Assembly (NCBI RefSeq): GCF_014837295.1
Contig: NZ_JACYHB010000016.1
Coordinates: 38,490-102,489 of the forward strand
DNA: 64,000 nucleotides
Reading direction: 5' to 3'
DNA from: Cellulosimicrobium arenosum
GTDB taxonomy: Bacteria > Actinomycetota > Actinomycetes > Actinomycetales > Cellulomonadaceae
Shown: piece by piece, positions 1 through 64,000 of the stretch
Numbering within the stretch: the first letter of the stretch is position 1
Layout of the letters: the number at the start of each line of letters is the position of its first letter
Notes under the pieces: model-generated
What the model saw: only the letters and a program-made list of their open reading frames with translations
Database searches by the model: none
What the model was told of the DNA's origin: nothing
Translations under genes and position numbers: made by a program

Positions 1-84
1 GGCGCCGGCCCCCCCGGTCCGCCGGGGGGGCCGCCCCGGGGGGGGGCCGGGGGGGGGGGGGGGGGGGCCCCCCCCCCCCCCCCC
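1..84. other. low-complexity G/C tract, probable contig-end artefact
   Basis: The first 84 bases consist almost only of G and C. They end in a run of about 19 G directly followed by about 17 C. No coding or RNA feature can be read here. The next gene, rpsQ, is normally followed by rplN, which is absent, so this is more likely an assembly or poly-G sequencing artefact than genomic sequence. Confidence 0.7.
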
Positions 85-115
85 ACGACCCTGCACGTCG
101 GCAGTTCGCCGGGTG

Positions 116-421
116 CTACTTCGCCTTCTCGAGGATCTCCACCACGCGCCACCGCTTGGTCGCGGACAGCGGGCGGGTCTCCATGATCACGACCAGGTCG
201 CCCACGCCGGCAGCATTCTGCTCGTCGTGCGCCTTGACCTTGCTCGTACGCCGGATGACCTTGCCGTAGAGCGGGTGCTTGACCCGGTCCTCGACCTCGA
301 CCACCACGGTCTTGTCCATCTTGTCGCTCGCGACGTAGCCGCGGCGCGTCTTGCGGGTGGTGGTGCGCTGCGCGTCTGCGGCAGCGTCCTCCACGGGCGT
401 GTTGGTTGCGTTCTCGCTCAT
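116..421 (-). CDS. rpsQ: 30S ribosomal protein S17
   Basis: S17 is a primary 16S rRNA-binding protein of the 30S body. The conserved core [19 protein letters not shown] and the following [11 protein letters not shown] segment identify it. I place the start at the ATG at 421 (101 aa) because GAGG lies 5 bases upstream. A GTG at 436 overlapping the rpmC stop would add five residues. The N-terminus before the core is a short acidic tail of about 30 residues, usual in actinobacterial S17. It is the last gene of the S10 operon visible here; rplN should follow but the sequence runs into the G/C tract. Confidence 0.96.
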
Positions 422-432
422 TCCAGCCTCAC

Positions 433-669
433 TCACTCGGCGCTCGGCGCAGTACGGATACCGAGCTCGCGCTCACGCAGGATCGTGTAGATCCGCGCGA
501 TGTCGCGACGGACGGCCTTGAGACGTCCGTGGCTCTCCAGCTGGCCGGTGGCCGACTGGAAGCGGAGGTTGAACAGCTCCTCCTTGGCCTTCTTCAGCTC
601 GGCGACGAGCTTCTCGTCGTCGAAAGCGTCCAGGTCCGTGGGGGCGAGCCCCTTCGTTCCGACAGACAT
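433..669 (-). CDS. rpmC: 50S ribosomal protein L29
   Basis: L29 (78 aa) binds 23S rRNA near the peptide exit tunnel and forms part of the docking site for trigger factor and SRP. The family pattern is clear: a first helix [20 protein letters not shown], then [30 protein letters not shown]. The start chosen is the ATG at 669, which overlaps the rplP stop as ATGA, giving translational coupling. A longer reading to 816 is only an out-of-frame extension over rplP. Confidence 0.96.
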
Positions 670-1088
670 CAGTTGCCACCACCCTCGCGCACCACAAAAC
701 GGCACTTCATCGGGAGCTTGTGGATCGCGCGACGCATGGCCTCGCGCGCCAGGGGCTCCGGGACACCGGCCAGCTCGAAGACGATGCGACCGGGCTTGAC
801 ATTGGCGACCCACCACTCGGGCGAACCCTTACCGGAACCCATGCGGGTCTCGGCGGGCTTCTTGGTCAGCGGACGGTCCGGGTAGATGTTGATCCAGACC
901 TTGCCGCCACGCTTGATGTGGCGGGTCATCGCGATACGAGCAGCCTCGATCTGCCGGTTCGTCACGTACGCAGGCTCGAGAGCCTGGATGCCGTACTCGC
1001 CGAACGAGATCTGAGTACCACCCTTGGCCGCACCGGAGCGCGAGGGGTGGTGCTGCTTGCGGTGCTTGAGCCTGCGCGGGATCAGCAT
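669..1088 (-). CDS. rplP: 50S ribosomal protein L16
   Basis: L16 (139 aa) organises the A-site region of the 50S subunit. The start [15 protein letters not shown] and the conserved segments [27 protein letters not shown]-like [16 protein letters not shown] and [21 protein letters not shown] are all family hallmarks at their usual positions. Length is standard. It starts three bases after the rpsC stop and overlaps rpmC by 4 bases, so the three genes are read as one coupled unit. Confidence 0.98.
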
Positions 1089-1091
1089 GAC

Positions 1092-1934
1092 TCAGGCCTC
1101 CGTTCCGGTCTCAGGGGTCGGCTGAGCAGCAGGCTCCGCGGCCGGAGCCTGTGCGGCTGCCGGCGCCTCGGGAGCAGGACGCTCGGCCGAACGCTCGGGA
1201 CGACGTCCACCGCGACGGTCGCCGCCACGCTCACCGCGCGGGCCGCCACGGCCCTGACGAGGAGCGGCGGTCGCCTGCTGTGCGGCGAACTCCTTCTCGG
1301 TCATGTCGCCCTTGTAGATCCAGACCTTCACGCCGATGCGGCCGAAGGTCGTGCGAGCCTCGAAGAAGCCGTAGTCGATGTACGCGCGCAGCGTGTGCAG
1401 CGGCACACGACCCTCGCGGTAGAACTCCGAACGGCTCATCTCGGCGCCGCCGAGGCGACCGGAGACCTGGACGCGGATCCCCTTCGCACCGGCGCGCTGC
1501 GCGGACTGCATGCCCTTGCGCATCGCGCGGCGGAAGGCCACGCGGCTCGCGAGCTGCTCAGCGATGCCCTGGGCCACGAGCTGCGCGTCGATCTCCGCGT
1601 TCTTGACCTCGAGGATGTTGAGCTGCACCTGCTTGCCGGTGAGCTTCTCCAGCTCACCGCGGATGCGGTCTGCCTCGGCGCCACGGCGACCGATGACGAT
1701 CCCCGGGCGCGCCGTGTGGATGTCCACGCGGACGCGGTCGCGGGTGCGCTCGATCTCGACCTTGGAGATGCCGGCGCGCTCGAGACCGGTGCTCATGAGC
1801 TTGCGGATCTGCACGTCCTCACGGACGTAGTCGCGGTACCGCTGTCCGGGCTTGGTGCTGTCGGCGAACCAACGCGACCGGTGGTCGGTCGAGATGCCGA
1901 GGCGGTACCCGTGCGGGTGAACCTTCTGTCCCAC
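1092..1934 (-). CDS. rpsC: 30S ribosomal protein S3
   Basis: S3 (280 aa) lies in the 30S head at the mRNA entry tunnel, where it contributes to helicase activity on structured mRNA. The N-terminus [14 protein letters not shown], the KH domain around [15 protein letters not shown], and the C-terminal domain with [22 protein letters not shown] are present. The last ~70 residues form an Arg/Gly/Pro/Ala-rich tail, longer than in enterobacteria but common in Actinobacteria. The GTG start shares its G with the rplV stop TAG. Confidence 0.98.
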
Positions 1935-2305
1935 TATCGGGCACTTCCCTTCGTGTTCTCTCGCGGAGCGACGACCACGGTGATGTGGCTCGTTCGCTTG
2001 AGGATACGGTTCGCCCGGCCCTGGGCCCGCGGCCGGAAACGCTTGAGGGTCGGACCCTCGTCGACGAACACCTCACGCACGACGAGCTCCTGCTCCTCGA
2101 ACGCGACGCTCGCACGATCGGCCTTCACCCTGGCGTTCGCGACGGCGCTCTCCACGACCTTGCGGACGGGCTCGCTCGCCGCCTGCGGTGCGAACTTCAG
2201 CACGGCGACGGCCTCGGAGGCCTGCTTGCCACGGATGAGGTCCACGACGCGCCGGGCCTTCTGGGGCGTGACACGGACGAACCGCGCCTGCGCCTTGGCT
2301 TCCAT
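1934..2305 (-). CDS. rplV: 50S ribosomal protein L22
   Basis: L22 (123 aa) has a globular domain on the 50S surface and a beta-hairpin lining the exit tunnel. Signature parts are [17 protein letters not shown] near the N-terminus and the hairpin segment with [18 protein letters not shown] near the C-terminus. The start is the ATG at 2305, five bases after an AGGA Shine-Dalgarno. An in-frame extension to 2374 has no support. It is 73 bases after rpsS and abuts rpsC. Confidence 0.97.
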
Positions 2306-2378
2306 TGCTGTCCTGCCTTCTTGTCTTGTGACCGTCAGGTGCACATCGCTGCTGTCTCGAGGGCCGAGGCCCACCGAG

Positions 2379-2660
2379 TCAGCGGCGACGGCCCTTCTTG
2401 TCGTCCTTCACGTGGCCGCGGAACGTCCGCGTCGGGGCGAACTCGCCGAGCTTGTGGCCGACCATCGCCTCGGTGACGAACACCGGGGTGTGCTTGCGGC
2501 CGTCGTGCACGGCAAAGGTGTGACCGAGGAAGTCGGGCGTGATGACCGACCGCCGGGACCAGGTCTTGATGACGTTCTTGGTCCCCTTCTCGTTCTGTCC
2601 GTCCACCTTCTTCTGCAGGTGGTCGTCGACGAAGGGGCCCTTCTTCAGGCTACGAGGCAT
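2379..2660 (-). CDS. rpsS: 30S ribosomal protein S19
   Basis: S19 (93 aa) pairs with S13 in the 30S head and takes part in the inter-subunit bridge. It starts [15 protein letters not shown] and carries [23 protein letters not shown] and the end motif [14 protein letters not shown]. It lies between rplB (15 bases upstream) and rplV. Standard length and no unusual residues. Confidence 0.98.
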
Positions 2661-2675
2661 GTCTCCAGGCTCCTA

Positions 2676-3512
<837 letters not shown>

Positions 3513-3543
3513 GGGGATCTGTCCTCAATCTGCTCTCGTCGGC

Positions 3544-3834
3544 TCAGCCGAAGATGTCGATCGTGCCCTCGCGGAGGGTGACGATCGCACGCTTGGTGTC
3601 CTTGCGCTTGCCCAGGCCGTAGCGCGTGCGGCGCGACTTGCCCTTGCGGTTGATCGTGTTCACCGAGGCCACCTTGACGTCGAAGATCTGCTCGATCGCG
3701 ATCTTGATCTCGGTCTTGTTGGCCCGCGGGTCGACCACGAACGTGTACTTGCCCTCGTCGAGCAGGCCGTAGCTCTTCTCGGAGACGACCGGCGTGAGGA
3801 TCACGTCGCGGGGGTCCTTGGTCACGGTGGTCAC
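3544..3834 (-). CDS. rplW: 50S ribosomal protein L23
   Basis: L23 (96 aa) sits at the tunnel exit and is the main docking site for trigger factor and SRP. Recognisable parts are the start [15 protein letters not shown], the core [22 protein letters not shown] and [12 protein letters not shown]. The GTG start overlaps the rplD stop as GTGA, so it is translationally coupled to L4. Confidence 0.97.
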
Positions 3835-4544
3835 TTCGCGGCCTCCTCGGCAGCAGTCTCGTCCGCCTCGGAGGACGTCGCGACAGCCTTCGCGGAACGA
3901 CCCGTGGCCGGCCCGGCCAGGAACACGTCGAGCGCGCCCTGCGTGAAGACGACGTCGTCGGAGACGAGCACGTCGTAGGTGTTGAGCTGGTCGGCCACCA
4001 GGAGGTGGACCTGCTCCACGTTCCGCAGCGACTTGACCGTCAGCTCGTCCCCACGCTCGGTGACGACGAGGACGTGCTTGCGCCCGGAGAGCTTCGCGAG
4101 CATCGTCAGTGCGGTCCTGGTCGACGGGGCACCGTCGACGCCGAAACCTGTCACGACGTGGACGCGGCCGTTGCGTGCCCGGTCGGAGAGGGCACCGCGC
4201 AGCGCGGCGACCTTCATCTTCTTCGGGGTGCGCTGGTCGTACGAGCGAGGCGTCGGACCGTGGACGATGCCACCGCCGGCGAACTGCGGCGCACGGATCG
4301 AACCCTGACGGGCGCGGCCGGTGCCCTTCTGCTTGTACGGCTTCTTGCCACCACCGCGGACCTCGCCGCGCGACTTGGTGTCGTGGGTACCCTGGCGCGC
4401 AGCAGCGCGCTGGGCCACGACGACCTGGTGGATCAGCGGGACGTTCGTGACGACGTCGAACACCTCGGAGGGGAGCTCGGCGGTCCCGGCCTTCTTGCCC
4501 TTGGGGTCAAGGACCTCAACGCTCAGTGCAGCCACGATGTTCAC
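3831..4544 (-). CDS. rplD: 50S ribosomal protein L4
   Basis: L4 (237 aa) has a globular domain and a long loop that narrows the exit tunnel. In many bacteria it also represses its own S10 operon. The loop region [19 protein letters not shown] and [12 protein letters not shown] identifies it. The GTG at 4544 overlaps the rplC stop as GTGA; a second GTG at 4535 has better Shine-Dalgarno spacing, so the start is uncertain by three codons. The C-terminus is an Ala/Glu-rich tail of about 25 residues. Whether L4 controls this operon is not known; a structured leader lies before rpsJ. Confidence 0.97.
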
Positions 4545-5203
4545 GCTCCCTTCGCGGCGCTACGGACGAGGACGACGCCACCCTTGGGGCCGGGAACTGC
4601 GCCCTTGACGAGCAGCAGACCCTTCTCTGCGTCGACCGCGTGCACGGTCAGATTCTGGGTGGTCTGACGGGCGTGACCCATCCGACCGGCCATCCGCATG
4701 CCCTTGAAGACGCGCGACGGGGTCGAGGCCCCACCGATCGAGCCGGCCTTGCGGTGGTTGCGGTGCGCACCGTGGGAGGCACCGACACCGGAGAAGCCGT
4801 GGCGCTTCATGACACCTGCGGTGCCCTTGCCCTTGGTCGTACCCATGACGTCGACCAGCGCCCCGGCCGCGAAGGCCTCGGCAGTGATCTCCTGGCCGAG
4901 CGAGTACTCGGCGGCGTCGCTGGTCCGCACCTCGGCCACGTGACGGCGCGGCGTGACGCCGGCCTTCTCGAAGTGGCCCTTGAGGGGCTTGGTCACCTTG
5001 CGGGGGTCGATCTGCCCGTAGGCGAGCTGCACGGCCGCGTACCCGTCGGCGTCCGCGGAACGCACCTGCGTCACCACGTTCGTCCCGACGGCCACGACCG
5101 TCACGGGAACGAGGCGACCGGCCTCGTCCCACAGCTGGGTCATGCCGAGCTTGGTCCCGAGCACCGCCGACACAGGGCGGATGTTCTGCTGGGGGGTAGT
5201 CAT
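4541..5203 (-). CDS. rplC: 50S ribosomal protein L3
   Basis: L3 (220 aa) binds near the peptidyl transferase centre with a long extension. Motifs are [17 protein letters not shown] at the start, [17 protein letters not shown] and [17 protein letters not shown] in the middle, and [21 protein letters not shown] place the start at the ATG at 5203, 14 bases after rpsJ; the frame stays open upstream to 5881 but that part has no similarity to L3. Confidence 0.97.
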
Positions 5204-5217
5204 GATGTCCTCCAGCC

Positions 5218-5526
5218 TCAGAGCTTGATCTCGATGTTCACGTCGGCAGGCAGGTCGAGACGCATGAGCGAGTCGACGGCCTTCGGCGTGGGGTCGATGA
5301 TGTCGATCAACCGCTTGTGCGTGCGCATCTCGAAGTGCTCGCGGCTGTCCTTGTACTTGTGAGGCGACCGGATGACGCAGAAGACGTTCTTCTCCGTCGG
5401 CAGCGGCACCGGACCCACGACCGTTGCACCAGCGCGCGTCACCGTGTCGACGATCTTGCGCGCCGAGCTGTCGATGACCTCGTGGTCGTAGGACTTGAGC
5501 CGGATGCGGATCTTCTGTCCCGCCAT
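5218..5526 (-). CDS. rpsJ: 30S ribosomal protein S10
   Basis: S10 (102 aa) is a 30S head protein and, as NusE, a partner of NusB and NusG in transcription-translation coupling. The start [19 protein letters not shown] and the segment [28 protein letters not shown] (read in two parts) are diagnostic. It is the first gene of the S10 operon. About 340 bases of untranslated leader with strong inverted repeats precede it. Confidence 0.98.
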
Positions 5527-5577
5527 GGCGTCGTCTGACTCTCTCTCTCGTACCGCTAGCTGTCCGACCCCCGCGCT

Positions 5578-5621
5578 CGGGCGTGTCGCACTCGTGCGAC
5601 ACACCAGGGCGCACACGCCCG
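5578..5621 (-). promoter_or_regulatory. nested inverted repeats in the S10-operon leader
   Basis: In the rpsJ 5' leader an 8-bp perfect stem (5583-5590 with 5595-5602, 4-base loop) overlaps a second 9-bp pairing (5578-5586 with 5613-5621). The two use the same bases, so they can only form in alternation or as a shortened combined fold. This is typical of leader switches. In E. coli the S10 leader is bound by L4; whether that happens here is inference. Confidence 0.45.
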
Positions 5622-5869
5622 AAGGCGTAGGGCCGTTGGATATGTGAACCACCGCGCACCGCGCTCTCACGCGACGCCGCAGCCTGGATCACAACGTTTG
5701 GCGAGCCTGACCGGAATGTGCTTCCGCGGGGCTCCTCGATCTGTACCGACAGAGAGTCCATCCCGCAGCCCCGGCCCGAGGGGCCGGTTCCTGGTCCCCG
5801 ACGAGCGAGGACTGGATCAACACACTGTTCGATACATGAAAGAGCGCGCCCGTAACAGGCAACCTGAAC

Positions 5870-5898
5870 AGTCTGCCACACGAAGCCGTGATCGCCAA
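5870..5898 (-). promoter_or_regulatory. candidate promoter of the S10 operon
   Basis: On the minus strand TTGGCG is followed after 17 bases by CAGACT. Four of six and three of six positions match the sigma-70 consensus. It would give a leader of roughly 340 bases before rpsJ. Other weak candidates exist in this gap. Confidence 0.3.
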
Positions 5899-5934
5899 GT
5901 CGGGACGGTGGACCGCCTCGTGCGCTTCTCGTGC

Positions 5935-5970
5935 GCCTTCACGTGGGCCTTCGTGGGCCTTCACGTGGGC
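5935..5970. repeat. short tandem repeat with CACGTG palindromes
   Basis: Three tandem copies of a 10-12-base unit (CCTTC, optional AC, GTGGG) lie between tuf and rpsJ. Two copies contain the palindrome CACGTG, 22 bases apart. They lie upstream of the candidate rpsJ promoter. Confidence 0.5.
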
Positions 5971-6026
5971 AGTCCTCGTGCCGGCCCGGCGAGGAGCTCG
6001 ACCCCGGCCGAGCGGACCCGTCACGG

Positions 6027-6065
6027 CACGAGGGCCCGGCACCTGCGCGGTGCCGGGCCCTCGTG
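6027..6065 (-). terminator. terminator after tuf
   Basis: A perfect 17-bp stem (6027-6043 with 6049-6065) with a 5-base loop lies 26 bases after the tuf stop. No T-run follows, as is usual in high-GC actinobacteria. Confidence 0.85.
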
Positions 6066-6090
6066 AGCAGTGCTGCAGGGCAGCGTCAGA

Positions 6091-7287
6091 TCACTTGTTG
6101 ATCTTGGTGACGCGGCCCGAGCCGACGGTACGACCACCCTCACGGATGGCGAAGCCGAGGCCCTCCTCCATGGCGATCGGCTGGATCAGCGCGACCGACA
6201 TCTCGGTGTTGTCGCCCGGCATGACCATCTCGGTGCCCTCGGGCAGCGTGATGACGCCGGTGACGTCCGTGGTGCGGAAGTAGAACTGCGGACGGTAGTT
6301 CGAGTAGAACGGGTTGTGACGCCCACCCTCGTCCTTGCCCAGGATGTAGACCTGCGCCTCGAAGTCCGTGTGCGGGGTGATCGAGCCCGGCTTGACGACG
6401 ACCTGGCCGCGCTCGACGTCCTCGCGCTTGATGCCGCGCAGGAGCAGACCGGTGTTGTCGCCGGCCTGGGCCTGGTCCATCTGCTTGTGGAACGTCTCGA
6501 TACCCGTGACCGTGGTCTTCTGCGGGGAACGGATGCCGACGATCTCGACGTCCGAGTTCACGTCCAGCGTGCCACGCTCGACCTTGCCGGTGACGACCGT
6601 GCCGCGACCGGTGATCGTGAAGACGTCCTCGACGGGCATGAGGAACGGCTTGTCGAGCTCGCGCACGGGCTCGGGCACGTTCTCGTCCACGGCGTCCATG
6701 AGCTCGACGATCTTCGAGGTCCACTCGGCGTCGCCCTCGAGGGCCTTGAGGCCGGAGACGCGGATGACCGGTGCGTTGTCGCCGTCGAACTCCTGCGAGG
6801 AGAGGAGCTCACGGACCTCCATCTCGACGAGCTCGAGGATCTCCTCGTCGTCGACCATGTCGGCCTTGTTGAGCGCCACGAGCAGGTACGGCACGCCGAC
6901 CTGGCGGGCGAGCAGGACGTGCTCACGCGTCTGGGCCATCGGGCCGTCGGTCGCGGCGACGACCAGGATCGCGCCGTCCATCTGGGCGGCACCGGTGATC
7001 ATGTTCTTGATGTAGTCGGCGTGACCCGGGGCGTCGACGTGCGCGTAGTGGCGCTTCGGCGTCTCGTACTCGATGTGCGCGATGTTGATCGTGATACCGC
7101 GCTGCTTCTCCTCGGGAGCCGCGTCGATCTCGTCGAAGTTGCGCTGCTTGTTCGCCGGCAGGTCCGGGTACGTGTCCGCGAGCGTCTTCGAGATCGCCGC
7201 CGTCAGCGTCGTCTTACCGTGGTCGACGTGACCGATGGTGCCGATGTTGACGTGCGGCTTGGTCCGCTCGAACTTGGCCTTAGCCAC
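6091..7287 (-). CDS. tuf: elongation factor Tu
   Basis: EF-Tu (398 aa) delivers aminoacyl-tRNA to the A site as a GTP complex. G-domain motifs are all present: GHVDHGKTT (P-loop), RGITI (switch I), DAPGH (switch II), NKAD and SGL. The C-terminal barrels end in [17 protein letters not shown]. The GTG start has a strong AGGAGG seven bases upstream. It follows fusA by 128 bases, in which a possible minus-strand -10 TAAGAT (7346-7351) could give tuf an extra promoter. Confidence 0.99.
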
Positions 7288-7415
7288 TGGGGTCCTCCTG
7301 GGACTTGGGTAGATGTGCCGAACGTTTGCGAATGTCGTCCGAAGGATCTTACATCCGCGGGGCGTTGCGGTTTCCTACAGGTTGATGGTTCTGATGGTCT
7401 TCGACCTGTGGGGAC

Positions 7416-9518
<2,103 letters not shown>

Positions 9519-9592
9519 GTCTGTGTCCCTCGCTAGGTGGGTTGAGTCGGGGGCGCTGCTCGGACCGGAGGTGACCGGCCGGGACCCGCCGA

Positions 9593-9622
9593 CGGCCCCG
9601 GGGACGAAGATCCTCGGGGCCG
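9593..9622 (-). terminator. imperfect hairpin between rpsG and fusA
   Basis: A 12-bp stem with one mismatch and a 6-base loop lies just after the rpsG stop in the 114-base gap before fusA. It may attenuate transcription or mark an RNA-processing site. Confidence 0.35.
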
Positions 9623-9632
9623 GTCGGACGGA

Positions 9633-10103
9633 CTACCAGCGGTAGTGGGCGAAGGCCTTGTTGGACTCCGCCATCTTGTGCATGTCCTCGCGGCGCTTGA
9701 CCGCGGCACCGAGGCCGTTGCTCGCGTCGAGGATCTCGTTCATGAGGCGCTCGGTCATGGTCTTCTCGCGGCGGGCCCGCGAGTAGTCCGTGAGCCAGCG
9801 CAGCGCGAGGGTCGTGGACCGCACGGGGCGCACCTCGACGGGCACCTGGTACGTCGCGCCACCGACGCGACGCGAGCGGACCTCGAGCGCGGGGCGCACG
9901 TTCTCGAGCGCGCGCTTGAGGACGACCACGGGGTCGCCGTCGGTCTTCGACTTCACGCCCTCGAGGGCGCCGTAGACGATCGCCTCGGCGGTCGACTTCT
10001 TGCCGTCGAGCAGCACCTTGTTGATGAGCTGCGTGACGACGGGAGACCCGTAGACCGGGTCGACGATGAGCGGCCGCTTCGGGGCCGGGCCCTTACGGGG
10101 CAT
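9633..10103 (-). CDS. rpsG: 30S ribosomal protein S7
   Basis: S7 (156 aa) nucleates assembly of the 30S head. [27 protein letters not shown], the [15 protein letters not shown] beta-hairpin and the end [11 protein letters not shown] are family features. The ATG overlaps the rpsL stop as ATGA. A much longer in-frame reading to 10598 covers rpsL in a wrong frame and is not real. Confidence 0.98.
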
Positions 10104-10477
10104 CAGCTCTTCTCCTTCTTGGCGCCGTAACGGCTGCGGGCCTGCTTGCGGTTCTTCACGCCCTGCGTGTCGAGCGCGCCGCGCACGATCTTGTAGCGCA
10201 CACCCGGGAGGTCCTTCACACGACCACCGCGGACGAGCACGATGGAGTGCTCCTGCAGGTTGTGGCCGACGCCGGGGATGTAGGCCGTGACCTCGACCTG
10301 GGAGGAGAGCTTCACGCGAGCGACCTTGCGGAGCGCGGAGTTCGGCTTCTTCGGGGTGGTGGTGTACACGCGCGTGCACACACCGCGCCGCTGCGGGGAA
10401 CCCTTGAGTGCCGGAGTCTTCGACTTCGTCACCTTCGAGGTTCGTCCCTTGCGGACGAGCTGCTGGATCGTAGGCAC
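10103..10477 (-). CDS. rpsL: 30S ribosomal protein S12
   Basis: S12 (124 aa) sits at the decoding centre and controls translational accuracy. It is the target of streptomycin-resistance mutations. Both key lysine regions appear wild-type: [12 protein letters not shown] and [13 protein letters not shown]. The start is the GTG at 10477, five bases after GGAG, giving the usual [13 protein letters not shown]-terminus. A leader of about 290 bases separates it from a good promoter. Confidence 0.98.
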
Positions 10478-10705
10478 TACGTCTCCGTTGTCTTCTCGAG
10501 CTGTACCGGGGCGATCCCCGGCTGTGGTCTGGCTGGCTACGGGTGCCGATCGCACGCGGCACCCACGACGCGAGGCGTCGTGCGCAGCCACCTACCACCG
10601 GCTCGATGGTCCGTCACCGGCCGGCGCGCACGGAGCGCTACGACGATCGGTACCGGAATGCCCACGCGCTCACATCGGCTCGTCCACGGATGACCAGCAG
10701 GATCG

Positions 10706-10726
10706 ACCGATCTTCGACAGATCGGT
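10706..10726 (-). promoter_or_regulatory. hairpin in the rpsL leader
   Basis: A perfect 8-bp stem with a 5-base loop lies about 50 bases downstream of the rpsL promoter in the long untranslated leader. Function is unknown; a leader regulatory role is inferred only from position. Confidence 0.35.
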
Positions 10727-10773
10727 GAGCCTGGCACATCAGGGAGAGCCCGACGGCGCGGGCACGGCTTACC

Positions 10774-10802
10774 ACGATACCTGCGACTTCGTAGGTAGTC
10801 AA
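10774..10802 (-). promoter_or_regulatory. promoter of the rpsL-rpsG-fusA operon
   Basis: TTGACT, a 17-base spacer and TATCGT form a near-consensus sigma-70 type promoter on the minus strand. It lies between the rpoC terminator and rpsL. Confidence 0.75.
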
Positions 10803-10835
10803 AAGGCGCGCACCTCGGCCCGTCTCCTGACGACA

Positions 10836-10875
10836 GATGCCCGGCGGCACGACTCGCGTCGCACCGCCGGGCATC
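10836..10875 (-). terminator. terminator after rpoC
   Basis: A 12-bp perfect stem (10836-10847 with 10864-10875) begins 15 bases after the rpoC stop. Its 16-base loop contains a small extra stem. Confidence 0.8.
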
Positions 10876-10889
10876 GAGTCGACCGGACG

Positions 10890-14774
<3,885 letters not shown>

Positions 14775-14800
14775 AGTGTCCTACTTCCTTCGCCTGCCGG

Positions 14801-14830
14801 GGCGACGTCCCGGGGTACCGGGACGTCGCC
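14801..14830 (-). promoter_or_regulatory. hairpin between rpoB and rpoC
   Basis: A perfect 13-bp stem with a 4-base loop fills the middle of the rpoB-rpoC gap. It resembles a terminator in strength. It could lower or process rpoC mRNA, but the genes are expected to be co-transcribed. Confidence 0.45.
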
Positions 14831-14869
14831 GCCGACTCCATAAAGACGGGGTGGGTGTGAGTCTGCGGA

Positions 14870-18382
<3,513 letters not shown>

Positions 18383-18533
18383 GAGGGGTCCTTCCCTGCA
18401 GATCGAAAGAACGCTGCACCACCCGGCTTGGGAACGATCACCGCCAGCCGTGACTGCTCGACGACGCGCACGTACGTCGACAAGTGGGTCACGGGGTATA
18501 TGAGATCGGGGGCACAGGACAGCGCAAAGCGCT

Positions 18534-18562
18534 AGCATACCCCCATCCACGGGGGCCGTCCA
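18534..18562 (-). promoter_or_regulatory. rpoB promoter
   Basis: TGGACG, 17 bases, TATGCT on the minus strand, about 150 bases before the rpoB start. The -10 matches well and the -35 at four of six positions. It lies after the rplL terminator hairpins, so rpoBC has its own supply of transcripts. Confidence 0.6.
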
Positions 18563-18821
18563 GCCCGTGCCCCTGTGGAGGGCTGTGCCAGGAATCCGGT
18601 CCGCCTCGCGCCGCTCCCCCGAGGCGATCCCACGAGCGGCGTCCGCTGTCCTGCTTCGCCGCTGTCGGTCGGTCGCCACGCGCTCCCGGGCCGTACCCAG
18701 CTCTCGCCGATCATCATCGACCGACCACGACATGGTGGCACAGAGCACCCCGCGGGGGGAAGCCGTAGGGCCGATCACTCGTCTCGACGGGTGCGCGGGG
18801 ATCGTCCGGCCGCCGGAGCAC

Positions 18822-18857
18822 CGCGAGGCCCGCACCCCGAAGGGTGCGGGCCTCGCG
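18822..18857 (-). terminator. second hairpin after rplL, terminator or attenuator
   Basis: A perfect 16-bp stem with the stable loop CGAA lies about 40 bases after the rplL stop. No T-run follows. In many bacteria a partial terminator here sets the ratio of L7/L12 to RNA polymerase. Confidence 0.75.
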
Positions 18858-18868
18858 TGCGTGCAGTC

Positions 18869-18892
18869 CCGGTCCCGCTCACGCGGGACCGG
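18869..18892 (-). terminator. first hairpin directly after rplL
   Basis: A perfect 10-bp stem with the loop TCAC starts 6 bases after the rplL stop. It is followed 11 bases later by the stronger hairpin at 18822-18857. Confidence 0.6.
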
Positions 18893-18898
18893 TGGGGG

Positions 18899-19285
18899 TC
18901 ACTTGACGGTGACGGTGGCGCCGGCGCCCTCGAGGGCAGCCTTGGCCTTGTCCGCGGCGTCCTTCGCGACGTTCTCGAGGACGGGCTTGGGAGCGCCGTC
19001 GACGAGGTCCTTGGCCTCCTTCAGGCCGAGGGACGTGAGGGCGCGCACCTCCTTGATGACCTGGATCTTCTTGTCGCCGGCGGCCTCGAGGACGACGTCG
19101 AACTCGGTCTTCTCCTCGACCTCCTCGGCGGCGCCGCCACCGGCGGCGGCGGGGGCGGCAGCGGCGACGGGCGCCGCGGCGGTGACCTCGAAGGTCTCCT
19201 CGAAGGCCTTCACGAACTCGTTGAGCTCGATGAGGGTCAGGTCCTTGAACTGCGAGATGAGCTCGTCGGTGCTGAGCTTCGCCAT
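18899..19285 (-). CDS. rplL: 50S ribosomal protein L7/L12
   Basis: L7/L12 (128 aa) forms the flexible stalk that recruits translation factor GTPases. The N-terminal dimerisation part [20 protein letters not shown] is followed by the Ala/Gly-rich hinge near residues 40-55. The C-terminal domain contains [22 protein letters not shown] and [15 protein letters not shown]. The ATG at 19285 follows AAAGGA by 8 bases. It is 102 bases after rplJ. Confidence 0.98.
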
Positions 19286-19387
19286 GATGGCGTTCCTTTC
19301 GTCAGTGCTCGGCAAGGGCCCGGTGCGGGCCTGCCAGAAGCGGGGTTGTGTGCTTGCGCTGTCGCGATCGCGTGCCGGAGCACGGGA

Positions 19388-19918
19388 TCAGGCGGCAGCG
19401 CCCTCCGATTCCTGCTTCTGGCGCAGGGCATCGATGACGCGGGCGGCCTGGGCGGTGTTCGCGGTGAAGACGTACGCGGCCTGGTAGAGCTTGGCCTTCA
19501 TCGCGCCGGCCGCCTTGGCCAGCAGGACCTCGCGGGACTCGAGGTCCGCGAGCTTCGTGACCTCCGCAGCGGTCAGGGGGCGTCCGTCGAGGACACCGCC
19601 CTTGATGACCAGTGCGGGGTTCGCCTTGGCGAAGTCACGCAGACCCTTGGCTGCCTCGACCGGGTCCCCGGTGACGAAGGCAATGGCCGACGGGCCCTGC
19701 AGGTCGGCGTCGAGTCCCTCGACACCGGCCTCCTTGGCCGCGATGGCGGTCAGCGTGTTCTTCACCACGGCGTAGGTTGCGTTGCCGCTGAGCGACCGAC
19801 GCAGCTGCTTGAGCTGCGCGACGGTGAGCCCGCGGTACTCGGTCAGCACGGCAGCGTTCGAGTCGCGGAACTTGTCCGAGATCTCGGTGACTGCGGCTGC
19901 CTTGTCCGGCCTCGCCAT
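19388..19918 (-). CDS. rplJ: 50S ribosomal protein L10
   Basis: L10 (176 aa) anchors L7/L12 dimers to 23S rRNA. With L7/L12 it usually represses its own mRNA. Family features are [27 protein letters not shown], the [12 protein letters not shown] helix and the long C-terminal helix with [21 protein letters not shown]. The ATG at 19918 has AAGGA upstream; a longer frame to 20017 has no support. rplJ is separated from rplA by 7.4 kb of other genes, unlike the usual order. Confidence 0.97.
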
Positions 19919-19928
19919 GGCAATCCTT

Positions 19929-19986
19929 CCGGTGGTGGTACCACCGGCCCCGGAACGAGGAAGAGCCCCGCGCAGGCGCGGGGCTC
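19929..19986 (-). promoter_or_regulatory. structured leader of rplJ, candidate L10 leader
   Basis: Two hairpins lie directly before the rplJ ribosome-binding site: a 10-bp stem at 19963-19986 and an 8-bp stem at 19929-19947, which ends at the AAGGA. An L10(L12)4-binding leader is widespread at this place. I cannot confirm the kink-turn by eye. Confidence 0.45.
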
Positions 19987-20132
19987 GGTGTCGCGGCCGG
20001 CACGGGGCCGGACTCACGTCGTCGATTCGCTACCTGCGCTGGCCTCCACCTCGTGGTGGGACTTCGGCCTTCACGTCCTGCAGAGGAGTCTGCGGGCAGC
20101 GTCGGACGACCGGCGGTCTTGGGTACCCGAGC

Positions 20133-20161
20133 ATCGTACGGGACGACGGCGCGTGGTCCAA
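20133..20161 (-). promoter_or_regulatory. rplJ promoter
   Basis: TTGGAC, 17 bases, TACGAT: five of six and four of six consensus positions at ideal spacing. It lies between the CHAT gene and rplJ and frees rplJL from the inserted module upstream. Confidence 0.7.
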
Positions 20162-20224
20162 ACCGCGGCAGGAGAGCAGGACGAGCGGACCGGGTGCGCC
20201 GCGCCGGCGGAGGGGCCGAGAAGG

Positions 20225-22813
20225 TCACAGCACGAGCGGTCCGAAGCACACGAGAGGAACGGGTTCGGGCTCGTCGATGACTGCCCGCGCCAACGCCACC
20301 CCAGGCATCGCGCCGCCGCGCAGCTCCGCATGCAGTGCAGGCATGACGCGCGCGGCGACATCGTCGCGCAGCGGGGCGACGCTCGCGATCACCGCGCGCG
20401 CCCCGAGCCGGAGCAGGACGCTCGTCAGGCCGAGGGACTCCCCTCCGATGCGCGGGGTCGACAGGCCCACCTCGCAGGCCGAGAGCACGACGACGACGCC
20501 GTTCAGGTCGATGCCGTCCAGCTCGTGGGCGAAGAGCGGACCGTCCGTGAGCCGGATCGACGAGAAGAGCGGGTTGTCGGTCTCGTGCGCCCCGTGCGCG
20601 GCCAGGTGGACCACGCCGGCGCCGTCGAGACCGTCGACGACCGCTGCGCACGTCGCGCTCGCGCCGGTCAGAAGGGCCGCCGACTGCCAGGCACCCGCCA
20701 CGAGACGCGCCTCCGCGCTCGAGAACCGCAGCCCCGGGCCACCGACGACCAGTGCATGGTCGGTACGGCGCTGAGGCTGCCCCTGCCGGAGATCTATCCA
20801 GGAGTTCGCCCACGTGCGCAGCCCGCGTCGCGACGGGAGCGCGGCCCACGGGACACCGAGCAGGACGTTGCGCGCCGCAAGATGCAGGTCTCCCTCGGCC
20901 TCGAGAGGCGCGATCAAGGTGTCGTCCAACCAGGCGAGCGTGCGCTGCAAGGACCCGAGTGCGGCCTCGCGCATGGGGACGGGTATGAGTGCGTTGGACA
21001 GGACCGCGAAGTCCGCTCGCGCCCGGCGCACGTGCTCAGACACCTGCTCGAGCGACGCCAGGCGCCGCAGTCGCGATCCCCGCCCGCCGACGCGCACCGC
21101 GGTGACCGCTCCCCCGTCGACCAGCAGGTCTGCGACGACCGTCGACGAGCCGGTGTCCGCGAGCGCGGCACGCAGCGCCCGCTCCGTCGTCGCTACCGGT
21201 ACCGCAACCTCTCCGGAGTCCAGCCACGACCGGCGCCGGGCCTCTTCCTGCAGACGGCGTGCCTCTCGCAGGTGCTGCTGCCGCTCGAGCTGGAGCTCGC
21301 CGTCGGCCGCCGACCCGATGTCGCGCGCGGCCTCGACCTCCCGGCGCGCCCGGGTGAGCAGCCCGGCGTGCGCGGGGTCCGACGGTGGCCGGATGCGTCC
21401 CGACCCCGCGAACGCTGCGCGTCCGCGCTCGACCGCGTCGAAGACGGCGGCAGGGCGCCGCGTCCACAGTGCAGCGGAGACGTCGACGTTTCCCAGTCGA
21501 ACGGCATGGACGGCCGTGGCAGTCACTGCGTCCACGGACCCGAGCCGGGCACGGTGCTCCGCGATCGCCTGTTGTCCGCGACGCACGGAGCGGACACCGT
21601 CGCGCCGGTCCCCGTCCGCGAAGGCGAGCTGGGCTCGCACGGCGTGGTGCTGGACCCGGACCGGGAAAGGTGCCCATGCAGGCAGCCGCCGGACTGCGCC
21701 GAGGATCTCGCGCGCGGCATCGGTCTCGCCTCCGAGCAGAGACCACTCGGCGGCATACAGCCTCGCGGGCACACTGACGCCGAACCTCGCGATCACGCCC
21801 CGCTCGTCGCCCGCCAGAGCGACCTTGAGCGCGAGGCCGCTCCGTCTCCGGGCGCGACGTCGCGCCTCGGAGACGGTGTCCGTCTCGGAGCGGTCCGCTC
21901 CGAGCATGGCCTCGAGCTCGACGACGCGGGCGTAGAGGCACCACGTCGGGTTGCCTGACCGCTGGTACAACCGTCTCGCCTGCACCGCGACCTCGCGTGC
22001 CTCGTCGAACCGGCGCAGCCCGACCAGACATCGGGCCCGGTCGAGCAGCGACTCCGCCCGTTCCAAGCCGAGTCCTTCGTCATCCAGGAGTGACTCGGCC
22101 TCTTCCAGTGCACGCTCCGCCTCGTTCAGCAGGCCGACCTCGAACAGCACCCGCGCGCGCCCGACCAGAGCCATCCCGTCGGCGCCGTCGGGAAGCAGCG
22201 CGACCGACTCGTCCATGAAACGGAGCGCCGCCGGCATGTCGCCCTGCGCGTAGTGCGCGTAGCCGATGTTGTGCAGCGCGAAAGAGGCGTAGTAGTCGTT
22301 GCCCAGGACCCGGGCGTGATGGAGCGCCGCCTCGAAGTCGCGCAGCGCCGCGTCGATCTGCCCGCCGTCCACGTACGCCGAGCCGCGGTTGAGCCGCAGC
22401 AGGGTCATGTCACGCTGGTTGGTCTCGTCGGCCTCGTCCAGTGCCGCCGTCAGCTCGCGCAAGGCCGCCTGGCCATCCCCTGAACGCAGGAGCAGCAGCC
22501 CTCGCTGCCCGTGCACCGACGACCGCAACCGAGGATCTCCGACCTCCAGGGCGATGGCCTCCGCACGGTCGAGCACCTGGTTGCCGGCTCCGACACTTCC
22601 CCGAAGCGCGTAGACGCACGCCGCCGCGCCCACCAGTGCGCGCACGCGCAGCTCGCACGACCAGTCCGTCGCCCCCGCCGACCGCTCCCACCGTTCGACG
22701 TCGCGGACGAGCGCGCGAAAGGCGGTGTGCGCGGGACGCACCCTGGCCAGCGCGTTCAGCTCCTGCGCGGCACGGAGGCGGTCGGTGAACATCGCGCGTG
22801 CGTCACCGTTCAC
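20225..22813 (-). CDS. TPR-CHAT caspase-like protease
   Basis: A predicted cytoplasmic cysteine protease of the CHAT (caspase HetF-associated with TPRs) family, 862 aa. Residues ~1-430 are alpha-helical TPR-like repeats (for example RLNRGSAYVDGGQIDAALRD and FALHNIGYAHYAQGDMPAAL). A charged linker follows, and the CHAT domain fills about 600-862. The predicted catalytic dyad is intact: His740 in VVHLAAHGAHE and Cys780 in VVLSACEVGLS. No signal peptide or membrane segment is seen. The GTG at 22813 is taken as start; an ATG seven codons in is possible. It ends the sigma-subtilase-CHAT module, 21 bases after the subtilase gene. Substrate is unknown. In type III-E CRISPR a TPR-CHAT protease frees a sigma factor from its inhibitor, which makes the sigma gene here notable. 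Confidence 0.88.
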   Translation of the reverse strand: MNGDARAMFTDRLRAAQELNALARVRPAHTAFRALVRDVERWERSAGATDWSCELRVRALVGAAACVYALRGSVGAGNQVLDRAEAIALEVGDPRLRSSVHGQRGLLLLRSGDGQAALRELTAALDEADETNQRDMTLLRLNRGSAYVDGGQIDAALRDFEAALHHARVLGNDYYASFALHNIGYAHYAQGDMPAALRFMDESVALLPDGADGMALVGRARVLFEVGLLNEAERALEEAESLLDDEGLGLERAESLLDRARCLVGLRRFDEAREVAVQARRLYQRSGNPTWCLYARVVELEAMLGADRSETDTVSEARRRARRRSGLALKVALAGDERGVIARFGVSVPARLYAAEWSLLGGETDAAREILGAVRRLPAWAPFPVRVQHHAVRAQLAFADGDRRDGVRSVRRGQQAIAEHRARLGSVDAVTATAVHAVRLGNVDVSAALWTRRPAAVFDAVERGRAAFAGSGRIRPPSDPAHAGLLTRARREVEAARDIGSAADGELQLERQQHLREARRLQEEARRRSWLDSGEVAVPVATTERALRAALADTGSSTVVADLLVDGGAVTAVRVGGRGSRLRRLASLEQVSEHVRRARADFAVLSNALIPVPMREAALGSLQRTLAWLDDTLIAPLEAEGDLHLAARNVLLGVPWAALPSRRGLRTWANSWIDLRQGQPQRRTDHALVVGGPGLRFSSAEARLVAGAWQSAALLTGASATCAAVVDGLDGAGVVHLAAHGAHETDNPLFSSIRLTDGPLFAHELDGIDLNGVVVVLSACEVGLSTPRIGGESLGLTSVLLRLGARAVIASVAPLRDDVAARVMPALHAELRGGAMPGVALARAVIDEPEPVPLVCFGPLVL

Positions 22814-22834
22814 ACGACCGCCCCCGACACGGGA

Positions 22835-24643
22835 TCAGACGGTCGCGGCCCCGTCGGCGAACAGTCGCGGCACACGACGCACAGCATCCCACGCCAGACC
22901 TGTGCGCTGCGAGGCCGCGTCGTCGCCGGACGCGTCGGCTGCGTCACGGCGTCTCCCGCCGCCTTGTGCGGTCGTCCGCCCTTCGAGGAGTCGCGCGGCA
23001 ATCTCTCCCGCGAGGTACGGGGCGGAGAACGACGTGCCGCTCCACGTCGCGAACCCGCCGCCGAAGTCGTCGGGATCCACCGACGCCCGCACCCCTGGTC
23101 CGAGCCGCTCGGGCAGCCGGACCGACGGCGTCAACGGGCCGTCGATGGTGGTGGGCATCGTGCTGACGACGGCGGCTCCGGGCTTCACCGCCGTCACCCA
23201 CGGCCCGTCGTTGCTGAAGACCGCGACGGTCGAGTCCGGGTTCGTCGCCCCGACCGCGAGGATCGGCGTGTACTCGGCCTTCAGGTCGGCACGCTCGCGC
23301 GGGACCGCACCCGCCGGCGTCCTGTCCACGTGCGGCGTCCAGGCGGCGGGGAACATCGGGCGCGTCGTCCCGTCGTTCCCCGCTGCGACGACCACGATGA
23401 TCCCCGCACGGCGCAGAGCACGCAGCACCCGCCGCAGCGGACCGTCGTACCCGTAGTCCTCCGGCTGCTCGTGGTAATAGCCCATCGCGAGCACGACGAC
23501 GTCGACCGGATGGCAGCCCTTCTCGCCACGCAGCCCACGGCGGTGGAAGCGCAGGAGACGCCACAGCGTGTGCAGCACCTCCCATTCCGGGACGTCCCCC
23601 GACCCGCCGAAGGCTCGCACGGACAGCAGCACCGCGTCCGGGCACAGCTGGTGCACGATGCCCGCTTGGAACGTCCCGTGGCCGGCGACCGGGTCGAGCG
23701 GTCCCGTGAGCGGGTCCTTGCTCATCCCGCCGTACTCCGCGTCCTCCGAGTCGATGCGCGGCACGGGGAAGGTCCCGATCGGGCTCCCGTCCAGCTCCGC
23801 GTCGCGCACGACGATCGAGTGCCGCGTGTCCGACCGCTCCCCGGGTGTGTAGTCACCGAACCAGGGATGGGTGCCGACGCCGGTGTCCACGAGCGCGACG
23901 ACCGGCCGGCGGGTGCCGTCCTTCGCCTCCCAGGGCGACGAACCGTCGGCGAGCCTGCGCACGGGTGCCGGTGCGATCATGCGGACGGGCGTCAGGCCGC
24001 CGGACCCCGGATGGCCGTACTCGTCGACCGCACCCACCGGTAGCGGCGACGTCCGAGGCCGGGCGACAGGGATGAACGGCAGCGGAGACGTGCGCCGTTG
24101 GGCGCGCAGGACGTGGTCGAGACCGGCCGCGGGCGCCTCGAGCCCGTCGTCCGGAGCGAGGTCGCGCAGCTCGGACGTCACCCGCTCGAGCACCTCCCAC
24201 GTGTCTGCCTCGACGTCGTCGGAGCGGACGGGCACGAAACGCAGGGCATACCCGAACGGAGACTCGGCGTCGTCGTCCTCGTCCAGTGCGAGGTCTCCCA
24301 GCCGACCGTCGTAGACGACCTGATATCCCATGTCCGCGGCGATCCGACGGACGCCGTCGAGCCACGTCGTCGGCTGCTCGTCCCCCGACCACCTCGGGAG
24401 CGCGACCTCAGCTGTCGGGCCGCCCGCTCGCAAGGCCTCCGCGTCCGAGGACGCGAGGTCCCGCAGGGCGCGGGGAGGCGCACCCCGCACGATGATGCGG
24501 TCCGCCACGTAGGCCGTGGGTTCCACCCGAGAGGCGCCAGGGCTGCGCCGCACACGCTCGGGATCCAGGTGTCGGACGGGTCGACGACCGCCGACGGCAT
24601 CACGGACCGTCCGCGACGGGGGGATCTCAGGGGTCTCGCTCAC
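22835..24643 (-). CDS. intracellular S8-family serine peptidase (subtilase)
   Basis: A subtilisin-like protease of 602 aa with a complete catalytic set: Asp253 in ALVDTGVGTHP, His322 in VAGHGTFQAG, oxyanion Asn423 in VAAGNDG and Ser538 in WSGTSFSAP. No signal peptide or transmembrane segment is present, so it should act in the cytoplasm. The first ~240 residues are a non-catalytic region of unknown fold that could serve as a propeptide or sensor domain. GTG start with AGGAGG six bases before. It lies between the small partner gene and the CHAT gene, so two proteases of different class share one operon with a sigma factor. Confidence 0.93.
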   Translation of the reverse strand: MSETPEIPPSRTVRDAVGGRRPVRHLDPERVRRSPGASRVEPTAYVADRIIVRGAPPRALRDLASSDAEALRAGGPTAEVALPRWSGDEQPTTWLDGVRRIAADMGYQVVYDGRLGDLALDEDDDAESPFGYALRFVPVRSDDVEADTWEVLERVTSELRDLAPDDGLEAPAAGLDHVLRAQRRTSPLPFIPVARPRTSPLPVGAVDEYGHPGSGGLTPVRMIAPAPVRRLADGSSPWEAKDGTRRPVVALVDTGVGTHPWFGDYTPGERSDTRHSIVVRDAELDGSPIGTFPVPRIDSEDAEYGGMSKDPLTGPLDPVAGHGTFQAGIVHQLCPDAVLLSVRAFGGSGDVPEWEVLHTLWRLLRFHRRGLRGEKGCHPVDVVVLAMGYYHEQPEDYGYDGPLRRVLRALRRAGIIVVVAAGNDGTTRPMFPAAWTPHVDRTPAGAVPRERADLKAEYTPILAVGATNPDSTVAVFSNDGPWVTAVKPGAAVVSTMPTTIDGPLTPSVRLPERLGPGVRASVDPDDFGGGFATWSGTSFSAPYLAGEIAARLLEGRTTAQGGGRRRDAADASGDDAASQRTGLAWDAVRRVPRLFADGAATV

Positions 24644-24746
24644 GGGCTCCTCCTAGTGGTCGGGGAATCTCGCTGCGCCGCTCCAGTGCGGGCAGGAAGC
24701 AGGGTCGGGGCATGTGCGGGCGGCGGCTCTCGGAGACGCCGCAGCG

Positions 24747-24774
24747 TGCTGCGGACCCGAGTCGGTCCGCAGCA
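24747..24774 (-). terminator. hairpin between the small partner gene and the subtilase gene
   Basis: A perfect 11-bp stem with a 6-base loop begins 13 bases after the partner-gene stop, in a 143-base gap. It could partly terminate transcripts so that the sigma pair is made in excess over the proteases. Confidence 0.45.
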
Positions 24775-24786
24775 GGCCTGTCGGCG

Positions 24787-25284
24787 CTAGAGCTCGATGA
24801 CCGGCGTGCTCACGGCGCCGCCGGAACCATCGGCGCGTCGGACGACGAGGCTCGCAGGACCGCGCTCCACGGCGTCGAACGCGAAGCGGCCGTCGTCGTC
24901 GCTCGAGGCCTCCGACACCGAGCCGGGCCGGTGCAGCTCGACGCGCAGCGCCGTCGCTGGCGCGGCCCAGCCGTCGATGCGGACGAGGCCGCCGTCCGCC
25001 GGGGACAGCGAGATCATCACGGTCACGGACTCCGACGTGAACGTGATCGTGCGTGCCTCGACGGGTGGGGCGTCGCCCCGGACGGACATCGCGGGGGCCT
25101 GGACGTACTCGAGCTCCATGACCTCGGCCTCGAGCCCGGCGAGCGTGATGGCGAACAACGACCGGTCGACAAGACCTGCGGGGACGGGGTCGATCTCGTC
25201 CGCGATGCGTGCCAGATCGGCGAGCAGGGCGACGTCGACCTCGTCCAGCGGCTCGTCGGGGCTGTGCGTGAACTCTGCGTTCAT
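24787..25284 (-). CDS. small sigma-partner protein, candidate anti-sigma or sensor
   Basis: Not recognised as a named family (165 aa). The ATG overlaps the sigma-factor stop as ATGA, so it is translationally coupled to it. This is the arrangement of an anti-sigma or sigma-associated factor. Residues ~10-60 are helical and acidic, including DEVDVALLADLARIADEIDP and a following LVDRSLFAITLAGLEAEV segment. Residues ~85-165 look like a beta-sandwich of the carboxypeptidase-regulatory type (LRVELHRPGSVSEASSDDDG, FAFDAVERGPASLVV). No zinc-binding HxxxCxxC and no membrane helix is seen, so it is not a classical ZAS membrane anti-sigma. A role as inhibitor cleaved by one of the proteases is inference. 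Confidence 0.6.
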   Translation of the reverse strand: MNAEFTHSPDEPLDEVDVALLADLARIADEIDPVPAGLVDRSLFAITLAGLEAEVMELEYVQAPAMSVRGDAPPVEARTITFTSESVTVMISLSPADGGLVRIDGWAAPATALRVELHRPGSVSEASSDDDGRFAFDAVERGPASLVVRRADGSGGAVSTPVIEL

Positions 25285-25916
25285 GGTGTTTCCCACGATT
25301 CCCCCTGGTCGTCGATGATGTCGCGCAGCTTGGCCAGGCAGCGGCCGCGCGTCGAGCCGATGCTGCCCACCGGCATGCCGGTGGCGGCCGAGATGGCCTT
25401 GTAGTCCGGGCGGTCGGCGAGCGACACGAGCCGCAGCAGCTTCTGGCACCGCTCCGGCAGCCGCGCCATCGCCTGCCACAGGCCCCGGTCGCGCTCGTTG
25501 CCCAGCACCTCCGCCTCCGGGGAGGGGGCCGACGAGGGCAGCTCCGGGATCCCCTCGTCGGTGTCGTCGGGGAGCTCGGTGCGGCGTCGCGCCTCGTCAC
25601 GGTGCCGGCGGACCGCCTCCCAGGAGGCGCGCTTGGCCGTGATCAGCAACCACTTGAGGACCGCGTGCGGCTCCTTGATCGTCGTCGCGTTGCGCACGAG
25701 CGCGACCCACACCGTCTGGACGAGGTCGTCGGCCTGCTCACGATCCACGCCCTGCGCGCGCACGGTGTGCCACAGGAGCGGCGTGGCCTCGCGCACGAAC
25801 GCCTCGAACGCGTGCGTCCGGCCCTCCCGGTACTCGAGGAGCGCGAACGCCCCTCGGTCGCCGAGGCTCTCCTCGGACTCGCCGGTCGGCACCTGTTCGT
25901 CTGTCGGTCTGCTCAT
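25281..25916 (-). CDS. ECF-like RNA polymerase sigma factor
   Basis: A sigma-70 family protein (211 aa from this start) with only regions 2 and 4. Region 2 shows AFEAFVREATPLLWHTVRAQG and QADDLVQTVWVALVRN, then the VLKWLLITAKRASWEAVRRHRDE DNA-melting helix. Region 4 is LPERCQKLLRLVSLADRPDY and the helix-turn-helix AISAATGMPVGSIGSTRGRCL. The ATG at 25916 follows GAGGA by 8 bases. Upstream ATGs at 26018 and 26012 are possible but would place the candidate promoter inside the gene. It heads the operon with the small partner, subtilase and CHAT protease. Target promoters are unknown; it might regulate its own operon. Confidence 0.88.
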   Translation of the reverse strand: MSRPTDEQVPTGESEESLGDRGAFALLEYREGRTHAFEAFVREATPLLWHTVRAQGVDREQADDLVQTVWVALVRNATTIKEPHAVLKWLLITAKRASWEAVRRHRDEARRRTELPDDTDEGIPELPSSAPSPEAEVLGNERDRGLWQAMARLPERCQKLLRLVSLADRPDYKAISAATGMPVGSIGSTRGRCLAKLRDIIDDQGESWETP

Positions 25917-25978
25917 CGACTCGGTCCTCGGGACGCTCGTCGGGTTGGGTCTCAGCAGCGGGTCGCTCGGATCAGGTG

Positions 25979-26008
25979 ATCCTATGGCGGCACCGATCGG
26001 GTCGACAA
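25979..26008 (-). promoter_or_regulatory. candidate promoter of the sigma-protease operon
   Basis: TTGTCG, 18 bases, TAGGAT on the minus strand, about 60 bases before the sigma start. Four of six positions match in each hexamer. The rest of the 360-base gap up to 26278 shows no other clear feature. Confidence 0.4.
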
Positions 26009-26278
26009 CCATGATCATCGGTCACCACCCTTCTGCTGCGCACTGCATCGGTCCATCGTTCTCCTCGGTGGTGATGCGCGGGCCGGGGCCCACCGAGCCC
26101 CGCACGGGACTCTCCACCTGGACGAGAGGCCGCACGAGGTCGCCTGATACGTCCTGAGCGAGACAGTTCAGCACATTTCGCCGACGGACCCGGGACCCAT
26201 CCGATCTCTCGGTGCACTACGAACCCTGCCCGAGGCGCGGGAACGACCCGCGCGCCGTCCACGGAAGCAGGTACCGCC

Positions 26279-26686
26279 ATGAGCTCGTCCCCGAACCGAC
26301 TCCTCGCCGCCGTCTTCGGCGCGGTCTACCTGCTCGTGGGCCTCGCCGGGTTCCTCGTCACCTCCGGTGTCGGGTTCGCCGCCACCGAGGGCGACGAGCT
26401 GCTGATCTTCGAGGTGAACCCGCTGCACAACATCGTCCACCTCGGCGTGGGCGCGGCGTTGCTCCTCGCGTCGCGCTCGACCGGCGGCGCGCGGGCCGTG
26501 AACATCACGATCGGCACGGTGTACCTGCTCGTCGGCGTGGTCGGGCTCTTCCTCGTGGGGACCGCGGCGAACATCATCGCGCTCAACGGCGCCGACAACG
26601 TGCTGCACCTCGCGAGCGCGATCCTGCTGCTCGGCGTGGGTCTCGCCGCCGACACGCGGCCGGGCAGCCACGCCGCGACGGCGTGA
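26279..26686 (+). CDS. DUF4383 membrane protein
   Basis: A small integral membrane protein (135 aa) of the DUF4383 type with four predicted helices: about 7-29, 49-66, 73-95 and 105-122. The pattern NPLHNIVHLGVGAALLL and a second NVLHLASAILLL is typical of this actinobacterial family of unknown function. The ATG follows GGAAGCAGG. It overlaps the next gene by four bases (GTGA), so the two are coupled. It is divergent from the sigma operon. Confidence 0.75.
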   Translation: MSSSPNRLLAAVFGAVYLLVGLAGFLVTSGVGFAATEGDELLIFEVNPLHNIVHLGVGAALLLASRSTGGARAVNITIGTVYLLVGVVGLFLVGTAANIIALNGADNVLHLASAILLLGVGLAADTRPGSHAATA

Positions 26687-27225
26687 CCGGGCGTGCGCCG
26701 CTGCTGCGGGTGCTCGTCGGCTTCGCGCTCCTCGGTGCCGGGATCGTCAACCTCGGGCTCTCCCGGGGGACGCTCCCGGCCACGGGAGGGCTCGTCGCCC
26801 TGGGGCTCGGGACCATCGAGATCCCGTGCGCGCTGCTGACGCTCGCCGACCGCCGGCCCCGCCGCCTCGGCGCGCAGGCCCTCGGACGCGTCGCCGTCGG
26901 CCTGCTCGTGGTCGGGAGCATCACCCAGGCGGCGCTCACCGTGCTCGGCGGCCAGACCCTCGGGTCCGCCGTCACCGCCGTCGCGGCTCTGCAGATCGCG
27001 GGCGCCGGGACGATCGGGGTGCTCACGCGGCCGGAGCTCGGGTCGCGCCCGCTGCCGGCGCGGCGCGCCACGACGACCGTCGGAGCCCTCTTCGTCGCCG
27101 CGGTCGTGGTCGCGACGGTCACGACGTTCGGGCTGAGCGGCACGGAGGCCGCGGAGCACGCGGTCCCCCACGGCGACCACCACCTCCCCGACCTGCCGGG
27201 GCTGCACGTCCGACACCAGCCGTAG
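26683..27225 (+). CDS. predicted membrane protein, unknown function
   Basis: Not recognised. The 180-aa product begins at a GTG overlapping the previous stop as GTGA. It has about five hydrophobic segments, including LLRVLVGFALLGAGIVNLGL near the start and TTVGALFVAAVVVATVTTF near residue 135. The C-terminus is short and His-rich (VPHGDHHLPDLPGLHVRHQ), which could bind metal. Translational coupling to the DUF4383 gene suggests a joint membrane role. Confidence 0.65.
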   Translation: MTGRAPLLRVLVGFALLGAGIVNLGLSRGTLPATGGLVALGLGTIEIPCALLTLADRRPRRLGAQALGRVAVGLLVVGSITQAALTVLGGQTLGSAVTAVAALQIAGAGTIGVLTRPELGSRPLPARRATTTVGALFVAAVVVATVTTFGLSGTEAAEHAVPHGDHHLPDLPGLHVRHQP

Positions 27226-27280
27226 CACGACCGACAACCGCTCCCCGTCCCCGGCCTGCCGGCGAGAGCAAGGTCGGGAG

Positions 27281-27324
27281 ACGCCGACGGCGCGGCTCCC
27301 CCGGGGGAGCCGCGCCGTCGGCGT
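27281..27324. terminator. strong bidirectional terminator
   Basis: A perfect 20-bp stem (27281-27300 with 27305-27324) with a 4-base loop lies between the convergent membrane-protein gene (+) and rplA (-). It should end both transcripts, and it isolates the inserted module from the L11/L1 genes. Confidence 0.88.
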
Positions 27325-27341
27325 GTGCAGGGTCTGCGGTG

Positions 27342-28058
27342 TCAGGCCGCGTCGTCCTCGAGAAGCTTCGTCGTCTTGGACTGGTCCAGCGGGATGCCGG
27401 GGCCCATCGTCGTCGTCATCGTGGCCTTGCTGATGTAGCGGCCCTTCGAGGACGACGGCTTGAGGCGCAGGACCTCGTCGAGCGCCGACGCGTAGTTCTC
27501 CACCAGCTGCTTCTCTTCGAACGAGACCTTGCCGATGATGAAGTGCAGGTTCGCGTGCTTGTCGACACGGAACTCGATCTTGCCGCCCTTGATGTCGGAC
27601 ACGGCCTTGGTCACGTCCATCGTCACGGTGCCGGTCTTCGGGTTCGGCATGAGACCACGCGGGCCCAGCACCTTACCGAGACGACCGACCTTGCCCATGA
27701 GGTCCGGCGTCGCGACCGCGGCGTCGAAGTCCGTGTAGCCCGCGGCGACCTTCTCGATCAGCTCGTCGCCACCGACCTCGTCGGCACCGGCCGCACGTGC
27801 CTCCTCCGCCTTCGCCGCGTTCGCGAAGACGATGACGCGGGCGGTCTTGCCCGTGCCGTGCGGGAGGTTGACCGTGCCGCGGACCATCTGGTCCGCCTTG
27901 CGCGGGTCGACGCTCAGGCGGAACACGACCTCGACGGTCGCGTCGTACTTGACCGACGACGTCTCCTTGGCGAGACGGACGGCCTCGAGCGGAGCGTAGA
28001 GACGCTCACGGTCGATCTTCTCCTCGGCGTTGCGGTACGCCTTGCTGCGCGTTGCCAT
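27342..28058 (-). CDS. rplA: 50S ribosomal protein L1
   Basis: L1 (238 aa) forms the mobile L1 stalk at the E site and is a translational repressor of its own operon in many bacteria. Features are the start [37 protein letters not shown], the segment [22 protein letters not shown] and the end with [20 protein letters not shown] with AGGAG upstream. It follows rplK by 94 bases. Immediately after it comes a strong terminator instead of rplJ. Confidence 0.98.
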
Positions 28059-28088
28059 GCTGCTTCTCCTTCTGCAGTCGTGGTCAGC

Positions 28089-28133
28089 GGGTCCGCGCGG
28101 ACCCTGCCACTGCCGTCCACGGATCGTGGACGG
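28089..28133 (-). promoter_or_regulatory. two hairpins between rplK and rplA
   Basis: An 8-bp stem (28113-28120 with 28126-28133) and a 6-bp stem (28089-28094 with 28099-28104) occupy the rplK-rplA gap. L1 often binds mRNA of this operon; whether these stems mimic its rRNA site is untested. Confidence 0.3.
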
Positions 28134-28152
28134 ACGAATCTGGTGGTGCCGC

Positions 28153-28584
28153 TCAGTCCTGGACGGTAATGCCCATGGAGCGGGCGGTGCCGGCGATGAT
28201 CTTCGACGCGGCGTCGAGGTCGTTCGCGTTGAGGTCCTCGAGCTTGGTCTGGGCGATCTCGCGCACCTGGGCCGAGGTCAGCTTCGCGACCTTGACCGTG
28301 TGCGGCGTCGACGAGCCCTTGGGGACGCCCGCGGCCTTCTTGATCAGCTCGGCGGCCGGCGGCGTCTTGGTGATGAAGGTGAAGGAACGGTCCTCGTAGA
28401 CCGTGATCTCCACCGGGACGACGTTGCCGCGCTGCGACTCGGTCGCCGCGTTGTAGGCCTTGCAGAACTCCATGATGTTGACGCCGTGCTGTCCGAGCGC
28501 GGGGCCGATCGGGGGCGCCGGGTTCGCGGCACCCGCCTGGATCTGGAGCTTGATGAGGCCGGAGACCTTCTTCTTGGGAGGCAT
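28153..28584 (-). CDS. rplK: 50S ribosomal protein L11
   Basis: L11 (143 aa) forms the base of the factor-binding stalk and is needed for RelA activation. It starts [22 protein letters not shown], with the conserved [22 protein letters not shown] and the C-terminal RNA-binding part with [12 protein letters not shown]. Standard length. It follows nusG by 107 bases. Confidence 0.98.
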
Positions 28585-28691
28585 GCTGGTTCCCTGTCTT
28601 TCGTGTCGTGGGCCGACGCCTTGGGCGATGACCCGGTTGCAGTGCTGCGTGCTCGCGAGCGGCGGGTGCCGCTCACCGCCTCAGGGGCGAG

Positions 28692-29501
28692 TCAGATCTT
28701 GGCGACCTGGTTGAACGACAGCTCGACCGGGGTCTCCCGGCCGAAGATGGAGACGAGGACCTTGAGCTTCTGGTTCTCGGCGTTGATCTCGGAGATCGTG
28801 GCGGGCAGCGTGTCGAACGGCCCGTCGGTGACGGTGACGGACTCGCCGACCGTGAAGTCGACCTCGACCGGAGCCCGGCCCGAGGCGCCACCCGCTGCGG
28901 GCTTGCCCGGCTCGGCGGCGGCGGGGGCCAGCATCGGCGCGAGCATCGAGAAGACCTCGTCGAGCGTCAGCGGCACGGGCTGGTGCGTGTGCCCGACGAA
29001 ACCCGTGACTCCCGGGGTGTGGCGCACGGCGCCCCACGACTCGTCGGTGAGCTCCATCCGCACGAGGACGTAGCCGGGGATCCGCACGCGTCGAACGATC
29101 TTCTTCTGCGCGTTCTTGATCTCGGCCACCTCCTCCATGGGGACCTCGATCTGGAAGATGTAGTCCTCCATGTTCAGGCTCTGGATGCGGTTCTCCAGGT
29201 TCGCCTTCACACGGTTCTCGTAGCCCGCGTAGGAGTGGATCACGTACCAGTCGCCGAACTGCGAGCGCAGCGTGCGCTTGAACTCCGCGACCGGGTCCTC
29301 GATGACGTCGCCGTCCTCGTCGACCGCGCGTGCGTCGTCCTCGTCCGTCGCCTCGGCGGCGTCCTCCGCCACCTCGACGTCCTCGGTCACGTCGGCATCC
29401 TCGGCAGCGGGCACGCCGGAGGCCTCGTCGACCTGGTCCTCGCCGCCCTCCGGCTGCGTCGGGTCGACGTTCTCCGTCTGGTCCAGCGGCTCCTGGGACA
29501 C
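28692..29501 (-). CDS. nusG: transcription termination/antitermination protein NusG
   Basis: NusG (269 aa) binds RNA polymerase beta' and links it to the ribosome via S10 or to Rho. An acidic, disordered extension covers residues 1-75. The NGN domain follows ([49 protein letters not shown]). A linker rich in Ala/Pro and the KOW domain ([22 protein letters not shown]) end the protein. The acidic N-terminus is a common actinobacterial trait. GTG start, 117 bases after secE. Confidence 0.97.
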
Positions 29502-29618
29502 GAACGAACCTGCTTTCTGCTGACCTGCTCGAATGACTGGTGGACGTAGGGCGGTCCGTGGCGCCCGCGGAGGCCGATCGCGCTCGCGACGCCGCCGGGC
29601 GACCGCCCGGCCGGGGAG

Positions 29619-29900
29619 CTAGCTCCCGAAGATCCAGAAGGTGGCCTTGCCGATCCCCAGGTCGAGCACGAACACGAACGCCATGACGACCGCCACGAAC
29701 ACGAGGACCACCGTGGTGTAGGTGATGAGCTCGGACCGGGTGGGGGTCACGACCTTGCGCAGCTCGGCCACGACCTGACGCACGAACAACGCGATGCGCG
29801 CGAAGAAGTTGGGCTTCTTGCCCTCGACGGACCGGCCCTTCTGCGCCTTGTCGCCGTGTGCGTCGTCCGCGCCTACGGCCTCTGACGGTGACTCGCTCAC
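29619..29900 (-). CDS. secE: preprotein translocase subunit SecE
   Basis: SecE (93 aa) clamps SecY in the Sec translocon. One transmembrane helix near residues 60-83 (YTTVVLVFVAVVMAFVFVL) is preceded by the amphipathic helix RIALFVRQVVAELRKVVTPT with the conserved VxWPT-like turn. GTG start with GGGGAAG five bases upstream. It lies between tRNA-Trp and nusG, as in most actinobacteria. Confidence 0.95.
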   Translation of the reverse strand: MSESPSEAVGADDAHGDKAQKGRSVEGKKPNFFARIALFVRQVVAELRKVVTPTRSELITYTTVVLVFVAVVMAFVFVLDLGIGKATFWIFGS

Positions 29901-30003
29901 TCGATCTTCCCCATCGTTCGCGTACGGGACGTGCCCTGGACCTGTTGGAACCCTTCTCTGTAACCCGTTCCCGGACTACGCGCACCCCGGGGGATGCGTC
30001 CTG

Positions 30004-30076
30004 CAGGGTAGACAGGGCTCGAACCTGCAACCTGCGGTTTTGGAGACCGCTGCGCTACCAATTGCGCCACTACCCT
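30004..30076 (-). tRNA. trpT: tRNA-Trp (CCA)
   Basis: The minus strand folds as a standard 73-base cloverleaf: acceptor AGGGTAG with CTACCCT, anticodon stem GCGGT/ACCGC, loop CTCCAAA with anticodon CCA, and TTCGAGC in the T-loop. The CCA end is not encoded. It leads the secE-nusG-rplK-rplA cluster. Confidence 0.96.
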
Positions 30077-30161
30077 TCGTTGCCGACGCCCTGTCCACAC
30101 CTCGCGCGACACCCCTCCCGGGGCGCACTTCAGCCTGGTGGACGTCAACCACCGAGGGTCA

Positions 30162-30191
30162 ACTGTACGCGACGCGACGGCCCGGGTCGAA
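30162..30191 (-). promoter_or_regulatory. candidate promoter of tRNA-Trp
   Basis: TACAGT lies 18 bases after a weak TTCGAC on the minus strand, about 80 bases before the tRNA 5' end. The -10 is good, the -35 poor. The 220-base gap 30077-30295 shows nothing else clear. Confidence 0.3.
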
Positions 30192-30295
30192 CCGCCGCCC
30201 GGACCACGGGGGCTCCGCCGTCCACCGATCGGTGGACGACGGGTCCCGCCGACCGGTCGTCGCGGCGTGGAGCCCGCGCTCGGCACGCTGATGGC

Positions 30296-31261
30296 ATGAC
30301 GACGACACGCGGCGGACCCGCCGCCGCCCCTGCCCCGCCGACCCGGCTCACCACGGAACGCCGAGCCGCGGCCGTCGAGGTGTGCGGGCTGCGCAAGGCG
30401 TACGGCACGAAGCAGGCCGTGGACGGCCTGGACCTGCGCGTCGAGCGCGGCGAGATCTTCGCCGTCCTCGGCCCCAACGGCGCCGGCAAGACGACCACCG
30501 TCGAGATCCTGGAGGGCTTCCGCCGCCGGGACGCGGGCGAGGTGCGCGTGCTCGGGGAGGACCCCCAGAGCGCGGGCCGCGCCTGGCGCGCGCGCCTCGG
30601 CGTCGTGCTCCAGGACTCGCGCGACCAGTCCGAGCTGACGGTCGCCGAGCTGGTCCGTCACTTCGCCGGCTTCTACCCCGCACCTCGCGACCCGGACGAG
30701 GTCGTGGACGCCGTCGGGCTGCGCGCCAAGGCGGGCACGCGGACGCGACAGCTCTCCGGCGGGCAGCGGCGTCGCCTCGACGTCGCGCTCGGCATCGTCG
30801 GACGCCCCGAGCTGCTGTTCCTCGACGAGCCCACGACGGGGTTCGACCCGCAGGCTCGCCGCTCCTTCTGGGAGCTCGTGCTGTCGCTGCGCGACGGCGG
30901 CACGACCATCGTCCTGACCACGCACTACCTCGACGAGGCCGCGCACCTGGCCGACCGGGTGGCCGTCGTGCGCGACGGTCGGGTCGTCGCGCTGGACGCG
31001 CCCGACCGCCTCGGCGGGGTCGCCGCGCGGCGACCCGTCGTGCGCTGGTTGGACGGCGGCACGTGGCGCTGCGAGCGCACCGACTCCCCCACCGCGCTCG
31101 TCACGTCGCTCGTGGCCAGTGGTGCGGGCACGGACGGCGAGGTGCCCGGGCTCGAGGTGACCCGCCCGAGCCTCGAGGACGTGTATCTCGACCTCATCGA
31201 CGGCGGCGCGGCGACGCCGTCGATCGCACCCGGGACCCTCGCCGAGGAGGCACGACCGTGA
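30296..31261 (+). CDS. ABC transporter ATP-binding protein (exporter type)
   Basis: An ABC-2 type ATPase (321 aa). Walker A is GPNGAGKTT (near residue 62), the signature is LSGGQRRRLDVALG, and Walker B is LLFLDEPTTGFDP, followed by the H-loop LTTHYLDEA. The C-terminal ~75 residues form an accessory domain typical of DrrA/CcmA-like exporters. It overlaps the permease gene by four bases (GTGA) and stands before a two-component system, which suggests an inducible drug, peptide or lipid exporter. The substrate cannot be told from the sequence. Confidence 0.92.
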   Translation: MTTTRGGPAAAPAPPTRLTTERRAAAVEVCGLRKAYGTKQAVDGLDLRVERGEIFAVLGPNGAGKTTTVEILEGFRRRDAGEVRVLGEDPQSAGRAWRARLGVVLQDSRDQSELTVAELVRHFAGFYPAPRDPDEVVDAVGLRAKAGTRTRQLSGGQRRRLDVALGIVGRPELLFLDEPTTGFDPQARRSFWELVLSLRDGGTTIVLTTHYLDEAAHLADRVAVVRDGRVVALDAPDRLGGVAARRPVVRWLDGGTWRCERTDSPTALVTSLVASGAGTDGEVPGLEVTRPSLEDVYLDLIDGGAATPSIAPGTLAEEARP

Positions 31262-32145
31262 CCGCACCCACCACGTCCGCCGCACCGACGGGCGGATCCG
31301 GCCGCGTCGCCCGGTCGTCACCCGCGCTGCCAGGGCCCCTCCGCCTCGGGCTCGCCCGTTCGGCCGCGGAGCTGCGCGCGTTCTTCCGCGAGCGCGACGC
31401 GGTGATCTTCATCTTCACGTACCCCGTCATCATGCTGGCGATCTTCGCGTCGGTGTTCGACGGCCAGGACCAGGGCACGGACGGCTACGGCGTCCCGTTC
31501 GCACAGTACTTCCTGCCGGGGATGGTCGCGACGGGCGTCATGCTCACGAGCTTCCAGTCGCTCGCCATCTCGATCGCGGTCGAGCGCGACGACGGCACGC
31601 TCAAGCGGCTGCGCTCGACGCCGCTGCCCGCGACGGCCTACTTCTACGGCAAGGTCGGGCTGGTCCTCGCGACGGCGCTCGTGCAGACCGCCCTGCTCCT
31701 GGCACTGGCCGCGATCGCGTTCGACGTCCCCATGCCGTGGACCATGCCCGACGGCGCGGGGCGGGTCGCGACGTTCGCCTGGGTGTTCGTCCTGGGCTGT
31801 GCCGCGGGCGCGGTGTGCGGCGTCGCGTTCTCGTCGATCCCCCGGTCGGGGAGGTCCGCGACGGCGGTCGTCACGCCGGTCGTCCTCGTCCTGCAGTTCA
31901 TCTCCGGCGTGTTCTTCGCGTTCTTCGCGCTGCCGTCGTGGATGCAGTCCGTGGCGTCGGTGTTCCCCCTCAGGTGGATGGCGCAGGGCATGCGGTCGGT
32001 CTTCCTGCCGGAGCAGGCGGCGGCGCTCGAGCCGTCGGGGTCGTGGCAGCACGGCGCGACGGCTGCTGTACTGGTGGCATGGCTGGTGGTGGGTCTCGTG
32101 GTGGGCGCGCGCACGTTCCGGTGGCGGCGCCGTGACGACGGCTGA
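31258..32145 (+). CDS. ABC-2 type transporter permease
   Basis: The membrane partner of the preceding ATPase (295 aa). An N-terminal cytoplasmic stretch is followed by six predicted helices, the first at VIFIFTYPVIMLAIFASVF and the last at AAVLVAWLVVGLVVGARTF. The ABC-2 motif region with VERDDGTLKRLRSTPLPATAY lies between helices 2 and 3. GTG start overlapping the ATPase stop; the 3' end overlaps the kinase gene by 14 bases. Confidence 0.9.
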   Translation: MTAPTTSAAPTGGSGRVARSSPALPGPLRLGLARSAAELRAFFRERDAVIFIFTYPVIMLAIFASVFDGQDQGTDGYGVPFAQYFLPGMVATGVMLTSFQSLAISIAVERDDGTLKRLRSTPLPATAYFYGKVGLVLATALVQTALLLALAAIAFDVPMPWTMPDGAGRVATFAWVFVLGCAAGAVCGVAFSSIPRSGRSATAVVTPVVLVLQFISGVFFAFFALPSWMQSVASVFPLRWMAQGMRSVFLPEQAAALEPSGSWQHGATAAVLVAWLVVGLVVGARTFRWRRRDDG

Positions 32146-33445
32146 CCGCGCGGACGTCGACGACGCCGAGCCCAGCGCCACCGCACAGCTCGACGGCACG
32201 TGGACGCGCGACGTGCGCTGGTGGGACCTGGCGTTCTACGTCATCGTCACCCTCAGCGCCGTCGCGCTGTTCACGACGGAGCTCTCCCGTGCCGCCCTGG
32301 TCGTGGCGCTCGCGGCGATCGGCGCGATCCTGCTCGCCTACACCGTCTGGGGGCGGCGGGCCGCCCGCACGCGCGACCAGGTCGCCGCGCACCTGTACCT
32401 GCTCGTGGCCGTCGCGGGGACGGTCGTGGTCGCCGCGCAGGACACGCTCGGGACCCTGCTGCTGTTCGCGACGTTCACCCAGATCTGGATGATGTCGGAG
32501 CACCTGTGGGCGCAGGTCGTGCTGTGCGTCGTCCTCGCGGGCGGCACCGCCGTCGCGCTCGCGTGGGACGCGACCGCAGGACGGGTGGACCCCGACGCGC
32601 TCGTGAGCACCGCGCCCCAGATGGGGGTCGCGCTCGCCTTCTCCCTCGGCCTCGGGCTGTGGACCGCGCACACGATGCGGCAGGCGGAGCGGCACGCGCG
32701 GCTCGTCGACGAGCTGCGCGCGACCCAGGCCGAGCTCGCGCGCTCGCACCACCGCGCCGGCGTCGCCGCCGAGCGTGAGCGCGTCGCGCGTGAGATCCAC
32801 GACACGCTCGCCCAGGGCTTCACGAGCGTCGTCATGCTCGCCCAGGCCGCGGGCGCCGACCTCGACCGGGGCGCGACCGACGCGGCGCGCGACCGGCTCG
32901 CGATCGTCGAGGCGACGGCACGCGAGAACCTCGCGGAGGCGCGCGCGCTCGTCGCCGCGACAGGTCCCGTGCCGCTGGCGGCGGGCGGGACGCTGGTCGA
33001 GGCGGTCGCTCGGCTCGCGCAGCGGTTCGGCACCGAGTCGGGTGTCGAGGTGACGACCTCCCTCGCCGACGTCTGCGGCCTGTCCAGCGCGGAGCAGGTC
33101 GTGCTGCTGCGCTCGGCGCAGGAGGCGCTGGCGAACGTCCGCCGGCACGCGGCGGCTCGCACGGCACGTGTCGTGCTCACCCAGGACGTCGGCGCCACGG
33201 TCCTCGAGGTGGTCGACGACGGGCGTGGCCTGCCCGTCGGCCGCACCGAGGGCTACGGGCTGCGGGGGATGCGCGAGCGGGTCGCGGCCGAGGGCGGGAC
33301 GGTCGTCGTGGGCGACGGACCGAGCGGCGGCACGCGCGTCGAGGTCCGCCTGCCCGCGGCGGTCCCCGTCGACCGGTCGCCGACCGCCCGGACGCGTGCG
33401 CTGCCCGGGCTGCCTGCTCTGCGCCGGACGGGGGCAGGGTCCTGA
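32132..33445 (+). CDS. sensor histidine kinase, NarL/DesK type
   Basis: A membrane sensor kinase (437 aa). Roughly five helices occupy residues ~30-180. The HisKA_3 dimerisation segment ERERVAREIHDTLAQGF contains the phospho-acceptor His223. The HATPase domain shows QEALANVRRHAAA, VVDDGRGLPVG and GYGLRGMRERVAAEGG. The GTG start overlaps the permease. It is the partner of the adjacent LuxR-type regulator and probably senses envelope or drug stress handled by the ABC exporter. Confidence 0.92.
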   Translation: MTTADRADVDDAEPSATAQLDGTWTRDVRWWDLAFYVIVTLSAVALFTTELSRAALVVALAAIGAILLAYTVWGRRAARTRDQVAAHLYLLVAVAGTVVVAAQDTLGTLLLFATFTQIWMMSEHLWAQVVLCVVLAGGTAVALAWDATAGRVDPDALVSTAPQMGVALAFSLGLGLWTAHTMRQAERHARLVDELRATQAELARSHHRAGVAAERERVAREIHDTLAQGFTSVVMLAQAAGADLDRGATDAARDRLAIVEATARENLAEARALVAATGPVPLAAGGTLVEAVARLAQRFGTESGVEVTTSLADVCGLSSAEQVVLLRSAQEALANVRRHAAARTARVVLTQDVGATVLEVVDDGRGLPVGRTEGYGLRGMRERVAAEGGTVVVGDGPSGGTRVEVRLPAAVPVDRSPTARTRALPGLPALRRTGAGS

Positions 33446-33453
33446 CCGCGGCG

Positions 33454-34086
33454 GTGCGCGTGCTCGTCGTGGACGACCATCCCGTGGTGCGGTCGGGAAT
33501 CATCGGCATGCTCGCGGCCGAGCCCGACCTGGACGTGGTCGGCGAGGCGGGCGACGGCGAGCAGGCCGTCGCGCTCGCGGCGGAGCTGCGCCCCGACGTC
33601 GTGCTGATGGACCTGCGCATGCCCGTGCTCGACGGCGTCGGCGCGACGTCCGCGATCGTCGGCGGGCCCGGCGGTGCGGGCGGCCGGGACGTGCCGCGCG
33701 TCGTCGTGCTCACGACGTACGAGACCGACACCGACATCCTGCGCGCGGTGGAGGCCGGTGCGACGGGCTACCTGCTCAAGGACACGCCGCGCGACGAGCT
33801 CGTCGCGGGCGTGCGGGCCGCGGCGCGCGGGCAGACGGTCCTCGCGCCGAGCGTCGCGACCCGGCTCGTGACGTCGGTGCGCGGCGGACGGCTGACGGAC
33901 CGCGAGGTCGAGGTGCTGCGCCTCGTCTCCCGTGGCCGGTCGAACGCCGCGATCGGGCGGGAGCTGTTCATCACCGAGGCGACGGTCAAGACGCACCTGC
34001 TGCGCTCGTTCGCCAAGCTCGACGTCGACGACCGGACCGCGGCGGTGACGGTCGCGATGCAGCGGGGCTACCTCACCGGTCCGTGA
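33454..34086 (+). CDS. response regulator, NarL/FixJ family
   Basis: A two-component regulator (210 aa). The receiver domain has VVDDHP, the phospho-acceptor Asp53 in DVVLMDLRMP and the switch Lys in GYLLKDTP. The C-terminal LuxR-type helix-turn-helix shows LTDREVEVLRLVSRGRSNAAI and ATVKTHLLRSFAKLDV. GTG start, 8 bases after the kinase gene. It should control the upstream ABC genes, though no operator is visible by eye. Confidence 0.94.
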   Translation: MRVLVVDDHPVVRSGIIGMLAAEPDLDVVGEAGDGEQAVALAAELRPDVVLMDLRMPVLDGVGATSAIVGGPGGAGGRDVPRVVVLTTYETDTDILRAVEAGATGYLLKDTPRDELVAGVRAAARGQTVLAPSVATRLVTSVRGGRLTDREVEVLRLVSRGRSNAAIGRELFITEATVKTHLLRSFAKLDVDDRTAAVTVAMQRGYLTGP

Positions 34087-34098
34087 CAGACTCCCGGT

Positions 34099-35127
34099 GT
34101 GCGAGACCTGGCGACGCTTCCCAAGGCCCACCTGCACCTGCACTTCACGGGGTCCATGCGGGTCGAGACCCTGCGCGACCTCGCGCAGCAGTACGGCGTG
34201 CGCCTGCCGACGGCGCTCCTGGACGGCGACCCGCTGCGCCTGCCGGCCACCGAGCGTGGCTGGTTCCGCTTCCAGCGTCTGTACGACGCGGCGCGCGCGT
34301 GCGTGCGGTCCGAGGCGGACATGCGGCGCATCGTGCTGGAGGCGGCGCAGGACGACGCCGCGGAGGGGTCGGGGCGCCTCGAGATCCAGGTGGACCCGAC
34401 GTCGTACGCACCGTTCGTCGGGGGCATCACGCCCGCGGTCGAGATCGTGCTCGACGAGGCCCGGTCCGCGAGCGCCGCGACGGGCACCGAGGTCGCCGTG
34501 GTCGTCGCGGCGTCGCGGACCCGCCACCCGCTCGACGCCCGGTCGCTCGCCCGGCTCGCGGCGCAGTACGCGGGCGAGGGCGCCGGCGAGGTCGTCGGGT
34601 TCGGGCTGAGCAACGACGAACGCCGCGGCGACACGTCGGAGTTCGCGCACGCCTTCGCGATCGCGCGGCGCGCCGGGCTGGCGTCCGTGCCGCACGGCGG
34701 CGAGCTCCTCGGGCCCGCGCACGTGCACGAGGTCGTGACGGCGCTGGAGCCGGACCGTCTCGGTCACGGGGTGCGCACCGCGGAGGACCGGCGCCTCCTC
34801 GAGGACGTGGTGGAGCGCGGGGTCGCCCTCGAGGTGTGCCCCGCGTCCAACGTCTCCCTCGGGGTGTACGACGACGCCGGCCAGGTCCCGCTCGGCACGC
34901 TCGTCGACGCCGGCGCCCGGGTCGCGCTCGGGGCGGACGACCCGCTGCTGTTCGGGTCGCGGCTCGTCGCTCAGTACGAGACGGCCCGCCACGAGCACGG
35001 CTTCACGGACGACGACCTGGCGGACCTGGCGCGCGCCTCGATCCGGGCGAGCCGCGCGTCGTCGGGCACGAAGTCACGGCTCCTGTCGGACGTCACCGCC
35101 TGGATGGCGGACCCGCCCGCTCGGTGA
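34099..35127 (+). CDS. add: adenosine deaminase family protein
   Basis: A zinc amidohydrolase (342 aa) predicted to convert adenosine to inosine. Metal and catalytic motifs are in order: HLHLHFTGS near residue 11, PHGGE near 200, the catalytic GHG near 221, and the metal-binding ADDPLLF near 280. The GTG start sits 12 bases after the response regulator stop. It is shorter than some family members, and specificity for adenosine versus an adenosine-like or adenine substrate cannot be proved from motifs. It is followed by a 114-base AT-richer control region. Confidence 0.85.
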   Translation: MRDLATLPKAHLHLHFTGSMRVETLRDLAQQYGVRLPTALLDGDPLRLPATERGWFRFQRLYDAARACVRSEADMRRIVLEAAQDDAAEGSGRLEIQVDPTSYAPFVGGITPAVEIVLDEARSASAATGTEVAVVVAASRTRHPLDARSLARLAAQYAGEGAGEVVGFGLSNDERRGDTSEFAHAFAIARRAGLASVPHGGELLGPAHVHEVVTALEPDRLGHGVRTAEDRRLLEDVVERGVALEVCPASNVSLGVYDDAGQVPLGTLVDAGARVALGADDPLLFGSRLVAQYETARHEHGFTDDDLADLARASIRASRASSGTKSRLLSDVTAWMADPPAR

Positions 35128-35206
35128 GAACGACGACCTGCCCCGGGAGCACCTCTCGACGGCCGAGCACCGCTGCGCGGTCGGGGCGGCGCTGTCCCGG
35201 CGGGTC

Positions 35207-35260
35207 TTGACACGTCGGCCTGATCGCGTCAAAGTATCAATGTGTCAATACATATTGTCT
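35207..35260 (+). promoter_or_regulatory. promoter/operator of the membrane protein-GntR pair
   Basis: A perfect -35 TTGACA at 35207 lies in an unusually AT-rich patch. TTGACAC (35207-35213) and GTGTCAA (35242-35248) are exact inverted copies, and TCAA recurs three times. An imperfect palindrome covers 35239-35258. The likely -10 is unclear (candidates in AAAGTATCAA). This fits autoregulation by the downstream YtrA-type GntR protein; the GTG start lies inside the element. Confidence 0.55.
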
Positions 35261-36231
35261 TCCTTGCGCTGCTGGTCGCCGTGCCCGCCGTCGTCGTCGC
35301 GTGGGTGGTGGGCCGGGTCCTGCGCGACCGGCCGTCGTCGGACGGGCCGGCCGTGGTCACCGATCCGGCGGCCGCGGTCGGCGCGCGACGCCACGCCGGC
35401 ACCGGGGCGCTCGTCGCAGTCCTCGTCGCCGTCCTCGTCGCCCTCGTCGCGCTGCCCGTCGCGAGCCATACCGCCTCGAGCACCCTGTCCGGCCTCGCCG
35501 GCGGCGTCGCGTACGGCGTCGCCCCCGCGACCGCGGGTCTCTCGTTCCTCGCGGTGCTCGCGCTGACCGAGGTCACGTGGCCGTCCCCCTCCGGCGAGCG
35601 CCGCAGCGCGAGCCTCGTGCCGCGCAGCGTGCGGGACGTCGCCCCGCACCGCCTGCGCCGGTGGACCTGGGTGACGGCCCTCCTCGCGACCCTGACCACG
35701 CTGGCCTGCGGCCTGACCGCCGAGCCGGACGGCAGGTCGGTCGGCTACGTCGACGGTCTCGTGTCCGGCGCGAGCAGCCCCTACCCGGGCTGGTTCTACG
35801 GGCTGCCGCTCCTCGGCGCGTGCCTGCTCGTGCTCGCCGGTGCCGAGGCGTGCCTGCGCCTCGTCGTCTCCCGCCCTGCCGTCGCGGGCGTCGACACGCA
35901 GTGGGACCTGGGGCTGCGCCGGCTCTCGGCCCATCGTCTGCTGCGGGGTGCGCAGCTCACGATCGGCCTCACGACCGCGGGGATGCTGGTCGTCGCCGGC
36001 AAGGCGGCGACGAGCACCGCCACGAACGCCGGGCTGAACGGCGCGAGCGCCGGCCCCGTCGGCGTGCTGGGCGCCGTCGCCCTCGGCCTCGGCATCGCGC
36101 TGGCTCTCACCGTGGTGGTCGTCGCACTGCTCCCCGGGACCCCGGCGGGCACTCGCCGCGGCGTCGCACGCGCGGAGCCCGCGTCGGCGGGCGGCACCGG
36201 GGCGGACGGGGACATCACCCGTGCCCGCTGA
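35242..36231 (+). CDS. multi-pass membrane protein paired with a GntR regulator
   Basis: Not recognised as a named family (329 aa). About six hydrophobic segments are visible: near 4-24, 54-75, 85-105, 140-160, 190-212 and 275-298. The GTG start has no clear ribosome-binding site and lies within the AT-rich operator, so the message may be leaderless or nearly so. It overlaps the GntR gene by 11 bases. Membrane proteins paired with YtrA-type regulators are often linked to cell-envelope stress; that is inference here. Confidence 0.7.
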   Translation: MSIHIVFLALLVAVPAVVVAWVVGRVLRDRPSSDGPAVVTDPAAAVGARRHAGTGALVAVLVAVLVALVALPVASHTASSTLSGLAGGVAYGVAPATAGLSFLAVLALTEVTWPSPSGERRSASLVPRSVRDVAPHRLRRWTWVTALLATLTTLACGLTAEPDGRSVGYVDGLVSGASSPYPGWFYGLPLLGACLLVLAGAEACLRLVVSRPAVAGVDTQWDLGLRRLSAHRLLRGAQLTIGLTTAGMLVVAGKAATSTATNAGLNGASAGPVGVLGAVALGLGIALALTVVVVALLPGTPAGTRRGVARAEPASAGGTGADGDITRAR

Positions 36232-36637
36232 CCTGCGCGTCGAGATCGACCTCGCCTCCGGCGTGCCGCCGTACGAGCAGATCCGCGCCCAGGTCGTGGC
36301 GCACGTCGCATCCGGGCGGCTCGCCGTGGGCGACCGGCTGCCGACCATCCGCGCGCTCGCGAGCGACCTCGGGCTCGCACCCGGCACCGTCGCCCGGGCG
36401 TACCGCGAGCTCGAGGCGGCCGGAGCGGTCACGACACGACGCCGGGCCGGGACCGTCGTGTCCGACGGCGCGACCGCGGCCGACGTCGTCGCGCGCCACG
36501 CGGCGAACGAGCTCGTGCGCACGGCACGTGCTGTGGGGCTCTCGGACGACGCCGTCCTCGACCTCGTGCGCGGAGCGCTGCTCCACCACGACCCGGCGGC
36601 CGCCCCCGACGATCCGGTCGCGCCGGACGTCTCCTGA
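36221..36637 (+). CDS. GntR-family regulator, YtrA type
   Basis: A short (138 aa) regulator: N-terminal winged helix (PPYEQIRAQVVAHVASGRL, GDRLPTIRALASDLGLAPG, TVARAYRELEAAGAV) and a C-terminal helical dimerisation tail of about 60 residues without a ligand domain. This size defines the YtrA subfamily. It is translationally coupled to the membrane protein upstream and probably represses their common promoter at 35207-35260. Confidence 0.88.
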   Translation: MPADLRVEIDLASGVPPYEQIRAQVVAHVASGRLAVGDRLPTIRALASDLGLAPGTVARAYRELEAAGAVTTRRRAGTVVSDGATAADVVARHAANELVRTARAVGLSDDAVLDLVRGALLHHDPAAAPDDPVAPDVS

Positions 36638-36763
36638 GGGAGCGGCGACGAGTTACAGCACGGTCACGATCCGGGGCGACCGCGCCACGGGCGTGCACGG
36701 GCGACCCGAGCGGGGCGCATCATGGTTCTCCCGCACCGAGAGTGCTGAGCGACAGGGGCCGAC

Positions 36764-37756
36764 ATGGTTGAGCACGACACCTCGCGACGCGGCATGCCGG
36801 GCCATGACGCACGACGCGGCACGCGTCGCGTCGTCGTACCGGTGCTCGTCGCCCTGCTCGCGCTCGCGGGCTGCCAGGCAGGACTGCCCGACATGGAGCC
36901 GGGTCGCGCACCGACGGCCACGACGACGGAGCCGGCGAGCGCCGACGCGTCCCCGACCAGCACCGAGGCCCCGGCACCGGAGCCCTCGACGACGGCACCG
37001 ACCGAGGAACCGTCCGAGGAACCGAGCGACGAACCGAGCGAGGAACCGGCCGAGGACCTCACGGACACGGCGACCGAGACCCCGACCGAGGAGCCCGAGC
37101 CCGAGCCCGAGGCGACCGAGACCCCGGCCGAGAAGCCCGCGGAGCCCGAGAAGCCGGCGGCGCTGGTGCGCGGAGCGAGCGGCGAGCGCGTCACGGCGCT
37201 GCAGGCACGCCTGCACGAGCTCGGATACTTCATCGGTTCGCCGGACGGGTCGTTCGGCCCCGGGACGCAGCAGGCGGTGTGGGCGCTGCAGAAGGCGGCG
37301 GGGATCTCGCGGGACGGCGTCGTCGGCCCGGCCACGCAGGCGGCGCTCGACGACGGGGTGCGGCCGGGGGCCCAGAGCTCGTCGGGCAAGGTGATCGAGA
37401 TCGACCTTGGCCGTCAGCTCCTCCTCGCGGTCGAGGACGGGAAGGTCGTCACGGTGATCAACGCATCCGGCGGCAGCGGTGAGGCGTTCGAGGCCAAGGG
37501 CCGGCAGTACCACGCCAACACGCCGCGCGGGACGTTCCAGGTGGGTCGCCAGGTGGACGCGGACTACGAGTCCAGTCTCGAGCTGGGCAGCATGTGGCGA
37601 CCCAAGTTCTTCACCGGCGGTATCGCGGTCCACGGGTCGCCGTCCATCCCGCCGTGGGGCGCCTCGCACGGGTGCGTGCGCGTCGCGAACGGCGCGATGA
37701 ACTGGATCTGGGACTCGTGGGGCGCTCCGCCCGGGACGACCGTCCTCGTCTACTGA
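36764..37756 (+). CDS. lipoprotein L,D-transpeptidase with peptidoglycan-binding domain
   Basis: A cell-wall enzyme (330 aa) forming 3-3 cross-links or attaching ligands. A lipobox LALAGC places the lipidated Cys at 37. A Thr/Glu/Pro-rich spacer spans ~45-130. A PG_binding_1 domain follows (VTALQARLHELGYFIGSPDG, AVWALQKAAGI). The YkuD domain ends the protein, with His290 in VHGSPS and the catalytic Cys304 in SHGCVRV. ATG start. The long acidic spacer presumably spans from membrane to wall. It converges on murB, another peptidoglycan gene. Confidence 0.92.
   Translation: MVEHDTSRRGMPGHDARRGTRRVVVPVLVALLALAGCQAGLPDMEPGRAPTATTTEPASADASPTSTEAPAPEPSTTAPTEEPSEEPSDEPSEEPAEDLTDTATETPTEEPEPEPEATETPAEKPAEPEKPAALVRGASGERVTALQARLHELGYFIGSPDGSFGPGTQQAVWALQKAAGISRDGVVGPATQAALDDGVRPGAQSSSGKVIEIDLGRQLLLAVEDGKVVTVINASGGSGEAFEAKGRQYHANTPRGTFQVGRQVDADYESSLELGSMWRPKFFTGGIAVHGSPSIPPWGASHGCVRVANGAMNWIWDSWGAPPGTTVLVY
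37004..37051 (+). repeat. 12-bp tandem repeat within the transpeptidase gene
   Basis: Four tandem 12-base units of the type GAGGAACCGAGC encode EEPS-like tetrapeptides in the spacer. Such an in-frame repeat can change length by slippage without breaking the frame. Confidence 0.8.
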
Positions 37757-37802
37757 TCCCCGAGCGCGTGCTCGTGCCGCGGCCAGGGGCAGGTCGGCCT
37801 CG

Positions 37803-37823
37803 CGTCGGAGGAAGACTCCGACG
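37803..37823. terminator. bidirectional terminator between transpeptidase gene and murB
   Basis: An 8-bp perfect stem with a 5-base loop lies between the two convergent stops, four bases from the murB stop. Confidence 0.6.
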
Positions 37824-37826
37824 GGC

Positions 37827-39077
37827 TCAGAGGGAGACCCCGACGAGCACGGGCTCGGGCACGAGCTCGACACCGAACGACTCGCGCACGCCGTCGCGCA
37901 CGGCGCGGGCCAGCTCGACGACGTCGCCCGCGCTCGCTCCCCCACGGTTGGTGAGCGCGAGCGTGTGCCGGGTGGACAGCGTCGCGGGACTGGCCGCGCC
38001 GTGCACGCCGTACCCCTTGGCGAAGCCCGCGTGCTCGATGAGCCAGGCGGCCGACGTCTTGACGAGGGACGGGTCGATCTCCCCGAGGCTCGGCCCGGTG
38101 GTCCTGCTCGGCGTCGCGGACCGCACCGGGAACCGCGGCGCGTCGGCAGGGAGCGTGTCGGCCGCCTCGGCCGGGACGACCGGGTTGGTGAAGAACGACC
38201 CCGCGCTCCAGCGGTCGTGGTCGGGCGCCGGGGTGCCGGAGCCCGTGCCGGGTTCGGCCCCGCCGTCGAGCAGCATGCCCTTGCGCCCGCGCAGCTCGAG
38301 CACCGCGGCACGCACGTCCGCGCTCGGCGCCCGGTCCCCCACCTGCACGCCGAGGGCGCGCGCCAGCTCCGGGTAGGCGACCGGCGCCGACAGCGACCCG
38401 AGCCGGGACTGGAACGCGACGTCGAGCACGACGTACCGCGGGCTCGGATACCACGGGGTGCTCGGGTCCGCGGCCACGCGGTGCATGCTCTGCTTGAGCA
38501 GCGACGTGCGGTAGCCGAAACCGAGCTCGCCCACGGCGAGGGTACGTACGCGCGACTGCGCGCGGTCCCACACGCGCACCGACGAGACCACGCCCGCGAC
38601 CTCCTGCCCGTAGGCACCGATGTTCTGCACGGGCGCGGCGCCCACCGTGCCCGGGATGCCGGACAGGGCCTCCACCCCGACCCACTCCTCGGTCACGGCC
38701 CGCGCGACGAGGGAGTCCCAGTCCTGCCCGGCGGGCGCGTGGAAGCTCGCCCCGCCGCACGAGTCCTGGGCGTCGACCGTGACCCCCGTGCGGCGGTCGC
38801 GCACCACGACGCCGGCGAAGCCGTCGTCGCCCACGAGCAGGTTGGAGCCGCCGCCCAGCACGAGCAGCGCCTCCCCCGCGTCGTCCGCGGCTCGCACCGT
38901 CTCGACGAGCTCGGCATCGCTCGTGACCTCGACGTACCGGTCGGCGGGACCTCCGACGCGGAGCGTCGTGAGCTCGGCGAGCGCCGGCTCGCCGACGGAC
39001 GCCGGGCGCAGGCCCGGGGCGGTCGCGAGCGCGCTCGTCGGGTCGCCGGGGCGGGGATCCGTGGGTTCGCAGGTCAC
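37827..39077 (-). CDS. murB: UDP-N-acetylmuramate dehydrogenase
   Basis: MurB (416 aa) reduces UDP-GlcNAc-enolpyruvate to UDP-MurNAc with NADPH and FAD. The FAD-binding part shows TTLRVGGPADRYVEV, LVLGGGSNLLVGDDGF and SGIPGTVGAAPVQNIGAYG. The C-terminal part shows FGYRTSLLK, the catalytic Ser in GSFFTNPVV and SAAWLIEHAGFAKG with the catalytic Glu. It is longer than type I MurB because of a Pro/Thr-rich insertion before SLVKTSAAW. Essential gene, single-gene transcript in this layout. Confidence 0.95.
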   Translation of the reverse strand: MTCEPTDPRPGDPTSALATAPGLRPASVGEPALAELTTLRVGGPADRYVEVTSDAELVETVRAADDAGEALLVLGGGSNLLVGDDGFAGVVVRDRRTGVTVDAQDSCGGASFHAPAGQDWDSLVARAVTEEWVGVEALSGIPGTVGAAPVQNIGAYGQEVAGVVSSVRVWDRAQSRVRTLAVGELGFGYRTSLLKQSMHRVAADPSTPWYPSPRYVVLDVAFQSRLGSLSAPVAYPELARALGVQVGDRAPSADVRAAVLELRGRKGMLLDGGAEPGTGSGTPAPDHDRWSAGSFFTNPVVPAEAADTLPADAPRFPVRSATPSRTTGPSLGEIDPSLVKTSAAWLIEHAGFAKGYGVHGAASPATLSTRHTLALTNRGGASAGDVVELARAVRDGVRESFGVELVPEPVLVGVSL

Positions 39078-39086
39078 GCGTCCAGC

Positions 39087-40481
39087 CTAGTTCGAGTCCC
39101 TGCCGCCCGACGACGCGGCGTCGCCCCGTGCGGCGTCGCCCCCTGCCGCGCCGTCGCCCTCCTGCGCGGGACCGCCCGCGGCCGTGGGCAGCGGACGGGC
39201 CGCACCGACCACGAGAAGACCCACGACGACCGGCACGAGGATGACCAGCAGGGCGTACCGGTAGCCGACCGCGTGCGCGAGGAACCCGATGAGGGGCGGA
39301 CCGACGAAGAACGCGGAGTACCCGATCGTCGCGACGACGCTCACGCGCATCGCCGCGCGCTGCGGGTCGTCGGACGCCGCGCTCATCCCGACCGGGAAGC
39401 CGAGCGCCGCACCCGTCCCCCACAGGGCGACCCCGACGAGCGCGAGCCACAGCGTCGGCGCGAGACCGAACACGAGCAGGCCCGCGAGCGCGAGCCCGGC
39501 GGACAGCCGCAGCACGGGGACCCGGCCGTAGCGGTCGAGCAGCCCGGTGCCGAGGAGCCGCATGACGGTCATGGCCGTGAGGAAGACGGCGAGCCCGACG
39601 GCACCGAGCGCGTTGTCGGTGCCGAACCCGTCGACGACGGCGAGGCTCACCCAGTCGTTGGCCGCACCCTCGGTCAGCGCCGCGCCCAGGACGATCAGCC
39701 CGATGAGCAGCGTGCGCGGCTCGGTCCACGCGGACAGCGCGGAACCTGCGGCACGGCGGCCGGCCTCGCCGCCACGGCGGCGGCCGGCCCCGCCTGCGCC
39801 ACCCGTCCCGACCGCGGTCGCGGGGTCCGCACCGTCCGAGGCGTGCTCGGCCGTGCGCGCTCCGGCCGTGACGGCGGCCCGGTGCACGTCCCGCTCGGGC
39901 AGGAAGTGCCGGACGCTCCACAGGACGCCGACCAGGCTCACGACGACCGCGACGAGCACGTGCCACCGGAGCGGCAACCCCAGCCCGGCGGCGAGCGCGC
40001 CGACGCCCGCGCCGGCGACCGTGCCGAACGAGAAGCCGGCGTGGAAGCGCGGCATGATCGCGCGCCCCAGCCGTTGCTCGACCGCCGCACCCTCGAGGTT
40101 CATCGCGGCGTCCCAGACGCCGGTGCCGATGCCCGTGACGAACAGCGCGACCCGCACGACCCAGTCGGCACCCGCGTCGACCGCGAAGACCGTGGTGACC
40201 AGTCCGACCGTGTTCACCAGGGCGAACAGGACGATGGTGCGCGACGCGCCCAGGCGTTCGACGACCAGGCCGGACAGCGGCATGGCGAGGATCGACCCGA
40301 CCGCGATGGACAGCAGCAGCAGACCCATCTCGGCCTCGGCGAAGCCGAGCTGGTCGCGCACGGCGGGCAGCCGCGACGCCCAGGTGGCGAAGTTGAAGCC
40401 GTTGCAGAAGAACACGGCGAAGACGGCCCAGGCCGCGACGGTGGCGACGCGCGCGGGACGAGGGGTGACGGGCGAGCTCAT
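39087..40481 (-). CDS. MFS transporter
   Basis: A 464-aa major facilitator with 12 predicted helices in two blocks. These are separated by a cytoplasmic loop rich in Ala/Gly/Arg near residues 205-250. Family-like features are FATWASRLPAVRDQLGF after helix 1 and the DRYGRVPVLR loop between helices 8 and 9. The C-terminal tail is Gly/Ala/Asp-rich. Its ATG overlaps the stop of the next MFS gene, with which it shares clear similarity, so the pair looks like a tandem duplication. Substrate unknown. Confidence 0.85.
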   Translation of the reverse strand: MSSPVTPRPARVATVAAWAVFAVFFCNGFNFATWASRLPAVRDQLGFAEAEMGLLLLSIAVGSILAMPLSGLVVERLGASRTIVLFALVNTVGLVTTVFAVDAGADWVVRVALFVTGIGTGVWDAAMNLEGAAVEQRLGRAIMPRFHAGFSFGTVAGAGVGALAAGLGLPLRWHVLVAVVVSLVGVLWSVRHFLPERDVHRAAVTAGARTAEHASDGADPATAVGTGGAGGAGRRRGGEAGRRAAGSALSAWTEPRTLLIGLIVLGAALTEGAANDWVSLAVVDGFGTDNALGAVGLAVFLTAMTVMRLLGTGLLDRYGRVPVLRLSAGLALAGLLVFGLAPTLWLALVGVALWGTGAALGFPVGMSAASDDPQRAAMRVSVVATIGYSAFFVGPPLIGFLAHAVGYRYALLVILVPVVVGLLVVGAARPLPTAAGGPAQEGDGAAGGDAARGDAASSGGRDSN

Positions 40482-42088
40482 GCCGAGGTCTCCTGGCGAC
40501 GGTGCGGGCGGTTCGTGCGTCGCCCGGCGCGCTGCGGGTCCCGGTGCGGGCGACGGGTCACGCGCACCGGGGCGCGCCGGTCGGGCAACGCCGCCTCGGC
40601 CCCCGGCTCAGGGGCGCCGTCCGTGCCGTCAGTGCCGTCAATGCCCTCGGTGCCGGCCGCGGGGCCGCCGTCGTCCACCGGTCCATCCTGCATCACGGCG
40701 CCCGCGACGGCGCCGGACGGTGCCCGCAACGGTGCGACCCGGTCCGCGAGCAGGACGCTGAGGACCATCGCGCCGACGATGAGGACGAGCGCGTGGCGCG
40801 CGCCCACGGCCTCGGCCGCGAGCCCGAGCAGCGGGGGTGCGGCCAACGCCGCCATCGACGAGAACGCCGAGACCACGGACACCCGGCCCGCCGCCCGCAG
40901 GGGCTCGTCCGAGGCGGCGGCGATGCCGATGGGGACGGCGAGCGCCGCACCGAACCCCCACAGGACCACGCCGACGCCGGCGAGGGCGAGCGTGGGGGCG
41001 AACCCGAAGAGCAGGAGCCCGACGACGGACGTGATCCCCGACGCCCGCAGCACCGCGACGCGCCCGAACCGGTCGATCAGGCGTGTCCCGGCCAGGCGCA
41101 TCACGGTCATCGCGCCGACGAAGGTGCCGAAGACCACGGCGCCGACCGCCTCCGTCTGGGCGAACCCGTCGACGACGGCCAGCGACAGCCAGTCGTTCGC
41201 GGAACCCTCGGACAGCGCCGCGGAGAGGATGACCAGACCGATGAGCAGCGTCCGGGGCTCGCGCCACGCGCCCAGCGCGGCGCCGAGCCGCGCACCTCGG
41301 TGCGCGACCGCGCGGCGCAGCACGACGGAGCGGTGCCTGAGCGTGGGCGAGGCCGAGCCGGGTCCCGTGGTCTCCCGCGGGGCCGAGGAGGCGCCGCTCG
41401 CGCCACGACCGCGGGGCTCGGGCCGGGCCGGGGACATGGGCAGCGTGTCGTGCACGATCAGGGGGATCGTGGCGAGGCGCACGACGGTCGCGAGAGCGCC
41501 GGTCACGACGAACTGGACCAGGACGGGGACCCCGCCCGCGGCGCACGCGGCGCCGAGGAGGGACCCCGCGACGGCGCCGATCGAGAAGGCCGCGTGGAAC
41601 TGGGGCAGGACCGTACGACCCGTGCGGCGCTCGATCCCCGCGCTCTCGACGTTCATGGGGACGTTGCCCAGCGAGAAGGCCATGCCGTTGAGGAGGATGC
41701 CGGTCGCGAGGAGGGTCACGGAGCCGGTGGCGGGACCGACCCCGAGGAGCACGAAGGCCGCGGCGAAGAGCACGGCGGCGATGAGGAACGCGACGCGACC
41801 GCCGAACCGGGTGACGAACGGACCGGCGACGGTGACGGTCGCGAGCGCGCCGACGGCGCCCGCGAGCAGCACGACGCCGAGCTCGGCGGGTGTCAGGTCG
41901 AGCGCGTCGCGCACGGACGGGATCCGCGCGAGCCAGCTCGACATCATGACGCCGTTGAGCGCGAAGATGCCGAGGAGCGCCCAGCGGGCACGGGCGAGCA
42001 CCCGGGGGTCGGACGGGTCCGGCGCCGCAGATCCTCGAATCGATTCGATCCGATCGAGGAGCGCGGGCTTCGAATCGATTCGAGGCAT
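40478..42088 (-). CDS. MFS transporter, LacI-controlled
   Basis: A 536-aa major facilitator with 12 helices, similar along its length to the neighbour at 39087 (MSSWLARIPSVRDALDL versus the related WASRLPAVRDQLGF). The loop DRFGRVAVLRASG is present. The C-terminus is a Gly/Asp/Pro/Arg-rich tail of ~60 residues. I choose the ATG at 42088; a GTG at 42001 would leave both operator palindromes outside the gene and cannot be excluded. It is divergent from the LacI gene, so sugar or nucleoside transport is a reasonable guess. Confidence 0.83.
   Translation of the reverse strand: MPRIDSKPALLDRIESIRGSAAPDPSDPRVLARARWALLGIFALNGVMMSSWLARIPSVRDALDLTPAELGVVLLAGAVGALATVTVAGPFVTRFGGRVAFLIAAVLFAAAFVLLGVGPATGSVTLLATGILLNGMAFSLGNVPMNVESAGIERRTGRTVLPQFHAAFSIGAVAGSLLGAACAAGGVPVLVQFVVTGALATVVRLATIPLIVHDTLPMSPARPEPRGRGASGASSAPRETTGPGSASPTLRHRSVVLRRAVAHRGARLGAALGAWREPRTLLIGLVILSAALSEGSANDWLSLAVVDGFAQTEAVGAVVFGTFVGAMTVMRLAGTRLIDRFGRVAVLRASGITSVVGLLLFGFAPTLALAGVGVVLWGFGAALAVPIGIAAASDEPLRAAGRVSVVSAFSSMAALAAPPLLGLAAEAVGARHALVLIVGAMVLSVLLADRVAPLRAPSGAVAGAVMQDGPVDDGGPAAGTEGIDGTDGTDGAPEPGAEAALPDRRAPVRVTRRPHRDPQRAGRRTNRPHRRQETSA
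42035..42083. promoter_or_regulatory. twin palindromic operators, probably for LacI
   Basis: The perfect 14-base palindrome TCGAATCGATTCGA occurs twice (42035-42048 and 42070-42083), 35 bases apart centre to centre. Both have a central CG, as LacI-family operators do. They lie between the divergent lacI and MFS genes, over the first codons of the annotated MFS gene. Confidence 0.72.
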
Positions 42089-42159
42089 GGTCACCAGTGT
42101 GCGGGTACGCTGGCCGCGCGTCAATCGACTTTCCAGGTCAGCGGCCAGGCAGGAGCGTG

Positions 42160-43299
42160 ATGAGCGACACCACGGGCACCAGGGCCGGCGGCACGCACCG
42201 CCCGACCCTCGCCAAGGTCGCCGAGCGCGCCGGCGTCTCCGTCTCCACGGCGTCCCTCGCGTTCTCCGGCGCCGGGCCGATCACACCCGAGACCCGCGAG
42301 CGCGTCCTCACCGCGGCCGAGGAGCTCGGCTACACCGGACCGAACCCGCTCGGGCGCCAGCTCCGGTCGGGCCGCTCGGGCGTCGTCGGCGTCGTCGTCG
42401 GCGACCAGCTCCGCCGCGCGTTCCGCGACCCGGTCGCCGTCCAAGTGCTCGACGGCCTCGTCTCGACCCTCGGGGAGAACGGGCTCGGCGTCCTGCTCAT
42501 CCCGGGTATCCCGTCCGACGACCCCGCCCGCGCCGTCGACCCCCTCGTCGAGAGCGCCGCGATGGACGTCGCCGTGCTCGTGTGGGGAGTGGGGTCCGAC
42601 GACGCGACCCTCGCCGCGCTGCAGCGCCGCGGGGTGCCCGTCGTGATCGGCGAGGGTCGCGAGGTCGAGGGCGCTCCGCTCGTCGGGATCGACGACCGCG
42701 AGGGGACGGCCGAGGCCGTCCGCCACCTCGTCGGGCTCGGCCACGAGCGCGTCGCGGAGGTCTCCCTGCCGCTCGACAACTCCGACCGCAGCGGACCGCT
42801 CGTCGCGGCGCGGCTCGCCCAGGTGGACCGCACGCCCACGGCCAACCGGCTCGCCGGGGTCCGCGACGTCGTCGAGCCCGTCGCGAGCTGGGAGACCGAG
42901 GCGTCCCTCGTCGAGCACGGGCGCTCCGCAGCCCTCGCGCTGCTCGGGACACCCGGCCCGGACGGCGCCTTCCGGGCGCAGGACGCCGCGACGCGGCCGA
43001 CGGCGATCATCGCCCACTCCGACCTGCTCGCCGCAGGAGCGCTGCTCGGGGTGCGCGAGCTGGGGCTGCGCGTGCCCGACGACGTGTCGGTCGCCGGTTT
43101 CGACGGTCTCGACCTGCCCTGGCTGGCACCGGACGTCCTGACGAGCGTCCTGCAGCCGCTCGCGGACAAGGGCGCCGCGCTCGGCCGGGCCGTCGTCGGC
43201 CTCCTCGCCGGGGAGGAACCGGCGACGACGACGCTGCACGTCGAGCTCGTGGTCGGGACCACGACGGGCCCGGTCCGCCCCGGCGCACCGGTGGCGTGA
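42160..43299 (+). CDS. LacI-family transcriptional regulator
   Basis: A 379-aa repressor. The N-terminal helix-turn-helix is TLAKVAERAGVSVSTASLAFSG with the hinge helix PNPLGRQLRSGRSG. The periplasmic-binding-protein-like domain follows (VVGVVVGDQ, VSVAGFDGLDLP). A stretch near residues 215-265 replaces the usual compact core loop and looks inserted. The ATG has AGGAG six bases upstream. It probably represses the divergent MFS pair through the two palindromes at 42035-42083. Confidence 0.9.
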   Translation: MSDTTGTRAGGTHRPTLAKVAERAGVSVSTASLAFSGAGPITPETRERVLTAAEELGYTGPNPLGRQLRSGRSGVVGVVVGDQLRRAFRDPVAVQVLDGLVSTLGENGLGVLLIPGIPSDDPARAVDPLVESAAMDVAVLVWGVGSDDATLAALQRRGVPVVIGEGREVEGAPLVGIDDREGTAEAVRHLVGLGHERVAEVSLPLDNSDRSGPLVAARLAQVDRTPTANRLAGVRDVVEPVASWETEASLVEHGRSAALALLGTPGPDGAFRAQDAATRPTAIIAHSDLLAAGALLGVRELGLRVPDDVSVAGFDGLDLPWLAPDVLTSVLQPLADKGAALGRAVVGLLAGEEPATTTLHVELVVGTTTGPVRPGAPVA

Positions 43300-43333
43300 G
43301 CGACGGGTCGCGCTCCGGACTCAACCTCCGTCG

Positions 43334-43749
43334 GTGCCCGGACGTGTCACTGTCCTGAGCACCCACGCACTCGCCCTCGGGGCGAGCGACCAGGACGACG
43401 GCGACGGCGGCGGACCACCGGGCGCACCCCGGGCGGATCCGGCGGACGACCTGGTGCGGGTGGTCCGGACGGCGCGCACGACCGAGCGCGAGTTCACCGA
43501 CTTCATGCGGGACACCGTCACGCCGACCGCGACCAGCTCGTGCGCGCGCTCGCGACGCTCACCGCGCGGCAACGCCGCGTCGTCGTGCTGCGCCACCTCG
43601 TGGGCCTGACCGAGCGCGAGGTCGCCGACGACCTCGGCGTGTCCGTCGGGACGGTCAAGTCCACCGCGTCCCGCGGCCTCGCCCAGCTCCGCTCCGTGCT
43701 CGGCGCCGCTGCCGAGCCCACCGCACGCACCGACGGGAGCCCGTCATGA
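43334..43749 (+). pseudogene. decayed SigE-type sigma factor gene
   Basis: Two fragments of one sigma-70 gene lie in different frames. The first frame carries a region-2 start (TTEREFTDFMRDT, ending near 43517). From about 43520 the second frame carries DRDQLVRALATLTARQRRVVV and the region-4 helix-turn-helix GLTEREVADDLGVSVGTVK. About 100 residues of regions 2-3 are missing, so an internal deletion plus frameshift is likely. The 69-aa region-4 piece starting at the ATG at 43540 could still be translated. Confidence 0.7.
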
Positions 43750-44729
43750 ACCCCACCACCGACCGCACCGACGCCGACTTCGCCCGCTCGCTGCGCGAGC
43801 ACGTCGACGCCCTCGCCCCCACCATCGACGTCGACACCCACGACGTCGTCCCGGCGGCACGCCGTCGTCGTCGGCGACGTGCCGCGCTCACCGGCGCCGC
43901 CGCGGTCGCCGTCTTCGCCGCCGGCGCCGGCTGGGCGGCGCACACCTGGATCCTCACGGTTCCCGACGAGGTCGTGCCCGCGACCGTCGTCCCCTACGTC
44001 CCCTCCGACGGCGCCCCGACGATCGACGGCGGGTGGCCGGACGCACCGTACTGGCGGGTGCGGTTCGAGACGCAGGGCACGGACACCACCGGCGCGGGCT
44101 CGACGGCCGTGCGCGTCGACTGGCTCGGGCACGACGACCCCGGGCTGCTCACGGAGGAGGGTGAGGACGAGGTGACGCCGATCGGGCCGTCCTCGTGGGC
44201 GGAGCTCCTGATCGACGACGAGCGGGTGCTGGTCGGGTGGGACGGGCTCTACGCGCTGCCGACCGACCCGGTCGAGCTCGAACGTCTCCTGCGCGACAGC
44301 GTCGAGCCGGACCGAGGTGCCGGCACGCCCGACGACAAGGTCTTCGACATGGCGCGGACGCTGCTGGTGGGCACCCCTGCGCCGCCGGCGCTGCGCGACG
44401 CGCTCTGGGACGTCCTCACCGACCTCCCGTCGACGTCCGCGCTGGGTGAGGTGACCGATGCGCGGGACCGGAGCGGGCAGGGCGTCGAGACGACGATCCA
44501 GGGGTGGACGAGCCGCATCGTGTACGACCCGACGGCACACCGCGTCCTCGAGACGACCGGGACGCAGGACGACGAGCTGCTCGACGAGATGCGCGACGAC
44601 GGACGCCTCGACGGCGTCATCCTGACGACCTCGTCCCGCACGACCTACCTCGACGAAGGACCCGCGGACGCTCCGCCCGCCGAGCCGCGCCTCGAGGACA
44701 GCGGCTGCGTCTCCTGGGAGACCTGCTGA
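43746..44729 (+). CDS. membrane-anchored sigma-partner protein, CU044_5270-like
   Basis: A 327-aa protein with a short cytoplasmic N-terminus, an Arg cluster, one transmembrane helix near residues 48-66 (ALTGAAAVAVFAAGAGWAA) and a large outer domain. The outer part includes FDMARTLLVGTPAPPALRDALW, similar to the CU044_5270 family commonly found behind SigE-type sigma genes. It overlaps the decayed sigma gene by four bases. With that sigma factor broken, its function may be lost or redirected. Confidence 0.65.
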   Translation: MNPTTDRTDADFARSLREHVDALAPTIDVDTHDVVPAARRRRRRRAALTGAAAVAVFAAGAGWAAHTWILTVPDEVVPATVVPYVPSDGAPTIDGGWPDAPYWRVRFETQGTDTTGAGSTAVRVDWLGHDDPGLLTEEGEDEVTPIGPSSWAELLIDDERVLVGWDGLYALPTDPVELERLLRDSVEPDRGAGTPDDKVFDMARTLLVGTPAPPALRDALWDVLTDLPSTSALGEVTDARDRSGQGVETTIQGWTSRIVYDPTAHRVLETTGTQDDELLDEMRDDGRLDGVILTTSSRTTYLDEGPADAPPAEPRLEDSGCVSWETC

Positions 44730-44736
44730 CAGCACC

Positions 44737-45183
44737 TCAGAGCCGGACGACCGCCTGCGTCTTGCCGAGCACCCGGGCACCCTCGAAGGTCACGGTGAGG
44801 TCGACGCGGACGGTCCCGGCGTCGGCGTCGATCGCACCGACCGTGCCGGTCACCTCGAGCGTCGCGACGCCCGCGTCCGGGACGGGGACGGGGCGCGTGA
44901 AGCGGGTCTGGTAGTCGACGACGGCGCCCGGGTCGCCCGCCCACTCCTCGACGAGCGCGACCGCGGCGCCCATGGTGAACATGCCGTGCGCGATGACGCC
45001 CGGCAGGCCGACCCCGGCCGCGAACGTGTCGTTCCAGTGGATCGGGTTGAAGTCGCCGCTCGCACCGGCGTAGCGCACGAGGCGTGCACGGTCCACCTCG
45101 ACCGTGCGCGTCCCGACGACGTCCCCGGCGGCCAGGTCTCCGATCGCCGGCCGGCGTGCGGCAGCGGGCCGCTGGGCGGTCAT
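44737..45183 (-). CDS. MaoC-family hot-dog dehydratase, HadB-like
   Basis: A 148-aa single hot-dog domain protein. The hydratase motif YAGASGDFNPIHWNDTFAA contains the catalytic Asp and His, followed by GLPGVIAHGMFTMG. In mycobacteria the homologous HadB pairs with HadA as a 3-hydroxyacyl-ACP dehydratase. Here it overlaps the HadA-like gene by 4 bases (ATGA), so a heterodimer is likely. As Micrococcales generally lack mycolic acids, the real substrate is unclear. Confidence 0.85.
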   Translation of the reverse strand: MTAQRPAAARRPAIGDLAAGDVVGTRTVEVDRARLVRYAGASGDFNPIHWNDTFAAGVGLPGVIAHGMFTMGAAVALVEEWAGDPGAVVDYQTRFTRPVPVPDAGVATLEVTGTVGAIDADAGTVRVDLTVTFEGARVLGKTQAVVRL

Positions 45184-45653
45184 GCGTCCTCCCCGCGGAC
45201 GGCGAGGGTCGAGACGACGGTGGAGACCGGCGTCCGCGCCGGCTCGCCCGCGTCGTCCGTGGCCGCGGCGAAGATCTCGCAGCGCGTCGTCACCATCGCG
45301 AGGCCTGCGCGCTCGACGATGCGGTCCACGTGGAGCACCGTCACGAGCTCGTCGCCGGCGACGATCGGCCGGTGGTGCGTGAAGCGCTCGTCGGCGTGGA
45401 CGACACGCGTGAAGTCGATGCCCGCCTCCGGGTCCTCGATCAGCTGCGCCTCGGCGCGCTGCGCGACGACGACCGCGAAGGTCGGGGGCGCGACGAGGTC
45501 GCCATGACCAGCACCCCGCGCCGCCACGAGATCGTGGTGCACGGGGTGCGTGGAACCGACGGCCGCGGCGAACTCGCGCAGCTTCTCGCGTCCGACGGAG
45601 TACGGGGCCGTGGCCGGGTACTCGCGCCCGGCGAAGTCTGCGTTGATCGCCAC
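45180..45653 (-). CDS. MaoC/FAS1-like dehydratase subunit, HadA-like
   Basis: A 157-aa hot-dog protein of the HadA/HadC type: MAINADFAGREYPATAPYSVGREKLREFA (read in parts), a PTFAVVV motif and the loop HHRPIVAGDELV. It lacks the DxxxxH dehydratase dyad and would be the substrate-binding partner of the HadB-like protein. It lies just after rpmG, which is the conserved actinobacterial order rpmG-hadA-hadB. Confidence 0.82.
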   Translation of the reverse strand: MAINADFAGREYPATAPYSVGREKLREFAAAVGSTHPVHHDLVAARGAGHGDLVAPPTFAVVVAQRAEAQLIEDPEAGIDFTRVVHADERFTHHRPIVAGDELVTVLHVDRIVERAGLAMVTTRCEIFAAATDDAGEPARTPVSTVVSTLAVRGEDA

Positions 45654-45675
45654 GGGTCGGTGGGTGAGCGCTGGG

Positions 45676-45843
45676 TCAGCGGGTCTCGCGGTGCGCGGTG
45701 TGCTTGCCGCAGCGCGGGCAGAACTTCGCGAGCTCCAGGCGGTCCGGGTCGTTGCGACGGTTCTTCTTCGTGATGTAGTTGCGCTCCTTGCAGTCCACGC
45801 ACGCGAGCGTGATCTTGGGGCGAACGTCAGTACTCTTTGCCAC
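45676..45843 (-). CDS. rpmG: 50S ribosomal protein L33 (zinc-binding form)
   Basis: L33 (55 aa) is a small E-site 50S protein. The translation [20 protein letters not shown], then [20 protein letters not shown] and [14 protein letters not shown] is unmistakable. Both CxxC pairs are present, so it is the zinc-binding (C+) paralog. A C- paralog elsewhere is possible. GTG start with GAGAGG nine bases upstream. It follows tRNA-Met by 86 bases. Confidence 0.96.
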
Positions 45844-45928
45844 GGTAGTGAGCCACCTCTCGCGCCTCCGGAGGGCGCTTGTGCTGTGCAGGTCGCACGA
45901 CGCCGGCCGCCGTGCGAGTTGTGAAGAG

Positions 45929-46005
45929 TGGTAGCGGAGGCGGGGATCGAACCCGCGACCTCACGATTATGAGTCGTGCGCTCTAACCATCTGAGCTACC
46001 CCGCC
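45929..46005 (-). tRNA. tRNA-Met (CAT), elongator
   Basis: A cloverleaf starting GGCGGGGTAGCTCAG with anticodon stem ACGA/TCGT, loop CTCATAA and a 3' acceptor CTCCGCT plus ACCA. The acceptor stem has two G-U pairs. The terminal CCA is encoded. The sequence resembles elongator rather than initiator tRNA-Met. Confidence 0.93.
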
Positions 46006-46067
46006 GCATGAGGCGAACGCGGGACCGTCTCGCAGTATTCCAGCAAGACGGCCCCGCGTCACCACAG

Positions 46068-46140
46068 AGCCCCGAAAGGGAATCGAACCCTTGACCTTCT
46101 CCTTACCATGGAGACGCTCTACCGACTGAGCTATCGGGGC
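46068..46140 (-). tRNA. tRNA-Thr (GGT)
   Basis: A standard 73-base tRNA: acceptor GCCCCGA/TCGGGGC, anticodon stem TCTCC/GGAGA with loop ATGGTAA, T-loop TTCGATT. CCA is not encoded. It lies 62 bases upstream of tRNA-Met. Confidence 0.95.
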
Positions 46141-46150
46141 AGCGCGGAAA

Positions 46151-46179
46151 ACTTTACACGGTCCGAGCCCTGGCGCGAA
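46151..46179 (-). promoter_or_regulatory. candidate promoter of tRNA-Thr
   Basis: TAAAGT lies 17 bases after TTCGCG on the minus strand, 10 bases before the tRNA-Thr 5' end. The -10 is good, the -35 weak. Confidence 0.45.
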
Positions 46180-46260
46180 ATCGGCTGATTTCCGCGGCTC
46201 CGGCCCGCTGCGGGCTCTCCCCGGATCTTCCCGGCGAGCAGCTCTGCAGGCGCCGGCACG

Positions 46261-46298
46261 ACGACGGGGCACCACCTGATCCGATGGCGCCCCGTCGT
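46261..46298 (-). terminator. terminator after tRNA-Tyr
   Basis: A 10-bp perfect stem (46261-46270 with 46289-46298) with an 18-base loop begins right after the 3' end of tRNA-Tyr. Confidence 0.65.
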
Positions 46299-46300
46299 GC

Positions 46301-46385
46301 TGGTGGCAGGTGAGGGATTCGAACCCCCGAAGGCTGAGCCGTCTGATTTACAGTCAGATCCCTTTGGCCGCTCGGGCAACCTGCC
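46301..46385 (-). tRNA. tRNA-Tyr (GTA)
   Basis: A class II tRNA with a long variable arm: acceptor GGCAGGT/ACCTGCC, anticodon loop CTGTAAA with anticodon GTA, T-loop TTCGAAT and encoded CCA. 85 bases including CCA. Confidence 0.95.
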
Positions 46386-46432
46386 GTGTCCAACTGGGTG
46401 CCCGCCGGTCGTCGACCAGGCGAGCGGGGACA

Positions 46433-46461
46433 ACACTACAGTCCACCGGCCGTGCCGTGAA
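46433..46461 (-). promoter_or_regulatory. promoter of tRNA-Tyr
   Basis: TTCACG, 17 bases, TAGTGT on the minus strand, about 48 bases before the tRNA-Tyr 5' end. Confidence 0.5.
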
Positions 46462-46506
46462 ATCCGGGCCGCCGCCGTCGTCCGGTCGTCTCCGTACAGT
46501 GAGCAC

Positions 46507-47475
46507 GTGAACGCCTCCGGCCCCGCACGCCCGTCCGCCCCAGGTCCGACGGGCGGGCCGGCCCCGGCGGACCGGCGCGGGCTGCTCTTCGGTGTCGGCG
46601 CCTACGCCCTGTGGGGCACGATGCCGCTGTACTTCCCGCTCCTCGAGCCGGCCGGTCCGGTCGAGATCATCGCGCACCGCATCGTGTGGTGCCTCGTCGT
46701 GTGCGTCCTCGCGCTCCTCGTCACCGGTGGCCTGCGGCGGTTCCGCGCCGTCCTGCGGGACCGGCGCACGTTCGCCACCCTCGCCCTCGGCGGGGTGCTC
46801 GTCGCCACCAACTGGACGATCTACGTCTACGGGGTCCTCTCCGGCCACGTGCTCGACGCCGCGCTCGGCTACTTCGTCAACCCTCTCGTGACGGTGCTGC
46901 TCGCCGTCGTCGTCCTGCGCGAACGGCTGCGGCCCGCCCAGTGGGTCGCGCTCGGCCTCGGCGCGGCCGCCGTCGTCGTCATCACGGCCGGCGTCGGCGA
47001 GGTCCCGTGGATCGCGCTCGGCGTCGCGTTCTCGTTCGGGCTCTACGGGCTGGTGAAGAACCGGGTCGGCCGGACCGTCGAGGCGCTGCCCGGCCTCGCG
47101 GCCGAGACCGCCGCGCTGGCGCCCTTCGCCCTCGCGTTCCTGCTCTGGCTCGGGCTCACCGGGGCCGGGACGTTCACCCCGGCGGATACCGGCCACGACC
47201 TCCTGCTGGCGTCCTCCGGGATCGTGACGGCGGGGCCCCTGCTGCTCTTCGCCGCCGCGGCGCGACGCATCCCGCTCGCCGTGGTCGGGATGCTGCAGTA
47301 CCTCACGCCCGTCCTGCAGTTCCTGTGCGGCCTCCTCGTGTTCCACGAGGCGATGCCGCCGTCGCGCTGGATCGGCTTCTCGCTCGTCTGGATCGCGCTC
47401 GTCGTCCTGTCCACCGACGCCGTGCGCGCCGTGCGCGCGACGCGGCTCGCCGCCCGGACCGCCGCGCGCGGCTGA
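46507..47475 (+). CDS. rarD: EamA-family transporter RarD
   Basis: A 322-aa drug/metabolite-type membrane protein with ten predicted helices. Diagnostic parts are [20 protein letters not shown], then [46 protein letters not shown] and [18 protein letters not shown]. It is annotated as chloramphenicol-sensitivity protein in other bacteria; the substrate is not established. The GTG at 46507 lies 6 bases after a -10-like TACAGT (46495-46500), so the message may be leaderless. Confidence 0.88.
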
Positions 47476-47534
47476 CGCGACGGCTCGACTACGGTGGAGC
47501 CAGCACCCGCAACCCGCCCAGGAAGGGAACCACC

Positions 47535-48029
47535 ATGGCCGACTCCTCGTTCGACGTCGTCTCCAAGGTCGACCGCCAGGAGGTCGACAACGCGCTCAAC
47601 CAGGCCGCGAAGGAGATCTCGCAGCGCTACGACTTCCGCAACGTCGGCGCCTCGATCGCCTGGAGCGGTGAGGCCATCCTCATGGTCGCCAACTCCCCCG
47701 AGCGCGTCCTGGCGATCCTCGACGTCCTCGAGACCAAGCTCGTCAAGCGGGGGATCTCCCTCAAGTCGCTCGACACCGGCGAGAAGGAGCCGCAGGCGTC
47801 GGGCAAGGAGTACCGCCTCGCCGCGACGCTCAAGGAGGGGCTGTCGAGCGAGAACGCGAAGAAGATCACCAAGATCATCCGCGACGAGGCCCCGAAGGCC
47901 GTCAAGACGCAGATCACCGGCGACGAGGTGCGCGTGACGAGCAAGTCGCGCGACGACCTGCAGACCGTGATCTCGCTGCTCAAGGGCGCCGACCTCGACG
48001 TCGCGCTGCAGTTCACGAACTACCGCTGA
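47535..48029 (+). CDS. YajQ family protein
   Basis: A 164-aa cytoplasmic protein of the YajQ family: [20 protein letters not shown] and ISQRYDFRN, with [19 protein letters not shown] and the end [14 protein letters not shown]. YajQ folds as two RRM-like domains; some members bind cyclic di-GMP or RNA. ATG with GGAAGGG upstream. Followed by a HAD gene after 10 bases. Confidence 0.95.
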
Positions 48030-48039
48030 GCACCGCCGC

Positions 48040-48954
48040 GTGACCCGACTCCCCGGGGTGACCGCCGAGACCCTGCCACGCGTCGTCGCGACCGACCTGG
48101 ACGGCACCCTGCTCCGCTCGGACGGCAGCGTGTCGCCCCGCACCCGTTCGGCCCTGCGCGCCGCCGAGGACGCCGGCATCGAGGTGGTCCTGGTGACCGC
48201 GCGGCCGCCGCGCTGGCTCGGGTTCCTGTCCGACGTCGTGGGCGGGCACGGGCGGGTCGTGTGCCTCGGCGGTGCGGCGGTCTGGGACCTCGCGACCGAG
48301 CAGGCGCTCGAGGTGTGCGGGTTCGCCGACGACGACGCACAGGCCCTCGTCGCCGACCTGCGCGAGGCCGTGCCCGGCGTGGCGCTCGCGCTCGAGCGCG
48401 CCGACGGTCCGACGTTCGACCGCGGCTTCCGCACCCCAGGAGACGACGCAGTCGACGTCGACCCCGTGGACCGCTCGACCGTCGTGAGCCGCGTGGAGAG
48501 CACTCTCGACGGCCGGTCGACCGCACCGGTGGGAAAGCTGCTCGCCCGGGCCGCGGACGCCGGTCCCGTGTCAGGTGGCCCTGCGACCCGGCCCGCCGCC
48601 CTCGCGGACGCCCAGATCCCCGCGCAGGAACAGTTCTTCGCGCGCGTGCGCGCCGTCGTCGGCGATCGCGCGCAGCTCGCCTACTCCGGCGCTGCCGGTC
48701 TCGCCGAGCTGCTCGCGCCCACCGTCTCGAAGGACGCCGCGCTCGCGCGCTGGTGCGCCCGCCTCGGCGTCGACGCGCGCGACGTGTGGGCGTTCGGGGA
48801 CATGCCGAACGACCTGCCGATGCTGCGGTGGGCGGGCCGCTCGTTCGCCGTCGCCAACGCGCACCCCGACGTCGTCGCCGCGGTGAGCGACCGCACGGTC
48901 TCCAACGACGACGACGGGGTCGCGCTCGTGCTCGAGGGCGCCCTGGCGGGCTGA
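48040..48954 (+). CDS. HAD-family hydrolase, Cof type
   Basis: A 304-aa phosphatase of HAD subclass IIB. The nucleophile motif is VVATDLDGTLL (first Asp near residue 19), motif II VLVTARPP, the conserved Lys in APTVSKDAALARW and motif IV FGDMPNDLPML. A cap domain lies between residues ~85 and 200. GTG start. Likely a sugar-phosphate or flavin-phosphate phosphatase; the substrate is unknown. Confidence 0.9.
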   Translation: MTRLPGVTAETLPRVVATDLDGTLLRSDGSVSPRTRSALRAAEDAGIEVVLVTARPPRWLGFLSDVVGGHGRVVCLGGAAVWDLATEQALEVCGFADDDAQALVADLREAVPGVALALERADGPTFDRGFRTPGDDAVDVDPVDRSTVVSRVESTLDGRSTAPVGKLLARAADAGPVSGGPATRPAALADAQIPAQEQFFARVRAVVGDRAQLAYSGAAGLAELLAPTVSKDAALARWCARLGVDARDVWAFGDMPNDLPMLRWAGRSFAVANAHPDVVAAVSDRTVSNDDDGVALVLEGALAG

Positions 48955-49016
48955 GCGCGCTCACGGTCGGACGTCGCACGGCGAGCACCACCGCGCGAGC
49001 AAGCGGCCGGTCGGCC

Positions 49017-49904
49017 TCAGTGGTACGTGATGCCGCCGTACCCGGGACCGTGGCCGGCCATGGTCTCCAACCGCTTGATGCGGTCGGCCATCGGCGGGTG
49101 CGTCGCGAACATCTTCGCGACGCCGGCGCCGCGGAACGGGTTGGCGATCATCAGGTGGGAGACGTCCACCAGGTCCCGGTTCTGCGGCAGGGGCGCGCGC
49201 TGCGTCCCGGAGTCCAGCTTGCGCAGCGCGGACGCGAGCGCGAGCGGGTCCCCGGTGAGCTTCGCGCCGTCCTCGTCGGCGTCGTACTCGCGCGTGCGCG
49301 AGATCGCGAGCTGGATCAGCATCGCGGCGACCGGTGCCAGGATCACCATGGCGATCGACGCCAGCGGGTTGCCGCCCCGGTCCCGGCCCCCGCCGAAGAA
49401 CAGCAGGAACTGGGCGAGCGACGTGATGACGCCCGCGAGCGCCCCGGCGACGGACGACGTGAGGATGTCGCGGTTGTAGACGTGCATGAGCTCGTGCCCG
49501 AGGACGCCGCGCAGCTCCCGCTCGTCGAGGAGGTGCAGGATCCCGTCGGTGCAGCACACCGCGGCGTTGCGGGGGTTGCGCCCGGTGGCGAAGGCGTTGG
49601 GTGCCCGGGTGGGCGAGACGTACAGGCGGGGCATCGGCTGCCGCGCCTCCGTCGAGAGCTCGCGCACGATCCGGTACATCGCAGGCTGCTCGAGCTCGCT
49701 GACGGGCCGGGCGTGCATGGCGCGGATCGCGATCTTGTCGGAGTTCCAGAAGCCGTAGAACGTCGTGACCAGACCGATACCGACGAACAGCCACAGCAGG
49801 TTGGCGCGCGCGCCGAAGACCATCCACAACCCCAGGACGATCGCCCACATGACCCCGAACAGGGCCGCCGTCTTCAGTCCGTTGAGATGGTGCCGTCGAC
49901 CCAC
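49017..49904 (-). CDS. htpX: zinc metalloprotease HtpX homolog
   Basis: A membrane M48 peptidase (295 aa) for quality control of membrane proteins. Helices lie near residues 15-33 and 36-55, then the zinc motif [16 protein letters not shown] and two more helices. The distal zinc-binding Glu lies in [14 protein letters not shown]. The GTG at 49904 follows GGAAGGAG by five bases and gives the typical length; a frame to 50051 is open but has no Shine-Dalgarno support. Confidence 0.94.
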
Positions 49905-50081
49905 GTGGGCTCCTTCCGCGATCGAGGCGGCCCACCGCCGTGCCGGGGCCGCCCTCGGGACGAGGCTCGCGCCGTCCGTCCCTCCAGAGAACGCTCCAGC
50001 GGACGCACTCGTTCCCGCGATCTCGCGAGCCGGTGAGGAGCGACGCAGCACGCACGACGTCCGCGCTCGTGGGCCTGCACG

Positions 50082-50119
50082 ACGACGGCGCCCCGTCCGG
50101 GCGGAGAGGGCGCCGTCGT
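50082..50119 (-). terminator. terminator after the ferredoxin reductase gene
   Basis: A 12-bp perfect stem (50082-50093 with 50108-50119) with a 14-base loop begins 17 bases after the stop at 50137. Confidence 0.75.
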
Positions 50120-50136
50120 GCCGTGCTCGCGGAGCG

Positions 50137-51549
50137 TCAGTCGACGAGCGCCTCGCCCCGGGCCACCCGGATCATGTCCTCGCGCGAGACCACCTTCACG
50201 CGCTCGCGCCCGTGCGGCTCGCCGAGGGTGCGCTCGTACGCGTCCAGCAGCTCCCAGCCGGACCACTCGACGTGACCGACGCCGCGCTCGGTGAGGAACT
50301 CGACGATCGCGTCCGGGTCCCCCAGCGGTGCGGTGCGCCCCGCCTCGAGATCGGCGTTCGCGACGTCTCCGCCGTCGCCGGCCCCCGTGACGTCCTCCAC
50401 GAGGTGGCGGACCGTCTCGGAGGCGTCCGACTTGGTGTGGCCGATGAGACCGACCGGGCCGCGCTTGATCCACCCGGTGGCGTAGACCCCGGCGAGGTGG
50501 TCGCCGTCGATGTCCAGGACACGACCCTCGCGGTTGGGGATGACGCCCTTGAGCTCGTCGAAGGGGATCTCCGGCAGGGGCGAGCCGAAGTAGCCGACCG
50601 CGCGGTACACCGCCTGGACGGGCCACTCGTGGAACTCACCGGTGCCGGAGACGGTGCCGTCGCCGTTGAGCTGCGTCCGCTCGGTGCGCAGCGCCTCGAC
50701 CTTGCCGTCACCGAGCACCTCGGCCGGGGCGTGCAGGAAGTGCAGGTGCAGGCGGCGGGACGCCGTGTTCTCGCTCGGGTCCTTGAGCGTCCAGTCCGTG
50801 AGGGTCTTCACGACCTGCTTGGTCTGGTTGGACGAGCTCACCGCCGCCATCGAGCCCTCGTCGAACTCGAAGTCCTCGGGGTAGACGATCACGTCGACGT
50901 CCGGGACGTGGCCGAGCTCGCGCAGCTCGAGCGGGGAGAACTTCGCCTGCGCCGGTCCGCGCCGCGCGAACACGTGCACGTCGGTGACCGGCGAGGCCTT
51001 GAGCGCGTCGTAGACGTTCTGGGGGATCTCGGTGGGGAGCAGGTCGTCGGCGTGCTTCGCGAGGACGCGCGCCACGTCGAGGGCGACGTTGCCGGCGCCG
51101 AGCACGGCCACCTGCTGCGCCTCGAGCGGCCACGTGCGCGGCACGTCGGGGTGCCCGTCGTACCAGGAGACGAAGTCCGCGGCCCCGTAGGAACCGGGCA
51201 GGTCGATGCCCTCGATCGCCAGCGCCGCGTCCCGGATCGACCCGGTGGAGAAGATCACCGCGTCGTAGTACTGCCGCAGGTCGTCGAGCTTGAGGTCGAC
51301 GCCGTAGTCCACGTTCGCGAGCAGACGGATGTCGCCGCGGCTGAGCACCCGGTGCAGCGCCACGATGATCTGCTTGATCCGCGGGTGGTCGGGCGCGACG
51401 CCGTAGCGCACCAGGCCGAACGGCGCGGGGAGGCGCTCGAACAGGTCGATGCTCACGTCGAGGTCGGTCTTGGACAAGATGTCCGCGGCGTAGATCCCGG
51501 CGGGGCCGGCGCCGACGATCGCGACGCGCAGGGGACGGATGCTGCTCAC
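50137..51549 (-). CDS. ferredoxin/adrenodoxin-type NADP+ reductase, FprA-like
   Basis: A 470-aa flavoprotein transferring electrons between NADPH and ferredoxin, like mycobacterial FprA. The FAD Rossmann motif is [32 protein letters not shown] and the NADP motif [13 protein letters not shown] are characteristic of this family. [19 protein letters not shown] and [18 protein letters not shown] also match. ATG start. Probable electron supplier to P450 or other ferredoxin-dependent enzymes. Confidence 0.95.
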
Positions 51550-51667
51550 AGGACGGGGCGCCTTCCGGTCGAGGACAAGGTGGGTCCGCCTCCGCGCTCA
51601 CGGTGACGGCCGGTGGTGGGGCCGCAGCGCGGCGGCCGGTGCAGGACCGGCCGCAGGGACCACCTCG

Positions 51668-51696
51668 ATTGTACGACCAGGTGAGGGCATCCTCAC
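51668..51696 (-). promoter_or_regulatory. candidate promoter of the ferredoxin reductase gene
   Basis: A near-consensus -10 TACAAT lies 17 bases after GTGAGG on the minus strand, about 120 bases before the start. The poor -35 overlaps a 6-bp inverted repeat (51681-51696), which may be an activator or repressor site. The rest of 51550-51820 shows nothing clear. Confidence 0.4.
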
Positions 51697-51820
51697 TCAG
51701 CCCTCTCCCGGTACCTCTACTCTGCCAGCCGTCTCGCCACGTGGATAGGCCGTCTTGTGATCCGGGCGAATGTAAACGGTGAAGGTCCGTCGGCGCGCCG
51801 GGGCTCCGGCGGTCAGGACA

Positions 51821-52294
51821 TCACTCCTGGATCCGCAGGCTCTCGGCGATCTGCCGGATCTCCGGCCCAGCCCACGGGTGCTGCGTCACCGTGCACGTCC
51901 CCGTGAGCTGGACCAGGTCGGCCACCGGGCCGCGCGGCACGACGACGGTGCGGACGGTCTGGACGAGCACCGCCCCGGCGCCACCCCTGAACTGCGCCTC
52001 GACCCACCGGCCGGCGTGGCCGTCCACCTCCACGTCCCCACCCCCCAGCTCTCGCATCTTCGGCAGGGGACGCAGCGCGCCCAGCGCCTGGGCGTGCGCG
52101 TCGTCGAGCGACTGATCGGCGCGGATGCGCGAGACGAGCACGATGAGGTTCGGGTTGAACTCGCCCTCGGCCACCTCGCGGCCGACGGCGAGCGGCAGCG
52201 CGACGAGCGGCAGCGGGACCCACCCGTCGGGGATCGACACCCCCACGCCGACGGGCGCCGGGAAGTCGTCGCTCGGGTATCTCAGCTCGGTCAT
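51821..52294 (-). CDS. hypothetical protein behind the WXG100 gene
   Basis: Not recognised with certainty (157 aa). No signal peptide. The pattern of a short Trp-containing start (VSIPDGWVPLPLVALPLAV), a central conserved FNPNLIVLVSRI and a C-terminal QLTGTCTVTQHPWAGPEIRQI helix recalls small actinobacterial LpqN/DUF1795-like proteins linked to type VII secretion. ATG start. Its place behind a WXG100 gene supports a secretion-related chaperone or substrate role, which is inference. Confidence 0.6.
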   Translation of the reverse strand: MTELRYPSDDFPAPVGVGVSIPDGWVPLPLVALPLAVGREVAEGEFNPNLIVLVSRIRADQSLDDAHAQALGALRPLPKMRELGGGDVEVDGHAGRWVEAQFRGGAGAVLVQTVRTVVVPRGPVADLVQLTGTCTVTQHPWAGPEIRQIAESLRIQE

Positions 52295-52335
52295 CAGGTC
52301 CGGAGCCCTCTCGCGTCGTCATGGTCGTCACCGGC

Positions 52336-52365
52336 GTCGGCCTCGGTGTCGGTGTCGGTGTCGGC
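52336..52365. repeat. hexanucleotide tandem repeat
   Basis: Five tandem hexamers of the type GTCGGT lie in the gap between the small partner gene and the WXG100 terminator. Confidence 0.7.
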
Positions 52366-52407
52366 CAGTCTCCCAGACGCACGCCCGGCATCCCCACGGC
52401 AGACATG

Positions 52408-52444
52408 CCGCAGGCGCGGCACCCGACGGGTGCCGCGCCTGCGG
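52408..52444 (-). terminator. terminator after the WXG100 gene
   Basis: A perfect 17-bp stem with a 3-base loop starts 15 bases after the WXG100 stop. It would separate an abundant WXG100 transcript from the gene at 51821. Confidence 0.8.
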
Positions 52445-52459
52445 TCGAGCCTCCTGGGA

Positions 52460-52729
52460 TCAGGAGTTCGAGGTCTGCTCCTGCGCCTGGGCGTTCTGCG
52501 TGGCCTTGTTGCCCGCGTCCGTCAGGGTCTGGGAGACCTGGTTGAGCTGCGTCTGCGCGGCCGGCCAGTCGTTGCCCTTGAACTGGTCGGCGTCCGGACC
52601 CTGCCACTGCACCGACTGGATCTGCTGGTTCAGCGTCTGCATGGTCGTCTTGATCTCCTCGGCCTTCTGCTGCAGCGTCGTACCGAGCCCGCGGAGCTCC
52701 TCGACGTTCGCGCCCCAAAGTCCAGCCAT
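52460..52729 (-). CDS. WXG100 family type VII secretion protein
   Basis: An 89-aa helical-hairpin protein. The turn motif is WQG in SVQWQGPDADQFKG near residue 40, flanked by two helices (ELRGLGTTLQQKAEEIKTT and PAAQTQLNQVSQTLTDAG). No signal peptide; proteins of this family are secreted by type VII systems as dimers. The ATG has AAGGGGAACC upstream. It stands alone rather than as an EsxA/EsxB pair, as in Firmicutes systems, and follows the EccC-like ATPase gene by 148 bases. Confidence 0.93.
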   Translation of the reverse strand: MAGLWGANVEELRGLGTTLQQKAEEIKTTMQTLNQQIQSVQWQGPDADQFKGNDWPAAQTQLNQVSQTLTDAGNKATQNAQAQEQTSNS

Positions 52730-52877
52730 GGTGGTTCCCCTTCTCTCGTCGGCGCCCACCGTGCGTGGCCACCGTCCCTGTTCCGATGGAAGTACTCAAC
52801 CATCGAAGTCCCGACCCCGTCGATGGGGAGCCCTCCCCATGCGCCAGGACCGGGCCGCACTGCCCTGGACGTCACAC

Positions 52878-55800
52878 CTAGTCGGGCAGTGCGACGTGCA
52901 TCTTGCGAGCCCTGCCCGCGAGGATCAGGAAGCCTCGTCCGGGCGGGAAGTCCACGCGCCGGATCCTGCCCAGCGACGTGCTGAGCAGCGTGTCGCCGTC
53001 GACGTCGCCGGGCGTCAGGAGCAGACCCGTCCGCCCCGCCTTGAACGGTTGCGCGAGCGCCCACGCCTGGCCCCACGTCGACGACTCCGCCTCCCCCACC
53101 ACGAGCTGCTCCGCGCGCACGGCGGTGCGCACGAACGCCGCGAGCGGCTGCTCGGCCGGCGTCCCGGTGAACTCCGTGACCGACTCGATCAGCAGCGTCA
53201 GCCCACCGGGGCGCAGGTGCCCCGACTCGAGCGCGCCCGTCAGGCTCTCGAGCAGGGTCACGACGTCCTCGGGCGACGAGACGCTCGTGTCCCACACGTC
53301 CAGCGACGAGATGCTCGTCCGCCGCGGGGCGAGGTGCACGACCCGGCTGCTCCCCACCCGACGGATGGCCTGGGCGATCGTGACGAGCGCCGTCGTGCGC
53401 CCGCCCCCGGGCGGGCCCGAGAGCATCATCGTCCCGCGGGGCGGCAGGCCGACCGGCGCGATGTCGAGGTCGTCGAGACCGAACGCGGCCCGCTCCCCCG
53501 CACGCACCGGCAGGTCGGAGAGCCGGAACGAGTCCGGGAGGCGCTCGACCGGCGGTGCGGGGCGGATGCCGAGCCGCGACATGGCGCTGTGCAGCTTGCC
53601 GACCTCGCGCGACTGGATCGCGACGTTGGGGTCGCCGCCCAGCACCGCCACCTGCACCTCGTCGCTCTCCAGGATCCCGCGCCCGGGAGGGGAGGTCAGG
53701 GAGAGCACGTCGCGAGGAACGCCGAGCGCGAGGTAGTCCTCCTCGCTCGCGAGGCGCAGCACGAGGCGCTTCTGGATCGTCGAGCCGAGAGACGCCGGGA
53801 CCGACGACGCGCGCGACCCGGCCACGATGACGTGCACCCCGACCTGGCGGCCGTCGGTCGCGACCTGGGAGAACGCGCCCCACACCGGGAAGCCCGGCGT
53901 GTTCTTGAACTCGTAGGCCTCGCGGAACGCGCCGATGCCGTCGACGAGCAGCAGGATGCGCGCCTCGTCCGGGGCGTCGGCGAGCCGTCGGTACTCGGTG
54001 ATGTCACCGGCTCGGATGGCCGCGTAGCGTGCGGAGCGCTCGTCCACGAGGTCGCGGATCATCCGCAGGACGCGCGCGACGCGCTCCTCGTCGTCGCTCG
54101 AGATGACCGCGCCCACGTGCGGCAGCTCCTCGAGCATGCGCAGGCCGCTCGCGCCGGCGTCGATCGCGTAGACCTGGACGGGGCCGCCGCGCGCGGTGAT
54201 CGCGGCGGAGACCGCGATCGTGCGCAGCGCAGCGCTCTTGCCGGAGCCGCCCGTGCCGTAGATCGCCATGTTGCCGTCGCGGTCCGGCTCGTAGAAGACC
54301 GTCGGCTGCGCCTGCGACGACGGGTCGTCCTGGACGCCGAGCAGCAGCATCGTGTCGGTGCGCGGGTTGGGCAGGCGGGCCAGGTCATAGGTGTGCGCCA
54401 GCTCGGGCAGCCAGGGCTTGCGAGGTTCGGGCACGGCCGCGTCGTGCGCGGCACGCGCGATGGTGGACACCACGCGCGAGATGTCGTTCGGGCCGGGGTC
54501 GGCCGTGTCGTCGACCTCCGGCGCGGGCAGCTCCCAGCGCGCCGCGGTGCCGAAGGCCATCTCCTGGACGTCGATGCGGGGACGCTCGGGCTCCGCCGTC
54601 GTCCAGCCGCCCGCGTAGCCGGTCTGGAACGGCACGATCCGGCCCGGACCGGTCTTCACCGCGCCGCGCCCGGGGATCGACGGGTCGAAGTGCGCCGCCA
54701 TCGGGATCCCGAGGATGTCCGTCGAGTCGTCGGCGTCCGCCATGCGCAGCGCGACACGCAGGTTCGTGTTCGCCCGCAGGTTGTCCTTGATGACGCCCGC
54801 GGGGCGCTGCGTGGCGAGGATGAGGTGCAGCCCCAGGGAGCGGCCGCGCTGCGCGACGTCGACGACGCCGTCCACGAACTCGGGGACCTCGTTCACGAGC
54901 GCCGCGAACTCGTCCACCACGATGAGCAGGCTGGGTGGGGCGTCCGGGTCGCCCGTGCGCTCGAGCGACGCGAGGTCCTTCGCCTTCTTCCGGTTGAGCA
55001 GGTGCTCGCGGTAGCGCAGCTCCGCGCGCAACGAGGTCAGTGCACGGCGCACCAGGTGGGGCGACAGGTCGGTGACGAGCCCGACCGTGTGCGGGAGCTG
55101 GACGCAGTCCGCGAACGCCGCGCCGCCCTTGTAGTCGACGAACAGGAACGTCACGCGGTCCGGGCTGTGCGCCGCCGCCATGCCCAGGACCCAGGACTGG
55201 AGGAACTCGGACTTGCCCGCCCCGGTCGTCCCGCCGACGAGCGCGTGCGGACCTTGGGTCCGCAGGTCCAGGTACAGCGGTTCCGCCCCGGAGTGGCCCA
55301 CGAGCGCGCGCAGGTTCGTCGGGGTCCTGCGCCGTACCGGCGGTGAACCGTCGCGCGGGGTCAGCGACCCGTTCTCGCGCCAGCGGTCGACCATCACGCC
55401 GGGGTCCTCGGCGAGCGAAGGGCCGGTGAGCGCCAGGTAGGAGACCGACCGCGGGAGGTCGGAGTCGTCGTCGACCGGGGCGCCGACGTCCACCACCGGC
55501 GCGAGGATCCTCGCGAGGTCGTGCGCCGTGGCCAGGTCGAGCGTCTCGCAGGTCACGGGGAACGTGAGCTGGCCCATGCGGACCTCGCCCGACGTCGCCC
55601 CCGTCGCCGCGCCGGGCGCACCTGGCTGCGACGGCCCGGCGCCCTCGTCCCCGACGAGCACGAAGGTGCGGCACGCGGCGGGCAGCTGCTCGACCGTCGG
55701 CGCGACCCACACCACGTGCACGCCGACGTCGGGACCACGCTCGACGAGCCGTGTGAGCCGCGACCGGTCGACCGGGGCGTCGTCCTCCACGAGGACGACG

Positions 55801-57383
55801 ACCGTCGGGAGCACCGGGGACGGTGTCTTCTCGGCCACGTCCTCCGGGTCGAGCGGCCCCCGCAGCTCGGCGTGCCGGCCGAGGTCGGCCCCCCGCACCT
55901 CGATGAGGTCCTCCAGCCGCGAGAGCAGCGAGAGCGCGGCGCCCGGGTTGTCGGCGAGGTGGTCGCCCTCGATCGGGCTGTACGGCGAACCGGTGTGCGG
56001 CATCCACTCGAGCCACTCCCAGTCGCTGCGGGAGCGCTGCGACGTGATCGCCGCCAGGACGAGCTCGGACGGCGAGTGCAGACCCGCGAGCTGGACGAGC
56101 ATGCCGCGGCCGACGGCGTCGGCCACGGCACCCGACCCGGCGATGCCGAGCCCGCCGTCGGTCCGCAGCCGCGCCACGACGGGGACGCCGTCGATCGTCG
56201 CGCACTCCGCGGCGAGCTTCTCGAGCTCGGCCCAGAACTCGGGCATCGTGTTGTTCTCGCTCAGCTCGTCGAGCTGCGTGCGCGACGGCGCCCGGCCGAC
56301 CCCGACCCGCAGGGTCAGGAACGCCGGGTGCTCGGGCCGGTGGGTCCACAGCAGCCCGCCGAGGCGGCGCACCGCGTCGACGGTGTCCGACACCGACGGC
56401 GCCTCCGTGAGCCGTACCGCGCGCTCGACCGCGTGGGTGCGCTCGATGGTGATCTTCATCGCGGCGACGGACGTGCGGAACTGCTCGACCTGGTTCTTGA
56501 ACTTCTTCTTCGCCTGCAGCGTGTTGTCGATGTAGGCGCCGAGCATGAGGAGCGGGCTCAGCCCGATGAACACGATCGACAGGATGTTCTGCGTCACCGC
56601 GTACAGGATCGACCCCATCACCAGCGGCGCGAGCATCGCGATGTACGGGAAGCGCGGGGACTCGGGCGGCTGCGGGGGCTTGGGGGCCTTGAGCTTGCGC
56701 TCGCCGAACCGCGCCACGACGCGCGGGGACCGGTTGAACTCCACCACGGGGCTCGTCGGCGCGAGGCTCGTGGTCCGGTTCAGCGCCACCACGGAGACGG
56801 TGGTCGTGCCGATCGTCACCGTGTCGGCCGAGGTGAGGGTCGACCGGGTCATGCGGCGACCGCCCATGACGAGACCGTTCGCGGAGTTCGTGTCCGTGAT
56901 CTCGATCGACTCGCCCACCGTGATGCGCGCGTGCCGCTTGGAGACCTGGGCGTCGGACAGCCGGATGTCCATGTCCCGGTCGCGGCCGACGTAGCTCGTC
57001 CCGACGGGCAGCGGGAACTCACGACCGGCGTCGGGCCCCTCGAGGACGCGGAGCACGGCCATCGCCGCACCGCGGTCCTGGCCGGGTGCGTCGAACTGCT
57101 CGGAGACGCGAACGATGGAGACCGTCGACCCGGAGCGCAGCCCCGCCTCGACGAGGTCGCTCGTCGGCGACAGCACCCGCCCGCCCTGCCCCGATCCGCC
57201 CGCGACCGTCGAGGTGCTTCCCACCTGGAGCGTGAGCCGCTCCGGGAGCTGCGCGCCCGAACGCTGCGGGTCGCCGGCGAAGAGCGCCTCCGCGACGTCC
57301 CGCACGGTCGCCGTCGCGTCCGCGGTGACGGCGACGTTGGTCGTGGTGGAGTCGGGGCGGTGCAGCGAGAGCTTGATGCGCAC
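52878..57383 (-). CDS. type VII secretion FHA-FtsK/SpoIIIE ATPase, EccC/EssC-like
   Basis: The motor of type VII secretion (1501 aa). A ubiquitin-like segment (~1-85) is followed by an FHA domain (~110-200: YVGRDRDMDIRLSDAQVSKRH, TNSANGLV) and two transmembrane helices (~235-285). Three FtsK-type ATPase domains follow. Their P-loops are GGTTGAGKSE (~723), GTGGSGKSA (~1048) and GPPGGGRTT (~1330). The third has Arg instead of the Walker Lys and is probably inactive or regulatory. Walker B of the first is LLIVVDEFAALV. The GTG at 57383 has GAGGA seven bases upstream. FHA at the N-terminus resembles firmicute EssC more than mycobacterial EccC. Confidence 0.92.
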   Translation of the reverse strand: MRIKLSLHRPDSTTTNVAVTADATATVRDVAEALFAGDPQRSGAQLPERLTLQVGSTSTVAGGSGQGGRVLSPTSDLVEAGLRSGSTVSIVRVSEQFDAPGQDRGAAMAVLRVLEGPDAGREFPLPVGTSYVGRDRDMDIRLSDAQVSKRHARITVGESIEITDTNSANGLVMGGRRMTRSTLTSADTVTIGTTTVSVVALNRTTSLAPTSPVVEFNRSPRVVARFGERKLKAPKPPQPPESPRFPYIAMLAPLVMGSILYAVTQNILSIVFIGLSPLLMLGAYIDNTLQAKKKFKNQVEQFRTSVAAMKITIERTHAVERAVRLTEAPSVSDTVDAVRRLGGLLWTHRPEHPAFLTLRVGVGRAPSRTQLDELSENNTMPEFWAELEKLAAECATIDGVPVVARLRTDGGLGIAGSGAVADAVGRGMLVQLAGLHSPSELVLAAITSQRSRSDWEWLEWMPHTGSPYSPIEGDHLADNPGAALSLLSRLEDLIEVRGADLGRHAELRGPLDPEDVAEKTPSPVLPTVVVLVEDDAPVDRSRLTRLVERGPDVGVHVVWVAPTVEQLPAACRTFVLVGDEGAGPSQPGAPGAATGATSGEVRMGQLTFPVTCETLDLATAHDLARILAPVVDVGAPVDDDSDLPRSVSYLALTGPSLAEDPGVMVDRWRENGSLTPRDGSPPVRRRTPTNLRALVGHSGAEPLYLDLRTQGPHALVGGTTGAGKSEFLQSWVLGMAAAHSPDRVTFLFVDYKGGAAFADCVQLPHTVGLVTDLSPHLVRRALTSLRAELRYREHLLNRKKAKDLASLERTGDPDAPPSLLIVVDEFAALVNEVPEFVDGVVDVAQRGRSLGLHLILATQRPAGVIKDNLRANTNLRVALRMADADDSTDILGIPMAAHFDPSIPGRGAVKTGPGRIVPFQTGYAGGWTTAEPERPRIDVQEMAFGTAARWELPAPEVDDTADPGPNDISRVVSTIARAAHDAAVPEPRKPWLPELAHTYDLARLPNPRTDTMLLLGVQDDPSSQAQPTVFYEPDRDGNMAIYGTGGSGKSAALRTIAVSAAITARGGPVQVYAIDAGASGLRMLEELPHVGAVISSDDEERVARVLRMIRDLVDERSARYAAIRAGDITEYRRLADAPDEARILLLVDGIGAFREAYEFKNTPGFPVWGAFSQVATDGRQVGVHVIVAGSRASSVPASLGSTIQKRLVLRLASEEDYLALGVPRDVLSLTSPPGRGILESDEVQVAVLGGDPNVAIQSREVGKLHSAMSRLGIRPAPPVERLPDSFRLSDLPVRAGERAAFGLDDLDIAPVGLPPRGTMMLSGPPGGGRTTALVTIAQAIRRVGSSRVVHLAPRRTSISSLDVWDTSVSSPEDVVTLLESLTGALESGHLRPGGLTLLIESVTEFTGTPAEQPLAAFVRTAVRAEQLVVGEAESSTWGQAWALAQPFKAGRTGLLLTPGDVDGDTLLSTSLGRIRRVDFPPGRGFLILAGRARKMHVALPD

Positions 57384-57402
57384 AGAGAGGTCCTCGGGCT
57401 GT

Positions 57403-57437
57403 GTCTCGGGTCGGTCTCGGGGTCGGTCTCGGGGTCG
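57403..57437. repeat. 12-bp tandem repeat between FHA and FtsK genes
   Basis: Three copies of GTCTCGGGGTCG, the first one base shorter, lie between the stop at 57442 and the ATPase start at 57383. Confidence 0.75.
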
Positions 57438-57441
57438 GGCG

Positions 57442-58149
57442 TCAGGTCGTGGGCGGGCCGTCCGCGGCGTCGAGCAGGGGCAGGTCCTCGGACGTGACGA
57501 GCCGCGACGCGACGGCGTACTCGACGAGGCGCGCGCGCCGGTTCGTCGCGAGCGCACGCGGACCGCCCCGCAGCCCCTTGACGCCGATCTTGTCCAGCTT
57601 GTCGCACACGTTGTCGAGCTTGCGGTTGAAGCGCGTCACCGCCCACCCGAGCCGCTGCGCGGCCGCCGCCGACGACGGGATCTCCGACAGCCCGGTCCCG
57701 TCGCGCCGCAGCAGCGGTTCCGCGAGGGAGACGATGAGCTGCTTCTGGCTCGTGGTGAACGTGATCATCCCGATCGTCGTCGCACCCGACTCCGGGTCCT
57801 CCGAGTGGATCTCCTGGTACGGGGCGCCCATGAGGCGCGCCAGGAGCTCGTAGGTCGTGGGGCCCGCCGTGAAGACGATGGACGTCGAGGGGAACACGAT
57901 CGGCAGCCGGTTGCCCGGCGACAGCCAGGACTGGACGCCCCCGCCGGAGTCGCACACGGTGGCCGAGATGAGGGTGCCCACGTTCGCGAGCCACCAGATG
58001 CCGCCCTCGTGGGTGATCCGGAGGAAGCGACGGTGCAGATAGGGGTTGTCCTCGATGGCGAGGTCGGCGTCGCGCCCCACGTCGAAGGGCGTCCCGTCGT
58101 CGGCGGGCCGGAACCACTCGCCGCAGAACTCGATCGCGAGCTCGCTCAT
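57442..58149 (-). CDS. FHA-like and winged-helix protein
   Basis: A 235-aa soluble protein. Residues ~1-90 resemble an FHA fold (FDVGRDADLAIEDNPYLHRR), with the Arg-Ser core altered, so phosphothreonine binding is doubtful. Residues ~130-235 look like a winged helix-turn-helix with TTSQKQLIVSLAEPLLRRDG and AAAQRLGWAVTRFNRKLDNV. The ATG overlaps the kinase stop as ATGA. It is probably a phosphorylation-linked regulator or adaptor of the secretion ATPase directly downstream. No named function is assigned. Confidence 0.7.
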   Translation of the reverse strand: MSELAIEFCGEWFRPADDGTPFDVGRDADLAIEDNPYLHRRFLRITHEGGIWWLANVGTLISATVCDSGGGVQSWLSPGNRLPIVFPSTSIVFTAGPTTYELLARLMGAPYQEIHSEDPESGATTIGMITFTTSQKQLIVSLAEPLLRRDGTGLSEIPSSAAAAQRLGWAVTRFNRKLDNVCDKLDKIGVKGLRGGPRALATNRRARLVEYAVASRLVTSEDLPLLDAADGPPTT

Positions 58150-59939
58150 GCCTCTCCCCCTGTCACGCAGGCCGTGCGCGGACTGTTCGACAACCTACCG
58201 TCCCGCTCGACCGCGACCTTGATGCAGACCTCGTCGCCGGGCTTCGCGCTCAGCTCCACCTCGGTGTCGTCGAAGGCGGGCTGGTACTCACATCCCTCCT
58301 CGCCCAGCTCGAGCTTGCACCACACGAACGAGTCGCCGTCCTGGGCGTCCGGGGCGTCGTACGCCCACGTGAACGTCGCCACCTCGCGGTCCTCGTCCCA
58401 CTCCCCCGCCAGGTCGTTGACCGACGGGGTCACACCCCCGAGATTGTCCGACGGCGTGAACGTCTGGCCCGCCGTCGACGGCTCGTCGGGGTCGTCCGAC
58501 GGTGGGTCGCGGGTCAGCGCGAAGACCCCGACACCAGCGAGGACGAGGACCACGACGCCGGAGAGCACCGGCCACAACGCCCCGCGGCGCTTCCCCTCGG
58601 GCTCGGCCTCCTGCTGCTGCTCGGACGCGACGGCGCGGTGGACCGTGTCCTCGACGGGTGCGTCGCCCCAGCTGCCGCGGTGGGCCGGCGAGCCGGGGTG
58701 CGACCGCGACGGACCGGTCGTGTCCGCGGTGGCCACGTGCTGCGCCGGCCCGGCCGCGCTCGTCGGCGCCGTCCCTCCCGGCGTCGCGCCCTGCTGCCAC
58801 GCGGCCGGCGCCGCCGTCTGGGGCGGACGCCCGCCAGGCGCACCGTAGGTCGTCGCGGGGCCCGCGCCGTACTGCATCGCGCCCTGCCCCGGCACGTACC
58901 CGGTGCTCGCCCCCGCGGCCGTCGAGGCCACCGGTCGGGACCAGTCCGACGGCGTGCCGGTGGACGTCCCGGCAGGGGGTGCGGACGTCCCGGTGGGGTC
59001 GATCGAGACCGGCACGCGCAGCCGCGTCCCGCCGTCGTCGTCGGGCTCCTCCTCCTGGACGTGGCCGGAGTCGTCGAGCAGGTCGATGGGGGTGACGGCG
59101 AGAGAGAGCTCGTTCTGGACCTGCTGCAGCGACCGCGCGAACATGAGGACCGTGGGGTACCGGGAGGACGCCGTCTTCGCCATCGCGGTCGCCAGGACGC
59201 GCTCGAGCGACGCGGGCACGTCCTGGCGCCCGGTCGGCGCCAGCGCGGCCCCCTCGATGCGGGACATGAGGTTCGCGCTCGAGTTGGAGCCCCCGGGCAC
59301 CTCGAAGGGCGAGCGCCCGGCGAGCAGCGTGTACGTCGTCGCCGCGAGGCCCCACAGGTCCGTGCCCACGCCGCTGCGCGGTGGCTCGGCGAACGACTCC
59401 GGAGGCGACCACGGGATTGACATGCCCTCGGCCCGAGCCGCGTCGTCGAGCGTCGACGAGATGCCGAAGTCGGTCAGGGCAGGGTGCCCGTACTCCGTCA
59501 CGAGGATGTTCGCCGGCTTGATGTCGCGGTGCAGGACCCCCGCCCGGTGCGCGGTCTCCACGGCGCCGGCGACCTGCACGGCGATGCGCAGCACCTCGGC
59601 GACGGAGAAGCGCTCGTTGCGGTACCGCGACGCCAGGTTGGGCCGCGAGCAGTACTCCATGGCGAGGTACGGTCGGCCGTCGTCGGCGACGTCCGCCTCG
59701 TACATCGTGACGATCGACGGGTGGTTCGACAGCATCGCCATGAGGTCGGCCTCGGCGTCGAACGCCTCCCGCTGGGACGGGCTCGACCACTCCTGGAGCA
59801 GGACCTTGACGGCGACGCGGCGACGCGGGCGGCGCTGCTGGTAGAGGAAGACGTCCGAGAACCCACCCGAACCGATGAGCCGAAGGTACTCGAAGCCGGC
59901 GATCTGCGGCGGAGGTGAGGGTGCCCGCTTGCCGCTCAC
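58146..59939 (-). CDS. transmembrane Ser/Thr protein kinase
   Basis: A PknB-like kinase (597 aa). The catalytic domain (17-275) is complete: G-loop GSGGFSDVF (23-31), Lys45 in VAVKVL, HRDIKPAN with Asp139, and DFG at 157-159. A Pro/Gly/Ala/Thr-rich juxtamembrane linker (~290-450) leads to one transmembrane helix (454-476). An outer domain of about 120 residues with three Cys near the C-terminus follows. The outer domain is not PASTA. The GTG overlaps the FHA gene stop as GTGA. Likely substrates are the FHA proteins and the FtsK ATPase in the same operon. Confidence 0.93.
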   Translation of the reverse strand: MSGKRAPSPPPQIAGFEYLRLIGSGGFSDVFLYQQRRPRRRVAVKVLLQEWSSPSQREAFDAEADLMAMLSNHPSIVTMYEADVADDGRPYLAMEYCSRPNLASRYRNERFSVAEVLRIAVQVAGAVETAHRAGVLHRDIKPANILVTEYGHPALTDFGISSTLDDAARAEGMSIPWSPPESFAEPPRSGVGTDLWGLAATTYTLLAGRSPFEVPGGSNSSANLMSRIEGAALAPTGRQDVPASLERVLATAMAKTASSRYPTVLMFARSLQQVQNELSLAVTPIDLLDDSGHVQEEEPDDDGGTRLRVPVSIDPTGTSAPPAGTSTGTPSDWSRPVASTAAGASTGYVPGQGAMQYGAGPATTYGAPGGRPPQTAAPAAWQQGATPGGTAPTSAAGPAQHVATADTTGPSRSHPGSPAHRGSWGDAPVEDTVHRAVASEQQQEAEPEGKRRGALWPVLSGVVVLVLAGVGVFALTRDPPSDDPDEPSTAGQTFTPSDNLGGVTPSVNDLAGEWDEDREVATFTWAYDAPDAQDGDSFVWCKLELGEEGCEYQPAFDDTEVELSAKPGDEVCIKVAVERDGRLSNSPRTACVTGGEA

Positions 59940-61618
59940 CAGATCCCCTCGAACGTCAGCGTCGCGCCGTCGCCCAGGTCGACGACGTCGCCGTCGACGA
60001 CGAGGACCGGCTCGGAGGGGTGCAGGCGACGCGGCGGCTGACCGGGACGGAGCAACGTGGTGCCGTTGGTCGTGGCCATGTCCGCGACGAGCACGTGCCA
60101 GCCCTCGAGCGAGATCTCCACGTGCGAGCGGGAGACGTCCTGCTGCGGGCTCGGCACCGTGACCAGTCGAGGCATCTCCGCGGCCTGGTCGCGCGGGGTC
60201 CGCGGACGGCGTCCGACGACGACCGCTCGGTCGAGGTCGATGCTCTGCCCGGTCGAGACCACCGCCCGTCCGAGCGGCGGCCGGACCGTCAGCTGCGCGT
60301 CGCCCTCCAGCGCCTCGTCGCACACCTTGCACGTGTCCCGCGACGGCGGGTTGGCGTGGCCCTGCGGGCAGGTCCGGGCGAGGATCTGCACCTGGCCCGG
60401 CTCTGGTGGCACCGAGAAGGTCGCCACCGGGGGCATCGGGGGCGCCGAGGGCTCCGGGAGCGCCTCTGCCGGTGCGGGCCCGGTCGGGTCCGGTACCGCG
60501 TCCTGCGACGCGGCGGCGCGCAGGTCGGCGATGGCGGACGACAGGACGGTGTGACCGTCGTGATCGGTCCCGTCGTCGTCCTCGCCGGTCCCCTCGGCTG
60601 CCGCGCTCGCGCCGTCGGGACCGACCGTCGACGCCCGGAGCGCGGCGGCGGGCGTCGCACCGGTCCACTCGCGCGGCACGCCGGCGATCAGCGCATCGGG
60701 GCTCGGTGGGGCGGGTGCCGCCGCACCGCTCGGCGGAGCCGGCGCAGCCGTGTCGGGACCGGGAGCAGGCACCGGCGGGACCGGGACCTGCGTCCCCGCG
60801 GGTGCGGAGGCGGGTGCGGAGGACGACTCGTCCTCGTCCGGCGCCTCCGAGTCGTCCACCCGGATCGCGGCGTCCTCGACCGTGCGCATGACCGTCGAAC
60901 CCCACAGGTGCGCGTAGTCGTCGTCCGCCGCGGCCTCGTCGCGCGCGCGGTCGTCGAGGTCCGGGGCGGTATCCAGGGGCGCGAGCGGTACGTCGGCTCC
61001 TACCGGCGGCTCGGTCGCGGACGGCTCCCGCTCGGGCGCGATCGTCTCCTCCGAGGCGCTCGTCGGCTCGGGCGGCGCGTCCGGTACCGGCACCACGGGA
61101 GGTTCAGCGGCGGACGGAGGGACCGTGACCGGTGCCGGCGGACGCGGCGCGAGCTCCCGGCCGACGGCCTCGACGAGGACCACGCCGGTGCCGAGAGGGA
61201 GGGTGCGGACGTCGCCCAGGAGCGTGCGCCCGGGCTGCACGTCCGGTACCCGCACGCCGACCCGGACCACGAGCTCCAGCACGTCGTCCACCACCCGCTC
61301 CGACCAGGTCGTCACGTCGACACCACCGACGTGGAGAGTCCCGGCGTCCTCCTGCTCGAGGCTCACGACCATGTCGCCGCGCACCGCGACGTGCACCCGG
61401 CGACCGTCCACGACGGCGACGGCGAACGGCGGCAGGGTGCGCAGGCTCGACCCGAACGCGCCCGTCAGCACCTGCAGGACCTCGACCACCCCCGGGTCGT
61501 CCCCGAGCTGTTCCCAGAGCGTCTCGACCAGGGCGTGCCCCGCGGGCTCCGGCAGCACGACGACCGCACCACCCCGCACGAGCGCGTGCGCGGAACCGGT
61601 CTCGTAGCGCAGCGTCAC
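59936..61618 (-). CDS. FHA-domain protein with zinc ribbon
   Basis: A 560-aa soluble protein. Residues ~1-150 form a non-repetitive domain of unknown fold (GGVDVTTWSERVVDDVLELVV). A long acidic, Pro/Ala-rich region with possible phospho-threonines spans 155-410. A zinc-ribbon-like CPQGHANPPSRDTCKVC follows. The C-terminal FHA domain has VVVGRRP, VSRSHVEI and TTNGT in the right order. GTG start overlapping the PP2C stop (GTGA). It fits a phospho-dependent scaffold between the kinase and phosphatase. Confidence 0.82.
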   Translation of the reverse strand: MTLRYETGSAHALVRGGAVVVLPEPAGHALVETLWEQLGDDPGVVEVLQVLTGAFGSSLRTLPPFAVAVVDGRRVHVAVRGDMVVSLEQEDAGTLHVGGVDVTTWSERVVDDVLELVVRVGVRVPDVQPGRTLLGDVRTLPLGTGVVLVEAVGRELAPRPPAPVTVPPSAAEPPVVPVPDAPPEPTSASEETIAPEREPSATEPPVGADVPLAPLDTAPDLDDRARDEAAADDDYAHLWGSTVMRTVEDAAIRVDDSEAPDEDESSSAPASAPAGTQVPVPPVPAPGPDTAAPAPPSGAAAPAPPSPDALIAGVPREWTGATPAAALRASTVGPDGASAAAEGTGEDDDGTDHDGHTVLSSAIADLRAAASQDAVPDPTGPAPAEALPEPSAPPMPPVATFSVPPEPGQVQILARTCPQGHANPPSRDTCKVCDEALEGDAQLTVRPPLGRAVVSTGQSIDLDRAVVVGRRPRTPRDQAAEMPRLVTVPSPQQDVSRSHVEISLEGWHVLVADMATTNGTTLLRPGQPPRRLHPSEPVLVVDGDVVDLGDGATLTFEGIW

Positions 61619-62457
61619 GACGGACCCCCCATCTGCAGTCGAACCTCCCTCGGCAAGGTGTCCTCGTCGGCGACGGACACCATGTCACGTGGAGCGGTGC
61701 TCCCACCGCCCGTCTCGTCGGACACCCCGACCGCGTCGACGACGACGACCGTGATGTTATCCCGCCCGCCGGCGCCGATCGCCTCGTGGACCAGTCGCTC
61801 GGCCGCGGACTGGGGATCCGGGATCTGCAGCAGCACCTCGCAGATGCGCTCGTCGGACAGCTCACCGGTCAGCCCGTCCGAGCAGACGAGGATCCGGTCG
61901 TGCCGCTCGATCGGAACGTACCAGAAGTCCGGTCGCACCTCCGCACGCGAGCCCAGCGCCCGCGTGACGACGTGCCGGCGTGGATGGGTCAGTGCCTCGT
62001 CGGCCGTGATCACGCCGGCGTCGACCATCTCCTGCACCTCCGAGTGGTCCACGCTGACCTGGTCGAGCAGCCCGCCGGACAGGTGGTACGTGCGAGAGTC
62101 GCCCATGTTGACCACGAGCCAGTACGGGTTCCCGTCCTGCTCCGCCACCGCGACACCCGAGAGCGTCGTGCCCGCGCCGCGGCCCGGCTCGGTGACGATC
62201 GCGCGCACCCGCTCCTGGGCGAAGGTGAGGTGCTCGAGCACGTCGTCGGGCGTCACGACGTCGAGCGAGGCGAGCGGACGCAGCGCGTCGACCGCCGTCG
62301 TGCTCGCCACCTCGCCGGCGTCGTGGCCGCCCATCCCGTCGGCGACGAGGAACACGGAGCGCGACACGAGGAAGCGGTCCTCGTTGAGCTGCCGTCGGGC
62401 ACCGCGGTGCGACGCCGCGCCCCAGGAGAGGCGGACCTCGGCGTCGGACGAGCTCAT
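61615..62457 (-). CDS. PP2C-family Ser/Thr protein phosphatase
   Basis: A 280-aa metal-dependent phosphatase that should reverse the action of the neighbouring kinase. Metal-binding motifs are NEDR (Asp27), VADGMGGHDAGE (Asp40), the segment NMGDSRTY, LVCSDGLTGEL and GGRDNITVVVV. No transmembrane helix, so it is cytoplasmic. The ATG overlaps the RDD-FHA gene as ATGA and its stop overlaps the next gene as GTGA. Confidence 0.94.
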   Translation of the reverse strand: MSSSDAEVRLSWGAASHRGARRQLNEDRFLVSRSVFLVADGMGGHDAGEVASTTAVDALRPLASLDVVTPDDVLEHLTFAQERVRAIVTEPGRGAGTTLSGVAVAEQDGNPYWLVVNMGDSRTYHLSGGLLDQVSVDHSEVQEMVDAGVITADEALTHPRRHVVTRALGSRAEVRPDFWYVPIERHDRILVCSDGLTGELSDERICEVLLQIPDPQSAAERLVHEAIGAGGRDNITVVVVDAVGVSDETGGGSTAPRDMVSVADEDTLPREVRLQMGGPS

Positions 62458-63857
62458 GGCGTCACCGCGTGGACGACGATGCGACGGTCCCCGACGTGGA
62501 TGGTCCCACCGGCCGGGACACGGACCCGCGCTCCCGGCTCCACCACGCGCGGCGGAGTGCCGGGCGCGGAGACGACGGTGCCGTTGGTCGAGCCGCGATC
62601 GGTGACCCACAGCCCGCCGGCGTCCACGCCGATCTCGGCGTGCGTCTTGGAGACCGATCGCGTGGGGTCGTCGACCGCGACGAGCTGCCACGACGCGTCG
62701 TCGGGCGCCTGCGGGTTGCGGCCCACGAGCGTCGGGCCGTCCACGACACGCTGCTCGCCGGACTCGAGCTCGAGCCGGACCGGGACCACCGGCACCGGGT
62801 CGAACGCGTCGCGGCCCATGCGGGTGCTGTCCCACTCGGGCTCGTCGGGCTCCGGGGCCGACGGCGGGTCCGCCGCGGGCGCGGGCGCGGGCCAAGGTGT
62901 CGCGGGAGTCGGTGGCGCGGGAGCCGGCGGTCCGGGCCGGGCCGCAGGCGCAGGAGCGGCAGGGGCGCCCGCAGCCGAACCCGGTACGCCGGTGATCAGC
63001 GTGCCACCCGGCGCGGGCGTGGGGGTCGGGGCCTGCGCGTCGGACGGGAACGCCCACGGGTCGGGCAACGGCCGGGCGGGGACCGCAGGAGAAGTCGGAC
63101 CCGCGGGCGGGTGGTGTGCGGGCGGCGCGAACGACCGGGCGGACGCATCCCCCTGCGCGGCCGACGACCAGGAACCGTCCTGACCCGGGCCACCGGGGTG
63201 GCCGTACCGCCCGAGGTCGGGACCGTGAGCGCCCGCGGGGCCCGCGGGCTGCGCGACGGGGGCACCGAGGAGCGATCCGGCCCCGCCGAAGGCCTCGTGG
63301 CCCGCGGGGTCCGCCGGCGCGAGGCCGCGGACGTCGACGACGGCCGCCTTCGCGAGCGAGTCGTGCCAGCCCTGTCGGCGACCCGACGAGTCGAACGCCG
63401 GGCTGAGGACCACCACGATCGGCAGGAACGGCACGATGCCGCTGATGCCGACGACGAGCCAGCGCAGCAGCGCGCGGCCGAAGCCCAGGGGCCCGCGCGT
63501 CGCCGCGTCGACCGTGCGGACACCGGTCGCCAGGTTGCCGAGCGTCTTGCCGGACGACCCTTCCCAGAAGATCACGCCGACCCACCAGGCGAGCCAGACC
63601 ACCCCGGCGACGACGTAGACGACGAGCATCTTCGAGAGCAGGGCGGACGCCTCCTCGGGCGTCGCCACCCGGACGTCGCCCAGCAGGGGCGCACCCACGA
63701 GCAGGAGCCCCGCCACGACCACCACCCCGACCACGAGGGCAGGTGCCGCGACGTCGAGCACGTACGCGCCGAAGCGGCGTCCGACACCGCCGAGCGGCGC
63801 GTCGGCGAGGGCCGACGTCGCGGTCGGGGCGGTCCCGACCGGGGCCTTCTGCGTCAT
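62454..63857 (-). CDS. RDD-family membrane protein with C-terminal FHA domain
   Basis: A 467-aa protein. The N-terminal RDD domain (25-175) starts GGVGRRFGAYVLDVAAPALV and has about three helices. A Pro/Ala-rich linker spans 190-350. The FHA domain ends it: TLVGRNPQAPDD, SVSKTHAEI and RGSTNGTVV. FHA may recruit phosphorylated secretion proteins to the membrane. The ATG at 63857 has GGAGG eight bases upstream. The frame stays open and well-coding in base pattern to the window edge (64000), so a longer N-terminus cannot be ruled out. Confidence 0.87.
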   Translation of the reverse strand: MTQKAPVGTAPTATSALADAPLGGVGRRFGAYVLDVAAPALVVGVVVVAGLLLVGAPLLGDVRVATPEEASALLSKMLVVYVVAGVVWLAWWVGVIFWEGSSGKTLGNLATGVRTVDAATRGPLGFGRALLRWLVVGISGIVPFLPIVVVLSPAFDSSGRRQGWHDSLAKAAVVDVRGLAPADPAGHEAFGGAGSLLGAPVAQPAGPAGAHGPDLGRYGHPGGPGQDGSWSSAAQGDASARSFAPPAHHPPAGPTSPAVPARPLPDPWAFPSDAQAPTPTPAPGGTLITGVPGSAAGAPAAPAPAARPGPPAPAPPTPATPWPAPAPAADPPSAPEPDEPEWDSTRMGRDAFDPVPVVPVRLELESGEQRVVDGPTLVGRNPQAPDDASWQLVAVDDPTRSVSKTHAEIGVDAGGLWVTDRGSTNGTVVSAPGTPPRVVEPGARVRVPAGGTIHVGDRRIVVHAVTP

Positions 63858-64000
63858 GGCGTAGACCTCCGGCTCGGTCGTCCCGTCCGGAGAGCTGCGC
63901 CGATAGGGAACCTGCTGGCCCGACGCGTCAGGGCCGCCCGCGACCCGCTGGACCTGCCCGACGGGCCCGTCCGGGGGCAGCGAGACGGGTCGCCCGGTCC
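63858..64000 (-). other. open reading frame to the window edge, undecided
   Basis: This 143-base stretch is in frame with the RDD-FHA gene, without a stop and with GC-rich third positions. It is either an N-terminal extension rich in Gly, Pro and Arg or a non-coding gap. A competing frame ends with TGA overlapping the ATG at 63857, as the other genes in the operon do, but its third positions are less GC-rich. Confidence 0.4.

Follow-up and report, generated by a model that had tools for sequence, protein, structure and literature searches.

Results

A sigma factor, a partner protein and two proteases are encoded side by side

The window, the whole 64,000-nucleotide stretch of Cellulosimicrobium arenosum DNA that was analysed, carries four adjacent minus-strand genes, as the original prediction stated, and Pfam or NCBIfam models match the sigma, subtilase and TPR-CHAT products. 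The features are as follows.

26126..26150, minus strand: predicted module promoter GTATCA-N16-CTC (-35/-10), from the motif search
25281..25916, minus strand: ECF sigma factor (TIGR02937, 73.5 bits; Sigma70_r2, 32.6 bits)
24787..25284, minus strand: partner protein, candidate anti-sigma factor (AlphaFold2 model, weak CarboxypepD_reg match, overlap with the sigma gene)
25078..25080, minus strand: codon of partner Arg69, candidate cleavage site (conservation of the linker arginine)
22835..24643, minus strand: cytosolic subtilase (S8) with an N-terminal alpha/beta domain and the triad Asp253/His322/Ser538 (PF00082, 63.4 bits)
20225..22813, minus strand: TPR-CHAT protein with His740/Cys780 (PF12770, 93.6 bits, and several TPR models)

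The sigma gene starts at 25916 with an ATG that aligns with its relatives; an alternative start lies at 26018. The TIGR02937 match spans residues 41–205 of the 217-codon sigma stretch, and Sigma70_r2 scores above its cut-off while Sigma70_r4_2 falls below (18.5 versus 25.7 bits). The protein is an ECF sigma factor, with regions 2 and 4 recognised. Its stop codon and the start codon of the partner share ATGA, which is the overlap that had been predicted. Sigma stop and partner start overlap in 52 of the 60 loci where the partner follows sigma, and in 37 of the 60 the overlap is of the ATGA/GTGA type, counts that are biased towards overlap because the partner start candidate nearest the sigma stop was taken.

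Both proteases retain the catalytic residues that the original prediction assigned to them. The subtilase triad is invariant wherever the 73 aligned rows reach it (Asp 65/65, His 72/72, Ser 63/63), as is the dyad in the 79 CHAT rows (His 73/73, Cys 73/73), and a single CHAT-family match occurs in the window genome. The structure model of the subtilase (pTM 0.83) matches subtilisins in Foldseek; alignments with pro-subtilisins are long with TM-scores near 0.35, and the model is only suggestive of a pro-domain in the N-terminal part. At two loci (L100 and L199) no S8 gene is seen near CHAT and a trypsin-like protein with GDSG is found instead, which suggests that the system requires a serine protease of some kind.

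All four window proteins look soluble. The subtilase carries no export signal, as had been claimed, and a hydrophobic stretch of membrane-helix grade is absent from each of the four. Among relatives, values above 1.8 on the hydrophobicity scale occur in 8 of 22 CHAT rows, 2 of 20 S8 rows, 2 of 64 partner rows and 0 of 22 sigma rows.

The quartet is conserved across Actinobacteria

The treatment of the four genes as one unit is borne out by conserved synteny across Actinobacteria: among the 75 stretches with the sigma family, window included, 61 hold all four families. This clearly passes the synteny check that the original prediction had set for itself. Partner and CHAT (E<=1e-5 and E<=1e-60, respectively) co-occur in 28 of 396 genomes versus 3.5 expected (Fisher p 1.5e-27, with related genomes not independent). 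The recurring synteny and this co-occurrence rule out chance neighbours. In 13 of the 85 scanned stretches, including Cellulosimicrobium, Oerskovia and Isoptericola, the module is flanked by rplKA and rplJL, a placement that looks like vertical inheritance.

The modelled partner has two domains and a conserved linker arginine

The AlphaFold2 model of the partner (pLDDT 85.5) consists of a helical hairpin (residues 15–61), a disordered linker and a beta-sandwich (residues 78–165); both domains are confident and the linker block has a pLDDT of about 50–70. An arginine in the linker is kept in 63 of the 64 rows of the partner alignment and in 68 of 73 in another alignment. In the model Arg69 lies in this flexible segment, which makes it a candidate cleavage site, and the linker arginine could also serve binding rather than cleavage.

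Against Pfam the partner scores weakly with CarboxypepD_reg alone (21.2 bits versus a cut-off of 32.3) and matches no known anti-sigma domain. This match is to an accessory, regulatory-like domain and there is no peptidase domain, so we rejected the partner as a carboxypeptidase. Foldseek with the partner model returned generic beta-sandwiches with no match at E<=0.001, and no anti-sigma chain is among the best 50 of its 891 matches; comparison with PDB sequences gave surface-protein beta-sandwiches and similar proteins.

Gene copies suggest where the partner acts. One locus holds one sigma gene with three partners, two S8 and two CHAT genes (L092), and another holds one sigma with two of each of the others (L090). 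Partner copies thus rise with the proteases and not with sigma, so the partner looks like the link between them. Sigma and partner are kept together in 7 of the 75 loci where the stretch shows neither S8 nor CHAT, and in 5 of the 75, which count against our main explanation, sigma, S8 and CHAT occur without a recognisable partner.

A predicted promoter is common to sigma and protease units

The pattern GTATCA-N16/17-CTC heads the operon in 47 of the 75 loci, window included, and the reversed pattern in none of the 75. When the hexamer letters were permuted, the 179 alternative orders gave 11 matches in total, and seven of those are the motif itself in an overlapping frame. The exact motif is missing from the 460-base region at the operon head in 28 of the 75 loci; three of these carry a GTATCT variant and none was seen in the others. 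Nonomuraea has the quartet and no GTATCA in its stretch. Of six examined CHAT stretches without sigma, four carry the motif before an S8 gene (L197, L198 and L202) or a trypsin-like gene (L199); it is absent from the other two (L196 and L200). Since sigma, subtilase and split protease units have a common predicted promoter, a single system is suggested, whose sigma factor would read GTATCA-N16/17-CTC.

The window genome has three matches to this pattern and one to its reverse: the operon, a site within a long open frame on C1, and a site on C12 that precedes the gene of a predicted secreted protein. We therefore rejected a broad regulon in this genome, as the operon alone is a convincing target among the three. 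Eight genomes were compared: the five that carry the module have 33 matches together (reversed 5), and the three that lack it have 13 (reversed 6). In further genomes the reversed pattern occurs 0–7 times per genome, in several as often as the motif or more often; a genome-wide match on its own is therefore weak evidence, and position is decisive.

These data bear on an account in which sigma itself is the protease substrate and its destruction keeps the system off, with the partner as an adaptor or delivery factor. It follows the review PMC8999054, which, as far as its account of ECF54 goes, reports proteolytic control as proposed for this group and assumes no anti-sigma factor. In the window, however, the so-called carboxypeptidase looks like a non-peptidase, a sigma-coupled partner with two domains and a cleavable-looking linker. 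A promoter common to proteases and sigma would also mean that activation raises the destroyer, which would be conceivable as negative feedback, though less simple. We consider destruction of sigma unlikely.

Predicted outputs in relatives include modification enzymes and a G-loop RNA

The name HopA1 derives from a plant-pathogen effector. HopA1-like and LanC-like genes adjoin the module in five loci (L041, L051, L089, L204 and L208), a HopA1-like gene stands beside it without a LanC-like gene in L110, and an APH kinase alone in L091; the exact module motif occurs at the adjacent unit in three of these seven (L041, L089 and L091). According to PMC9486802, precursors of class V lanthipeptides are dehydrated by HopA1- and APH-like enzymes. 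The proteases could then mainly mature a product such as a lanthipeptide-type peptide, with sigma and partner merely regulating the pathway, and lantibiotic leader proteases are indeed among the subtilisin-type structural matches of the subtilase. HopA1-like genes, however, are present in only 6 of the 86 scanned sequences, with no match in the window, and the sole convincing target in the window genome is the operon itself, which leaves product maturation quite improbable as the main role.

The module promoter also precedes predicted RNAs with GGGG loops in relatives. The RNA set comprises 14 promoter sites, taken from 17 at which no reading frame is obvious; L125 was dropped as a near-copy of L124, and L042 and L104 because they were unclear. 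Within the set, L044 has GTC in place of CTC, and the RNA ends were set by eye for L123, L189, L190 and L207. The GGGG-loop idea derives from these same 14 sites, so later distal sites are the fresh test. GGG loops number 3, 0 and 1 at the dropped sites L125, L042 and L104, and 0, 0 and 2 at the further non-module sites of L053 (two sites), L116 and L090. The genome of the window did not yield the predicted RNA, and a search of ten genomes from its family for triple GGGGGA clusters gave none that was recognised as such an RNA.

We tentatively propose, as a possibility that we rate somewhat below even, that the module works as a switch built on two cytosolic proteases, and that its sigma factor, in addition to its own operon, drives in several actinobacterial lineages one undescribed structured small RNA with GGGG(A) hairpin loops or tandem CGGGGGA repeats. 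This RNA may act on the C-loop 6C RNA as a sponge, the loops of the two being complementary. The flanks of the 6C C-runs fit those of the RNA G-runs well in genus g96 and unclearly elsewhere, so we do not claim covariation.

Discussion

Comparison with known systems

The four-gene set itself is already described, as the context of ECF54: PMC8999054, citing Casas-Pastor 2021 and Huang 2015, lists a carboxypeptidase, a subtilase and CHAT. Compared by gene context as described there, the window module is alike, with an ECF sigma factor and carboxypeptidase-type, subtilase and CHAT neighbours, the carboxypeptidase-type one solely as the weak CarboxypepD_reg match. No ECF54 model is among the Pfam matches listed for the sigma factor or the best 25 of its 49 NCBIfam matches. 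The ECF54 account in that review gives neither the inhibitor nor the cleavage site nor the target promoter. New here are the predicted promoter, the architecture of the partner with its candidate cleavage site, and the motif before enzymes and RNAs in relatives.

The closest parts list outside this group is that of type III-E CASP, in which, according to the account in PMC10028731, Csx29 is a TPR-CHAT protease, CASP-sigma an ECF sigma factor and Csx30 a proposed inhibitor whose cleavage is proposed to free sigma. The window module likewise has a TPR-CHAT protease, an ECF sigma factor and a partner as proposed inhibitor, but with an extra subtilase, and its TPR-CHAT protein was rejected as Csx29 (NF041237, 21.4 bits versus a cut-off of 300, over residues 737–824 only). 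EACC2-caspase systems have an ECF sigma factor and a DUF1822 TPR protein in their neighbourhood, as outlined in PMC8195603, and resemble the window in the adjacency of a caspase-superfamily protease, an ECF sigma factor and a TPR protein; in the window, by contrast, TPR and CHAT form one protein, a subtilase is present, and Pfam finds no DUF1822 in the four proteins.

These likenesses in part types to CASP and to ECF sigma genes beside caspase-domain systems speak for a stand-alone anti-phage or cell-death module, akin to Csx29/Csx30/CASP-sigma, and the original prediction had allowed an immunity role while seeing no toxin, CRISPR array or nuclease nearby. We found no support for it: PADLOC matches are weak, CHAT is not Csx29, the module keeps a fixed site between ribosomal protein genes in the 13 loci, and the adjacent targets examined with Pfam contain no toxin or nuclease family. 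We regard such a role as very unlikely.

Two further systems share the logic of proteolysis of a sigma partner. CalpL/CalpT/CalpS is a type III CRISPR Lon protease system in which the protease acts on the partner of a sigma factor, as we suppose for the window module; neither a Lon nor a SAVED domain is among the Pfam matches of the four window proteins. In RseA/DegS and RsiW, given in PMC10028731 as examples of regulated proteolysis, proteases destroy the anti-sigma factor; the four window proteins, in contrast, look soluble, with no membrane step.

A proposed proteolysis-gated switch

Because synteny is conserved and the predicted promoter is common to the parts, a protease-gated sigma factor is the best reading of the module. 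Gene content, intact catalytic residues, soluble window proteins, the gene overlap and the common upstream motif are computed features. We judge the chances about evenly balanced that they form a self-amplifying sigma-factor switch gated by intracellular proteolysis, for which we infer the reading of the motif by sigma, the binding of sigma by the partner, the cleavage and its site, the order of the proteases and the signal. At rest, the partner would hold sigma, probably via its N-terminal helical hairpin. The TPR part of TPR-CHAT would sense a signal and render the caspase-like domain active, and the activated CHAT would cut the partner, directly or through activation of the subtilase, with the conserved Arg69 of the flexible linker as the most plausible site. 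The released sigma would steer RNA polymerase to GTATCA-N16/17-CTC promoters. Its first target would be its own operon, which would give positive feedback and also fresh partner for switch-off; a few lineage-specific outputs would then follow.

If true, this would be a stand-alone, non-CRISPR and wholly soluble counterpart of the CRISPR-linked Csx29-sigma circuit, and the motif hints at possible outputs beyond the four genes, namely the G-loop RNA, lanthipeptide-type enzymes and a LuxR-type regulator. A candidate can now be named for each of the inhibitor (the partner), the cleavage site (linker Arg69) and the target promoter (GTATCA-N16/17-CTC), so that a mechanism so far only proposed, for a sigma group that many Actinobacteria have kept, becomes directly testable.

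A conserved four-gene unit and its place in the chromosome

As originally predicted, four consecutive minus-strand genes are present in the window, and a predicted promoter precedes them:

20225–22813, minus strand: TPR-CHAT protein (His740, Cys780)
22835–24643, minus strand: subtilase, S8 (Asp253, His322, Ser538)
24787–25284, minus strand: partner, whose start overlaps the sigma stop as ATGA
25281–25916, minus strand: ECF sigma factor
26150–26126, minus strand: predicted module promoter, GTATCA-N16-CTC

The ATGA overlap and the catalytic residues of both proteases, which had been read from the sequence alone, are confirmed, and these residues are invariant among relatives wherever the aligned row reaches them. 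None of the four window proteins contains a membrane-like stretch. The CHAT family has one match in the window's own genome, and the named proteins that best match the subtilase come from Cellulosimicrobium, Oerskovia and Isoptericola.

Subtilase relatives (E ≤ 1e-20) occur in 46 of 297 genomes and 18 of 95 genera of the order. In a sample of 396 genomes across the phylum, the partner profile (E ≤ 1e-5) matches 33 and the CHAT profile (E ≤ 1e-60) matches 42; both match 28, versus 3.5 expected. Conserved synteny, the check set beforehand, holds in relatives: all four families are found in 61 of 75 sigma-bearing stretches (window included). The stretches are not independent: their genomes are related, some stretches share a genome, and each was fetched because one protein matched. 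Seven stretches hold sigma and partner only, five lack the partner but hold the other three, and two lack the subtilase but hold the other three. Two gene orders are seen (sigma-partner-S8-CHAT and S8-sigma-partner-CHAT), and CHAT is divergent in genus g96, which has genomes of 6–10 Mb. The sigma and partner genes overlap in 52 of 60 loci (ATGA/GTGA type in 37) when the nearest candidate partner start is chosen. One sigma gene is accompanied by three partners, two S8 and two CHAT genes in locus L092, and by two of each in L090. The four genes are one real, conserved unit, which as a gene set is already on record.

The module is flanked by rplK-rplA on one side and rplL on the other in 13 of 85 scanned stretches, with rplJ also present in 12 of the 13. 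Besides the Cellulosimicrobium, Oerskovia and Isoptericola stretches, they comprise four others from the window's family and L045 from family f12; the remaining families carry the module at other positions. Within the clade the module keeps the same chromosomal location, as a mobile defence island would not. In the rplJ region of the window (19831–19898, plus strand), the CPEB3 ribozyme model scores 22.3 bits against a cut-off of 35, most likely a chance match.

Some copies depart from this arrangement. L093 and L095, of genus g168, have their sigma-partner pair next to a class A penicillin-binding protein gene (by Pfam), and CHAT is on a separate contig in three of the four g168 genomes considered (those of L093, L095, L099 and L111); S8 is beside it in L197, the one such stretch fetched. 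The subtilase of Cellulosimicrobium sp. CUA-896 (L039:8001–9775) matches as two pieces that overlap but differ in frame, and the L098 CHAT (L098:11016–14695) is split into three, so individual genomes may hold damaged or misassembled copies.

Partner protein and apparent protease replacement

The partner model (64 sequences; pLDDT 85.5, pTM 0.56) has confident helices (residues 15–31 and 38–61), a low-confidence linker near 56–72 and a confident beta-sandwich (78–165). Arg69 in the linker is conserved in 63 of 64 aligned sequences, with Gly or Ser as the usual next residue; a wider set has it in 68 of 73 rows. Because this residue is near-invariant in a disordered linker joining two domains, it is a plausible candidate site at which a caspase-like or subtilisin-like protease would cut. 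Pfam, PDB sequence matches and structure search show no peptidase domain in the partner; the "carboxypeptidase" label that it bears in print probably stems from the regulatory-like beta-sandwich.

A trypsin-like protein with GDSG, assigned by alignment, is encoded near CHAT in L100 (11334–12905) and L199 (12553–14112), and no S8 is seen within either stretch. Their relatives in L089 and L051 score just under the Pfam trypsin cut-off. A trypsin-like protein appears, from sequence, to replace S8 in some loci. The L100 and L199 proteins also carry tandem EPHYQ/EPYYQ-type repeats after the presumed catalytic His.

A predicted promoter upstream of the module

GTATCA, 16 or 17 bases and CTC precede the operon head. 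Within 400 bases upstream plus 60, the exact motif is found in 47 of 75 loci (spacing 16 in 39, 17 in 8) and the reversed pattern in none; all 179 other orderings of the hexamer's letters together give 11 occurrences, 7 of which are an overlapping frame of the motif. A GTATCT variant was spotted by eye in L051, L204 and L208. Nonomuraea gerenzanensis has all four genes, but its stretch is without a GTATCA site. The first possible sigma start codon lies 34–36 bases from the motif start in 12 loci, as expected for leaderless transcripts. The motif also precedes S8 where S8 opens its own unit or a second set (L098, L090), and S8 or the trypsin-like gene in four of six CHAT stretches that lack sigma (L197, L198, L202, L199); the other two, L196 and L200, lack it. 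The simplest explanation of this placement is that the sigma factor of the module reads the motif and would thereby activate its own operon.

Of three matches to the pattern in the window genome, the operon head is the only convincing one. Exact TGTATCA-N16-CTC occurs twice in each of three genomes of genus g40 (G289, G181, G167), at the operon head and directly after CHAT. The remaining eleven genomes scanned have 1–4 matches, of which some fall within genes at scattered positions; G069, where the search found no module, has three. The site directly after CHAT recurs in all eight g40 stretches that reach past CHAT.

Other genes beside the module are also headed by the exact motif: HopA1-like and LanC-like genes in L041 (10303–12440), the same two with a trypsin-like gene in L089 (12471–17471), and an APH kinase, with neither of the two, in L091 (24–848). 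L055 has a motif-headed second subtilase. HopA1-like genes also adjoin the module in L051 (11032–14125), L204, L208 and L110 (4569–5408; HopA1 only); counting L041 and L089, LanC-like genes accompany HopA1 at five loci, and some loci also have APH or trypsin-like genes. HopA1-like and APH-like enzymes are described as dehydrating class V lanthipeptide precursors (PMC9486802). In genus g96, an AAA/LuxR-type regulator of 600–650 aa (Pfam for L087 and L108, similarity for L106 and L107) lies some kilobases off the module; the exact motif precedes it in L087, L106 and L108.

Predicted G-loop RNAs in relatives

At several copies of the motif, no recognisable gene follows. These copies lie just after CHAT (L046, L054, L118, L123, L124, L125, L189, L190), divergent from S8 (L043, L044, L117, L207), after the partner (L097, L103, L109) or distal to the module (L210, L214, L216, L223). 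The RNAs predicted there display either hairpin loops with GGGG or tandem CGGGGGA repeats, and in most a closing hairpin is present. At 14 sites drawn from 17 listed (one, L044, reads GTC for CTC), the predicted RNA is 132–342 bases long with a strong hairpin at its end, and folding z-scores are −2.7 to −8.8. Together these RNAs contain 33 GGG hairpin loops, versus 8.0 ± 2.6 in 100 dinucleotide shuffles (maximum 16). In equal windows, all 14 sites have a GGG loop (29 loops), compared with one loop in 40 scattered motif matches and two in 14 module heads.

Among later-found sites in module-bearing g96 genomes, the RNAs of L210, L216, L223 and L214 have 7–9 GGGG(G)A words, L224 has four, L222 has two and no loop, and L226 has no loop; L243 of genus g40 has two loops. 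Four g96 genomes without the module have 0–1 motif matches, and both matches are loop-free. An Rfam scan of seven stretches at the gathering threshold returned only two tRNAs, both outside the predicted-RNA sites. No G-loop RNA was found in the window genome.

In sequence, the G words complement the C loops of 6C RNA, and pairing between the two is our guess. The Rfam model of 6C matches 8 of 17 genomes, at scores under its cut-off, and our own model, built from 8 sequences, matches 9 of 17 (two weakly, and one being a sequence used to build it); neither finds it in five tested genomes of the window's family.

Relation to published systems

For the published sigma group ECF54, a review citing Casas-Pastor 2021 and Huang 2015 (PMC8999054) relates a proposal of proteolytic control without an anti-sigma factor, which rests on conserved nearby carboxypeptidase, subtilase and CHAT proteins. 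Judged from its listings, our literature search returned this one relevant ECF54 paper and no test of such a module. In the type III-E CRISPR circuit, Csx29 cuts Csx30, and its authors propose that CASP-sigma is thereby released (PMC10028731). By analogy we infer that the module works alike, but its TPR-CHAT protein falls under the Csx29 family cut-off. To the ECF54 proposal, as the review presents it, the present analysis adds the motif, a two-domain view of the partner with a conserved linker Arg, an apparent substitution of one protease by another, and possible outputs of the module.
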